Below, piece by piece: positions 1-43,493 of a stretch of 43,493 nucleotides of DNA. The notes beneath the pieces were generated by a model. The model was given only the letters and a program-made list of their open reading frames with translations. It searched no databases and had not been told where the DNA came from. The stretch's first letter is position 1, and the number at the start of each line of letters is the position of its first letter. Source of the stretch: Clostridia bacterium (GTDB lineage Bacteria; Bacillota; Clostridia; Christensenellales; CAG-1252); NCBI GenBank assembly GCA_017961365.1, contig JAGCXI010000020.1, positions 1-43,493 of the forward strand, read 5' to 3'. A program made the position numbers and the translations under genes.

Positions 1-252
1 AAACGATCAATAAGCCGCGCATTTCAACAATAAAGCGTGTCAAGTAAGAATAATACGAACCAAGGTAAGACCCCGAGGTCGTACTGTTTTTATCCTTTTA
101 TAATGATTCGATTATTGATTTGGCAGACAATTTTGAGATAATAGTCCAACTTATTTCTGTAGTATGTTGATTTACTTTGTTATGCTCCAAAACATTGAAA
201 GAAAAAATCAAAAAAGTCAGTAAAACAGTGTGGGGATTAAATCAAAAAGCGT
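1..252. other. AT-rich left edge, no confident gene
   Basis: This stretch is visibly richer in A and T than the genes that follow and no open frame of useful length crosses it. One frame entering from the left edge stops at 45-47 with a short basic tail and another stops at 31-33, so the end of an upstream gene could lie here, but neither can be chosen from so few codons. A terminator-like hairpin at 65-93 supports the idea that an upstream transcript ends in this stretch. Confidence 0.4.
65..93 (+). terminator. Possible intrinsic terminator of an upstream gene
   Basis: GTA-a-GACC (65-72) pairs with GGTC-g-TAC (77-84) across a CCGA loop with one mismatch, followed by TGTTTTTAT. The shape fits a modest rho-independent terminator for a gene left of the window. 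The stem is short, so this is tentative. Confidence 0.45.
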
Positions 253-287
253 TATAATGAAATAAACCCTTCCGGAGGGAAGGGGTT
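253..287 (+). promoter_or_regulatory. -10 box and 5'-terminal hairpin ahead of the PPC gene
   Basis: TATAAT lies at 253-258 with no good -35 box at the usual distance. Immediately downstream, AACCCTTCC (265-273) pairs with GGAAGGG-g-TT (278-287) around a four-base loop. The hairpin would therefore sit at the very 5' end of the message. No T-run follows it, so it looks more like an mRNA-end structure than a terminator. Confidence 0.4.
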
Positions 288-307
288 CATGCGGAAAGGA
301 GCGGCAT

Positions 308-730
308 ATGGAGTACAGGGTTTTTGAGGGTACGATCGTCGTGCGGCTTAACAAGGGAGATCGCATTGCGGAGAGTCTTCTTGCCGTGGCGAAAGCGGAA
401 AAGGTGACCTTGGCATCCGTGTCGGGCATCGGCGCGACGGATGATTTCGAGGTGGGCGTTTTCGACCTTGCGGCAGGGGATTATGAGCGCATCCGTTTTG
501 AGGGGAATCATGAGATCACGGCTCTCGTCGGGAATCTGACGACCAAGGACGGCGCCCCCTATTTGCATCTGCATATCACTTGTGCGGGCGAGGGCGGCAG
601 GATCGTCGGCGGACATCTTTTCGAAGGGCGTATCTCCCTGACGGCGGAGATCTTTTTGCAGAAAGCAAAAGGCAGGGCAGAGCGCTTGCGCGACGAGATG
701 CTCGGGATCAATATGATCCGCTTCGAGTAA
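308..730 (+). CDS. PPC/DUF296-domain protein
   Basis: The 140-residue product is one PPC (plants and prokaryotes conserved, DUF296) domain, the usual length for bacterial members. Diagnostic features are the early GDRI segment, SVSGIGAT near residues 39-46, and the histidine-rich strand PYLHLHITCAGEGGRIVGGHL near residues 84-104, whose three histidines are the usual metal-binding set of the family. The ATG is set by AAAGGAG at 295-301. Family members form trimers; some bind DNA, but the biochemical role of stand-alone bacterial copies is poorly known. It is monocistronic, closed by the terminator at 771-799. The family call is firm; the function is not. Confidence 0.85.
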   Translation: MEYRVFEGTIVVRLNKGDRIAESLLAVAKAEKVTLASVSGIGATDDFEVGVFDLAAGDYERIRFEGNHEITALVGNLTTKDGAPYLHLHITCAGEGGRIVGGHLFEGRISLTAEIFLQKAKGRAERLRDEMLGINMIRFE

Positions 731-770
731 AAAAGCAGAAGCGAAGCGGATAAGACGAAAAACTTTTGTA

Positions 771-799
771 AAAAAATCTCGGATGACCGAGATTTTTTT
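771..799. terminator. Bidirectional intrinsic terminator
   Basis: AAAAAATCTCGG (771-782) and CCGAGATTTTTTT (787-799) form a perfect stem around ATGA, with an A-run on one side and a T-run on the other. It therefore works in both directions, ending the PPC gene (plus) and the convergent methionine operon (minus). Confidence 0.85.
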
Positions 800-843
800 A
801 TGTTCGAAAGGTCAATGCGCCGTTCGGCGCGAAAGGAGGGGCA

Positions 844-3123
844 TTAAGGCTTGCGGATGACTTTCTCCGCGATCTTGACGGTTTCACGAGCGTCTTTCCC
901 GTAAAAATCCGCGCCGACTTCTTTTGCGTATTCGGGGGTGAGGACGGCGCCGCCCACTGCGATCTGCGCTGTAGACCCCGCCGCGCGCAGCGCGTCTATC
1001 GTGCGCTTCATCGAGGGCACGGTGGTGGTCATCAGGGCGGAGAGCCCGATCATGGGCGCTTTTGTGCGGAGCCATGCGTCCACCACGTCATTTTCGTCCA
1101 CGTCCTTGCCGAGATCGAGCACTTTATAACCATAGCTCTGCAATAGCATCTTCACGATGTTTTTCCCGATGTCGTGGATGTCGCCCTTGACGGTGGCGAG
1201 GATGACGTCCGGCTCGCCCGTCGTCTCTTCGCCCGTGCGCAGGACGTCCATCCCTCTTTTTACGACCTCCGCGGCGGCGATGAGGCGCGGGAGGAAGACC
1301 TCTCCTTTCTCGAATTTCACGCCGATCTCGTCGAGGGCGGGAATGAAATCCTCATTGATGATGTCTAAGGGTTCGCGGGTCTTCAAAGCTTCGCGAACGG
1401 CGTCTTCTATGCCGCCCACCACGCCGCAAAAGATCATGCCGCGAATCCCTTCCGCGCCTTCTTTGTCAAAGGTGAAATAAGCGGATGTATCGAGAGAAAT
1501 GAGCTTTCCTTGCAATACTTCGGCGTATTCCGTCACGAGGGGATTCAAAATGGGGGCGGAGAGCCCCGCGCGAATGCATTGTCCGAGGAAAGCGGCGTTG
1601 ATCTTGAGGCGGTCCGGCATGCCGAAACTCACGTTGCTGACGCCGAGCACGGTCCTGACGTCCAGCTCTTTCGTCACTTTCTCCACGGCGAGAGCGGTCT
1701 CTTCCGCTTGCGTCTCGTCCGTGGCGATGGTCAGCACCAAACAGTCGATGATGATGTCGCTTTTCTTGATCCCGCGTGCGGTGAGTTCCGCGACGAGCTT
1801 TTCCGCAAAGGCGTAGCGTTCTTCATGCGTCTTGGGCATCGTGTCGCCGAGGCAGAGCCCCACGAGCGTGGCGCCGTATTTTTTCGCGATGGGGACGATG
1901 GCGTCGAGACTCTCTTTTTTGAGATTTACGGAATTGATGATGGGCTTGCCCGCGTAAATGCGGCAGGCTCTTTCCAAAGCCTCTTTCGAGGAGGAATCCA
2001 ACTGCAAAGGAAGAGAGACTGTCCCTTGGAGCTCCTTAGTCACGCGCACGAGGGTCTTCGCCTCATCGAGCTCGGGCAGTCCCACGTTCACGTCGAGGAT
2101 GTCCGCGCCCGCGCGTTCTTGGTCGATGGCTTCTTTGAGGATATAGTCGATGTCGCCTTCGAGGAGGGCGGCTTTGAGCTTCTTTTTCCCTGTGGGATTC
2201 AGCCTCTCGCCGATGACTTTCACCCCTTCGCCGAGGAAGACGGTCTTGGTGGCGGAAGTGGCGGCGGTATAAGAAGGGGTCTCGCGAAGGACGGGCTCTT
2301 TCTTTTCCAGCATCTTTTTTAACGCCGTGATATGCTCCGGCGTTGTGCCGCAACAGCCGCCGAGGATCGTGACGCCTGCCTCCGCGATCTTCTCCATCGC
2401 CGCGGAGAAAATCTCCGGCGTATCTTCGTAATAGGTCTTTCCGTCCTTCACTTTCGGTAATCCCGCGTTGGGTTGGACGATGACGGGGCAGGGCGCATAA
2501 GCGCAGATCTTCTCCACGAGGGGGAGCATGTCCGCCGCGCCGAGCGAGCAATTCACGCCTACGGCGTCCGCGCCGAGCGAGGAAAGGGTGATGGTGGCGG
2601 TCACGGGGTCCGTGCCGAGGAAAGTCCTGCCGTCTTCCATATAAGTCATCGTGACATAGACGGGGAGACTCGTATTCTCTTTCGCCGCGAGGAGGGCGCA
2701 TTTCGCCTCCAAAAGATCGCTCATCGTCTCGATAAGGATGATGTCCGCGCCCGCTTCCGCGCCCCAAGTGACGATCTTTTTATAATTCTCGTAAGCCTCG
2801 TCGAAGGAGAGAGTGCCGTTCGGCTCAAGCAAAGCGCCGTGCGCGCTGACGTCGAGCGCCACCTTTTTTGCGCCCGATTCCTTGGCGAGACGCACGCCCG
2901 CCTTGATCACGGATTCCACGTCGGTATTCTTCATTTTAAAGGGATTTGCTCCGAAAGTATTCGCCGTGACGACCTCCGCGCCCGCTTCCACATAGGCGCG
3001 ATGAATGTCCCGCACGACGTCGGGATGCGTGAGATTATAAGTCTCGGGGAAAGCGCCTGCTTTGAGCCCTCGCGCTTGGAGCATCGTGCCCATCGCGCCG
3101 TCGAAGATCGTGAAACCTTTCAT
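844..3123 (-). CDS. metH: B12-dependent methionine synthase lacking the reactivation domain
   Basis: The product transfers the methyl group of 5-methyltetrahydrofolate to homocysteine through cobalamin. At 759 residues it holds, in order, a homocysteine-binding barrel (GVNCSLG near residue 190 and GGCCGTT near 255 carry the zinc-ligand cysteines), a pterin-binding barrel starting at VIGERLNPTGKK near 305, the four-helix cap, and a B12 domain with GDIHDIGKN (the D-x-H-x-x-G motif supplying the lower-axial histidine). The C-terminal AdoMet/reactivation domain of full-length MetH (about 1,200 residues in E. coli) is absent; it is encoded separately immediately upstream (3124-3723). The start codon directly abuts that gene's stop, so the two are probably translated as a coupled pair. 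Confidence 0.95.
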   Translation of the reverse strand: MKGFTIFDGAMGTMLQARGLKAGAFPETYNLTHPDVVRDIHRAYVEAGAEVVTANTFGANPFKMKNTDVESVIKAGVRLAKESGAKKVALDVSAHGALLEPNGTLSFDEAYENYKKIVTWGAEAGADIILIETMSDLLEAKCALLAAKENTSLPVYVTMTYMEDGRTFLGTDPVTATITLSSLGADAVGVNCSLGAADMLPLVEKICAYAPCPVIVQPNAGLPKVKDGKTYYEDTPEIFSAAMEKIAEAGVTILGGCCGTTPEHITALKKMLEKKEPVLRETPSYTAATSATKTVFLGEGVKVIGERLNPTGKKKLKAALLEGDIDYILKEAIDQERAGADILDVNVGLPELDEAKTLVRVTKELQGTVSLPLQLDSSSKEALERACRIYAGKPIINSVNLKKESLDAIVPIAKKYGATLVGLCLGDTMPKTHEERYAFAEKLVAELTARGIKKSDIIIDCLVLTIATDETQAEETALAVEKVTKELDVRTVLGVSNVSFGMPDRLKINAAFLGQCIRAGLSAPILNPLVTEYAEVLQGKLISLDTSAYFTFDKEGAEGIRGMIFCGVVGGIEDAVREALKTREPLDIINEDFIPALDEIGVKFEKGEVFLPRLIAAAEVVKRGMDVLRTGEETTGEPDVILATVKGDIHDIGKNIVKMLLQSYGYKVLDLGKDVDENDVVDAWLRTKAPMIGLSALMTTTVPSMKRTIDALRAAGSTAQIAVGGAVLTPEYAKEVGADFYGKDARETVKIAEKVIRKP

Positions 3124-3723
3124 TCAGTCTTTTACCTCGTTATCTTTCGGCTCCGCGCCGCATATGCCGATCATGCTTTTCCCGGGGAGGAGGAGTCCCT
3201 TCTCCGTCACGGTGAGCCCGATTTTTTTCTGCGCGCCGAGCGCAAGCGCGATCTCGCCGTTCGTGCCGAGGGGCAGGTCACCGTAGCCGGGGCAGAAACG
3301 GAAGGTCGTCTTATATCCTTTTTCCTCCAGCTTTCCGCGCTCTTCGGCGAGCATCTCATCCGCGATGCGTTCCGCATAAACGGAGGCGATGGCGTTTAAG
3401 GCGACCGCGTCCGAGGGACGGGAAAGGGAGAGTTCTTTGATCTTTTGATCCACGGCGATGCCGAGGGTGAAAGCGGAAAGGAGGGCGTATTCCGCCTTTT
3501 CGAGATGGCGGCGAATGCTCTCACCCACCAAAGGGAAGGCATAGCCTTCCAGCCGCACTTCGGGGGAATGCTCTTTTATTTTCAAAAGAGAATAGACGGC
3601 TCGCGGGCGGAAAACGGAAGCATAGGTCCGATACACCCTTTCGAGGAGAGAGAGGGCTTCCTCGTCTTCCTTCTTCGCGCCGAGAAGACGGAGCGCGTCT
3701 TTTAAAAGGCGGGTCTCGTCCAT
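3124..3723 (-). CDS. Stand-alone MetH reactivation-domain protein
   Basis: The 199-residue product resembles the C-terminal activation domain of cobalamin-dependent methionine synthase, which binds AdoMet for reductive remethylation of inactive cob(II)alamin. The best marker is RFCPGYGDLPL near residues 145-155, matching the R-x-x-PGYGD-x-PL AdoMet-binding segment of that domain. Its position fits: its stop abuts the start of the domain-less metH, and its start overlaps the metF stop by one base. A separate reactivation domain is known from other bacteria (for example Thermotoga maritima TM0269). The protein probably docks on MetH in trans, which is inference from family and context. Confidence 0.88.
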   Translation of the reverse strand: MDETRLLKDALRLLGAKKEDEEALSLLERVYRTYASVFRPRAVYSLLKIKEHSPEVRLEGYAFPLVGESIRRHLEKAEYALLSAFTLGIAVDQKIKELSLSRPSDAVALNAIASVYAERIADEMLAEERGKLEEKGYKTTFRFCPGYGDLPLGTNGEIALALGAQKKIGLTVTEKGLLLPGKSMIGICGAEPKDNEVKD

Positions 3724-4586
3724 TATTTCAGATATCCTTTCGCGCGCAGTCTTTCCACGAGACCTTTCGCCGCCTCGGGACGATTCATCGTGTAAAAATG
3801 GATGTCGTCCACGCCGCTGTCATAGAGCTCCGCGATCTGCGTCGCGGCATAGTCAAGCCCCGCTTGGAGGAGACCTTCTTTGTCCTCGTCATAGCGATTG
3901 AGAATGCGAATGATCGCGCCGGGGAGGGACACCGCGCACATATAGATCATGCGATTCACCTGCGCTTTGCTCATAATGGGCATGATGCCCGCCGAGAGCA
4001 GGGAATCCACGCCCGCTTTCTTGATGCGGGAGAAAAAGTCGAAGAAATAACGGTTATCAAAGCAGAGCTGTGAGACGAAATAACGCACGCCCATATCCTG
4101 CTTCATTTTCATATAACGGATGTCGTCCTCGAGGGAGAGGCAGGTGGCGTGTCCTTCGGGATAACAGCTTGCGCCGACGGTGAAGCCGCGTTCCACGAGG
4201 GTGGGGATGATGTCCGTCGCGTGGGCGAAATAACGACGATCATTGCCTTCGATCTTGTCGCCGCGAAGCGCAAGGACATTCTCGATCCCCTTCGCTGCGA
4301 AAGAATCGATGGTGGCGGAGACTTCTTCCGGCGTGTTATTGATGACGGTGATGTGGGAGACGGAGGGGAGCGCGAATTCCTTCTCGGTCATCTCGGCGAT
4401 CTCTGCGGTGAGGGCGCTGTTTTTCGAGCCGCCCGCGCTGTACGTCACGCTGAGATAAGAAGGAGAGAGGGGCGCGAGCTCGCCGAGAAGCGCGCGCACG
4501 GCGTTTGCGTCGAAATCCCCTTTCGGCGGAAAGATCTCAAAAGAAAGCGTGCCTTTCCCTTTGCGAAGAACGTCCGTTATCTTCAT
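3723..4586 (-). CDS. metF: Methylenetetrahydrofolate reductase
   Basis: The enzyme reduces 5,10-methylenetetrahydrofolate to the 5-methyl form used by MetH. FEIFPPKG near the N-terminus (the active-site glutamate segment of MTHFR), VTYSAGGS, LALRGD and SQLCFDN are all typical of the family. I place the start at 4586 because GGAGGG lies just upstream (4591-4596 on the plus strand) and the product then begins MKITDVLR, giving 287 residues. A longer frame reaches 4658 but crosses the promoter at 4620-4649. It is the first gene of the metF / reactivation / metH operon. The leader is only about 30 bases, leaving no room for a SAM or cobalamin riboswitch. Confidence 0.95.
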   Translation of the reverse strand: MKITDVLRKGKGTLSFEIFPPKGDFDANAVRALLGELAPLSPSYLSVTYSAGGSKNSALTAEIAEMTEKEFALPSVSHITVINNTPEEVSATIDSFAAKGIENVLALRGDKIEGNDRRYFAHATDIIPTLVERGFTVGASCYPEGHATCLSLEDDIRYMKMKQDMGVRYFVSQLCFDNRYFFDFFSRIKKAGVDSLLSAGIMPIMSKAQVNRMIYMCAVSLPGAIIRILNRYDEDKEGLLQAGLDYAATQIAELYDSGVDDIHFYTMNRPEAAKGLVERLRAKGYLK

Positions 4587-4619
4587 AATGCCCTCCGAAA
4601 AACCTATCGTAATATTTAA

Positions 4620-4649
4620 ATTATAGGCGGGATCGTCGCATAAAGTCAA
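4620..4649 (-). promoter_or_regulatory. Promoter of the methionine operon
   Basis: Read on the minus strand, TTGACT (4649-4644) and TATAAT (4625-4620) are separated by 18 bases. This is a near-consensus housekeeping promoter placing transcription start about 30 bases before the metF ATG. It is back to back with the plus-strand promoter at 4681-4708. Confidence 0.8.
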
Positions 4650-4680
4650 TATTTTCATACGCGGGCAGGCAAGGAATCTC

Positions 4681-4708
4681 TTGCAAATAAGATAAAATAT
4701 GCTATAAT
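4681..4708 (+). promoter_or_regulatory. Promoter of the 4747-8213 operon
   Basis: TTGCAA (4681-4686) and TATAAT (4703-4708) are spaced by 16 bases. The short leader contains GGGTG-ATTT-CACCC (a small hairpin near 4719-4733) just ahead of the GAGG ribosome site at 4739-4742. Confidence 0.75.
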
Positions 4709-4746
4709 GTAAAATATGCGGGTGATTTCACCCTTTGTGAGGTCAT

Positions 4747-6069
4747 ATGAAAGAGAATGATGAGATGAGAGAAGATTTCGCGGAAGAGACGACGGAAGAG
4801 ACCCTCCCGACGGAGGAAAGCACGGAAGAGATCGTCGAGCCGATCGAGACAGAGACGGACGCCTTCGACCCTTCGGACGAAGAGAGCTATGCGGAAGCGG
4901 CTGCGGCGGATATCCCGTATGTGCCCGCAGAGGCAGCCGTGACCGCGACAGCCGAGGCGGAAGAAGAAGCTTATGTCGAAGCGTCGCCCGCGGAGGAGGC
5001 TTTCGAGACGGCGGAGACGCCCGAAGACGAGCCCATTGAAGCGGAAAAAGAAGAAATGCCTGTCGAGGAAGCGAAGGAAGAATCGCCCGAAGAAGCCCTC
5101 GAGACTGCGCCTGCGGAAGAGACTTTTGCGGAAGAAAAAGAGGCGGAAGAGACGGTCGAAACCTCTTTAGAGGAGAAGGCGGCGGAAGACGCCGTCGAGG
5201 AACCGATCTCGGAAGACGAGCCCGTCGCAGGGGCTTTGAAAGAGTCGGATTTCATGGAGGAGGACGCTGCGGACGCCGCGGAAGAGATCTTGCCCGCCGA
5301 TGCGGAAGAGACGGAAGCCCCCGCCGTGCTGCCCGTTTCGACGAGCGCGGAAGCGCCCGCGGAAAAGGCGGCGGAGCCCGCGGAAAAGCCCGCCCCCGAG
5401 AAGAAAGAAAACTATACTTGGCAGGAGCTCAAGCTTCGCAAGAAGTACAAGATGGAGCAGGATCCGCTTTTCCATGCGAATGAGGTGATCCCCGGCTTCA
5501 TCATCGCGCGGGGCGAAAGAGTCGTTCGCACGTATAATTGCCTCGCCACGAAGAAAGGCGACGGCACGATCTGTCTGACGAATAAGAGGCTCCTCGTGAA
5601 TGCGGGCGAGCGCTCCGAGGTGGCGATCGAACAGATCTCGGGGATCAAATTCAGCCGTTATTCGCAGTTCTATTTCCTACGTTTCATCTTTGCTTTCCTT
5701 TTCTTGGCGATCGCGGTCTGCGCCGTGCTGATCCCGCATCTGAATAATCTTCCCTTTGCCATTCCGAATATTACGGGAGAAGCGAGGAAGGCTTGGGCGG
5801 TCATTCTCTGCTATGTGGGCGGCGGCTTGAGCGCGCTCATCTCCCTGCCGATCTGGCTGAAGATCGTCAAAAGGACTTTTTATTTCTATATTTACGCCCA
5901 TCAAGACACGCCTTTCGTGGAGTGTAAGAGCGCGGCGTATCTCAAGAGCGAGGCGAAAGGTAAGGTGTCGAAATGTATGGTCGCGAGCTCGGGCAAAGAG
6001 AGCGAGAAAGCCGCTCGTGAGCTCGGCGCTCTCCTGATCGAGATCAAAGAAGGCAGGTTCGACGATTGA
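4747..6069 (+). CDS. Acidic-tail membrane protein with PH-like domain
   Basis: The 440-residue product is not a named family I can identify. Residues 1 to about 225 are low-complexity, dominated by Glu, Ala and Pro. From about 226 there is a folded part: a bacterial PH-like segment (GDGTICLTNKRLLV near 273-286, then an acidic-basic strand pattern), two membrane helices separated by a short loop (about 310-335 and 350-372), and a cytoplasmic tail. The glycine-x-threonine-x-x-x-R-L pattern is typical of bPH domains that bind membranes or partners. The start follows GAGG and a strong promoter. Its stop overlaps the tmk start by one base, so it is the first gene of that operon. Function unknown. 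Confidence 0.75.
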   Translation: MKENDEMREDFAEETTEETLPTEESTEEIVEPIETETDAFDPSDEESYAEAAAADIPYVPAEAAVTATAEAEEEAYVEASPAEEAFETAETPEDEPIEAEKEEMPVEEAKEESPEEALETAPAEETFAEEKEAEETVETSLEEKAAEDAVEEPISEDEPVAGALKESDFMEEDAADAAEEILPADAEETEAPAVLPVSTSAEAPAEKAAEPAEKPAPEKKENYTWQELKLRKKYKMEQDPLFHANEVIPGFIIARGERVVRTYNCLATKKGDGTICLTNKRLLVNAGERSEVAIEQISGIKFSRYSQFYFLRFIFAFLFLAIAVCAVLIPHLNNLPFAIPNITGEARKAWAVILCYVGGGLSALISLPIWLKIVKRTFYFYIYAHQDTPFVECKSAAYLKSEAKGKVSKCMVASSGKESEKAARELGALLIEIKEGRFDD

Positions 6070-6686
6070 TGGAAAGAGGCAAATTCATTGTTTTCGAGGG
6101 GATAGACGGAAGTGGGAAGAGCACACACGCTCGTCTCTTGAAAGAGAGGCTCGAGCGGGAAGGATATCGCGTCTTCCTGACCTTGGAGCCCACGGAAGGC
6201 GAGGCGGGGAAGCTCTTGCGCCGCTGTTTGACGGGAGAAAGCGATCTCCCCGAAGAGGCGATCGCGGGGCTCTTTATGACGGACCGTCTCGACCATATCA
6301 AGAATCCCGCGAACGGCATCCTTGCGCATCTCGAACGCGGAGAGATCGTGATCTCGGATCGCTATTATTTCTCCTCTTTTGCTTATAACAGCATGTATGC
6401 GCCGATGGAATGGGTGATCGCCATCAATGCCCTTGCGCGCAAGCTTTTAAAACCGGATCTCACGCTTTTCCTTGATCTCGACCCCGAACGCTTTGATGAT
6501 CGTATTCGGGCGCGGGGGCAGAAAGAACGCTATGAAAAAGAGGAGCTTCTCAGAAATGTGAGAGAAAACTATATGAAAGCATTTTCCCTTCTTCCCGATG
6601 AAAAGGTGGAGATCGTGGATAATGGCGGCGGGCTTGAAGAAGCGGCGGAAAAAGTCTATGCCGCCGCGCGGAAGATCCTCGGATAA
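6069..6686 (+). CDS. tmk: Thymidylate kinase
   Basis: The enzyme phosphorylates dTMP to dTDP with ATP. At 205 residues it is of normal length. Visible motifs are the P-loop FEGIDGSGKST near residues 9-19, the DRYYFSS segment near 97 (the DRY/H motif that positions dTMP), and the LID region RIRARGQKERYEKE near 146. I use the ATG at 6069, which shares a base with the preceding stop (TGATG), rather than the TTG three bases earlier. It sits between an unrelated membrane protein and an FAD protein, so the operon looks like convenience grouping rather than a pathway. Confidence 0.95.
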   Translation: MERGKFIVFEGIDGSGKSTHARLLKERLEREGYRVFLTLEPTEGEAGKLLRRCLTGESDLPEEAIAGLFMTDRLDHIKNPANGILAHLERGEIVISDRYYFSSFAYNSMYAPMEWVIAINALARKLLKPDLTLFLDLDPERFDDRIRARGQKERYEKEELLRNVRENYMKAFSLLPDEKVEIVDNGGGLEEAAEKVYAAARKILG

Positions 6687-6692
6687 TCGAAT

Positions 6693-8213
6693 ATGGAGCT
6701 GCACGATATCGTCCTTCCCCTCGGCGCAACGAGGGAAGAAGTCAAACGTGTCGCCGCAAAGAAAGCGCACCTCGAACTCTCGAAGGTGCGCGCTTTTCGT
6801 ATACTGCGCGAGTCCCTTGACGCAAGGCGGAAAGGGGAGATCCGCAAGGTGTATTCCGTCGAGATCGACGAAGCGCCCCTTGCGAAAAAGTCTCTCGAGA
6901 TCCCCGAAGTCGGAGAGCGGGCTTTCCGCCCCGTCGTGGTGGGATTCGGTCCCGCGGGGATGTTCGCCGCGTACGTGATGGCGAAAGCCGGGCTTCGCCC
7001 CATCGTCTTAGAGCGCGGACTACCCATCGAGGAGCGCAAGAAGGGGGTGGACGCCCTCTGGGAGAAAGGCATTCTTTCGCCCGATGCCAATGCGGCGTAC
7101 GGCGAAGGCGGCGCGGGCGCTTTTTCGGACGGGAAACTGAATAGCGGCATCAAGGATAAGGAGCTCGTTTCTTTCGTGCTTTCCTCCTTCATCGAATGCG
7201 GCGCGCCCGAAGAGATCGCTTATCTCAATAAGCCGCATATCGGCACGGATAAACTGCGGACGGTGGTGCGTGCCCTTCGCGAAAAAGTGATCGCGCTCGG
7301 CGGGGAGGTTATTTTCTCCGCCAAGGTGACGGACATTGAGGAAAAGGGCGGCGCGCTTCGCGTCACGGCGGAGAAGGAGTACGTGACGGACGCGCTCGTG
7401 CTCGCCATCGGCCACAGCGCTCGCGATACCTATAAAATGCTCTTTGCGCGCGGATTCTCGATGGAGAGCAAGCCTTTCGCCGTCGGATTGCGCATCGAAC
7501 AGTTGCAAGAGGATATCAATCAAGCTATGTACGGCGTACGCGCCCATCCCTTGCTCCCCGCGGCGGATTATAAGGTGGTGGAGCATACCAAAGCGGGCGG
7601 CGTGTATAGCTTCTGTATGTGTCCCGGCGGGCACGTTGTCTGCGCTTCGGACGAAGAAGGCGGCGTGGTCACGAACGGAATGAGTTATCACGCGCGCGAC
7701 GGGAAAAACGCCAATGCCGCGCTGCTCGTGGGGGTGGATGAGAAGGATTACGGCGAGGATATCTTCGATGGCGTGCGTTATCAGCGCGCGCTCGAAGAGG
7801 CGGCGTATCTTGCGGGCGGCGGCGGATTTAAAGCGCCTTGCCAAAGAGTGGAGGACTTTCTCCGCGGGAGGAAAGGCACCCTTTCGGGCAGCGTGGAGCC
7901 CACGTATAAGCCGAGCGTAACGCCCGTAGACCTCGGAGAGATCCTTTCGGGGCGTGTTACGGAGGCTTTGAAGCTCGGCGTCACCGCCTTTGAGAAAAGG
8001 ATGCCCGGCTTTGCCGGGCCGGACGCTCTCTTGACGGGCGTGGAGACGCGTTCTTCCTCTCCCATCCGCGTCCTGCGCGGCGACGACATGAAAAGCCTCT
8101 CGCACCCCTCCGTCTATCCCTGCGGGGAAGGGTGCGGCTATGCGGGCGGCATTATGAGCGCCGCCGTGGATGGCGTGAAAGTGGCGCTCACCATCATAAA
8201 GGGCGGCAAATGA
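6693..8213 (+). CDS. FAD-dependent oxidoreductase, COG2509 type
   Basis: The 506-residue product matches the uncharacterised FAD-dependent dehydrogenase group found widely in Clostridia. An N-terminal alpha/beta module of about 75 residues precedes the dinucleotide-binding fold: VVVGFGPAGMFAAYV near residues 88-102 (a variant GxGxxG), then LERG at the end of strand two. GEGGAGAFSDGKLNSGI near 133-149 is strongly typical of the group. The C-terminus has YPCGEGCGYAGGIMSAAVDG, the usual FAD-contact segment. No membrane helix or signal peptide is seen, so it is cytoplasmic. The substrate is unknown for this family. It lies six bases after tmk with a weak ribosome site. Confidence 0.9.
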   Translation: MELHDIVLPLGATREEVKRVAAKKAHLELSKVRAFRILRESLDARRKGEIRKVYSVEIDEAPLAKKSLEIPEVGERAFRPVVVGFGPAGMFAAYVMAKAGLRPIVLERGLPIEERKKGVDALWEKGILSPDANAAYGEGGAGAFSDGKLNSGIKDKELVSFVLSSFIECGAPEEIAYLNKPHIGTDKLRTVVRALREKVIALGGEVIFSAKVTDIEEKGGALRVTAEKEYVTDALVLAIGHSARDTYKMLFARGFSMESKPFAVGLRIEQLQEDINQAMYGVRAHPLLPAADYKVVEHTKAGGVYSFCMCPGGHVVCASDEEGGVVTNGMSYHARDGKNANAALLVGVDEKDYGEDIFDGVRYQRALEEAAYLAGGGGFKAPCQRVEDFLRGRKGTLSGSVEPTYKPSVTPVDLGEILSGRVTEALKLGVTAFEKRMPGFAGPDALLTGVETRSSSPIRVLRGDDMKSLSHPSVYPCGEGCGYAGGIMSAAVDGVKVALTIIKGGK

Positions 8214-8296
8214 TCCTGCGGAGCCTTGCTGCTTTCCGCCGAAATCGCGCGATCAAGCGCAATGCGTTCGTGCGTTTTCGTCCTTCGCGATAGTTA

Positions 8297-8326
8297 TTGA
8301 CAGCAATGTCTATTTCGTGTTATAGT
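8297..8326 (+). promoter_or_regulatory. Promoter of the InlB-repeat surface protein gene
   Basis: TTGACA (8297-8302) and TATAGT (8321-8326) are spaced 18 bases apart. The 65-base leader ends in GGGAGGA at about 8381-8387. The remainder of the gap from 8214 to 8296 shows nothing I can name. Confidence 0.75.
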
Positions 8327-8390
8327 AATACCCTAAGATATTTTGCGTATGCCGCGTGAGCGCGCTTATGGTCTATGCTCGGGAGGAAAT

Positions 8391-10226
8391 ATGAAAGATT
8401 TTTCGTTCAAGAAGATCCTTGCGTTTGTCAAAAAGAAGAAGCCGATTTTTATCACGATCGCGATCGTGATCGCCGTGGCGATCGGCTTGAGCGTCGCCTC
8501 TTCGATCATGGGCAGCAGTCGTGTGACCGTGAAGAGCGAGGCATTCCGATTGGACGAAAAGACGGCGCTGGAGGCGGGCACGGTGTCGGGCGGCGGCAGA
8601 TATCGCAGAGGTGAGACCATTACGCTGAAAGCCACGCCGAATGCGGGATATAAGTTTGTCGGATGGACAAATGGCGATAAGAATAAGACGCAGGCGAGCG
8701 CGGAGGCGGAATACACCCTCGTCGTGCCCGAGAAGAGCATCACCCTTACGGCGATCTGGGAGCAGGAAGAATATGAAGCCACGCTCGTGATCGATCAGGA
8801 TATCAATGAATTGCAACACTTCTCTTACGTGGTGACGGATCAGACCATCTTCCTTTCCGAGCCGACGAAAGCGGGCTATACTTTCCTCGGTTGGCTCGGT
8901 GACGTGGAGCAGGAGGACGGGACGGTTTCGAGAGAAAAGGTGCAGGATTTTATCGAGCCCTCCGAGGCGAAAAGCGTTACGCTTTATGCGGATTGGGCGC
9001 TTTCTTATAATATCACGTACGTTTTGGACGAGGACGTTCGCGCGGCGAATGCGGCGAACCCGAATAACCCCACCACCTATACGAGCAGGACGCCCGTCAT
9101 TCTCGAGGCGCCCGTCTGTTATGAGCAAAAAGACGGCAAGCTCACGGGCGGATGGTACACCTTCGATCATTGGGAAATGGACGGTCGCGTCGTCACCGAG
9201 GTGAATACCTCTCTCAAGCCGAACGTTCCGGACACGGACGTCGAAGGGAAGAGCGTCACCCTCGTGGCAAAATGGAAGGACCTCGAGACCGCGGTGTATC
9301 ACACCGTTTCGGAGGACGGAAAATACGTGGAGCTCGGACATTATCCCTCCAAACGTCTTTCCGATCGCAAGATCCTGAGCGAGCTCAAAGCGGCGATCGA
9401 AGGCGGTCTGGAGCCCGATGCCCTGACGGGGTATTATACGTATAAAAATTCCATCTATGCGAAAGCCACGGCGGATCTTTATTCCAAGCCCTATGACGAC
9501 AAAGGGAAGAAGAACAGCGCCTACTATCCCCTTTATTTCGAAGACGGCGCGATGATCGACGAAGGGGAGGAATATTTCTTCATCGTCGAGCCCATCAAAT
9601 GGAGAGTCCTGAAAGGGGATCCCAAAGATCCGAATTCCGAGGTCTTGCTCCTCTCCGAGTCCGTCTTAACGGCGGGCGCTTTCAAAGCGGACAGCACCAC
9701 GCTATCCTATCAAGGACAGAATATCTACGGCGGGAATTGGGAAAACAGCGATGTCCGCGCTTTCTTGAACGGCGAGTTCTACAATGCTGCTTTCAAGTCC
9801 GGCGAAGCGGGTTTCATCCAAAAGACCACGGTCGATTACAGCAAGGCGACGATCAACAAGAAGTATAAGAAGAAGTCCTTCTCAAACGGCGCTTCCTGCG
9901 AGGATAACGTTTATTTGCTTTCGTACGCGGATCTCACGAACGAGGCGTACGGCTGGTCCAAGAAGAACAATAAAGAGGAGATAAAAAGAGTGGGCAAGAC
10001 CACCGACTATTCCAAGGTGATGGGCGCTTACAGCTGTTTGAATCAGATCAATGCGAAGGATCCTACCACGAAGGATGAATATGACTTCACGGCTTGGTGG
10101 CTCCGCTCTTCGGCGGACTTTGCGGATCGCGCGTCCGTGGTGACGGGTCCCGGCGCGGTCGGCTCGGTCAGCGTCGAGTCGAAATTTATCGGCATTCGTC
10201 CCGCGATCACCGTTAAGCTCGGCTGA
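8391..10226 (+). CDS. Membrane-anchored surface protein with InlB-type repeats and DUF6273-like domain
   Basis: The ATG at 8391 is preferred over an upstream in-frame ATG because GGGAGGA precedes it; the product is 611 residues. A lysine-rich start is followed by one membrane helix (about residues 18-40), so most of the chain is outside. Two Listeria-Bacteroides (InlB B) repeats follow, marked by GYKFVGWTNGD with LTAIWE and GYTFLGWLGD with LYADW; a third, less regular, ends in LVAKW. The C-terminal part has PIKWRVLKG, LLSESVL, GGNWENSDVRAFLNGEF and WWLRSSAD, the pattern of DUF6273 domains in Clostridia surface proteins. Adhesion or cell-surface display is plausible but unproven. No LPXTG motif is seen; anchoring is by the N-terminal helix. 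Confidence 0.82.
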   Translation: MKDFSFKKILAFVKKKKPIFITIAIVIAVAIGLSVASSIMGSSRVTVKSEAFRLDEKTALEAGTVSGGGRYRRGETITLKATPNAGYKFVGWTNGDKNKTQASAEAEYTLVVPEKSITLTAIWEQEEYEATLVIDQDINELQHFSYVVTDQTIFLSEPTKAGYTFLGWLGDVEQEDGTVSREKVQDFIEPSEAKSVTLYADWALSYNITYVLDEDVRAANAANPNNPTTYTSRTPVILEAPVCYEQKDGKLTGGWYTFDHWEMDGRVVTEVNTSLKPNVPDTDVEGKSVTLVAKWKDLETAVYHTVSEDGKYVELGHYPSKRLSDRKILSELKAAIEGGLEPDALTGYYTYKNSIYAKATADLYSKPYDDKGKKNSAYYPLYFEDGAMIDEGEEYFFIVEPIKWRVLKGDPKDPNSEVLLLSESVLTAGAFKADSTTLSYQGQNIYGGNWENSDVRAFLNGEFYNAAFKSGEAGFIQKTTVDYSKATINKKYKKKSFSNGASCEDNVYLLSYADLTNEAYGWSKKNNKEEIKRVGKTTDYSKVMGAYSCLNQINAKDPTTKDEYDFTAWWLRSSADFADRASVVTGPGAVGSVSVESKFIGIRPAITVKLG

Positions 10227-10256
10227 TCCGAGAGGATCCATATCGGAGGAAAAGAA

Positions 10257-10985
10257 ATGGCAACGTATGTTTTATTGGTGATCGGCGCGGTCTTTTTGAC
10301 GATTTTCCTGCTCTTTCGCACGAAGGAGGGAGGCATCCTCCCCGCGGCGTTGAAGACGATCACGAGTCTTCTTTTCGTGGGGACGGCGATAGCCGCCATT
10401 TTCGGGAATTATACTTTAACGGGCGTCTTGAATGCGGACAAGATCCGCTTTATGGGGCTCATCGTGATGGGGCTCGTTTGCGGGCTCATCGGAGACCTTA
10501 CGCTCGATCTCAAAATCACCTATCGCGACAGTAATCTCCGCCACAGCGATCTTTATACTTATTTCGGCATGGCGGCATTCGGCGCGGGACATCTCTTTTA
10601 TATCATCGCGGTGGCGCTTTATTTCGGGTTTTCCCCTTGGACGCTCCTCATTGCGGCGGGCGTGACGGCGCTGATCTTCTGCGTGAGCATCTTCGTCATG
10701 AAGATGTCTTTCGGGAAGTTCTTCCTCCCGAGCGTGTTTTACGCTTTCTTGCTGACGCTTTTCCTCTCCGCGACGGTCGCGGCGGGGATCCTTGCGGGCT
10801 TCTCTCTGACCGTGGTCTTGCTCATCATCGGCGCGGGGCTTTTCCTCCTCTCCGACCTCGTGCTTTCGATGATCTATTTCGACGGGAACGAGGCGAGATT
10901 TATGATCGTCATCAATCACGTCCTCTATTACGCGGCGCAGTTCCTCATCGCTCTCAGCATTTTCTATCTCGCGGTCATTTTGTAA
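10257..10985 (+). CDS. YhhN-family (lysoplasmalogenase-like) membrane protein
   Basis: The 242-residue product has about eight hydrophobic helices and almost no soluble part. CGLIGDLTLDL near residues 78-88, FGAGHLFYIIAV near 107-118, LLSDLVLSM near 202-210 and HVLYYAAQFLIALS near the C-terminus correspond to the conserved aspartates, histidine and YY-A-Q-x-L-I segment of the YhhN family. Some members (TMEM86B) hydrolyse the vinyl ether bond of lysoplasmalogens; plasmalogens do occur in anaerobic Clostridia, which makes that role possible here. ATCGGAGGAAAAG sits directly before the ATG. The 30-base gap after the surface protein gene suggests cotranscription. Confidence 0.8.
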   Translation: MATYVLLVIGAVFLTIFLLFRTKEGGILPAALKTITSLLFVGTAIAAIFGNYTLTGVLNADKIRFMGLIVMGLVCGLIGDLTLDLKITYRDSNLRHSDLYTYFGMAAFGAGHLFYIIAVALYFGFSPWTLLIAAGVTALIFCVSIFVMKMSFGKFFLPSVFYAFLLTLFLSATVAAGILAGFSLTVVLLIIGAGLFLLSDLVLSMIYFDGNEARFMIVINHVLYYAAQFLIALSIFYLAVIL

Positions 10986-10993
10986 AAGTCCGC

Positions 10994-11110
10994 ATGATCG
11001 GAAAGCGGGATAAGAAAAGGAACGTATTCAGGCGGCGCAAAGCGGCGGAAGAGAAGGATCGCCTCGATCCGAAAGACGAAAATCCCGCCCTTGCGCCGTC
11101 TTTCGCATAG
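10994..11110 (+). CDS. Doubtful small basic ORF, 38 residues
   Basis: An ATG nine bases after the YhhN gene opens a 38-codon frame giving a very charged peptide. Its codon choice resembles its neighbours, but no ribosome site precedes it. The same DNA folds into nested stems: CGGCGCAA (11033-11040) with TTGCGCCG (11091-11098), enclosing GGATCG-CCT-CGATCC (11056-11070). It may be non-coding structure rather than a gene. Confidence 0.2.
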   Translation: MIGKRDKKRNVFRRRKAAEEKDRLDPKDENPALAPSFA

Positions 11111-11167
11111 TGCGTTCGGACGCGCGAGATCACTATATCTGGTGGTAAAAGCGGAAAAAGTTCTTAA

Positions 11168-11183
11168 ATTAAGCATTCTTAAT
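11168..11183. promoter_or_regulatory. 16-bp palindrome upstream of S10 promoter
   Basis: ATTAAGCATTCTTAAT is a palindrome apart from its centre and lies 31 bases upstream of the rpsJ operon -35 box. A copy differing at one central base (ATTAAGAATTCTTAAT) is at 27998-28013, upstream of the EAL/AAA block. It could be a protein-binding site; the surrounding AT-rich DNA could equally act as a promoter UP element. Confidence 0.5.
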
Positions 11184-11213
11184 CAAAATTAACAAAACTT
11201 AATAATATTGAAT

Positions 11214-11242
11214 TTGACAAGAAATCGGCTATTTTATATAAT
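11214..11242 (+). promoter_or_regulatory. Consensus promoter of the S10-spc-alpha run
   Basis: TTGACA (11214-11219), a 17-base spacer and TATAAT (11237-11242) match the sigma-A consensus at every position. The sequence upstream is rich in A and T tracts, as expected of an UP element. Transcription should start near 11249, giving a leader of about 200 bases. Confidence 0.92.
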
Positions 11243-11249
11243 AAACAAG

Positions 11250-11447
11250 CATTGCCAAAGGTATGCTCTTTGACGGATGATGCGCGAAGTTACCTATTCC
11301 GGGGATAATTCGTGCGGACCAGCCCGATAAAAGCGGGCGCTAACTCGTAAATGGCGGCAGGTAGAACCTGCCTTATATTTAGAGGGAGCATGAAACACAC
11401 GGCAGCGCGGAGTAAATTGAGTTAGGAATAACAGGAGGAAGTAAAAA
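11250..11447 (+). promoter_or_regulatory. Structured leader of the S10 operon
   Basis: About 200 bases separate the promoter from rpsJ. CG-a-AGTTA (11285-11292) pairs with TAACTCG (11341-11347), enclosing two arms: TCCG/CGGA (11298-11301, 11315-11318) and GCCCG/CGGGC (11322-11326, 11334-11338). This makes a three-way junction. A separate perfect hairpin, GGCAGGT-AGA-ACCTGCC, follows at 11356-11372. AGGAGG at 11433-11438 serves rpsJ. S10 operons are autoregulated through such leaders in some bacteria (L4 in E. coli), but I recognise no named motif. Confidence 0.5.
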
Positions 11448-11756
11448 ATGGCAGGACAAACTATCAGAATCAAACTTAAGTCGTATGATCATGAGCTCGT
11501 GGACAGCGTTGCCACCAAGATCGTGGACGTTATCACGAAGAACGGTGCGAAGATCTCGGGCCCGATCCCCCTTCCCACGGAGCGTGAGATCGTGACGATC
11601 CTTCGCGCTACGCATAAATATAAGGATTCGCGCGAACAGTTTGAGATGAGGACGCACAAGCGTCTTATAGATATTTATAATCCTTCCGCGAAGGTCGTTC
11701 AGTGCTTGATGAGTGTGGACGTTCCCGCCGGCGTGGATATAAAGATCAAGCTTTAA
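11448..11756 (+). CDS. rpsJ: Ribosomal protein S10
   Basis: This 30S head protein, also a partner of NusB in transcription antitermination, is 102 residues, the normal length. The start [20 protein letters not shown] and the centre [17 protein letters not shown] are near-invariant S10 sequences, and the C-terminus ends with the usual [19 protein letters not shown] lies nine bases before the ATG. It is the first gene of the run, downstream of the long leader, as in most Bacillota that lack tuf at this position. Confidence 0.98.
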
Positions 11757-11788
11757 TTTCGTAATTTTTTTGGAGGTGAACTTTATCT

Positions 11789-12421
11789 ATGAATAAAGCA
11801 ATCGTCGGTAAGAAGCTTGGCATGAGCCAAGTATTTGCACAGGATGGGCAAGTGATCCCCGTGACGGTGATCGAAGCAGGCCCATGTCCCGTCGTGCATA
11901 TCAAGACAATGGAAAAAGACGGCTATGAGGCGCTTCAGGTCGCGTTCTGCGAGACCACGAAGAAGCTGAATAAGCCGCAGGCAGGTGTGTTCGCGAAAGC
12001 GAAGGTCCCCGCTTCCCGTTATCTGAAAGAGCTCAAGCTCGATATCAGCGGCGCGGAAGTCGGCAAGACCGTGCTGACCGTGGCACAGTTCGCAGAGGGT
12101 GACAAAGTGGACGTCAGCGGCGTTTCCAAAGGTCATGGTTTCTCGGGCGTTATCAAGAGATGGAATGCGCAGCGCGTCGGTTCCATGTCCCACGGTACCG
12201 GTCCGATCCATCGTTCGGTGGGTTCCATGGCGGCAAACTCCGACCCGAGCAGAGTGTTTAAGAATAAGCACATGGCGGGACAGTACGGACATGAGAACGT
12301 CACGGTGCAGAATCTCGAAGTGGTGAAAGTGGATGCCGAGAAGAATCTCATCCTCGTGAAGGGCGGCGTGCCCGGACCGAAGGGCGGTCTTCTGCTTCTC
12401 AGAGATTCCGTGAAGGCGTAA
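11789..12421 (+). CDS. rplC: Ribosomal protein L3
   Basis: L3 is an early 23S-binding protein that reaches the peptidyl-transferase centre. The 210-residue product starts with [14 protein letters not shown], a hallmark of bacterial L3, and contains the loop [12 protein letters not shown] followed by [18 protein letters not shown], which inserts in the rRNA core. GGAGGTGA precedes the ATG after a T-rich gap of 32 bases from rpsJ; the T-run has no stem ahead of it, so it is not a terminator. Confidence 0.98.
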
Positions 12422-12434
12422 GGAGAGTAGGATT

Positions 12435-13061
12435 ATGTTGGTTAAAGTTTATGACAAAGAAGCAAAGGAAATAGACAGCATTGAGCTCTCTGACGCAGTC
12501 TTTGCGCAAGAGTATAACGAAGCGATCATCCATCAGTGCGTCGTCGCACAGATGAATAATATGCGCCAGGGCACGAAGAGCACGCTCACCCGCACGGAAG
12601 TGAAGGGCGGCGGCAGGAAGCCTTGGAGGCAGAAGGGCACCGGTAATGCAAGACAGGGCAGTACCCGCGCTCCGCAGTGGATCAAAGGCGGCGTGGTTTT
12701 TGCGCCGAAGCCCCGTGACTTCTCTCAGAAGGTCAATAAGACCATGAAGAGAGAGGCATTGAAGAGCGCTCTTTCTTATAAGTTCGCGAATGCGGAAGCC
12801 ATCGTGGTGGATTCCCTCGCCTTGGAAGAAGCGAAGACCAAGAAGATGGTGGCTGTCCTCGATAAGTTCGATATGGAGAAGAGCATCTTGGTGGTGCTCG
12901 GAGATCATGACGAGAACGCTGTTATCGCAGCGCGCAATCTCCCGGGCGTGACCACCATTCATGCGGATCTCATCAATGTTCTCGACGTTGTGGCGAATGC
13001 GAAGTGCTTGTTCACGAAAGAAGCGGTGCTCGCGATCGAGAAGAAGTACGTAGAGGCGTAG
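12435..13061 (+). CDS. rplD: Ribosomal protein L4
   Basis: L4 binds 23S rRNA domain I and lines the exit tunnel; in E. coli it also represses the S10 operon. The 208-residue product carries the basic loop [20 protein letters not shown] near residues 53-72, followed by [11 protein letters not shown], both diagnostic. It lies 13 bases after rplC with AGGAGAG upstream. Because the operon has a structured leader, L4 is one candidate ligand for feedback control, but that is inference. Confidence 0.98.
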
Positions 13062-13072
13062 GAGGTAAAGGT

Positions 13073-13363
13073 ATGAATAGTTTTGATATTATAATTAAAC
13101 CTATACTGTCCGAGAAGAGCTTCAGCGGCATCCAGATGAAGAGATACACCTTCAAAGTGGCGAAGAACGCGACGAAGGTGGATATCAAGAGAGCGGTTGA
13201 AGAAGTGTTCGGCGTGGAGGTGGCGAAAGTCAATACCGTAAACGTGCAAGGCAAAGTGAAGAGACGCGGCGCGACGTCCGGCAAGAGGCCCGACTATAAG
13301 AAAGCGATCGTGCAGCTCACAGAGCAGAGCAAGAGCATCGAGTTCTTCGACAGTTTGACGTAA
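13073..13363 (+). CDS. rplW: Ribosomal protein L23
   Basis: L23 sits at the exit of the peptide tunnel and docks trigger factor and SRP. The start at 13073 is set by GGAGGT just after the rplD stop; an upstream in-frame start lies inside rplD and is discarded. The resulting 96 residues match the family: [11 protein letters not shown] at the N-terminus, [20 protein letters not shown] in the middle and the tunnel-side basic loop with [17 protein letters not shown]. Confidence 0.97.
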
Positions 13364-13378
13364 TAGGAGGGCGGAAAG

Positions 13379-14209
13379 ATGGCTATTAAGAGATATAATC
13401 CCACTACTGCGGGTCGCCGTGGAATGAGCGTTTCGACGTTCGAAGAGCTCCAAGGCGTGCAAGCCCCCGAGAAGTCCCTGCTTGAGCTCAAGAAAAAGAG
13501 CGGCGGCAGAAACGCGACGGGAAGGATCACGGTCAGACATATCGGCGGTGGAAATAGGCAGAAATACAGAATCATCGATTTCAAGAGAAATAAGGATAAC
13601 GTGCCCGCGAAGGTGATCGGCATTCAGTACGATCCGAATCGCACGGTGAATATCGCGCTCCTGCAGTACGAAGACGGCGAGAAGAGATACATCCTCGCGC
13701 CGGACGGCCTCAAAGTGGGCGACGTCGTGGTGAGCGGCGCGGAAGTGGATATCAAGCTCGGCAATTGCTTGCCCTTGTCCTCCATCCCCGTCGGTACCTT
13801 CATCCATAATATCGAGATGCACGTGGGCCGCGGCGGCGTGATCGCTCGTTCGGCGGGCATCAGCGCGCAGCTTATGGCGAAAGAGAATAAAGGCGCGATC
13901 ATCAAGATGCCCAGCGGCGAGATGAGATACGTTCCCCTCAATTGTCGCGCGACGATCGGCGAGCTCGGAAATAAAGACAACGAGATCGTTTCCCTCGGTA
14001 AAGCGGGCAGAAAGAGACATATGGGCACGCGTCCGACCGTCCGTGGTGTGGTCATGAACCCCTGCGATCACCCGCACGGCGGTGGTGAAGGTAAGAGCCC
14101 GGTCGGTATGGCAAGTCCTGTTACTCCTTGGGGTAAGCCGGCGCTCGGTTACAAGACCCGCAAGAAGAAGAACGCATCGAACAAGTTCATCATTAAGCGC
14201 GTGAACTAA
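13379..14209 (+). CDS. rplB: Ribosomal protein L2
   Basis: L2 is needed for subunit joining and peptidyl-transferase activity. The 276-residue product has the expected N-terminal [15 protein letters not shown], the central [12 protein letters not shown] and the C-terminal [17 protein letters not shown], whose histidine is the conserved active-centre residue. The gene follows rplW by 15 bases. Length and motifs are entirely ordinary. Confidence 0.98.
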
Positions 14210-14220
14210 GGGAGGGAGCA

Positions 14221-14499
14221 ATGAGCAGATCTGTTAAGAAAGGACCTTACGTAGAAGAAAGGTTATTGAAAAGAATACAAGCCATGAACGACGCGAACGA
14301 GAAGAAGGCGATCAAGACTTGGTCGAGAGCGAGCACGATCTTCCCGGATATGATCGGACATACGATCGCCGTTCATGACGGCAGAAAGCACGTACCCGTG
14401 TACATCACGGAGGATATGGTAGGATGCAAGCTCGGCGAGTTTGTCCCCACCAGAACGTTTAAGGGACACCCCGGCAGCAAGAGCGCTGCTTCGAAATAG
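14221..14499 (+). CDS. rpsS: Ribosomal protein S19
   Basis: S19 forms a complex with S13 in the 30S head and contacts the A-site tRNA. The 92-residue product begins [18 protein letters not shown] and contains [22 protein letters not shown] and [12 protein letters not shown], all family signatures. GGGAGGGAGC before the ATG overlaps the short spacer from rplB. Nothing unusual is seen. Confidence 0.98.
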
Positions 14500-14507
14500 G
14501 AGGACTT

Positions 14508-14897
14508 ATGGCTAAGCGCATTAGAGAGAAGAGCAAAGCTCGCAAGGAAAACGCGGATAAGCGCCCGATGGCGACCGCGAAGTACATCAGGATATCTCCC
14601 TTCAAAGTCCGTATCGTCCTCGACATCATTCGTGGCAAGAGCTATACCGACGCCGCGGCTATTCTGAAGAATACGAATAAGTCCGCCGCGCCCGTGGTGT
14701 TGAAAGTGCTTGATTCCGCTGCGGCGAATGCGGAGCACAGAGACAATATCAGTAAGAGCGACCTGTTCGTGGCGGAAGCCTTCGCGGATCAGGGCCCGAC
14801 GCTCAAGAGGATCATGCCCCGCGCAAAAGGCCGTGCATATCGCATCTTGAAACGTACGAGCCACATCACCGTGATACTCGACAGCTCGAATAAGTAG
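14508..14897 (+). CDS. rplV: Ribosomal protein L22
   Basis: L22 spans the exit tunnel; its beta hairpin contributes to the tunnel constriction. The product is 129 residues, somewhat longer than the usual 110, because about 18 charged residues precede the conserved start [20 protein letters not shown]. The hairpin region appears as [18 protein letters not shown] and the end as RTSHITVIL. It starts eight bases after rpsS with AGGAGG overlapping the gap. Confidence 0.97.
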
Positions 14898-14907
14898 GAG
14901 GTAGACG

Positions 14908-15666
14908 ATGGGACAGAAAGTAAATCCTAACGGACTCAGAATAGGAATTATCAAAGATTGGGAAGCCCAGTGGTTCGCCGGCAAGAAGGATTTCGGCAGC
15001 TATCTTTTGGAGGACAACCAGATCAGACACTTCATCAAAGACGTTTATAAGCCCGAACTCAAGGCGACGTCCGAAGAGCCTGTGGCGCAGGAAGGCGAGA
15101 AGTTCCCCAAGAAGCTGGACGACAGACCCCGTATCTCGCGCGTCGACATCGAGAGATGCGACAAGTATCTTAAGGTGAAAGTCTTCACCGCCCGTCCGGG
15201 TCTCCTCATCGGAGCGAAGGGCGTCGGCACCGAGAAGATCCGCGCAGCCGTGGTCAAGATCGCGAAGAAGAACGGACATAATTACGGCGCGGTGCTCATC
15301 GAGTTCATCCCCGTAAAAGTGGCGGATGCGGACGCGCAGCTTGTGGCGGAAGATATCGCGAATCAGCTCGAGAAGAGAGTGAGCTTCCGCAGAGCGATGA
15401 AGCTTGCGATGTCCAGAGCGAATAAAGCCGGCGTGAAGGGTATCAAGACCATGGTCTCCGGCAGATTGGACGGCGCGGAGATCGCGCGTACCGAGCAGTA
15501 TCACGAGGGATCCATCCCCCTCCAGACCTTGCGTGCCGACATCGATTACGGTTTCGCGGAGGCGCACACCACGTACGGACGTATCGGTGTGAAAGTGTGG
15601 ATCTACAAGGGCGAAGTGCTTGTCAAGAAAGCGCAACCTGCCCAAACGGAAGGAGGTGAAGCGTAA
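14908..15666 (+). CDS. rpsC: Ribosomal protein S3
   Basis: S3 lies at the mRNA entry of the 30S subunit and has helicase-like activity with S4 and S5. The product is 252 residues, starting [20 protein letters not shown]. The type II KH segment is seen as [19 protein letters not shown] near residues 94-112, and the C-terminal domain ends with [16 protein letters not shown]. Its stop overlaps the rplP start by one base, and its last codons hold the GGAGGTGA ribosome site for rplP. Confidence 0.98.
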
Positions 15667-16103
15667 TGTTAATGCCGAAAAGGGTCAAGCGTAGAAAGGT
15701 TTCTCGCGGCCGCATGAAAGGAAAAGCAAATAAAGGCAATAAGATCGCTTACGGCGAGATCGCTTTGGTGGCGGAAGAATGCGGATGGGTCACTTCGAAT
15801 CAGATCGAAGCCGCTCGTGTCGCAATGACGCGTTTCACCAAGAGAGGCGGACAAGTGTGGATCGACATCTTCCCCCACAAGCCCGTCACGAAGAAGCCTG
15901 CCGAGACTCGCATGGGTAGCGGTAAGGGATCCCCGGAATATTGGGTAGCCGTGGTCAAACCCGGCAGAGTTATGTTCGAGATGGCAGGCATCGACCTCAC
16001 CATCGCGAAGGAAGCGTTGAGGCTTGCCTCGCACAAATTACCCGTGAAGTCTAAAATCGTTGTGAAGGAGACTCCCGTAGCAACGGAAGGCGGTGAAGAA
16101 TAA
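15666..16103 (+). CDS. rplP: Ribosomal protein L16
   Basis: L16 organises the A-site region of the 50S subunit. The 145-residue product starts [19 protein letters not shown], the usual beginning, and contains [20 protein letters not shown] and the glycine-rich [14 protein letters not shown] that inserts near the tRNA acceptor arm. The ATG shares a base with the rpsC stop, indicating translational coupling. The next gene is coupled in the same way. Confidence 0.98.
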
Positions 16104-16318
16104 TGAAAGCCAAGAAGTATAATGAAATGAGCACGAGCGAGCTCGACAAAGAGCTTGCGAAGTTGAAGTCGCAGCTTTTCAACCTCCGTTTTCAGCACGC
16201 CGCAGGGCAGCTCACCAATAACAGTGCGTTGAAAAATTGCAAGCGCGATATCGCAAGAGTGAATACCATACTTCGTCAGAGAGAGTTAAAGCTCCTGGAT
16301 GAAGCTTCGGCGAAGTAG
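16103..16318 (+). CDS. rpmC: Ribosomal protein L29
   Basis: L29 sits near the tunnel exit beside L23. The 71-residue product is two helices, with the conserved LAKLKSQLFNLRFQHAAGQL and NCKRDIARVNTILRQREL. Its ATG overlaps the rplP stop by one base, with GGCGGTGA upstream as ribosome site. Length and sequence are normal. Confidence 0.97.
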   Translation: MKAKKYNEMSTSELDKELAKLKSQLFNLRFQHAAGQLTNNSALKNCKRDIARVNTILRQRELKLLDEASAK

Positions 16319-16330
16319 GGAGGAAAGTAA

Positions 16331-16597
16331 ATGGAAAACGCAATTGAAAGAAATTTGAGAAAGAGCAGGGTCGGCATCGTCGTCAGCGACAAGATGGAGA
16401 AGACCATCGTCGTCGCCGTCGAAGTGAAGTATAAGCACCCGCTCTATAAGAAGACCGTACGTATCACCAATAAGTACAAGGTGCATGACGAAGAGAATGC
16501 AGCGCATATCGGCGATACCGTTGAGATCGTCGAGACCCGCCCCCTGAGCAAAGAGAAGCGTTGGAGACTCGTCGAGATCATCAGCAGAGCGAAGTAA
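16331..16597 (+). CDS. rpsQ: Ribosomal protein S17
   Basis: S17 is a primary 16S-binding protein. The 88-residue OB-fold product has [20 protein letters not shown] at the start, [20 protein letters not shown] in the middle and [20 protein letters not shown] near the end, which together are unmistakable. It follows rpmC by 12 bases with GGGAGGAAAG upstream. Confidence 0.98.
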
Positions 16598-16610
16598 GGA
16601 GGCGAGAACT

Positions 16611-16979
16611 ATGATACAACCACAAAGCAGATTGGTAGTTGCGGATAATACCGGCGCCAAAGAGATCATGTGTATCAAGGTGCTTGGCGGCTCTTTCCGC
16701 AAGTTCGGAAATATCGGCGACGTGATCGTGGCTTCCGTCAAGACGGCGACCCCCGGCGGCACCGTGAAGAAGGGCGACGTCGTGAAGGCGGTCATCGTTC
16801 GTTCGGTGCGCGGCATCGGCAGAAAGGACGGCTCCCACATTCGTTTCGACGAGAATGCGGCGGTCATCATCGACAACCAGAAGCAGCCCCGCGGCACCCG
16901 TATCTTTGGGCCCATCGCGAGGGAATTGAGAGATAAGGATTATATGAAGATCATCTCTCTTGCTCCCGAAGTGCTGTAA
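16611..16979 (+). CDS. rplN: Ribosomal protein L14
   Basis: L14 forms part of an inter-subunit bridge and is the docking site of silencing factor RsfS. The 122-residue product begins [20 protein letters not shown] and has [26 protein letters not shown] and [20 protein letters not shown], all conserved. It lies 13 bases after rpsQ, with AAGGAGG in the gap. Nothing unusual. Confidence 0.98.
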
Positions 16980-16992
16980 GGAGGACGACATT

Positions 16993-17511
16993 ATGGAAAT
17001 TAAGAAAGGCGACAATGTAGTCGTGATCTCCGGCGAGGAGAAAGGCAAGAAGGCCTCCGTCATCAAGGCGTATCCCGATAAGCGCAAGGTCGTGCTCGAG
17101 GGCGTCAATATGGTGACCAAGCACATGAAGGCGAGAAGCGCGAATCAGCCGGGCGGCAAGATCGAGCAGCCCGCGCCCATCGACGTCTCGAACGTGATGC
17201 TCGTTTGCCCCGTCTGCGGACAGCCCACCAAGGTTGCGCATGGCAAGGCGGACGGCAAGAACGTCAGAACGTGCAAGAAGTGCGGCGCCGTGATCGACGT
17301 GAAGGCGGCTCCGAAGAAGGCTACCGCGAAGAAGACCAAGAAATCCGTGAAGAAATCCACGGAAGAAGAGGCGCTTCCCACGACCGAGGAAGCCGTCGTC
17401 GAGACGCCCGTGACCGAGGAAGCTCCCAAGGCGAAGAAGGCCACGAGAAAGACCGCGACGAAGAAAGCGGCGGCTCCCGCAGCGGACGCAACGGAAACGG
17501 AGGTAAAGTAA
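16993..17511 (+). CDS. rplX: Ribosomal protein L24 with long C-terminal tail
   Basis: L24 starts 50S assembly. The start at 16993 follows AAGGAGGA; an in-frame start further upstream lies within rplN and is discarded. The 172-residue product has the KOW motif ([20 protein letters not shown]), the VNMVTKHMK segment and a zinc-ribbon-like CPVC...CKKC pair near residues 74-104. Normal L24 ends soon after this, at about 105 residues. Here some 65 more residues follow, first Lys/Ala/Thr-rich, then with Glu/Thr/Val/Ala blocks. The tail looks disordered and has no recognisable domain. Confidence 0.96.
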
Positions 17512-17512
17512 A

Positions 17513-18103
17513 GTGGCAGAGAAGAAGAATGCAGCTGCGACCGCAGCTGATACCAAAAGAGTATACAGACTGAAGGATTATTACGTCGAGACGGTCGTTC
17601 CCGCTCTGATGAGCAAGTTCAATTACACGAACGTGAACGAAGCGCCCAAGCTCGATAAGATCGTCCTTAATATGGGTCTCGGCGATGATAAGGATAATAG
17701 CAAGAGCTTCCAGATCGCCGTTGAAGAAATGAGACTGATCAGCGGACAAAAGCCCGTTGTCACCAAGGCGAAGAAGAGCGTTGCGAACTTCAAAGTCAGA
17801 GAAGGTCAGAATATCGGCGTAAAGGTCACCCTTCGCGCAGGCAAGATGTATGACTTCCTCGACAAGCTCATCAGCATCGTGCTCCCCCGCGTGAGAGACT
17901 TTAAGGGCGTGTCCACGAAGTCCTTCGACGGAAGAGGAAACTATGCGATGGGTCTGAGAGAGCAGCTCATCTTCCCGGAGATCTCCTATGATCAAGTGGA
18001 AAAGACGAGAGGTCTCGACATCTGCGTGGTCACCACGGCGAAGACGGACGAGGAGGCAAAAGAGCTCTTGGCGATGCTCGGCATGCCTTTTGCTCGTAAC
18101 TAA
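17513..18103 (+). CDS. rplE: Ribosomal protein L5
   Basis: L5 binds 5S rRNA and contacts the P-site tRNA. The start is GTG at 17513, one base after the rplX stop, with GGAGGT at 17499-17504 inside the end of rplX. The product is 196 residues: an extra low-complexity N-terminal stretch of about 17 residues, then the conserved [54 protein letters not shown] and [11 protein letters not shown]. The family identification is certain. Confidence 0.97.
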
Positions 18104-18117
18104 CGGAGGTAAATGAT

Positions 18118-18303
18118 ATGGCCAGAACAGCGCTTAAGAATAAGCAGAAATTGACCCCGAAGTTCTCCACCCGTGCGTACACGAGGTGCAGCATTTGCGG
18201 AAGACCCCACTCCGTCCTGAAGAAGTACGGCATCTGCAGGGTTTGCTTCAGAGAGCTCGCTTACAAAGGGCAGATCCCCGGCGTCAAGAAGTCAAGTTGG
18301 TAA
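18118..18303 (+). CDS. rpsN: Ribosomal protein S14, zinc type
   Basis: The 61-residue product is the short, zinc-containing (type Z, C+) form of S14 in the 30S head. The metal ligands are visible as CSICGRP and [11 protein letters not shown], giving C-x2-C and C-x2-C. It ends with the usual [11 protein letters not shown]. The gene has GGAGGT upstream and sits 14 bases after rplE, the standard place in Bacillota. Confidence 0.98.
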
Positions 18304-18320
18304 TTAAGGAGGATATAGAT

Positions 18321-18716
18321 ATGGTAGTGACCGATCCTATTGCGGATATGCTCACGAGGATAAGGAACGCCCTTACCGCGAAGCATTCCGACGTCAAGAT
18401 CCCCACTTCGAAAGTGAAGACCGCGATCGCGGAGATCCTTTTGGAAGAGGGCTACATTGAGGCCGTCGAGAAAGTGGAAGACGGCGTGAACAGTTATATG
18501 AACATTACTTTGAAGTATGGCGCGGGCAGAAGCGTTATCAATGGTTTGAAGCGCGTCAGCAAGCCGGGCCTCAGAGTGTATGCGAATTGCGAAGACCTTC
18601 CCAAGGTGTTGAATGGTCTCGGCATCGCGATCATCTCCACTTCGAAGGGTATTATGACGGATAAGAAGGCTCGCATCGCGAATGTCGGCGGCGAAGTCAT
18701 GGCGTACGTCTGGTAA
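18321..18716 (+). CDS. rpsH: Ribosomal protein S8
   Basis: S8 binds the central domain of 16S rRNA and in E. coli represses the spc operon. I start at 18321, after AAGGAGGATA; the longer frame that begins in rpsN is discarded. The 131-residue product starts [16 protein letters not shown] and contains [13 protein letters not shown] and the C-terminal signature [14 protein letters not shown] with GGEVMAYVW. Fully typical. Confidence 0.98.
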
Positions 18717-18729
18717 GGGAGGTAGAAAG

Positions 18730-19269
18730 ATGTCAAGAATCGGTAGACTTCCCATTGAGATCCCCGCCGGCGTGACCGTCACGCTCGCGGACAACGTCGT
18801 CACAGTGAAAGGCCCCCTCGGCACCCTCACCCGCGCGCTTCATCCCGCGATGAAGATCGCGATCGAAGGGAATCACGTCGTCGTGAGCCGTCCGAATGAC
18901 ACCAAGGAGAATAAAGCGCTCCATGGTCTCACGCGCGTCCTTATCAATAATATGGTGCTCGGCGTGACGAAGGGCTTCGAGAAGACCTTGGTCGTGAACG
19001 GCGTCGGTTATAAAGTCGCGGTCGAAGGCACGAAAGTCGTTTTCAACGTAGGCTTCTCTCATCCCGTTCCCGTCGAGATCCCGCAAGGCATCAAGGCGAA
19101 GGCGGAAAACGGCCTCGAACTCACCGTCAGCGGTATCGACAAGGAGCTCGTCGGCCAATTCGCCGCGAACCTCCGCGACATCAAGAGACCGGATCCTTAT
19201 CACATCTACGGCATCCGTTATAAGGATGAAGTGATCGTGAAGAAGGTCGGTAAGACTGCGGGTAAATAA
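18730..19269 (+). CDS. rplF: Ribosomal protein L6
   Basis: L6 supports the sarcin-ricin loop region of the 50S subunit. The start at 18730 follows GGGAGGT and gives 179 residues. The N-terminal SRIGRLPIEIPAGV and the C-terminal signature RDIKRPDPYHIYGIRYKDE, near the end, identify it. An upstream in-frame start inside rpsH is ignored. Confidence 0.98.
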   Translation: MSRIGRLPIEIPAGVTVTLADNVVTVKGPLGTLTRALHPAMKIAIEGNHVVVSRPNDTKENKALHGLTRVLINNMVLGVTKGFEKTLVVNGVGYKVAVEGTKVVFNVGFSHPVPVEIPQGIKAKAENGLELTVSGIDKELVGQFAANLRDIKRPDPYHIYGIRYKDEVIVKKVGKTAGK

Positions 19270-19283
19270 AGGAGTGAATTGAT

Positions 19284-19652
19284 ATGATAACCAAGATTGA
19301 TAAGAATTCCGAGAGGATTAAGAGACATAAGCGTATCAGGAATAAGATCAGCGGCACGACCGAGCGTCCCCGTCTGTCCGTATTCCGCAGCACGAATCAC
19401 ATTTACGCGCAGATCATCGACGACGTGAAGGGCGTGACCCTTGCGGCTTGCTCCACCGTTGAGAAGGCTGTGGCTGACGCGGTGAAAGAGATGAGCAAGA
19501 GCGACGCGGCGAAGTACGTCGGCGCCGAGCTCGGCCGCCGCGCGATCGAGAAGGGCGTGAATGCTGTCGTCTTCGACAGAAGCGGCTACCTTTACATGGG
19601 CAGAGTGGAAGCCCTTGCAGACGGCGCAAGAGAAGCCGGATTGCAGTTCTAA
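19284..19652 (+). CDS. rplR: Ribosomal protein L18
   Basis: L18 joins 5S rRNA to the 50S subunit together with L5. The 122-residue product has an arginine/lysine-rich start ([20 protein letters not shown]), [17 protein letters not shown] and the C-terminal [20 protein letters not shown], which are family hallmarks. AAAGGAGTGA precedes the ATG. Confidence 0.98.
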
Positions 19653-19662
19653 GGAGGCAGAT

Positions 19663-20199
19663 ATGGCAAGGCGTGATGATAAATTCAATAAAGACAGAGA
19701 AGTAAAAGACGGATTCGACAAGGTCACCATCGCGATGAACCGCGTTACCAAGGTGGTCAAGGGCGGTAGGACGATGCGTCAAGCCGCGCTCATCGTTGTC
19801 GGAGACAAGAACGGACAAGTAGGTCTCGGCATGGGGAAAGCGACGGAAGCGACCGACGCGATCGAGAAGGCGACGACGGCTGCGAAGAACAGCCTCATCA
19901 AAGTCCCGATGGTCGGCACCACGATCCCTCACCAGATCACCGGCGTCTTCGGACGCGGCAAGGTGCTCTTGATGCCGGCTGAGGTCGGTACCGGCGTTAT
20001 CGCGGGCGGTCCCGTGCGTGCGGTGCTCGAAATGGCGGGCATCCAAGACATTCGTACGAAGGCGATCGGCACGAATAACCCCATCAACTGCGCGAAAGCC
20101 ACGATGAACGGTCTCTCCCGTCTTATGACGGCGGAGCAGATCGCCGCGCTTCGCGGTAAGTCCGTTGAAGAGATCCTCGGTAAGGAGGCACAAGACTAA
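19663..20199 (+). CDS. rpsE: Ribosomal protein S5
   Basis: S5 acts at the decoding centre and mRNA entry. The start at 19663 follows AAGGAGGC and gives 178 residues; an upstream in-frame start within rplR is ignored. Markers are [53 protein letters not shown] and [16 protein letters not shown]. The stop overlaps the rpmD start by one base. Confidence 0.98.
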
Positions 20200-20381
20200 T
20201 GGCGAAGATTAAAGTTACTTTGATAAAGAGCACCATCGGCGCTCTCGAGAAGCAGAAGGCAAACGTTGCCGCTCTGGGGCTCCGTAAGATCGGCAGTTCG
20301 AACGTGCTTGACGACAATGCGACGACCCGCGGCATGATAAAGGTAGTTTCTCACCTCGTGAAAGTTGAGAACGCCGATTAG
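20199..20381 (+). CDS. rpmD: Ribosomal protein L30
   Basis: L30 is a small 50S protein. The 60-residue product has IKVTLIKSTIGALEKQKANV, LGLRKIGSSNVLDDNAT and the end GMIKVVSHLVKVE, matching the bacterial family along its entire length. Its ATG shares a base with the rpsE stop and GGAGGC lies upstream inside rpsE. Confidence 0.97.
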   Translation: MAKIKVTLIKSTIGALEKQKANVAALGLRKIGSSNVLDDNATTRGMIKVVSHLVKVENAD

Positions 20382-20392
20382 GAGGTAGAGAT

Positions 20393-20836
20393 ATGAGATT
20401 GCATACCATTACTCCCGCCATGAATTCCAAGACGTCCGCCAAGAGGCTGGGCAGGGGCATCGGCTCCGGTCTCGGAAAGACTTCCGGTAAGGGACATAAA
20501 GGGCAATGGGCAAGAAGCGGCGGCGGCGTTCGTCCCGGATTCGAAGGCGGACAGATGCCTTTGACGAGGAGACTCCCCAAGCGCGGCTTCACCAATATTT
20601 TCAAGAAACAATACAACATCGTAAATCTTGCGGACTTGGAGTGCTTCGAGGCGAATGCGGTGGTCAATGAGCAGGTGCTCCTTGACGCGGGCATTCTCAC
20701 GAAGGCGCAGCCGTACGGTTTGAAAGTGCTTGGCGGCGGCGAGCTCACGAAGGCTCTCACCGTGCAGGCGAATTTCTTCAGCGAGTCCGCGAAGACCGCG
20801 ATCGAAAAGGTCGGGGGCAAGGTAGAGGTGCTCTGA
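20393..20836 (+). CDS. rplO: Ribosomal protein L15
   Basis: L15 is a late 50S assembly protein. The 147-residue product contains the glycine/arginine-rich RLGRGIGSGLGKTSGKGHKG near residues 18-37, RPGFEGGQMPLTRRLPKRGF, and a conserved C-terminal domain with VKVLGGGELTKALTV. The stop overlaps the secY start by one base, so the translocon gene is translationally coupled. Confidence 0.98.
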   Translation: MRLHTITPAMNSKTSAKRLGRGIGSGLGKTSGKGHKGQWARSGGGVRPGFEGGQMPLTRRLPKRGFTNIFKKQYNIVNLADLECFEANAVVNEQVLLDAGILTKAQPYGLKVLGGGELTKALTVQANFFSESAKTAIEKVGGKVEVL

Positions 20837-22122
20837 TGTTAAATACGCTGATAAATGCCTTCCGTGAGAAGGAAATACGAAAGAAAATGCTGATGACTCT
20901 CTTGATGTTGCTCGTCTTCAGACTCGGATGTTTCATCCCGGTCCCGGGCATCGCAGCGGAGAGCTTCCAGAACCTCGCGCAGAATGATTTCTTCAAGATC
21001 ATTTCCACGATAACGGGTGGATCCCTTGCAAACGGAACCATCTTTGCGCTCGGCATCCTTCCATTTATCAACGCTTTCATTATCATGCAGCTCTTGACTC
21101 TCGTGATCCCGCCGCTCGATAGGCTCTCCAAACAGGGCGAAGCGGGCAGGAAGAAGATCACGCAGATCACTCGTTACGCAGCGATCGTTCTTGCGATCAT
21201 TCAGGCGGTCGGCATCTGCCTCAGCTGGGGACAAGACAGCTTCGACGCGACGCTCGAGTCCAAAGCGCTCACCATCGCGCTCGTCATCATCATGCTTGTC
21301 GGCGGCAGCTGTATGGTCATGTGGATCGGCGATAGGATCACGGAGTACGGCGTCGGAAACGGCACGTCCCTCATCATCTTCGTCGGTATCCTCGCTTCGG
21401 CGGGTCAGCATCTTTTGTCCGCCTTCACGACGGCGGGCGACGGCGACAGCCTTGCGAAGAGCATTTGGCTGATCATCGCCTTCTTGCTCGTGGTGCTTTT
21501 CGTCTTCGTCTTCATCATCTTTGTGGACCTCGCGGAGAGAAGGATCACGATCCAATACGCCAAGCAGGTCAAAGGAAATAAGATGTACGGCGGACAGTCC
21601 ACGCATATCCCGATGAAGGTGAATGCGAGCGGCGTTATGCCGATCATCTTCGCTTCTTCCTTCTTGATGTTCCCGCAGATGATTGCCAGCTTCTGGCCGA
21701 ATAGCGCGTTCTATCAATGGTGGTCGAGATGGCTGGGCATCGGCACCCCGATTTACATCGCGGTGATGACCCTCCTCATCCTGTTCTTCTCCTTCTTCTA
21801 TTCGCAGATCCAGTTCAATCCGGAGGACATCAGCAGGAATATCCAGCAGAACGGCGGATTTATCCCCGGCATCAGACCCGGCAGACCTACGACGGATTAC
21901 CTGAAGAGGGTCAATAACAGGATCACCTTGTTCGGAGCGATCTTCCTCGCCCTCGTCGCGCTCGTCACCAGTATCGTTTTGCCGGCGATCGGCACGGAGA
22001 ACGGCCTCGGAAATGCTTTCAGCGCAACGGGACTCCTCATCGTGGTCAGCGTGGCGATGGAATTCGATACGCAGCTGCAGAACCAGCTCATGATGAAGCA
22101 TTATAAGGGCTTCTTGAAATAA
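20836..22122 (+). CDS. secY: Protein translocase channel SecY
   Basis: SecY is the membrane pore of the Sec system. The 428-residue product has about ten membrane helices. FRLGCFIPVPGI near residues 29-40, the plug/helix 2 region GGSLANGTIFALGILPFINAF, ITEYGVGNGTSLIIF and the cytoplasmic loop PGIRPGRPTTDYL are all typical. It lies between rplO and adk with one-base overlaps at both ends. In this window it would export the surface protein, the TasA-like protein and the amidase. Confidence 0.98.
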   Translation: MLNTLINAFREKEIRKKMLMTLLMLLVFRLGCFIPVPGIAAESFQNLAQNDFFKIISTITGGSLANGTIFALGILPFINAFIIMQLLTLVIPPLDRLSKQGEAGRKKITQITRYAAIVLAIIQAVGICLSWGQDSFDATLESKALTIALVIIMLVGGSCMVMWIGDRITEYGVGNGTSLIIFVGILASAGQHLLSAFTTAGDGDSLAKSIWLIIAFLLVVLFVFVFIIFVDLAERRITIQYAKQVKGNKMYGGQSTHIPMKVNASGVMPIIFASSFLMFPQMIASFWPNSAFYQWWSRWLGIGTPIYIAVMTLLILFFSFFYSQIQFNPEDISRNIQQNGGFIPGIRPGRPTTDYLKRVNNRITLFGAIFLALVALVTSIVLPAIGTENGLGNAFSATGLLIVVSVAMEFDTQLQNQLMMKHYKGFLK

Positions 22123-22739
22123 TGAAAGTCATCTTTTTGGGAGCACCGGGCAGCGGAAAAGGAACGCATGCCACTCGCGTCAAGCTCGCGCTCGACGTGC
22201 CGCATATCTCCACGGGGGATATCTTCCGTGAGAATATCAAGGGCGGCACGCCTCTCGGGCTGTTGGCGAAGAGTTATATCGACAAGGGCGCGCTCGTGCC
22301 CGATGAAGTCGTGATCAAGATCGTGGCGGACAGACTGTCGAGAGAGGACTGCAAAAAAGGCTTTATCCTCGACGGCTTCCCCCGTACGATCCGTCAGGCG
22401 GAAGAGCTCAAAAAGATCGCGGACATCGACGTGGTGATCAATCTCGTCGTGGACGACGAAGCCATCGTCAAGAGAGTCGCGGGCAGACGTATGTGCCGTT
22501 GCGGAGAGACGTATAACGTCGCATTCCTGAATGGTTCGAACGTTTGCGCAAAGTGCGGCGGCGAGCTTTACCAGCGCGATGACGACAAGGAAGAGACGGT
22601 GAAAAGCAGGCTCGAAGTGTATCACAAAGAGACCGCGCCCCTCATCGATTATTACAGAAAAGAAGGTCTCTTGAAAGACGTGGACGGCGCGCAGAGCATC
22701 GATAAGGTGTATGCGGACATTCTGAAGGTGCTTCAATGA
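22122..22739 (+). CDS. adk: Adenylate kinase, zinc LID type
   Basis: The enzyme interconverts ATP, ADP and AMP. The 205-residue product has the P-loop LGAPGSGKGTHA near residues 5-16, DGFPRTIRQAEEL near 83-95 and a zinc-finger LID. The first LID pair is C-x-C (RRMCRCGETY) rather than the usual C-x2-C, the second is CAKC; the spacing therefore differs by one residue from the textbook motif. It sits between secY and map with overlaps of one and four bases. Confidence 0.97.
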   Translation: MKVIFLGAPGSGKGTHATRVKLALDVPHISTGDIFRENIKGGTPLGLLAKSYIDKGALVPDEVVIKIVADRLSREDCKKGFILDGFPRTIRQAEELKKIADIDVVINLVVDDEAIVKRVAGRRMCRCGETYNVAFLNGSNVCAKCGGELYQRDDDKEETVKSRLEVYHKETAPLIDYYRKEGLLKDVDGAQSIDKVYADILKVLQ

Positions 22740-23482
22740 TTTTCCTTAAAACGCCCGAAGAAGTGAACGTAATGCGCAAAGCGAATCTCATCGTTCGCGA
22801 CACGCTTCTGATGGTAAGAGACCGCATCCGCCCCGGCGTTTCCACCGCCGAAGTGGATAAATGGGTAAAAGAATATATCGAGTCGCAGGGGGCGAAGCCG
22901 TCCTGCCTCGGATATGCGGGCTATCCTGCGAGCACTTGCATCTCGATCGACGACGTGGTCGTGCATGGCATCCCCTCGTCGAAGAAATATATCGAGGAAG
23001 GACAGATCGTCGGCGTGGACTTATGCGCCTATATCGACGGCTATCACGGCGACAGCGCGCGCACCTTTATGATCGGAAAGGTCAGCGAGGAGAAGCGCAA
23101 GCTTGTCGAGACTGCGGAAGCCGCCTTCTTTGAAGGGATCAAGGGGATCACATCCGCTTCTCGTCTCGGAGATATCTCCGGAACGATCCAAAACTACGTG
23201 GAGTCTCACGGCTATTCCGTGGTTCGCGCTCTCACCGGTCACGGGATCGGAAGAGAGATGCATGAGGATCCCGCCGTGCCGAATTACGGCGTTGTCGGAA
23301 GGGGCATTCGTTTGCATCACGGAATGACGCTTGCAGTCGAGCCGATGATCAACCTCGGAAGATACGAAGTCTATACCGAAAAAGACGGTTGGACGGTGCG
23401 CACGAAGGATCATTCCCCGTCCGCTCATTACGAGAATACCGTGGTGATCTGGGACGACGGCGTGGAGATCCTCACGATGTGA
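22736..23482 (+). CDS. map: Methionine aminopeptidase, type I
   Basis: The enzyme removes the initiator methionine. The 248-residue product is the compact type Ia form. Metal ligands are visible in GVDLCAYIDGYHGDSARTF (two aspartates), GHGIGREMHEDPAVPNYG (histidine), AVEPM (glutamate) and ENTVV (glutamate). Its ATG overlaps the adk stop by four bases. The secY-adk-map order is the standard one in Bacillota. Confidence 0.98.
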   Translation: MIFLKTPEEVNVMRKANLIVRDTLLMVRDRIRPGVSTAEVDKWVKEYIESQGAKPSCLGYAGYPASTCISIDDVVVHGIPSSKKYIEEGQIVGVDLCAYIDGYHGDSARTFMIGKVSEEKRKLVETAEAAFFEGIKGITSASRLGDISGTIQNYVESHGYSVVRALTGHGIGREMHEDPAVPNYGVVGRGIRLHHGMTLAVEPMINLGRYEVYTEKDGWTVRTKDHSPSAHYENTVVIWDDGVEILTM

Positions 23483-23493
23483 GGTGAAAAAAT

Positions 23494-23766
23494 ATGCAAA
23501 AAGAAGTATTCGTCGGCAGTATTGTTTATTCAAAAGCTGGACGAGACTGCGGAAAGTGTTATATAATAGTAAGGTTCGGCGATCAAGGGTATGCTTACGT
23601 GGCAAACGGAACGGACAAGAAGCTCGCCTCGCCGAAAAAGAAGAACATCAAGCATCTCGACCCCAGCGGAGACACAAACGAATTGATCCGCGAGAAGCTT
23701 CTTGCGGAGAAGCAGGTATTTGACAGTGAGATAAAGAGTGCGCTGAGAGCGTACGCAGGCAAATAA
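23494..23766 (+). CDS. KOW-domain RNA-binding protein, L14e-like
   Basis: The 90-residue product begins with a KOW-type beta barrel ([21 protein letters not shown] near residues 8-28), followed by [14 protein letters not shown] and a helical tail. This matches the small 'KOW domain-containing RNA-binding protein' that Clostridia carry between map and infA and that resembles archaeal/eukaryotic ribosomal L14e. A ribosome-associated RNA-binding role is likely from location and fold but is not established. It has an 11-base spacing on both sides. Confidence 0.85.
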
Positions 23767-23777
23767 GGAGGTCCGTT

Positions 23778-24002
23778 TTGTCGAAGGAAGATGTCATAGA
23801 GGTCCAAGGGAAAGTGATCGAGGTATTGCCCTATCAGTCTTATAGGGTGGAGCTCGAGAAGAGCGGCGCGCAGATCATTGCTTACCCCTCGGGTAAGATG
23901 CGTATCAAAAGCATCAAGATCATCGAAGGCGATTCGGTGAAAGTGGAAATAAGTCCGTATGATTTGACGAAGGGTCGTATCGTATGGCGGGATAAGAACT
24001 AA
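23778..24002 (+). CDS. infA: Translation initiation factor IF-1
   Basis: IF-1 occupies the 30S A site during initiation. The start is TTG at 23778, since AAGGAGGT lies directly upstream and the product then begins [17 protein letters not shown], the usual IF-1 start; the total is 74 residues. The C-terminal half has [19 protein letters not shown] and [13 protein letters not shown], diagnostic of IF-1. Confidence 0.96.
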
Positions 24003-24017
24003 TTTGGAGGTTTCATT

Positions 24018-24134
24018 ATGAAAGTAAGACCGTCGGTAAAACCTATGTGCGACAAGTGCAAAATTATCAGGCGTCACGGCAAAGTCATGGTGATCTGCTC
24101 GAAGAGCAAGAGCCATAAGCAGGTGCAAGGCTGA
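24018..24134 (+). CDS. rpmJ: Ribosomal protein L36
   Basis: This 38-residue zinc protein of the 50S subunit begins [19 protein letters not shown]. Cys11, Cys14, Cys27 and His33 are the expected zinc ligands (C+ form). The last pair is one residue further apart than in the common form (C-x4-H), with the sequence [12 protein letters not shown], making the protein 38 rather than 37 residues. TTTGGAGGT lies upstream. It is followed by an unusually long 119-base gap. Confidence 0.96.
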
Positions 24135-24253
24135 TATTATCGAGATATCCATTGCCCAAGCGAGGTGCGGCTGGACGAATTCATTCCAAATTACATTTCG
24201 TCCTCTCAATCGGGTAATCAGATAAACATCATAGATCAAATGGAGGTATTTTA
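24135..24253 (+). promoter_or_regulatory. Structured gap before the alpha-operon genes
   Basis: In a run where genes are separated by 0-20 bases, 119 bases lie between rpmJ and rpsM. ATTGCCC (24151-24157) pairs with GGGTAAT (24212-24218, one wobble), enclosing GGACGAA (24173-24179) paired with TTCGTCC (24197-24203). No clear promoter is seen within it. In E. coli, S4 binds a pseudoknot at the equivalent place, ahead of rpsM, to repress rpsM-rpsK-rpsD-rpoA-rplQ. The same gene order follows here, so an S4-responsive leader is plausible. Confidence 0.5.
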
Positions 24254-24622
24254 ATGGCTCGTATATCCGGTGTAGATTTGCCAAGGGAAAAAAGGCTCGA
24301 GATCGGTTTGACTTATATCTTCGGTATAGGTCTCGCGACTTCGCGCAAGATTTTGGCAGCGACAGGGATCAGCCCTGATATCAGGGTGAAAGATTTGGCA
24401 GAGAGCGATGTAGCCATACTCAGAGACTATATCGAAAAGAATCTGCATGTTGAAGGCGATTTGAAGCGCGAGATCGATATGAATATCAAGAGACTTCGCG
24501 AGATCGGATCGTATCGCGGCGTCCGTCACAGAAAAGGCTTGCCCGTCAGAGGACAAAGCAGCAAGAGGAACGCTCGTACCCGCAAAGGTCCGAGACGTAC
24601 CGTCGGCCGTTCTAAGAAATAA
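24254..24622 (+). CDS. rpsM: Ribosomal protein S13
   Basis: S13 is in the 30S head and contacts the P-site tRNA and 50S. The 122-residue product starts [20 protein letters not shown] and has the conserved [18 protein letters not shown], followed by the basic tail [17 protein letters not shown] precedes the ATG. It is the first gene after the structured gap and so begins the alpha-operon part of the run. Confidence 0.98.
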
Positions 24623-24636
24623 GGGAGGACGCAATC

Positions 24637-25029
24637 ATGGCAGTTAAGAAAAGTGTGACGAAGAAGCGCAAGGACATTATGCGTGTTGACAGGGGACAGG
24701 CTCATATCCAATGTTCCTTCAATAACACGATCATCACCATCACGGATACGCAGGGAAATGCGATCAGCGCGTCGAGCGCCGGCAAGCTCGGTCTCCGCGG
24801 CTCCAAGAAGAGCACTCCCTATGCGGCGCAGATGGTCATGGAAGACGCAGCGAAGGCAGCGAAAGAGCACGGCTTAAAGTCGGTCGACGTTTTCGTGAAG
24901 GGCCCGGGACAAGGCAGAGAGTCTGCGATCCGCGCTCTCCAAAACGTGGAGATTGCGGTCACCTCGATCCAAGACGTGTCCCCGATCCCGCATAACGGTT
25001 GCCGTCCGCCCAAGCGCAGAAGGTTATAG
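24637..25029 (+). CDS. rpsK: Ribosomal protein S11
   Basis: S11 forms the 30S platform near the mRNA exit. The 130-residue product has [40 protein letters not shown], and the C-terminal signature [17 protein letters not shown]. It lies 14 bases after rpsM with GGGAGGA upstream. Entirely typical. Confidence 0.98.
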
Positions 25030-25043
25030 GAGGTAGAAACAAT

Positions 25044-25700
25044 ATGGCTAAGTATACAGGACCCGATTGTCGCTTGTGCAGAAGAGAGGGAGAGAAATTA
25101 TACCTCAAGGGCGACAGATGTTATAATATCAGCAGCGACGGCACGCAGGGCAGGAAGCTCTGTCCTTTGGAGAAAGGACGCATCAATCCTCCCGGTCCCG
25201 TCAAAACCGGCAGAAGAAAGGTGTCTGCGTACGCCCTCCAGCTCCGTGAGAAGCAGAAGACCAAGAGAGCTTACGGCATCATGGAGAAGCAGTTCCGTAT
25301 GTACCACGAGAAAGCAGAGCGCATGAAGGGTATCACGGGTGAAAACATGCTTATCCTCATCGAGCGCAGGCTTGATAACGTGGTCTTCCGCCTCGGCATC
25401 GGCGGCAGCAGAGCGCAGGCGAGACAGATCGTGAATCACGGTCACATCACCGTAAACGGTAAAAACGTTAATATTCCTTCTTACTTGGTATCCGCGGGCG
25501 ACGTCATCGCCGTCAAGGAGAGTAAGCAGGGCAAAAAGATCTTTGAGGCAGTCAAAGAAGTGGGCGCGAAGTCCGCTCTCCCGCAATGGCTCGAATTCGA
25601 TAAGACCACTCTTACCGGAAAAGTGTTGCAGTTGCCGAAGCGCGAGGACATCGACCTCAGGATCAAGGAGCACATGATCGTCGAGTTGTACTCCAAGTAA
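25044..25700 (+). CDS. rpsD: Ribosomal protein S4, zinc type
   Basis: S4 nucleates 16S assembly and is the known autorepressor of alpha operons in E. coli and of its own gene in Bacillus. The start at 25044 follows AGGAGGT and gives 218 residues; a longer frame starts inside rpsK. The N-terminus has cysteines in [12 protein letters not shown] and KLCPLEKG, indicating the zinc-binding C+ form. The S4 domain ([38 protein letters not shown]) follows. Its presence inside the alpha operon fits Clostridia. Confidence 0.98.
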
Positions 25701-25715
25701 TAAAGGAGGGATATT

Positions 25716-26672
25716 ATGATAAAGATCAAGACACCGCAAATAAACGCAACGGAAAGTGTAGACGCTTCGACCGCTACGATCACCGTAGAGCCCTTGGAGA
25801 AAGGCCTTGGCACCACGCTTGGCAATGCGCTCCGCAGGATGCTCCTCTCCGACCTGCCCGGTGTGGCTGCGGTCGGCATCAAGATCGCAGGCGTTATGCA
25901 TGAGTTCTCCACGATCCCGAACGTTGTCGAAGACGTGGTGGATATCATTCTGAATATCAAAGGGTTGGCATTCAAGGCGAGTTCTCCCTTGGAGGATGGC
26001 GAAAGAGTCGTCGTCACGATCAAGACGAACACCCCCGGCCCCGTGCTCGGAAAGGATATCGACTGCGGGATGAATCTTTCCGTCGTGAACGGGGATCATC
26101 ATATTTGCACGATCAATGAAGGCGGCGAGCTCGATATGGAGATCACCGTGGCGAGCGGCAGAGGTTATGTCGGCGCGGATAAGAATAAAGCGGCGGAGCA
26201 GCCCATCGGCTATATCCCCGTGGACAGCATCTTCACGCCGGTCTTGTCGGCAAGCTATGCCGTCGAGGATGCTCGTGTCGGACAGGACATCAATTATGAC
26301 AGACTTGTCCTCAATGTCAAGACGAATGGAACCACCCCCGCGAAAGAGACGCTTTCCCTCGCGGCAAAGATCTTGGACGAGCATGCAAAGCTTTTCATCA
26401 ATCTTTGCGACACCGTGCCCGATCTCGACATCTTGAAGCCGGACGAGCCCGATCCCACGCTCACGTATCTTGAGAAGACGATCGAGGATCTCGATCTCTC
26501 CGTCCGTTCTTATAACTGCTTGAAGAGAGCGGGCATTCATACCGTCGGCGACCTCATCGAGAAGTCCGAGAACGAGATGTTGAAGGTGCGTAACCTTGGA
26601 CAAAAGTCCCTTGACGAAGTGATCAGGAAGCTCGCAGAGCTCGGTCTGGCGCTCCGCAGTAACGACGAATAA
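25716..26672 (+). CDS. rpoA: RNA polymerase alpha subunit
   Basis: The 318-residue product has the N-terminal assembly domain (FEVEPLEKGLGTTLGNALRR-like segment, here with VEPLEKGLGTTLGNALRRML) and the C-terminal DNA-binding domain (LDLSVRSYNCLKRAGIHTVG with LRNLGQKS-type KVRNLGQKSLDEV), which would contact UP elements such as the A/T tracts before the rpsJ promoter. It lies between rpsD and rplQ, the classic position. Confidence 0.98.
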   Translation: MIKIKTPQINATESVDASTATITVEPLEKGLGTTLGNALRRMLLSDLPGVAAVGIKIAGVMHEFSTIPNVVEDVVDIILNIKGLAFKASSPLEDGERVVVTIKTNTPGPVLGKDIDCGMNLSVVNGDHHICTINEGGELDMEITVASGRGYVGADKNKAAEQPIGYIPVDSIFTPVLSASYAVEDARVGQDINYDRLVLNVKTNGTTPAKETLSLAAKILDEHAKLFINLCDTVPDLDILKPDEPDPTLTYLEKTIEDLDLSVRSYNCLKRAGIHTVGDLIEKSENEMLKVRNLGQKSLDEVIRKLAELGLALRSNDE

Positions 26673-26692
26673 TCAGGAGGCAGAAGAAATAT

Positions 26693-27202
26693 ATGAATCA
26701 AAGGAAATTGGGAAGACCGACAGATCAGCGCATGGCGATCTTGAAGAATGAAGTGTCCGAGCTCCTGTGGTACGGCAAGCTCGAGATCACCTTCGATCGC
26801 GCGAAAGAGGTCAGCCGCATGGCGGAAAAGCTCTTGACCCTCGCTATCAAGACCTATGATGACACTGTCGAAGTGGTAAAAGAAAAAGTCAATCTGAAGA
26901 ACGAGAAAGTCTCCGTGAAGTTTATCAATGACGGCACGAAGAAGCTCGCGGCGAGGAGAAAGCTCATGGCGTCTCTCGTCGACATTCAGGAAGCGAAGGG
27001 CGCGAAAGAGAGCAAGAGCAAATACGCGGCGAGGACGAAGGACATCAAGCATCCCTTGGTGGAGAAGATCTTCAATGAGTATGCGCCGAGATATAAAGAG
27101 CGCAATGATAAGCAGACGCAGGGCGGTGGTTACACCCGTATCATTCGTATGGGACAGAGACGCGGCGACGCGGCGGAGATGGCGATCATCGAGCTTATCT
27201 GA
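26693..27202 (+). CDS. rplQ: Ribosomal protein L17 with internal insert
   Basis: L17 lies near the tunnel exit. The product is 169 residues against about 115-130 in most bacteria. The conserved ends are present (RKLGRPTDQRMAILKNEV at the start; HPLVEKIFNEYAPRYKERN and YTRIIRMGQRRGDAAEMAII at the end), but about 50 extra, mostly charged residues, near 55-110, separate them. Similar inserts are seen in other Clostridia as far as I recall. It is the last gene of the run; a terminator follows 22 bases later. Confidence 0.97.
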   Translation: MNQRKLGRPTDQRMAILKNEVSELLWYGKLEITFDRAKEVSRMAEKLLTLAIKTYDDTVEVVKEKVNLKNEKVSVKFINDGTKKLAARRKLMASLVDIQEAKGAKESKSKYAARTKDIKHPLVEKIFNEYAPRYKERNDKQTQGGGYTRIIRMGQRRGDAAEMAIIELI

Positions 27203-27223
27203 TCTTCGATAATAAGGTAAAGC

Positions 27224-27256
27224 AAGGCGAGAGTGTGACTCCCGCCTTCTTTTTTA
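27224..27256 (+). terminator. Terminator of the ribosomal run
   Basis: AAGGCG-a-GAG (from 27224) pairs with CTC-c-CGCCTT (ending 27248) with a short loop, followed by CTTTTTTATC. It closes the S10-spc-alpha transcript just after rplQ. Confidence 0.85.
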
Positions 27257-27282
27257 TCTTCGGGATCAAGTCTTATAAAAAG

Positions 27283-27326
27283 AAGCCCTATTTCCTCCTT
27301 TTCATCGGGGAAATAGGGCTTTTTCG
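27283..27326. terminator. Second, bidirectional terminator
   Basis: AAGCCCTATTTCC (27283-27295) and GGAAATAGGGCTT (27309-27321) pair perfectly over 13 bases. T-rich tails exist in both directions, so it ends the minus-strand gene at 27335-27835 and backs up the rplQ terminator. Confidence 0.9.
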
Positions 27327-27334
27327 AAATAAAA

Positions 27335-27835
27335 TCAATTATTGTGAAACAAGAATACGAAGGTGACCGCCACCGCTACGACGATGAGGACGAGCAACGC
27401 GATCGAGATCCCGAGGAGGATCTTGTAAGAAACGGGTCTTTTTTCTTCGCGCTTCACTACTTTCGCGAGAAGCGTCGTGGATACGATGGCAAAGATGAGA
27501 GCGGGGCCTCCGCTGAAGAACATCATGACAAGGAAGATCGGCACGGCGAAAAGGGCAGTGAAGACCGCTTCGCCCGCGGAATCCGTCGTCGCGATATTGA
27601 AAAGCGAGGAGAAGAACGCTGCCGCGATGACCGCAAATGCCGCAAAGAAGACGCAGAGCAGGACAAAGAAGACGACAGCGGAGGCTCTCGGTCCTTTCTT
27701 ATACGCCTTATTGCGCTCCGCGGCGGAGATCTCTTCGAGAGAGGGCTCCGTCGAAAGCGGCTCGGTGGGGGTATTTTGGGGTAAATCTGAAGAGTTGAGC
27801 TCTTCTTGCTCGGGTTTTTCGTCGAACTCGCTCAT
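27335..27835 (-). CDS. Small membrane protein, unknown function
   Basis: The start at 27835 is chosen because GGAGG precedes it on the minus strand and the promoter at 27863-27891 lies just upstream; a longer frame to 27937 runs through that promoter. The 166-residue product has an acidic, Pro/Glu/Ser-rich cytoplasmic N-terminus of about 50 residues and three hydrophobic segments (about 52-76, 88-112 and 128-155). I recognise no family. It stands alone, convergent with the ribosomal run and divergent from the EAL/AAA block. Confidence 0.75.
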   Translation of the reverse strand: MSEFDEKPEQEELNSSDLPQNTPTEPLSTEPSLEEISAAERNKAYKKGPRASAVVFFVLLCVFFAAFAVIAAAFFSSLFNIATTDSAGEAVFTALFAVPIFLVMMFFSGGPALIFAIVSTTLLAKVVKREEKRPVSYKILLGISIALLVLIVVAVAVTFVFLFHNN

Positions 27836-27862
27836 TTTATTTCCTCCTTTCGGTATAAACAT

Positions 27863-27891
27863 ATTATAACAAAACGTGCGGGGCAGAGCAA
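27863..27891 (-). promoter_or_regulatory. Promoter of the small membrane protein gene
   Basis: On the minus strand TTGCTC (27891-27886) and TATAAT (27868-27863) are spaced by 17 bases, about 28 bases ahead of the start codon. Confidence 0.75.
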
Positions 27892-27997
27892 GAGATTGCC
27901 GCCTTATTGTCAACGCAGGTTTACGAGAATGTCGCAAAAGGGTGTTTTTCTTTTATTTTTAACCGTTTTTTGGCAAACGATACCTGCGGAGCGAATT

Positions 27998-28013
27998 ATT
28001 AAGAATTCTTAAT
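27998..28013. promoter_or_regulatory. 16-bp palindrome upstream of the EAL/AAA block
   Basis: ATTAAGAATTCTTAAT is a perfect palindrome 27 bases before the extended -10 box at 28038-28046. It matches the element at 11168-11183 at 15 of 16 positions. It is a candidate operator shared with the S10 operon. Confidence 0.5.
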
Positions 28014-28037
28014 ATTAATTAAAAGGAATAAATTCTA

Positions 28038-28046
28038 TGCTATAAT
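28038..28046 (+). promoter_or_regulatory. Extended -10 promoter of the EAL/AAA block
   Basis: TGC-TATAAT is an extended -10 box. The sequence 17 bases upstream (ATTAAA) is a poor -35, so an activator at the nearby palindrome or the extended -10 would have to compensate. Transcription would start near 28053, giving a leader of about 180 bases. Confidence 0.6.
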
Positions 28047-28052
28047 AATGAA

Positions 28053-28232
28053 ACGAGAGACGATATCTTTCCGTCTTTTTCCGTAGGAACGCCGATTTTT
28101 TCGAGGTATTTTGCGGAGAATGGCGAAAGGATGGGTTTCTCCGAATGCGACGAACGAGCAAAAGGAAACGCAATTCTGCTGTAAAAACTGCATTTTGTGA
28201 CTCTTTTGCATTGTTTGCTTTGGAGGTTACAT
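28053..28232 (+). promoter_or_regulatory. Long leader of the EAL/AAA block
   Basis: Two hairpins are visible. AGACG (28058-28062) with CGTCT (28072-28076) is followed by TTTTT and resembles a weak attenuator close to the 5' end. CGGAGAA (28114-28120) with TTCTCCG (28137-28143) has a G-rich loop and covers the start of a 26-codon frame. I see no cyclic-di-GMP riboswitch (GEMM) signature. GGAGGT at about 28222-28227 serves the TTG start at 28233. Confidence 0.4.
28120..28200 (+). CDS. Possible 26-residue leader peptide
   Basis: An ATG at 28120 opens 26 codons ending at TGA 28198-28200, with GAGGT 12 bases upstream. The peptide ends in the cysteine cluster FCCKNCIL. It lies fully in the leader of the EAL-like gene and could be an upstream ORF that couples or attenuates translation. 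Short length and poor spacing make this uncertain. Confidence 0.25.
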   Translation: MAKGWVSPNATNEQKETQFCCKNCIL

Positions 28233-30971
28233 TTGGCGGGCAAGAAGAGTTCTGACAACAAAGAACGTATCGAAGAAACTTCGGCTGTGAGCGAAGAGAG
28301 CTTGGAGACGTTTGACAGAGAACCGGAGGTCGCAGCGAACGCCCCCTCGGAGGACGAGAGGGATTCTTCTCTTATCTCGGAGGAGGTCGCAGAGACGCTT
28401 TCCGCGGAGGATATCGACACCGCGGATCTTGTCGTGTTCGAAGAAGTCCCGTCGGAGGACATGGCGCCTGCGGAAGTCCCCGCAGAGGAAGCGCCCGTTC
28501 CCGAGGCGGAAGAGGTGATCGCGGAAGAGCCCGCGCCTGTCGAAGCCGTTCTCGAAGAAGTCCTTCCCGAAGGATCCGAGAGCGAAGCGCCTGCGGAGCC
28601 CGCGGAGGAAACCGAAGAGATCCCCGTAGAAACGCCCGTAAGCGAAGAAAAAGCGCCCGAAGAAGAAGCGGAAGCGCTTGCCCTCTCCGTGGATGACACG
28701 CCCGCGGTGGCGGTGGCGGAGCCTGCCTCGGAAGAGCCGATCCAAGCGTCGGAGACGCCCGCGGAGACGCCTGCCGAGAATGCGGAAGGTGATTTCGTGA
28801 TGGATGAAGATTATCTGAAAGCCTTTATGGAAGAAGGCGAGATGGATGACTTCATTTACGGTGGGAACTTCGAAGAGAGACAAGAGCTTTTGGATAAGAT
28901 CGCCGACAACGCAGAGACCCTCGCGGAAGAAGGCACGGAGCTTTTGGAGCGTCAGGCGAAAGAGCAGGAAGAGAAGAAGGACGAGGTACGTTATAACGAA
29001 AAAGGCGAGCCCATCGACGAGAAGGGCAGAGCCATCTTGAAACGTAGCCTCGAGAATAAGCTTATTCTCGCCGATACGCGTGAGCGCAGATATTACAATA
29101 AGCTCAAGAACGCCATCCTCGCCTATCAAAACGTCAAGACGGATATGCAGGTCGCGACGGAAGTTTTCCGCGCGAATAAGCAGGTCGTGGCGCGTCTCGC
29201 TTTGGCGGGGTATACGCGCATCTATTTCGCCTTGAATCCCGATGAGTTCGACATCGACAGATATAAGCAGTCCAATGCGACGGAATATGACTTTGAAGAT
29301 ACGCAGATGATGATCCGCGTTCGCGATGACGACGAATACGCCATCGCCATCGAGCTGCTCACTTTGATGATGGGCGCGCTCGGCGTGGATAAAGCGGAGA
29401 AATACGAAGAAGAGGATTTCCTGCAGTATTTCCCCCGTCGCGAGGACGCAGTCCTCGACGCAAAAGGCAAGTATCTTGTCTTGGAGGAAAAAGATACGCA
29501 AGCGCTCCAAAAGGAGAAGCGTGCGGAAGAGCGTAAAGCCGCGGGCATCTCGGAAGAGGTCGAGCCCGAAGCGCCCGCTCCGGAGGAAGAGGAGAAGGAA
29601 GAGCCCATCGTCATCCTGCCGCTCACCCTCGAGAATAAGATCCACCAGACGACGAATACCATCAAGCTCTTGTACAGCAAATTGAAGAACGAATTATTGT
29701 CCTTCAAGACGGTGAAGAGCGAGATGAATGTCAAAAACGAGAATTTCCGCGCGGGCAAGCGCATTATCGCGCGTATGACCGTGATCAATGAGAACGTGCG
29801 TCTCTATCTCGCTTTGGATCCCAAGGCGTATTCCACGCGGAAATACGGACATAAGGACGCTTCCGATCAGAAGGATTACGAAGGCACCGTTTTGATGATG
29901 AAGATCGCGGGCGAGAAAGAGCGCCTGAACGCCGTCAAGCTCATCCAAGAGCTCATGACAGCGAATAAGCTCGAGCGCAATTCCCGTTACGTATACGTGC
30001 CCTTCGCGGAGAAATATCCTTATATCAAGAACGGCGTCTTCAAAGGCGACGAAGACAAGCCGCGGGTCAAGCACACCGGCGACGAATACGCGGACATTTA
30101 CGGCGAGCTGACGGAGCATCTCCGTTCTCAGCTCGGCATGAAGGACGCTTGGGGCGTCCCGAAGGGATATTCCGCGGAAGACGGGGTCACTGCAAAGGAT
30201 CTTCTCGAATTGCAGCGTAGCAAGGCGAAGACGATGAATGCGGGCGTCGCGCTCGCCACCCCCATCGTGCATTTCTATGACGCGGCGATCGACGAAGAAG
30301 GTAAAGTGCAGTACCTGAACGTCCAGCAGATCCTGAATGATAAATTCCTCGGCAAGATGCTCCCGCAGGAGTATTTCGCCATCGCGGAGGGCAGCCCCCG
30401 CATCGAAGAATTGAATTTCATCGCGCTCGAGATCGTGACCAAGGATTGCAATGAGAATCCCGACCTCCGTTTTGTCGTGAAGATCAGTTGCCGACTCCTT
30501 TTGAAGCAGGAGACCTTGACCAAGCTCGTGGATAAGATGAAGACCGAGCACGGAAATCTCATCCTTGCTTTCGACTGCGCGATGCTGGAAGCTTTGGGCT
30601 TTGCGGGCGTCAGCGCGATCAATACGTTGAAGTCGCAAGGCGCGCTCATCATGATCGACAACGCGGAGAGCGCGAGCATGCGCGTCCTCACGGAGTACGA
30701 TTTCGATTATTTGAGACTGGATGCGAGGTATTATAACGGAGACAGCTTGAAGCGTCTCGCGCACCTCGATATGATCACGGGATATGCCGCCGTGCAAAAC
30801 ATCGTGACCACTTCCATCAATTGCGAGCATAAAGAAGAAGCTCGCATTCTCCTCGATCACGGAGTGAAAGTGATACAGGGCGACGCGGTCGCGCGCCCGA
30901 TGCGACTGATCAATCTGGCGCTGACGAATATCAAGCCGGTGCCGAAGGTAAAGAAAGATGGCAAGCAATAA
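28233..30971 (+). CDS. Degenerate EAL-domain protein with duplicated Clostridia-type domain
   Basis: I start at TTG 28233, after GGAGGTTACA, giving 912 residues. Residues 1 to about 200 are an acidic Glu/Ala/Pro-rich stretch. Two copies of one domain follow (about 273-390 and 466-585), each with a LENK...YYNKLKN/LYSKLKN start, an arginine/lysine strand, (I/L)YFALNP or LYLALDP, and a C-terminal helix. Residues about 670-895 align by pattern to an EAL phosphodiesterase: ATPIV at the start, EYFAIAEGSPRIEEL, a final strand with QGDAVARPM. The catalytic residues are lost: the EAL glutamate is replaced, the DDFGTG loop reads IDNAESA (about 808-814), and AEGVET reads TSINCEH. It is probably a cyclic-di-GMP sensor or scaffold, not an enzyme. 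No membrane helix is seen. Its stop overlaps the next gene by 14 bases. Confidence 0.75.
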   Translation: MAGKKSSDNKERIEETSAVSEESLETFDREPEVAANAPSEDERDSSLISEEVAETLSAEDIDTADLVVFEEVPSEDMAPAEVPAEEAPVPEAEEVIAEEPAPVEAVLEEVLPEGSESEAPAEPAEETEEIPVETPVSEEKAPEEEAEALALSVDDTPAVAVAEPASEEPIQASETPAETPAENAEGDFVMDEDYLKAFMEEGEMDDFIYGGNFEERQELLDKIADNAETLAEEGTELLERQAKEQEEKKDEVRYNEKGEPIDEKGRAILKRSLENKLILADTRERRYYNKLKNAILAYQNVKTDMQVATEVFRANKQVVARLALAGYTRIYFALNPDEFDIDRYKQSNATEYDFEDTQMMIRVRDDDEYAIAIELLTLMMGALGVDKAEKYEEEDFLQYFPRREDAVLDAKGKYLVLEEKDTQALQKEKRAEERKAAGISEEVEPEAPAPEEEEKEEPIVILPLTLENKIHQTTNTIKLLYSKLKNELLSFKTVKSEMNVKNENFRAGKRIIARMTVINENVRLYLALDPKAYSTRKYGHKDASDQKDYEGTVLMMKIAGEKERLNAVKLIQELMTANKLERNSRYVYVPFAEKYPYIKNGVFKGDEDKPRVKHTGDEYADIYGELTEHLRSQLGMKDAWGVPKGYSAEDGVTAKDLLELQRSKAKTMNAGVALATPIVHFYDAAIDEEGKVQYLNVQQILNDKFLGKMLPQEYFAIAEGSPRIEELNFIALEIVTKDCNENPDLRFVVKISCRLLLKQETLTKLVDKMKTEHGNLILAFDCAMLEALGFAGVSAINTLKSQGALIMIDNAESASMRVLTEYDFDYLRLDARYYNGDSLKRLAHLDMITGYAAVQNIVTTSINCEHKEEARILLDHGVKVIQGDAVARPMRLINLALTNIKPVPKVKKDGKQ

Positions 30972-31926
30972 GAACGCGGAAAAAACGCCCGAGCAGATCT
31001 TGCAGGACCAAATACGCGCGGACAAAGAATACGTTATCAAGAATAAACGTGTTCGCCGTCAGACCCGCAGAAGAGCGATCGTGATCATTCTTCTGATCTT
31101 CTTGCTTATCATCGCTTTGCTCTCCGGCGCGACCTACGCGATCATGCGTTTCGTGGATGAGAGCAATTTCCGCGTGACCGTTACGCAGACAGGTACGCAA
31201 TGGCTCTCTCTTTCCAAAGACAAAGGATTCTCGGACGGAGGCCGAAGCGTTTTGGATGTCTCCGCGCCTAAGAATATGGACAACGTCACGCTCTGCAATC
31301 AGCTGGACGAGATGTTGCAGGATATGATCGCAACGGACGGCACCTATGAGGGCAGAGGGGCGGATACCTATTACATCGCCTCCACCTTCTATCTGACGAA
31401 TAGCGGCACGAAAGACGCGCAGTACAATGAGAGCATCACGCTCGAGCGCGCGTTGCGTAATATGGATAAAGCGATCCGTATCATTTTGATCAAGGATACG
31501 GACGTCGAAGACGATGCGCTCGGCGAGATCGTCGCGTACGCCGCCTATGCTTCGGATGAGAACGGCAATGACCTTTTGGACGAAAACGGGCTTCCCATTC
31601 GCGAAGAAGTCGTTCCCGACGTCGGTTATAAGCCGAAGGAGACGCTTTGGTATGACGGGCTCACTTTCGACGAAGCGGATCTGGACGAGAATGGCGTATG
31701 GTACGCGAAGCCTTTCGTCGGGAACGGGTACGTGCATAAGAGCGAGTTTTATCCCATCACGCCCGGACAAAAAATCAAATACACCGTTGTGATCTGGCTT
31801 GAGGGTCAAGATCCGCAGTGTGTGGGTGATAATGACAGCTTGATCGATGCCGAAAGAGGCATCCTCGGCGGACAGGTGAAGCTTTCCGTTGAGTTCACGA
31901 CGGCAAATACAGTAGAAATAAAATAG
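30958..31926 (+). CDS. TasA/camelysin-like exported protein
   Basis: The 322-residue product has a long basic N-region (residues 1-39, RRQTRRR just before the core), a hydrophobic core at 40-61 ending SGATYA, and a beta-rich extracellular part. A-x-x-A-like small residues at the end of the core fit cleavage by a SipW-type peptidase, as for TasA and CalY. The C-terminal KYTVVIWLEGQDPQC ... GGQVKLSVEFTT resembles the conserved end of TasA-like proteins of Clostridia. STFYLTNSGT near residue 142 is the typical '(F/Y)xLxNxG' strand. It overlaps the EAL-like gene by 14 bases and precedes a SipW-like peptidase by 16, so it is the likely substrate. Fibre formation is inference. Confidence 0.65.
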   Translation: MASNKNAEKTPEQILQDQIRADKEYVIKNKRVRRQTRRRAIVIILLIFLLIIALLSGATYAIMRFVDESNFRVTVTQTGTQWLSLSKDKGFSDGGRSVLDVSAPKNMDNVTLCNQLDEMLQDMIATDGTYEGRGADTYYIASTFYLTNSGTKDAQYNESITLERALRNMDKAIRIILIKDTDVEDDALGEIVAYAAYASDENGNDLLDENGLPIREEVVPDVGYKPKETLWYDGLTFDEADLDENGVWYAKPFVGNGYVHKSEFYPITPGQKIKYTVVIWLEGQDPQCVGDNDSLIDAERGILGGQVKLSVEFTTANTVEIK

Positions 31927-31942
31927 GAGAAAAGAAGACAAG

Positions 31943-32851
31943 ATGGAAGAAGAGAATAAGAGAATAGACGAGGCGAATCTCGAAGAGCAGAAAGCGCCCG
32001 AAGAGACTGCCTCGGAAGTGACAGCGCCCGTGGAGGAAGCTCCGATCGCGGCGGCGGAAGAAGCGCCCGTCGAAAAGAAAGACGAGGCGGCGGAAGAGAA
32101 AGACGAGAAGGGAAAGAAGCCGATCACCAAGACGAAGAAGATCTTAAACGCCATTGTTTTGGGCGTGCAGATCGCTTTTGTCGTCTTGTCGATCACGATC
32201 TGCCTCGTGATGCTTTTGAACCCGAAGGCGCAGGACGAAGTCTCCCCGCTCGGCGTGAAGCTCCTCACCGTAAACTCCCCCTCAATGGACGGGACGGAAA
32301 AGGACAGCTTTGGCGTGAACGATCTCGTCATCGCCAAGAATCCGAAAAACGGCGGCGAAGGCTTGCAGAAGGGCGATATCATCACCTTCAAGATGCTGGA
32401 AAAAGAAAGTGGGCTCTTCATCATCAACACCCACAGAATAGACGAAGTCATCACGGAAAACGGCTTTACGCAGTATAAGACCAAAGGTGACGCGAATCCG
32501 ATGCAGGATCCCGGCTGGGTCAGCGCGGATAACGTCCTCGCCGTTTATGCCTTCCATATCAAAGGTCTCGGTAAGGCGATCAAATGGGTGCGTGACGGTT
32601 ACCACTTCATTTTCGTGGTCATCATCCCGCTCGGATTGCTCTTGATCTATAACATTTACCTCGTCGCGCAGATCGTGGTCGAAGGAAAGATGAAGAAAGC
32701 CAAAGTGGCGGCGGCGGAAGCGGCTGCCGCGTCGGCGCGCGCAAATCTCAGCGAGGAGGATCTCCTGAGACTTTTGAAGGAAAGAGGCATAGATCCTGCC
32801 GCCATTAAAAAGCAGGACGATAAAACCGACGATACAGGAAGTGATCAATGA
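31943..32851 (+). CDS. SipW-type signal peptidase with acidic N-terminus
   Basis: The 302-residue product belongs to the S26B (ER/archaeal-type) signal peptidases, which use a Ser-His pair instead of Ser-Lys. The nucleophile is Ser114 in NSPSM, the histidine is His164 in NTHRID, and the late acidic box is TKGDANPMQD (about 180-189). Membrane helices are at about 68-92 and 221-247. Two parts are unusual for SipW: an acidic Glu/Ala/Pro N-terminus of about 58 residues and a long C-terminal cytoplasmic tail. Bacillus SipW cleaves TasA; here the TasA-like gene is directly upstream. RBS is weakly GGAGAAAAG. Confidence 0.85.
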   Translation: MEEENKRIDEANLEEQKAPEETASEVTAPVEEAPIAAAEEAPVEKKDEAAEEKDEKGKKPITKTKKILNAIVLGVQIAFVVLSITICLVMLLNPKAQDEVSPLGVKLLTVNSPSMDGTEKDSFGVNDLVIAKNPKNGGEGLQKGDIITFKMLEKESGLFIINTHRIDEVITENGFTQYKTKGDANPMQDPGWVSADNVLAVYAFHIKGLGKAIKWVRDGYHFIFVVIIPLGLLLIYNIYLVAQIVVEGKMKKAKVAAAEAAAASARANLSEEDLLRLLKERGIDPAAIKKQDDKTDDTGSDQ

Positions 32852-32924
32852 TCCGTCTCGGCGAGTGAGGCGGACGGCACGGTAGTATTCCGTTCGAAAA
32901 AGGGGAAAGGGAAAGGTACGTACT

Positions 32925-34505
32925 ATGTTCACTGATTTTATAAGAGATTTTTTACAAGTATTCTTCTTCGGATTCCTGGGATTCTTCTATACCCAGCCCG
33001 GCGGAATCGCGAATTTCAGTTGGTACGGAGGTGTATTCGGCGCCTTCCGTCAGCTCTTCGCGGTGGATCAATACGTTGCGGTGGTGGAGAAATATCAGGC
33101 GATGAGTCAGATGCAGACCGGACAATGGATCGGCGCTTGGGTCGTCGTGATCCTCGTCATCCTCGCCTTGCTTGCGATCGTGGTCGTCGGGCTTTATTTC
33201 CTCATTCGTTTCTTCAAGAGACTCTTCGGCAGCCGCGTCTTGAATCAAGACCTTGTGGATGAGATCGGAAATTTGAAAGGGCAGATCGTGAAGCTCACGA
33301 GAGAGAAGGATCGTATCCTCGGCCTCAAGATCGGTTATCAGGGATATGACGTTCTCGAAGGGAATGAAGGCGAAGATACCAGCAGCGAGAAGAAAGAGGG
33401 CGAGAGCCGTTTCTATAAGCTCACCGAAGTCGATATGACCTATGCCGAGGAGGGTTCTCAGCGTCATACCGAATTTAATAAAGAGATCAGCTTGGAGGAG
33501 ATCTGCGACACCTTCCGTAATTACGCGGCGAATAACCCGCAGAGACCGTGGCGTAAGCTCTATTACGAGCCCAAGATCATCCGCCTCTTCTTCGCAAGCT
33601 TGGCTACAACGCGACTCATCATCCTGCAAGGTATATCCGGTACCGGTAAAACCTCACTTCCCGAGTGTATCGGTCACTTCATCGATAACCCCACGACCAT
33701 CGCCTCCGTGCAGCCGTCCTGGCGTGACAGAACCGAGATCTTCGGATACTTCAACGAATTTACCAAGAGGTTTAACGAGACTGAGGTCTTGAAGGCGATG
33801 TACGACGCAACGTATAACGAAGACGTCTATCTGACCGTCCTCGACGAAATGAACATCGCTCGTGTCGAGTACTACTTCGCGGAAATGCTCTCCATTGTGG
33901 AAATGCCGTCCCGTGATCAGTGGATCGTTGACCACGTCCCGAGCGGCTGGCCTTCCGACCCGAAGCACGTCGAGAAGGGTCGTTTCCGTCTCCCCGAGAA
34001 TATGTGGTTCGTCGGCACGGCGAACAACGACGATAGTACCTTCGCCATCTCCGATAAGGTGTACGATCGTGGTATGCCGATCAACATCAACAGCAAGGCG
34101 AAGCCTTTCGACGCTCCGCTCACCGATATGATGCCGCTTTCCTATAAGCATCTCGAAGAGCTCTTTAAGAAAGCGCAGGAAGAGCATAAGGTCAGCGATG
34201 AGAACCTCAAGAAATTCGAAGAAATGGACGATTACGTGATCGAGCACTTCCGCTTGGCGTTTGGTAACCGTATCGTGAAGCAGCTCCGTGAGTTCGTGCC
34301 CGTGTACGTGGCGTGCGGCGGCACGGAGATCGACGGCTTGGACTACGTGCTCTGTAATAAGATCCTCCGTAAGTTCGAGTCCTTGAACCTCGCTTACATC
34401 CGTGACGAGGTGGATGACTACATCCAATACCTCTCCGATCACTTCGGCGAGGAAAATATGACCGAGTGTAAAGAATATCTCGAAAGGTTGAAGAAGCTCT
34501 TCTAA
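32925..34505 (+). CDS. Membrane-anchored McrB-like AAA+ ATPase
   Basis: The 526-residue product begins with a hydrophobic, Phe-rich segment (about 4-22), a strong membrane helix (about 68-96) and a short coiled coil, then an AAA+ module. Walker A is GISGTGKTS (about 236-244), Walker B is YLTVLDEMNIAR (about 301-312) and sensor 1 is VGTANND (about 363-369). LDEMN-(I/L)-ARVEYYFAEMLS is characteristic of McrB-type ATPases. The N-terminal DNA-binding domain of restriction McrB is replaced here by the membrane anchor. The following gene encodes a DUF2357/McrC-like partner, so the pair probably works as an ATP-driven complex at the membrane inner face. Confidence 0.85.
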   Translation: MFTDFIRDFLQVFFFGFLGFFYTQPGGIANFSWYGGVFGAFRQLFAVDQYVAVVEKYQAMSQMQTGQWIGAWVVVILVILALLAIVVVGLYFLIRFFKRLFGSRVLNQDLVDEIGNLKGQIVKLTREKDRILGLKIGYQGYDVLEGNEGEDTSSEKKEGESRFYKLTEVDMTYAEEGSQRHTEFNKEISLEEICDTFRNYAANNPQRPWRKLYYEPKIIRLFFASLATTRLIILQGISGTGKTSLPECIGHFIDNPTTIASVQPSWRDRTEIFGYFNEFTKRFNETEVLKAMYDATYNEDVYLTVLDEMNIARVEYYFAEMLSIVEMPSRDQWIVDHVPSGWPSDPKHVEKGRFRLPENMWFVGTANNDDSTFAISDKVYDRGMPININSKAKPFDAPLTDMMPLSYKHLEELFKKAQEEHKVSDENLKKFEEMDDYVIEHFRLAFGNRIVKQLREFVPVYVACGGTEIDGLDYVLCNKILRKFESLNLAYIRDEVDDYIQYLSDHFGEENMTECKEYLERLKKLF

Positions 34506-34527
34506 TCATCATAAGGACGCATAGGCA

Positions 34528-37155
34528 ATGGCAGAAAAGAAGAAGTACGAAGAATATCTATATTACTTGAGTACGCTCTTAAAACAAGAGGACTTTTATT
34601 CTACCTATTCGGACTATATCGCGCAAGGCAAGAATAGTTTCCAGATCTCTCAGCGTTTCCAAAAGCAGATCTTTGACGAAAGCTGGATCGACACCTTGGA
34701 GGACTGTATCGTCGCGCTTGATACCATCGTTCGTAACCCGCGTAAGTTCATCGTCGTGGAAGAGGATATCGTGGATATCTCTCTTGCGCGTTCCATCTCC
34801 GTTGAGTCGGTCAAGCACCTTGCGCAGCATACGAACTTTATTTCCAGCGTTACGAAAGACGGCATGGTCATCCCGAGCAAGATCCTGAATACGTCCAAGG
34901 AAGAAAGCTACGAGATCTATGAGAACCGCTTCATTTACACCTTGCTTCTCAAGACCAAGGACTTCATTTCCCGTCGTTATAACCTCATCAAACAAGCCAG
35001 CTTGAATAGCGACCAGATCGTCGTGAATGTCACGAGTGATTTCGGGCTCGATAAGGAGAATAGCATCAAGTACACGATGTCCACAACGGCGAATATGCCG
35101 GTCGAGAGCGTCGTCGGCACGGCGGAAGATCTCTCCTTGATCGAGCGTGTCGAGCGTATCAACAGCATCGTCGGCAGCTTCCTTGCCAGCCCCTTCGCGA
35201 AAGAAATGGTCAGCTGTGCGCTCGTCCGCCCGCCTATCACGCGTACGAACGTCATCTTGAAGGACCCGAACTTTAAAAAAGCCCTTGTCCTTTGGCAGTT
35301 CATCGAGTCTTATAATAAAGTCGGTTTCGAGGTGGAGACCATCACCGAGACCAGAGACCTTTCGCCCACCGTGGCGGAGAAATACCGCGACCTCATTTAC
35401 CTCAATACCCTCGTCGTGGAGTCCATGGCGTCCAAGGTGGAGGGCGGCCTCATCGAAGAGAAAGAGCTCGAGAAGCAGAAGAACCTCGAGAACGAATACC
35501 TCACCAAGAATATCGACGACTTCGTGCCGGATGATTTCCCGCAGCTCCATATGGATCTCCATGAGATCCGCCGCTTGTATACGACGGTCCCCGGGGATAA
35601 GGAAGTGCCGCAGGAAGATCTGCGCAAGATGAATGCCGCGCTCGACAGGGTCATTCGTCAGTATAAGATCAATACGGCGAAGGAAGACAGCGCAAGGCAG
35701 AAAGCTCTCTTGAAGCAACAGCTGAAGGAAGAGCAACAGCTCAAGCTCGAAGCCTTGAAGCAGGCACAGAAAGACGCGAAAGAGGCGGAGAAGAGACGCA
35801 AATTAGAAGAGAAAGAACGCATTCGCGCGGAGAAGGAAGCGGAAAAAGCCGCCAAACAAGCCAAGCGCGAAGAGGAAGAGCGTATCAAGCGTGAGAAGCG
35901 TGAGATGCATGACAGAGTGGTGCGCGCCGAAGAGAGACTTATGCGTTTGAGACTCTGTCAGGAAGAGGCGGAGATGGAGAGACGTCTCGCCGCGGAGAAA
36001 GCGAGACTCGAAGAGATCCAACGCTCCGAGATCGAGCGTATGGAGACGGAGAAGATGCTCCTCGCCGAACAGCTCGAACGCGAAAAGGCGATGACCTACA
36101 TCGCGCCGCTTGAGGGCGAAGCCCTCTTGCTCCTCCGTAAGAAGGAGATCCGCCGCATCGAAGAGATGCGTCAAGAGCAAGAGAAGACGATGCAGCAGCT
36201 CATCACCACGCACTATGCCGATATGGAAGCGCAGCAGAAGCAAGCCATCATCGATATGGAAGAGCTTGCCGCGCTCATCAATTTCGATAACGTAACGGTC
36301 AGCGAAGAAGAACGTAGGGAAGCGATGGAGGCGGAAGACGTCAACGTGCTTACCTATGGGAAGGAGGAGATCAACGATATCCTCAATGACAAGCTGACGC
36401 CCTCGCAGCTCGAGGAAGAGAAAGCGGCGGCGGAGCCGCCCGTGCCGGAAGTGGGTGATTACGGCTTTGAGGAGCTCGGTCAAGACGCGGAAGAAGTGGT
36501 CTTCGAGCTCGTGCCGGAAGAAGAGCCCGAGCCGGAAGCGGCGCCCGAAGAGCCCGCGGAAGAGCCCAAGCCCGAAGAGGAGCTTTCTCACGCCGCAGAT
36601 GAAGCGGGAGATCCGACGATGGCTTCCGCAGAGGACGAATGGAGCTTTATCGACTCCTTGAAAGTGGATGCGCCCGCAGCGCCCGTCACGCCCGTTATCC
36701 TTGCGCAGGAAGAGACGGATCGCGAGAACGTCGCGGTCTCGAGAGCGGAGCGTAAGGCATATAAGCAGCGCTTGAAGGCAGAGGCGAAAGCCAAGAAAGA
36801 GGCGGAGAAGGCGCGCCGTGAGCAGGAGAAGAAAGAGCAGAAAGAGCGCTTAAAGCGCCTCGAAGAAGAGAATAAAGCCGCCGCGACCACGAGCTATGCG
36901 CCCACGTCGCCGCGTCCCAAGAAACAGCCCAATCCTTATACGCCTACGGCGGAGGACATCTTAGCGCCGAAGCCGAGAGAAGAGGCGCCGAAGACCGCAG
37001 AGACCCCCGTTTCGGAGATCAAAGTGAGCGGCGGCGCGGGAGGAGCGGCGCGTCCGCGCACCTTCGTGCCTCGTTCCTATAAGCCGATCATCATCACGCC
37101 AGACAATATCCACGAAGTGCTGGGAGACGATAAAGGCAAGAAGAAAAAGAAATAA
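34528..37155 (+). CDS. DUF2357/McrC-like protein with coiled coil, no nuclease
   Basis: The 875-residue product has an N-terminal globular domain of about 350 residues resembling DUF2357 (the N-terminal domain of McrC-like partners), with the marker YEIYENRFIYTLLLKT near 128-143. Residues about 365-620 are a long, highly charged coiled coil (runs of Lys, Glu, Arg). Residues about 630-770 are acidic and Pro-rich, then a second basic coiled coil and a disordered end (PRTFVPRSYKPIIITPDNIH before a poly-lysine stop). The PD-(D/E)xK nuclease domain of McrC is not seen. No membrane helix is present. It follows the AAA+ gene by 22 bases. It looks like a structural adaptor for that ATPase. Confidence 0.7.
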   Translation: MAEKKKYEEYLYYLSTLLKQEDFYSTYSDYIAQGKNSFQISQRFQKQIFDESWIDTLEDCIVALDTIVRNPRKFIVVEEDIVDISLARSISVESVKHLAQHTNFISSVTKDGMVIPSKILNTSKEESYEIYENRFIYTLLLKTKDFISRRYNLIKQASLNSDQIVVNVTSDFGLDKENSIKYTMSTTANMPVESVVGTAEDLSLIERVERINSIVGSFLASPFAKEMVSCALVRPPITRTNVILKDPNFKKALVLWQFIESYNKVGFEVETITETRDLSPTVAEKYRDLIYLNTLVVESMASKVEGGLIEEKELEKQKNLENEYLTKNIDDFVPDDFPQLHMDLHEIRRLYTTVPGDKEVPQEDLRKMNAALDRVIRQYKINTAKEDSARQKALLKQQLKEEQQLKLEALKQAQKDAKEAEKRRKLEEKERIRAEKEAEKAAKQAKREEEERIKREKREMHDRVVRAEERLMRLRLCQEEAEMERRLAAEKARLEEIQRSEIERMETEKMLLAEQLEREKAMTYIAPLEGEALLLLRKKEIRRIEEMRQEQEKTMQQLITTHYADMEAQQKQAIIDMEELAALINFDNVTVSEEERREAMEAEDVNVLTYGKEEINDILNDKLTPSQLEEEKAAAEPPVPEVGDYGFEELGQDAEEVVFELVPEEEPEPEAAPEEPAEEPKPEEELSHAADEAGDPTMASAEDEWSFIDSLKVDAPAAPVTPVILAQEETDRENVAVSRAERKAYKQRLKAEAKAKKEAEKARREQEKKEQKERLKRLEEENKAAATTSYAPTSPRPKKQPNPYTPTAEDILAPKPREEAPKTAETPVSEIKVSGGAGGAARPRTFVPRSYKPIIITPDNIHEVLGDDKGKKKKK

Positions 37156-37164
37156 TGAGAAGAA

Positions 37165-37186
37165 GGGGGCGGTTTCGACTGCCCCC
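37165..37186 (+). other. GC-rich hairpin between the DUF2357 and second SipW genes
   Basis: GGGGGCGG (37165-37172) pairs with CTGCCCCC (37179-37186) with one wobble, around a six-base loop. No T-run follows, so full termination is unlikely. It replaces the usual spacer: the next ATG (37203) has no AGGAGG within 15 bases. The hairpin may modulate translation or protect mRNA ends. Confidence 0.5.
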
Positions 37187-37202
37187 GCATCACCTATAGC
37201 GT

Positions 37203-37889
37203 ATGTCAAAAGAACAAGCAACGAAAAAGCCGCAATCCAAAGCAAAGAAGATCCTGAGCGCCATTCTCACCGCCATTTTGATTTTACTCGTCATCGGCGG
37301 GATCGCTCTCGTCGTCCATGTCAAGACGGCGAAGGATCCTTCCATCTTCGGATACAGCGTATATACGGTGGCGACGGGCTCCATGACCCCCGCTTTGCGT
37401 GTGGGCGACGTGATCCTCGTCAAGAAAGTCACCGATCCCGCATCCCTTCAAAAAGATGATATCATCACCTTTTACGGGCAGGGGAAACAGTCCGGGAAGA
37501 TCATCACGCACCGCATCGTTTCCGAAGGCGTGGAGTCGGACGGAACGATCCGCACCTGCGGCGACGCGAATAACGGGCTCGTGGATGATCCCATCGGGTT
37601 TGAGCACGTCATCGGGAAAATGATAAAAAAATCCGGCGCGCTTTATTTCCTCCATTCCGCTTTTTCGAGCAAGATCGGCTTCGTCCTCATCGTATTCCTC
37701 CCGCTTCTCATCCTGCTCATCATTCAGGTGGTGAATTTCGCGCGCGCCTGCAAGATGGATAAGAACGGAAACGTTAAAGGCGAGGAACCCGCCGAGGAGA
37801 GCGAAGAAGAGAAGGACAGAAAGCTCATCGAAGAATATTTGCGGCGGCAAAAGGAGAATGAAAAGGGAGAAGAGAAGAAGGACGAATGA
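37203..37889 (+). CDS. Second SipW-type signal peptidase
   Basis: The 228-residue product is again of the S26B Ser-His type. Ser60 lies in ATGSM, His103 in ITHRIV, and the acidic box is CGDANNGLVDDP (about 119-130). Helices are at about 16-40 and 157-180. It lacks the long acidic N-terminus of the other copy and ends in a charged tail. Two SipW-like enzymes bracketing the AAA+/DUF2357 pair suggest that they serve different substrates or stages. A canonical ribosome site is missing; the start is set by the start of homology-like sequence and the next hydrophobic segment. Confidence 0.85.
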   Translation: MSKEQATKKPQSKAKKILSAILTAILILLVIGGIALVVHVKTAKDPSIFGYSVYTVATGSMTPALRVGDVILVKKVTDPASLQKDDIITFYGQGKQSGKIITHRIVSEGVESDGTIRTCGDANNGLVDDPIGFEHVIGKMIKKSGALYFLHSAFSSKIGFVLIVFLPLLILLIIQVVNFARACKMDKNGNVKGEEPAEESEEEKDRKLIEEYLRRQKENEKGEEKKDE

Positions 37890-37921
37890 GATTTCCGCTT
37901 CTTGCCCCATTTTGAAAACGT

Positions 37922-37951
37922 GCGGACACGCTTCTCGTGCCCGCTTTTTTT
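37922..37951 (+). terminator. Terminator of the EAL/AAA block
   Basis: GCGGACACG (37922-37930) pairs with CGTGCCCGC (37936-37944) with one mismatch around CTTCT, followed by seven T. It closes the block after the second SipW-like gene. Confidence 0.85.
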
Positions 37952-38038
37952 ATCTCCTTCCGACGCCTTCGGGGAGGGAAAGAGTCTTTTCTTCTCTCTT
38001 GTCGGGCGGCTTTTCCGAAACTTTCCTTTCGGAGAAGG

Positions 38039-38095
38039 TTGCATCGCTTTCGAAAAAGGGGGTATAATGAATTTATTCGGAGGATTTCTTCCGAA
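38039..38095 (+). promoter_or_regulatory. Promoter and leader palindrome of the ABC exporter gene
   Basis: TTGCAT (38039-38044) and TATAAT (38063-38068) are spaced by 18 bases. TTCGGAGGATTTCTTCCGAA (38076-38095) immediately follows; its ends (TTCGGA/TCCGAA) are inverted repeats, so it could be an operator at the transcription start or a small leader hairpin. AAAAGGAG serves the ATG at 38119. Confidence 0.7.
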
Positions 38096-38118
38096 ATGTA
38101 AGAAAAGGAGAGTGTCAT

Positions 38119-41100
38119 ATGCTTGAAGTAAAAGATCTGACGAAAGTATATACGGGCAAGGGCGGCGTGGTCACGCGCGCGCTCGACGGCGTCTCCGTCG
38201 TCTTCCCCGAGAAAGGGATGGTCTTTCTCCTCGGTAAGAGCGGATCGGGTAAGTCCACGCTTTTGAACGTGGCGGGCGGTCTCGACAAGCCGGACGGCGG
38301 CGAGGTCATCGTGAAGGGCAGAAGCAGCAAGGATTTCTCGGGCTCGGATTTCGACAGTTACAGAAATACCTTTATCGGCTTCGTCTTCCAAGAATACAAC
38401 ATCTTGAATGAATTCACCATCGAGCAGAATATTTCCCTCGCGCTTCAATTGCAGAATAAGCCGAATAACAAGCAGGCGGTGGAGGATCTGCTCAAAAAGG
38501 TGGACCTCGTCGGATACGGAAAGAGAAAGCCGAATACCCTCTCGGGCGGACAGAAGCAGAGAGTCGCCATCGCGCGTGCGCTCATCAAAGAGCCCGAGAT
38601 CATCATGGCGGACGAGCCGACTGGCGCTTTGGACTCCACGACGGGCAAGCAGGTCTTGGACACCTTGAAGAAGCTCTCGCAGGAGAAGCTCGTCATCGTG
38701 GTCTCGCATGATCGGGACTTCGCGGAGTTTTACGGCGATAGGATCATCGAGCTCAAGGACGGCAAGGTGATCTCGGACGTCAGCAAGACTTATTCCGAGC
38801 CGCAGGACACGACGGAGAATGTCAGCCAAGTCTCGGAGGATACCATCACCATCAAGAAGGGCTCGGATATCACGGACGAGGACGTGAAGCGTATCGCGGA
38901 GATGCTCCGTCAGAGTGAGGGCGAAGCCATCATCACCACGAGCGCGCGCGAGCTCCCGGACGTCAAACGCGCGTGTAAGATCAATGATTCGGGCGCGAAA
39001 GAGTCCTTTAAGGACACGGAGGAAGTGGAGATCGCGTCCTATGACGGCTCGAAGACCAAGTTTATCAAGTCGCACCTTCCCATGGGGCATGCCATTAAGA
39101 TGGGCGCGAGCGGCTTGAGAACCAAGCCGATCCGCTTGATCTTCACCATCATCCTTGCTGTGGCGGCTTTCATCCTCTTCGGCGTGGTCTCCACCTTTAT
39201 GCTCTACGATCCCGATTACTCGGTCTCCGAAGCCTTGAAAGAGGCGAACTATCCGAACGTTACCGTGGACAAGCATTACACCTATACGCGCACTTCGTAC
39301 CGCGTCAATAATAAGACGGGGGAGGAAGAAGTGGATTACACCGACGATGACGATGCCTATACCCTCTTCACGGCGGAAGAGATCGCCGCGATGAATAAAA
39401 ACGGGCTGAATTTCGCGGGTATCTACACTTTTAATAACAGCACATACAGCAATGCTTCTCGTTTCAACATGGGGCTGATGAAAGACGGAAGTTATACGAC
39501 AATCTCCCTTGAAGACGAGCTTCGGGAGTATTATTCCGTGACGGATCCGATGGGCGTTACGGACTGCGGCGAGGCTTATCTCCGCAGAAATGGGTTCTCG
39601 ATCACGGGTGATTATCCCGCGAACGAGAAAGAGATCATGCTGTCCGAGTACTTCGCGGAGCTTTTCGTGAATACAACGGCTTGCGGCGTCGCGAATACGC
39701 AGGAAATGATCGGCAAGAAAGTGCGCCTCTCGAATTCGAGCGGAATGCAAGTGGAATTCACCGTCACCGGCATCGTGAAGACGGGAGAGATCCCTGCGAG
39801 CTATGCCGAGTTGAAGAAGACGGGAAATTTAAGCGAAAAAGAGCGTGATACGCTCTCGGCGAAACTGAGAGATTATCTCTCACATGGCTATGAGAGCCTT
39901 ATCTACGTGTCGGCGGATTTTTATGACGCTTATTCGGAGTATATCCCGAAGGAGAGCTCCGGACCGTACATTCCGTCGCAATATGTCACTTCCCTTCGCA
40001 TGGAAAGCACGCCTTCCACGAATGGGATCGAAGAATGGGACGGCTCGAGTTTTTATACGGAAAATACCCTTGAGAAATATGCGGGGAGTTTCGTTTTTAA
40101 GAATTTGGACGGCTCGGTGAAGACAGATACTTCCTTTAATGAAGACGAGATCTACATCTCGGAGAATCGATATTATGATATGTTACGGAATGCGGTTTGG
40201 CAGTATGATCTGAACGTGAGATATGACCCTGACGCATTGACGGAGATCGGGTATTCCGAAGACGAAACCGAATATTGGATCGCGAGAAACAATATTTATA
40301 ACGGTAACAGCCATATTAAAACTGTTTTTGAGTATATCGACAAATGGTACGCTAAGCTTGCCTACAAAGACTATCTCTACAACGCAGGACAGATGATCTA
40401 TTGGGACGTTTATAATAAAGAAAGCAAGACGGCGGCAGAGGAGAGCTTCCTTGCTTCTTACGACGCCATCAATGCGTATGCGAATAAGTCTAAGGACGAT
40501 GTGGTGGCGGCGCCTACCGCAGCGCAATGGAATGCGCTTGAAAGCTATATAAATGCGAGGTTCGCTTCCGAAGATGCGCAGCGCCGCTACGGAATTTTGC
40601 TCGAGAAAGCTCTCGGTCGATTCGGTTTCGATTCTTTCGCAGGGAAAGAGGACGAAGTGGATCCGTGGAATATCGTGAGCGGATTAAAGAATAACGATTA
40701 TTCGGCGGAAGATTTCGCCCTTTTGAAGACGAAGATCGACGCATACTTTGCCCAATTCGGTCTTACGGCGGATCCCGCGACCTTCTTCACTTTCGATTCG
40801 TCGAAGTTGGTGCAATATATTTATTATTGCGATAAGGCGAGCAAGCACGGCAAGCTCAAAGTCGTGGGCTACATCGAGAATATGACTAACGCGGAGTACT
40901 GTGTGAAAGAGTCCTTCCTCACCGCGCATGGCGTGATCAATAAAGACGAGAACGAATATTCTTGGTATAGCGCGGAGACGACGGACTACGTGATGCCCGC
41001 GGGCGCGAAGTATAATAAAGCCATCTCCCTCACGAATAATTCCATCGAGCAGATCGCCGTGGCGAATGCGAAGGAGGGCGCCGTCTTCTATCGGATCGAT

Positions 41101-41547
41101 AATAACGTGATGCAGAGCTTGGATTATTTCCTGAATCTCATAGAGATGCTGGAGAAAATCTTCCTTTACGTCGGCTTGGGCGTGGGACTCATCGCGGCGC
41201 TCTTCCTCTTAAACTTCATCTCGGTCTCCATCTCCGCGAAGAGAAAGGACATCGGCATTCTGCGCGCCGTGGGTGCGAGAGGTTCGGACGTCTTCAAGAT
41301 CTTCTATGCGGAAGCCTTCATCATCGCCATCATCTGCTTCTTGATCGCTTGCGTGGGATCCTTCTTCGTCTGCTTCTTCTTAAATCGTTCCATCTCGGAA
41401 GTCTTGAATATGCAGGTCTTGCATTTCGGACCGATCAACGGCGCTTTGATCCTCGGCATCTCCATCGTGATCTCCCTCATCGCCACATTCTTCCCCGTGT
41501 ATTTCGCGGCGAAGAAATCGCCTGTGGAGTCCATAAGGGCGCTGTAA
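38119..41547 (+). CDS. Single-chain ABC exporter with FtsX/MacB core and giant ectodomain
   Basis: The 1,142-residue product fuses the ATPase and permease. Residues 1-235 are a MacB/LolD-type ATPase: Walker A LLGKSGSGKST (about 37-47), Q-loop FVFQEYN, signature LSGGQKQR, Walker B IIMADEPTGALD and H-loop VVSHD. After a linker of about 100 residues comes one membrane helix (about 335-358), an extracellular part of about 640 residues with no family I can name, then three helices at the C-terminus with the FtsX segment (VSISAKRKDIGILRAVGARG near 1035-1054). Like MacB, it would work as a homodimer in mechanotransmission rather than classical transport. Substrate unknown. It is monocistronic with its own promoter. 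Confidence 0.88.
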   Translation: MLEVKDLTKVYTGKGGVVTRALDGVSVVFPEKGMVFLLGKSGSGKSTLLNVAGGLDKPDGGEVIVKGRSSKDFSGSDFDSYRNTFIGFVFQEYNILNEFTIEQNISLALQLQNKPNNKQAVEDLLKKVDLVGYGKRKPNTLSGGQKQRVAIARALIKEPEIIMADEPTGALDSTTGKQVLDTLKKLSQEKLVIVVSHDRDFAEFYGDRIIELKDGKVISDVSKTYSEPQDTTENVSQVSEDTITIKKGSDITDEDVKRIAEMLRQSEGEAIITTSARELPDVKRACKINDSGAKESFKDTEEVEIASYDGSKTKFIKSHLPMGHAIKMGASGLRTKPIRLIFTIILAVAAFILFGVVSTFMLYDPDYSVSEALKEANYPNVTVDKHYTYTRTSYRVNNKTGEEEVDYTDDDDAYTLFTAEEIAAMNKNGLNFAGIYTFNNSTYSNASRFNMGLMKDGSYTTISLEDELREYYSVTDPMGVTDCGEAYLRRNGFSITGDYPANEKEIMLSEYFAELFVNTTACGVANTQEMIGKKVRLSNSSGMQVEFTVTGIVKTGEIPASYAELKKTGNLSEKERDTLSAKLRDYLSHGYESLIYVSADFYDAYSEYIPKESSGPYIPSQYVTSLRMESTPSTNGIEEWDGSSFYTENTLEKYAGSFVFKNLDGSVKTDTSFNEDEIYISENRYYDMLRNAVWQYDLNVRYDPDALTEIGYSEDETEYWIARNNIYNGNSHIKTVFEYIDKWYAKLAYKDYLYNAGQMIYWDVYNKESKTAAEESFLASYDAINAYANKSKDDVVAAPTAAQWNALESYINARFASEDAQRRYGILLEKALGRFGFDSFAGKEDEVDPWNIVSGLKNNDYSAEDFALLKTKIDAYFAQFGLTADPATFFTFDSSKLVQYIYYCDKASKHGKLKVVGYIENMTNAEYCVKESFLTAHGVINKDENEYSWYSAETTDYVMPAGAKYNKAISLTNNSIEQIAVANAKEGAVFYRIDNNVMQSLDYFLNLIEMLEKIFLYVGLGVGLIAALFLLNFISVSISAKRKDIGILRAVGARGSDVFKIFYAEAFIIAIICFLIACVGSFFVCFFLNRSISEVLNMQVLHFGPINGALILGISIVISLIATFFPVYFAAKKSPVESIRAL

Positions 41548-41574
41548 GCATTGCGGCAAGCGCCTGATTGAATT

Positions 41575-41662
41575 GCGCTCCGCGCATGAATTGGACCGCG
41601 TGATGCGGTCATGAATTCTCGCGACGAAAAGCGTCGCTCCGTGAATAGACGGCACAGCCGTC
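41575..41662. repeat. Array of four short hairpins
   Basis: Four perfect stems, all different in sequence, are evenly spaced at 22-27 bases: GCGC/GCGC (41575-41585), GACCGC/GCGGTC (41594-41610), GCGACG/CGTCGC (41621-41637) and GACGGC/GCCGTC (41648-41662). The linkers share TGAATT or TGAATA (41569, 41587, 41612, 41642). Conserved linkers with compensating stems suggest a structured RNA or mobile palindrome unit. It follows the ABC gene by 28 bases. Confidence 0.7.
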
Positions 41663-41693
41663 ATTGCGGATAAAGATATTCATTTGCAGATAA

Positions 41694-41730
41694 GCCGTCT
41701 CTTTCTTTCGGAAGAGGCGGCGTTTTTATT
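41694..41730 (+). terminator. Terminator of the ABC exporter gene
   Basis: GCCGTCTCTT (41694-41703) pairs with AAGAGGCGGC (41712-41721) with one wobble, followed by GTTTTTATT. It overlaps the end of the convergent amidase gene by a few bases. Confidence 0.85.
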
Positions 41731-42430
41731 CCGCAAGATAAGCGGTGAGTCCCGCTTCGATCTCGCTTGCGAGGCGCAGGCGATAAGAGGCGTCGGTGAC
41801 GAGGGCTTCGTCGATGGGGCTGGAGAGGAAGCCGCATTCGATGATGATTGAGGGGGCGTCGGTGCATTGTGCGATGTAATAATCGCCGCGAATGGGCTCA
41901 AAGCCACGTCCCAAGGTGGGGACATTCATCTTGTCATTGAGGTGTTTTTGCATCGCCGTTGCGAGCGCTTCCGAAGCGTCCGTGCTGTAAAAGACCTGTA
42001 TGCCGCGCCGCGAAGCGTCCTCGTATTTATTGAGGTGAAGGCTGATGACTGCGGCGGGATTCGCCCGCTCGATGACGGCTTTTCGAGCCTGCATATCGGC
42101 GTCCTTGTCGAAGGCGCCTTCCGCCGTCGAGCCTTCGGTGAGCCTCGTCTGCACGGCTTTATATCCTGCGGAGGAGAGGATGTCCCCGAGGACGAGCGCA
42201 GTCTTCAGGTTCAGATCGCTCTCTTTTACGCCTGTTCGTACGCCCGTCACCCCGGGGTCGTCGCCGCCGTGTCCCGCGTCCAGCACCACGACGGTGCGCG
42301 GCTTCTCGGAAAATGCCGGCGTTTCCTTGGGCTTTCGGCCGGCGATGACGAAAGCGGGCGTCAAAGCGCCGACCAGCACCACCGCCGCAAGCACGTATAC
42401 GATCGTAGTCAGTTTTATCGTCTTAAACAT
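41726..42430 (-). CDS. N-acetylmuramoyl-L-alanine amidase, CwlD-like
   Basis: The enzyme cuts the bond between muramic acid and the stem peptide of peptidoglycan. I use the second of two adjacent ATG codons (42430), five bases after AGGAGG; the other choice adds one Met. The 234-residue product has a membrane anchor or uncleaved signal (about 7-30) and an Amidase_3 domain with zinc ligands in LDAGHGGDDPG, VKESDLNLK and SLHLNKYE and the catalytic glutamate in IIIECGFLSS. Length and layout match CwlD, which makes the spore cortex muramic lactam in Bacillus. That suggests, but does not prove, a spore-forming ancestry. Confidence 0.88.
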   Translation of the reverse strand: MFKTIKLTTIVYVLAAVVLVGALTPAFVIAGRKPKETPAFSEKPRTVVVLDAGHGGDDPGVTGVRTGVKESDLNLKTALVLGDILSSAGYKAVQTRLTEGSTAEGAFDKDADMQARKAVIERANPAAVISLHLNKYEDASRRGIQVFYSTDASEALATAMQKHLNDKMNVPTLGRGFEPIRGDYYIAQCTDAPSIIIECGFLSSPIDEALVTDASYRLRLASEIEAGLTAYLAE

Positions 42431-42473
42431 CATATCCTCCTTCCGACAAACCTTGCGTTTATGCGACAAAAAA

Positions 42474-42538
42474 TGCAAAATTGCATAAGCAGTCCACTTA
42501 TCCACAGAGTTATCCACCGACAAAGGGCGTTATACACA
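42474..42538 (+). promoter_or_regulatory. Cluster of DnaA-box-like sites upstream of the amidase
   Basis: TTATCCACA (42498-42506) is a perfect consensus DnaA box. TTATCCACC (42510-42518) and TTATACACA (42530-42538) each differ by one base, in the same orientation, with starts 12 and 20 bases apart. A 12-base palindrome TGCAAAATTGCA (42474-42485) adjoins, itself flanked by an inverted TTATGC/GCATAA pair. The cluster lies in the amidase upstream region. No origin genes are nearby, so a DnaA-regulated promoter or DnaA-titration site is more likely than oriC. Confidence 0.5.
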
Positions 42539-42785
42539 GTTATATGGATATGCGAGAGAGAAAGGGGATATGATTGCGAAATGCCGACAATAAAAAGCCG
42601 AGCCGCAGACAAAAAATAGCATCTATAAAAAAACATGCTACACTCGAAGCGCGACATAAATAAGAGAATTCAAAAGATATGCTTTAATCGGAATGAGAAA
42701 GGTGATCCGACAAAATCTATTACGCACTCGGAGAGCGGTGAAAAGACGAGCGTAAAAGCAAAATCAAACGAGAGAGGAGAAAGGT

Positions 42786-42873
42786 GCTGAGACAAACGCT
42801 CCGCGAGCAAGCGGGCAGGCACATACTAACGGTATGTAACTGCTCGGGCGCGAAGCGGTAGAGCAGAATCAGC
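42786..42873. repeat. Long imperfect stem-loop element
   Basis: GCTGA (42786-42790) pairs with TCAGC (42869-42873), enclosing CGCT (42797-42800) with AGCG (42854-42857), and GCG/GCG-type and GCAG/CTGC helices around a tip hairpin ACATAC-TAACG-GTATGT (about 42821-42837). The whole is about 88 bases and sits between asnS and the amidase. It may be the 3' end structure of the asnS transcript, a small RNA, or a dispersed palindromic repeat. The surrounding gap (42541-42785) shows only an inverted TAGCAT/ATGCTA pair and nothing else I can name. Confidence 0.5.
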
Positions 42874-42896
42874 GTCTTTATGCTTTCTCGTTTATT

Positions 42897-43493
42897 TTAA
42901 TATTCGGCGTTTTTAACAGTGCGCGGGAAGGGCAAGACGTCGCGGATATTCGCGATCCCCGTCACGTACATCACCAGCCTTTCGAAGCCGATGCCGAAGC
43001 CGCTGTGCTTGGTGCCGCCGTAAATGCGGAGGTTGCGATACCACCAATAATCTTCTTTCTTGAGACCGAGCTCTTCCATTCTGCGATCCAAAAGGTCGAG
43101 ACGTTCCTCTCTCTGGCTCCCGCCGACGAGCTCACCGATGCCCGGAACGAGGAGATCCATCGCCGCGACGGTCTTGCCGTCGTCATTCATGCGCATGTAG
43201 AACGCCTTGATGTCCTTGGGATAGTCGGTGAGGAAGATGGGACGCTTGAAATGCTTTTCGGTGAGATAACGCTCGTGCTCGGACTGTAAGTCGCAGCCCC
43301 AGTATACGGGATAATCGAATTTCTCGCCGCAGTTTTGCAAGATCTCGATCGCTTGCGTGTATTTGACCTCTTTGAATTTCAAGTCGAGCATCTTATTGAG
43401 ACGGTTCAGAAGATCCTTATCCACGAATTTATTCAAAAACTCGATGTCTTGCGCGCAGCGCTCCAAGGTGTAACGCACGGAAAATTTCAGAAG
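42897..43493 (-). CDS. asnS: Asparaginyl-tRNA synthetase, C-terminal part
   Basis: The frame stays open to the window edge, so 198 residues of the C-terminus are present and the start lies outside. The sequence is the class II core of Asn[19 protein letters not shown], the motif 2-3 region [19 protein letters not shown], and the class II motif 3 [20 protein letters not shown] followed by DVLPFPRT. The GFGIG-x-ERLVM and PFPRT endings distinguish AsnRS from AspRS and LysRS. It is on the minus strand, upstream of the amidase with a gap of over 450 bases, so the two are probably separate transcripts. Confidence 0.97.

Follow-up and report, generated by a model that had tools for sequence, protein, structure and literature searches.

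A candidate TasA-type fibre export module with a membrane-anchored McrBC-like NTPase pair and paired SipW-type peptidases in a Clostridia bacterium

Proteins of the McrBC family are familiar as enzymes of DNA restriction, and we know of no experiment linking any McrB/DUF2357 pair to export. The main text of a 2024 study (PMC11090510) describes a large branch of McrB relatives with an NxD signature, usually followed by D or E, whose members called CoCoNuTs are predicted defence systems. It also names in two sentences, and leaves uncharacterised, a clade called CoCoPALM, in which the NTPase is fused to a transmembrane (TM)/coiled-coil (FtsB-like) segment and adjoined by signal peptidases; in the literature we found CoCoPALM described only in that paper and its preprint. 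SipW-dependent fibres are described in Bacillus subtilis, for which donor-strand assembly of TasA fibres and the roles of SipW and TapA have been reported (PMC9674648) and a chaperone role of TapA is claimed in the title of PMC10151520. Literature searches for SipW and McrB together returned only an expression-system context, irrelevant here.

Here we analyse a window of 43,493 nucleotides (the whole stretch of DNA examined), which is contig C51 of G000, the MAG of a gut bacterium (1.4 Mb, 88% complete), and contains six co-directional + strand genes between 28233 and 37889, with short gaps or overlaps (Table 1). The interpretation that we favour, and consider reasonably probable, is that this block is an export and assembly module for TasA-type surface fibres with a McrBC-derived engine. 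A preliminary description of this DNA had listed six closely spaced genes forming one functional block in a SipW/TasA-type fibre context: a degenerate EAL protein, an exported TasA-like protein, two Ser-His SipW peptidases, and an McrB/McrC-type pair made up of a membrane-anchored AAA+ protein with McrB motifs and a DUF2357-like coiled-coil partner. All six genes are present, each assignment is borne out by the evidence given below, and the grouping is supported by a repeated neighbourhood across 61 loci. The start proposed for gene 1 also holds, the TTG at 28233 being the best start and preceded by TTTGGAGG. The promoter and terminator were upheld in part: the promoter-like site is present and scores best of six in the region, six being the number expected by chance, and the hairpin with its T run is visible, its fold stability being unremarkable (z -1.1). 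Both calls are plausible for the block and statistically ordinary. Directly after the block (38119-41547) lies a gene for a 1142-aa fused ABC ATPase/FtsX-type permease, which is kept downstream of the module in the genus members L035, L036, L054, L055 and L084, though not in L034.

Table 1. Positions of the six genes and associated features in the window
Feature	Position	Strand	Description	Scores
Gene 1	28233..30971	+	acidic N-terminus, two similar internal segments, degenerate C-terminal EAL domain (~30300-30899)	
Gene 2	30958..31926	+	TasA-fold, TapA-like; conserved basic cytosolic tail, one TM helix, extracellular beta domain	
Gene 3	31943..32851	+	upstream SipW-type (Ser-His) signal peptidase, SipUp clade	TIGR02228 58.9 bits; NF046067 E 8e-21
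Gene 4	32925..34505	+	membrane-anchored McrB-type AAA+ NTPase, NxD variant	
Gene 4 TM segment	33144..33206	+	aa 74-94; C-terminal side richer in K/R; coiled-coil-like segment next	
Gene 4 Walker A	33630..33653	+	GISGTGKT, aa 236-243	
Gene 4 NxD motif	34023..34031	+	N367-N368-D369, then D370, in GTANNDDSTF	
Gene 5	34528..37155	+	DUF2357 (McrC N-terminal domain-like), long coiled coil, low-complexity tail	
Gene 5 DUF2357 match	34699..35016	+	PF09823, aa 58-163	
Gene 6	37203..37889	+	downstream SipW-type (Ser-His) signal peptidase, SipDn clade	TIGR02228 75.4 bits; NF046067 E 1.2e-26
Promoter-like site	28019..28046	+	TTAAAA-N16-TATAAT, extended -10 (TG)	
Terminator-like hairpin	37922..37951	+	followed by seven T	

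The census behind this grouping comprised 61 non-redundant loci with the AAA+ architecture of the window, same-strand partners being counted within about 9.5 kb. SipW-type and DUF2357 genes were each found at 60 of these loci, two SipW-type genes at 53, a TasA-type gene at 50 and an EAL-type gene at 40; for the 43 well-flanked loci the corresponding counts were 43 (SipW), 42 (DUF2357), 40 (two SipW), 36 (TasA-type) and 34 (EAL-type). The well-flanked locus scored without DUF2357 appears to be L112, in which a 777-aa gene in the place of DUF2357 was labelled EAL-type; this is probably the DUF2357 gene, caught through coiled-coil similarity to the N-terminal profile of the EAL protein. Of 101 relatives, 35 encode the AAA+ protein, and a profile search at E <= 1e-60 recovered it from 104 of 396 genomes in the order; these counts take in more distant, non-SipW types. 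In a phylum-wide sample of 398 genomes the window AAA+ matched only its own genome at a strict threshold, and the window type thus looks restricted.

In searches of the PDB the gene 4 protein matched McrB structures only. Besides Walker A it carries a Walker B motif (LDEMN) and the sequence GTANNDDST (aa 364-372), in which N367, D369 and D370 are invariant among 21 aligned AAA+ sequences; the NxxD signature is absent, and was seen (GTMNTSDRS) only in the distant protein of locus L085. Gene 4 has one TM segment, and such a segment is found at 60 of 60 loci, with the C-terminus predicted to be cytosolic; the coil-like stretch after it was judged by eye. The coiled coil of FtsB lies outside the cytosol and gene 4 has no Pfam match to FtsB, so any likeness of its TM/coil segment to FtsB is tentative. 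Gene 5 matches DUF2357 at 31.7 bits (cut-off 23.3) after removal of its low-complexity tail, and the match is followed by a modelled helix of 108 residues (aa 362-469). Pfam detected no nuclease family (no PD-(D/E)xK) in the whole protein, and DUF2357 is the sole recurring family in the first 470 aa of its homologues. With the AF2 model of gene 5 (pTM 0.45) nothing in the PDB matched significantly, and McrC was not among the matches listed; a profile search of PDB sequences gave weak coiled-coil-type matches only. The DUF2357 assignment is carried by the Pfam match instead.

Other membrane or tandem arrangements of the same proteins were encountered. Four loci (L070, L072, L073 and L124) have a tandem AAA+-DUF2357-AAA+ order; they carry NxD motifs, lack SipW and TasA-type neighbours, and in three cases continue with two more proteins that belong to one family (u3). 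At L074-L081 and L126 the membrane NxD AAA+ proteins are larger (587-915 aa), and for several of them 4-11 TM segments are predicted; they mostly adjoin DUF2357, mostly without SipW, and represent other membrane McrBC-like forms.

Both peptidases exceed the TIGR02228 cut-off (51.85 bits) and score below the 190 bits required by the equivalog model for Bacillus SipW, and their Ser-His dyad is invariant wherever aligned. SipUp and SipDn form two lines (100 of 103 sequences split correctly, 0.98 support), and the pair is therefore a stable feature rather than a recent duplication. These two are the only G000 peptidases over the SipW-type cut-off; a SipW match was found in 52 of 101 relatives, making SipW commoner than the module.

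A Foldseek comparison of the gene 2 model with the PDB ranked the TasA fibre 8aur first (E 2.1e-4, prob 0.99); next came a bundling pilus from Pyrobaculum and two crystal structures of TasA (the four best being 8aur, 7ueg, 5of2 and 5of1), with low TM-scores (0.28/0.37 for the best). There is also a weak match to a TapA model (E 0.0044), and gene 2 is closer to TapA than to a canonical SipW substrate. It has a divergent SGATYAIMRF site placed after a cytosolic tail, and the consensus of that tail in the TapA-like proteins (YIIKNKxVRRxxRRR) is kept across families; that a surface protein conserves such a tail suggests that it has a partner in the cytosol. Searches of PDB sequences with the TasA-type profiles returned nothing useful, so that the basis of the TasA assignment is the comparison of folds together with the signal peptides.

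In other families, some of the module proteins open with typical SipW-type signals, for example MKKSLLFSTLLFILVLLIALSTATFAWFS (STATFAWFS type). The G000 operon itself contains no gene with such a signal; elsewhere in G000, contigs C68 and C8 carry three orphan genes with a common SipW-type signal, MKKRLLITSIVMMLVVAVALSTATYAWFT (typical ATYAWFT). Canonical TasA-type proteins are present in 17 of 24 module-bearing relatives compared to 1 of 77 without the module, an upper-end estimate inflated by a profile (A1) that was built from module loci. At locus L148 of C8 (6718-8701), two oppositely oriented TasA-type genes are placed end to end; their signal peptides are identical, and they could mark a site of recombination or variation. 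In several loci of other families the module continues with additional genes for SipW-signal proteins and for exported proteins of very large size. At L047, L049, L062, L092, L093 and L121, runs of small SipW-signal proteins lie near the module together with exported proteins of 800-2300 aa; Pfam gave no match in those of the large proteins that were scanned.

We propose that TasA-type precursors would be exported across the membrane, cut by the two dedicated SipW-type peptidases and assembled on the TapA-like anchor protein, the canonical precursors of G000 being supplied by the three orphan genes outside the operon. At the cytosolic face, a membrane-anchored ring of the McrB-type AAA+ protein with its DUF2357 coiled-coil activator would power or gate export, processing or assembly, its plausible point of action being the basic tail of the TapA-like protein. 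The EAL-derived protein may serve as a cytosolic scaffold or adaptor that in this lineage no longer uses c-di-GMP. Against such an engine, the described SipW fibre operons of Bacillus and Clostridium perfringens include no McrB/DUF2357 pair (PMC9674648, PMC7395162). We also count against the fibre model that all 21 aligned AAA+ homologues match the PADLOC candidate-defence model PDC-M26A, that the structural model of the DUF2357 protein finds no McrC, and that 11 of the 61 loci have no TasA-type gene in reach (some are truncated by the end of a contig, and genes that diverge fast may escape detection). A different role for the AAA+/DUF2357 pair, in regulation or quality control (such as the remodelling of Sec, SipW or stuck precursors) and not as a motor of fibre export, appears unlikely to us but deserves weight, as known SipW/TasA fibres assemble through donor-strand exchange, for which no motor is described (PMC9674648), and the median pairwise identity of 55% for the AAA+ protein versus 25% for the exported TapA-like part is what would be expected of a shared device.

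The match to PDC-M26A, and the predicted defence role of the related CoCoNuTs in the main text of PMC11090510, would also be explained if the McrB/DUF2357 pair were a membrane-anchored restriction-like or abortive anti-phage system, with the fibre and peptidases sensing or blocking phage. We consider this distinctly unlikely, as the DUF2357 protein has no detected nuclease domain and the flanks are mostly housekeeping genes rather than defence islands. The commonest Pfam families among 121 neighbouring proteins are ComM-type Mg_chelatase, LRR_5, AAA_5, GGDEF, DprA and RNA polymerase alpha; matches to defence models are scattered, and no methyltransferase or restriction family recurs among the matches listed. 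Furthermore, the module has a fixed position in the window's genus, after the ribosomal/rpoA-rplQ operon. Thus the pair does not always accompany restriction or defence genes, nor are its homologues scattered without a repeated neighbourhood, the two findings that the preliminary description had named as refuting its proposal.

The earlier proposal that the fibre is controlled by c-di-GMP through the EAL protein did not hold for G000. The EAL domain of gene 1 is recognised by Pfam (PF00563, 58.2 bits, cut-off 31.3) and retains only 3 of the 11 catalytic positions of an EAL phosphodiesterase, 8 of 11 being degenerate, with the catalytic glutamates, Asn and Lys lost; across the window's clade 0-3 of 11 are retained. 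No GGDEF match was found in G000 (an absence that is provisional in an 88% complete MAG), and GGDEF is absent from 36 of 42 genomes carrying only the window's clade and present in the other 6. Sister clades differ: many of their loci have an intact or near-intact EAL (8-11 of 11 residues, in many 11/11) adjoining the module, and GGDEF is present in 16 of 16 of their genomes (Fisher p 9e-10 for the contrast, uncorrected for phylogeny). The c-di-GMP idea therefore fits the wider family, and for the window organism is very improbable. The EAL domains of the window's clade carry their own set of conserved residues across families, and are thus probably under selection for some other function. The N-terminal part of the EAL protein (window 28233-30300) is acidic and probably disordered at its start, with two similar internal segments after that (~aa 285-430 and ~480-640). 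Clades with intact EAL and GGDEF, set beside those with degenerate EAL and mostly without GGDEF, amount to a natural experiment on the gain or loss of second-messenger control by a secretion module.

In the AAA+ tree several of the order's families fall into the window's clade, and nested within it (99/95) are four rows from MAGs of Bacillales and Erysipelotrichaceae with gene content kept, which points to whole-module transfer; the module has apparently passed into Bacilli, and while binning error is possible for single contigs, four independent MAGs agree. Pairwise AAA+ identities track those of the partners (Mantel rho 0.92 for DUF2357, 0.89 for EAL and ~0.6 for SipW; 0 of 499 permutations), correlations to which common ancestry contributes. 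The repeated neighbourhood that had been suggested as a check is therefore found, both in Bacilli and across several of the order's families, and the block is more than chance. Gene order is variable, some families having peptidase and TasA-type genes between or after AAA+ and DUF2357. These shifting positions are what functionally unrelated neighbours merely sharing a promoter might show, an explanation that we reject as scarcely credible since different families, and Bacilli as well, retain the gene content. For the fibre module that we favour, we tentatively raise a broader scenario, as a possibility rather than an expectation: a restriction-derived McrB/McrC pair may have become the membrane engine of TasA-type fibre secretion, and in lineages without c-di-GMP signalling the machine's c-di-GMP enzyme may have turned into a nucleotide-free structural part. 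If true, a nuclease-free membrane McrBC pair tied to TasA-type fibres would be a case of the McrBC family working outside defence.

Compared to known systems, the window AAA+ and DUF2357 proteins are related to E. coli McrB and to the N-terminus of McrC, respectively, and differ from type IV restriction by McrBC in having NxD rather than NxxD, a membrane anchor, no PD-(D/E)xK nuclease found in the McrC homologue and no restriction context. The B. subtilis tapA-sipW-tasA operon (PMC9674648) shares a TapA-like anchor, a SipW peptidase and TasA-fold fibre proteins, but has one SipW instead of two and no AAA+, DUF2357 or EAL partner. The C. perfringens sipW-bsaABCRSD operon (PMC7395162) likewise exports a filament through SipW in a clostridium, but is under two-component control and as described has no McrBC-type or EAL gene. 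By composition, the engine is grouped with the CoCoPALM branch of McrBC-like systems: gene 4 is an NxD McrB-type NTPase with a TM segment and a putative coiled coil in which NxD is followed by D (GTANNDDST), its DUF2357 partner, the McrC homologue gene 5, has a coiled coil, and signal peptidases adjoin at 60 of 61 loci, two of them at 53. The TasA-type and EAL proteins, the paired SipW lines and the c-di-GMP link are not mentioned in the main text of PMC11090510. The preliminary description, which knew of no described system with this combination, is thus only partly right: as far as that main text goes, it holds for the EAL, TasA-type and paired peptidase components, and it has to yield as to the union of McrB-TM/coiled coil and signal peptidases, which that paper had already named CoCoPALM. 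A conserved and transferable module of this kind would supply a testable substrate for that named but unstudied class, to which the present comparison adds candidate fibre substrates, paired peptidases and a lost c-di-GMP link.
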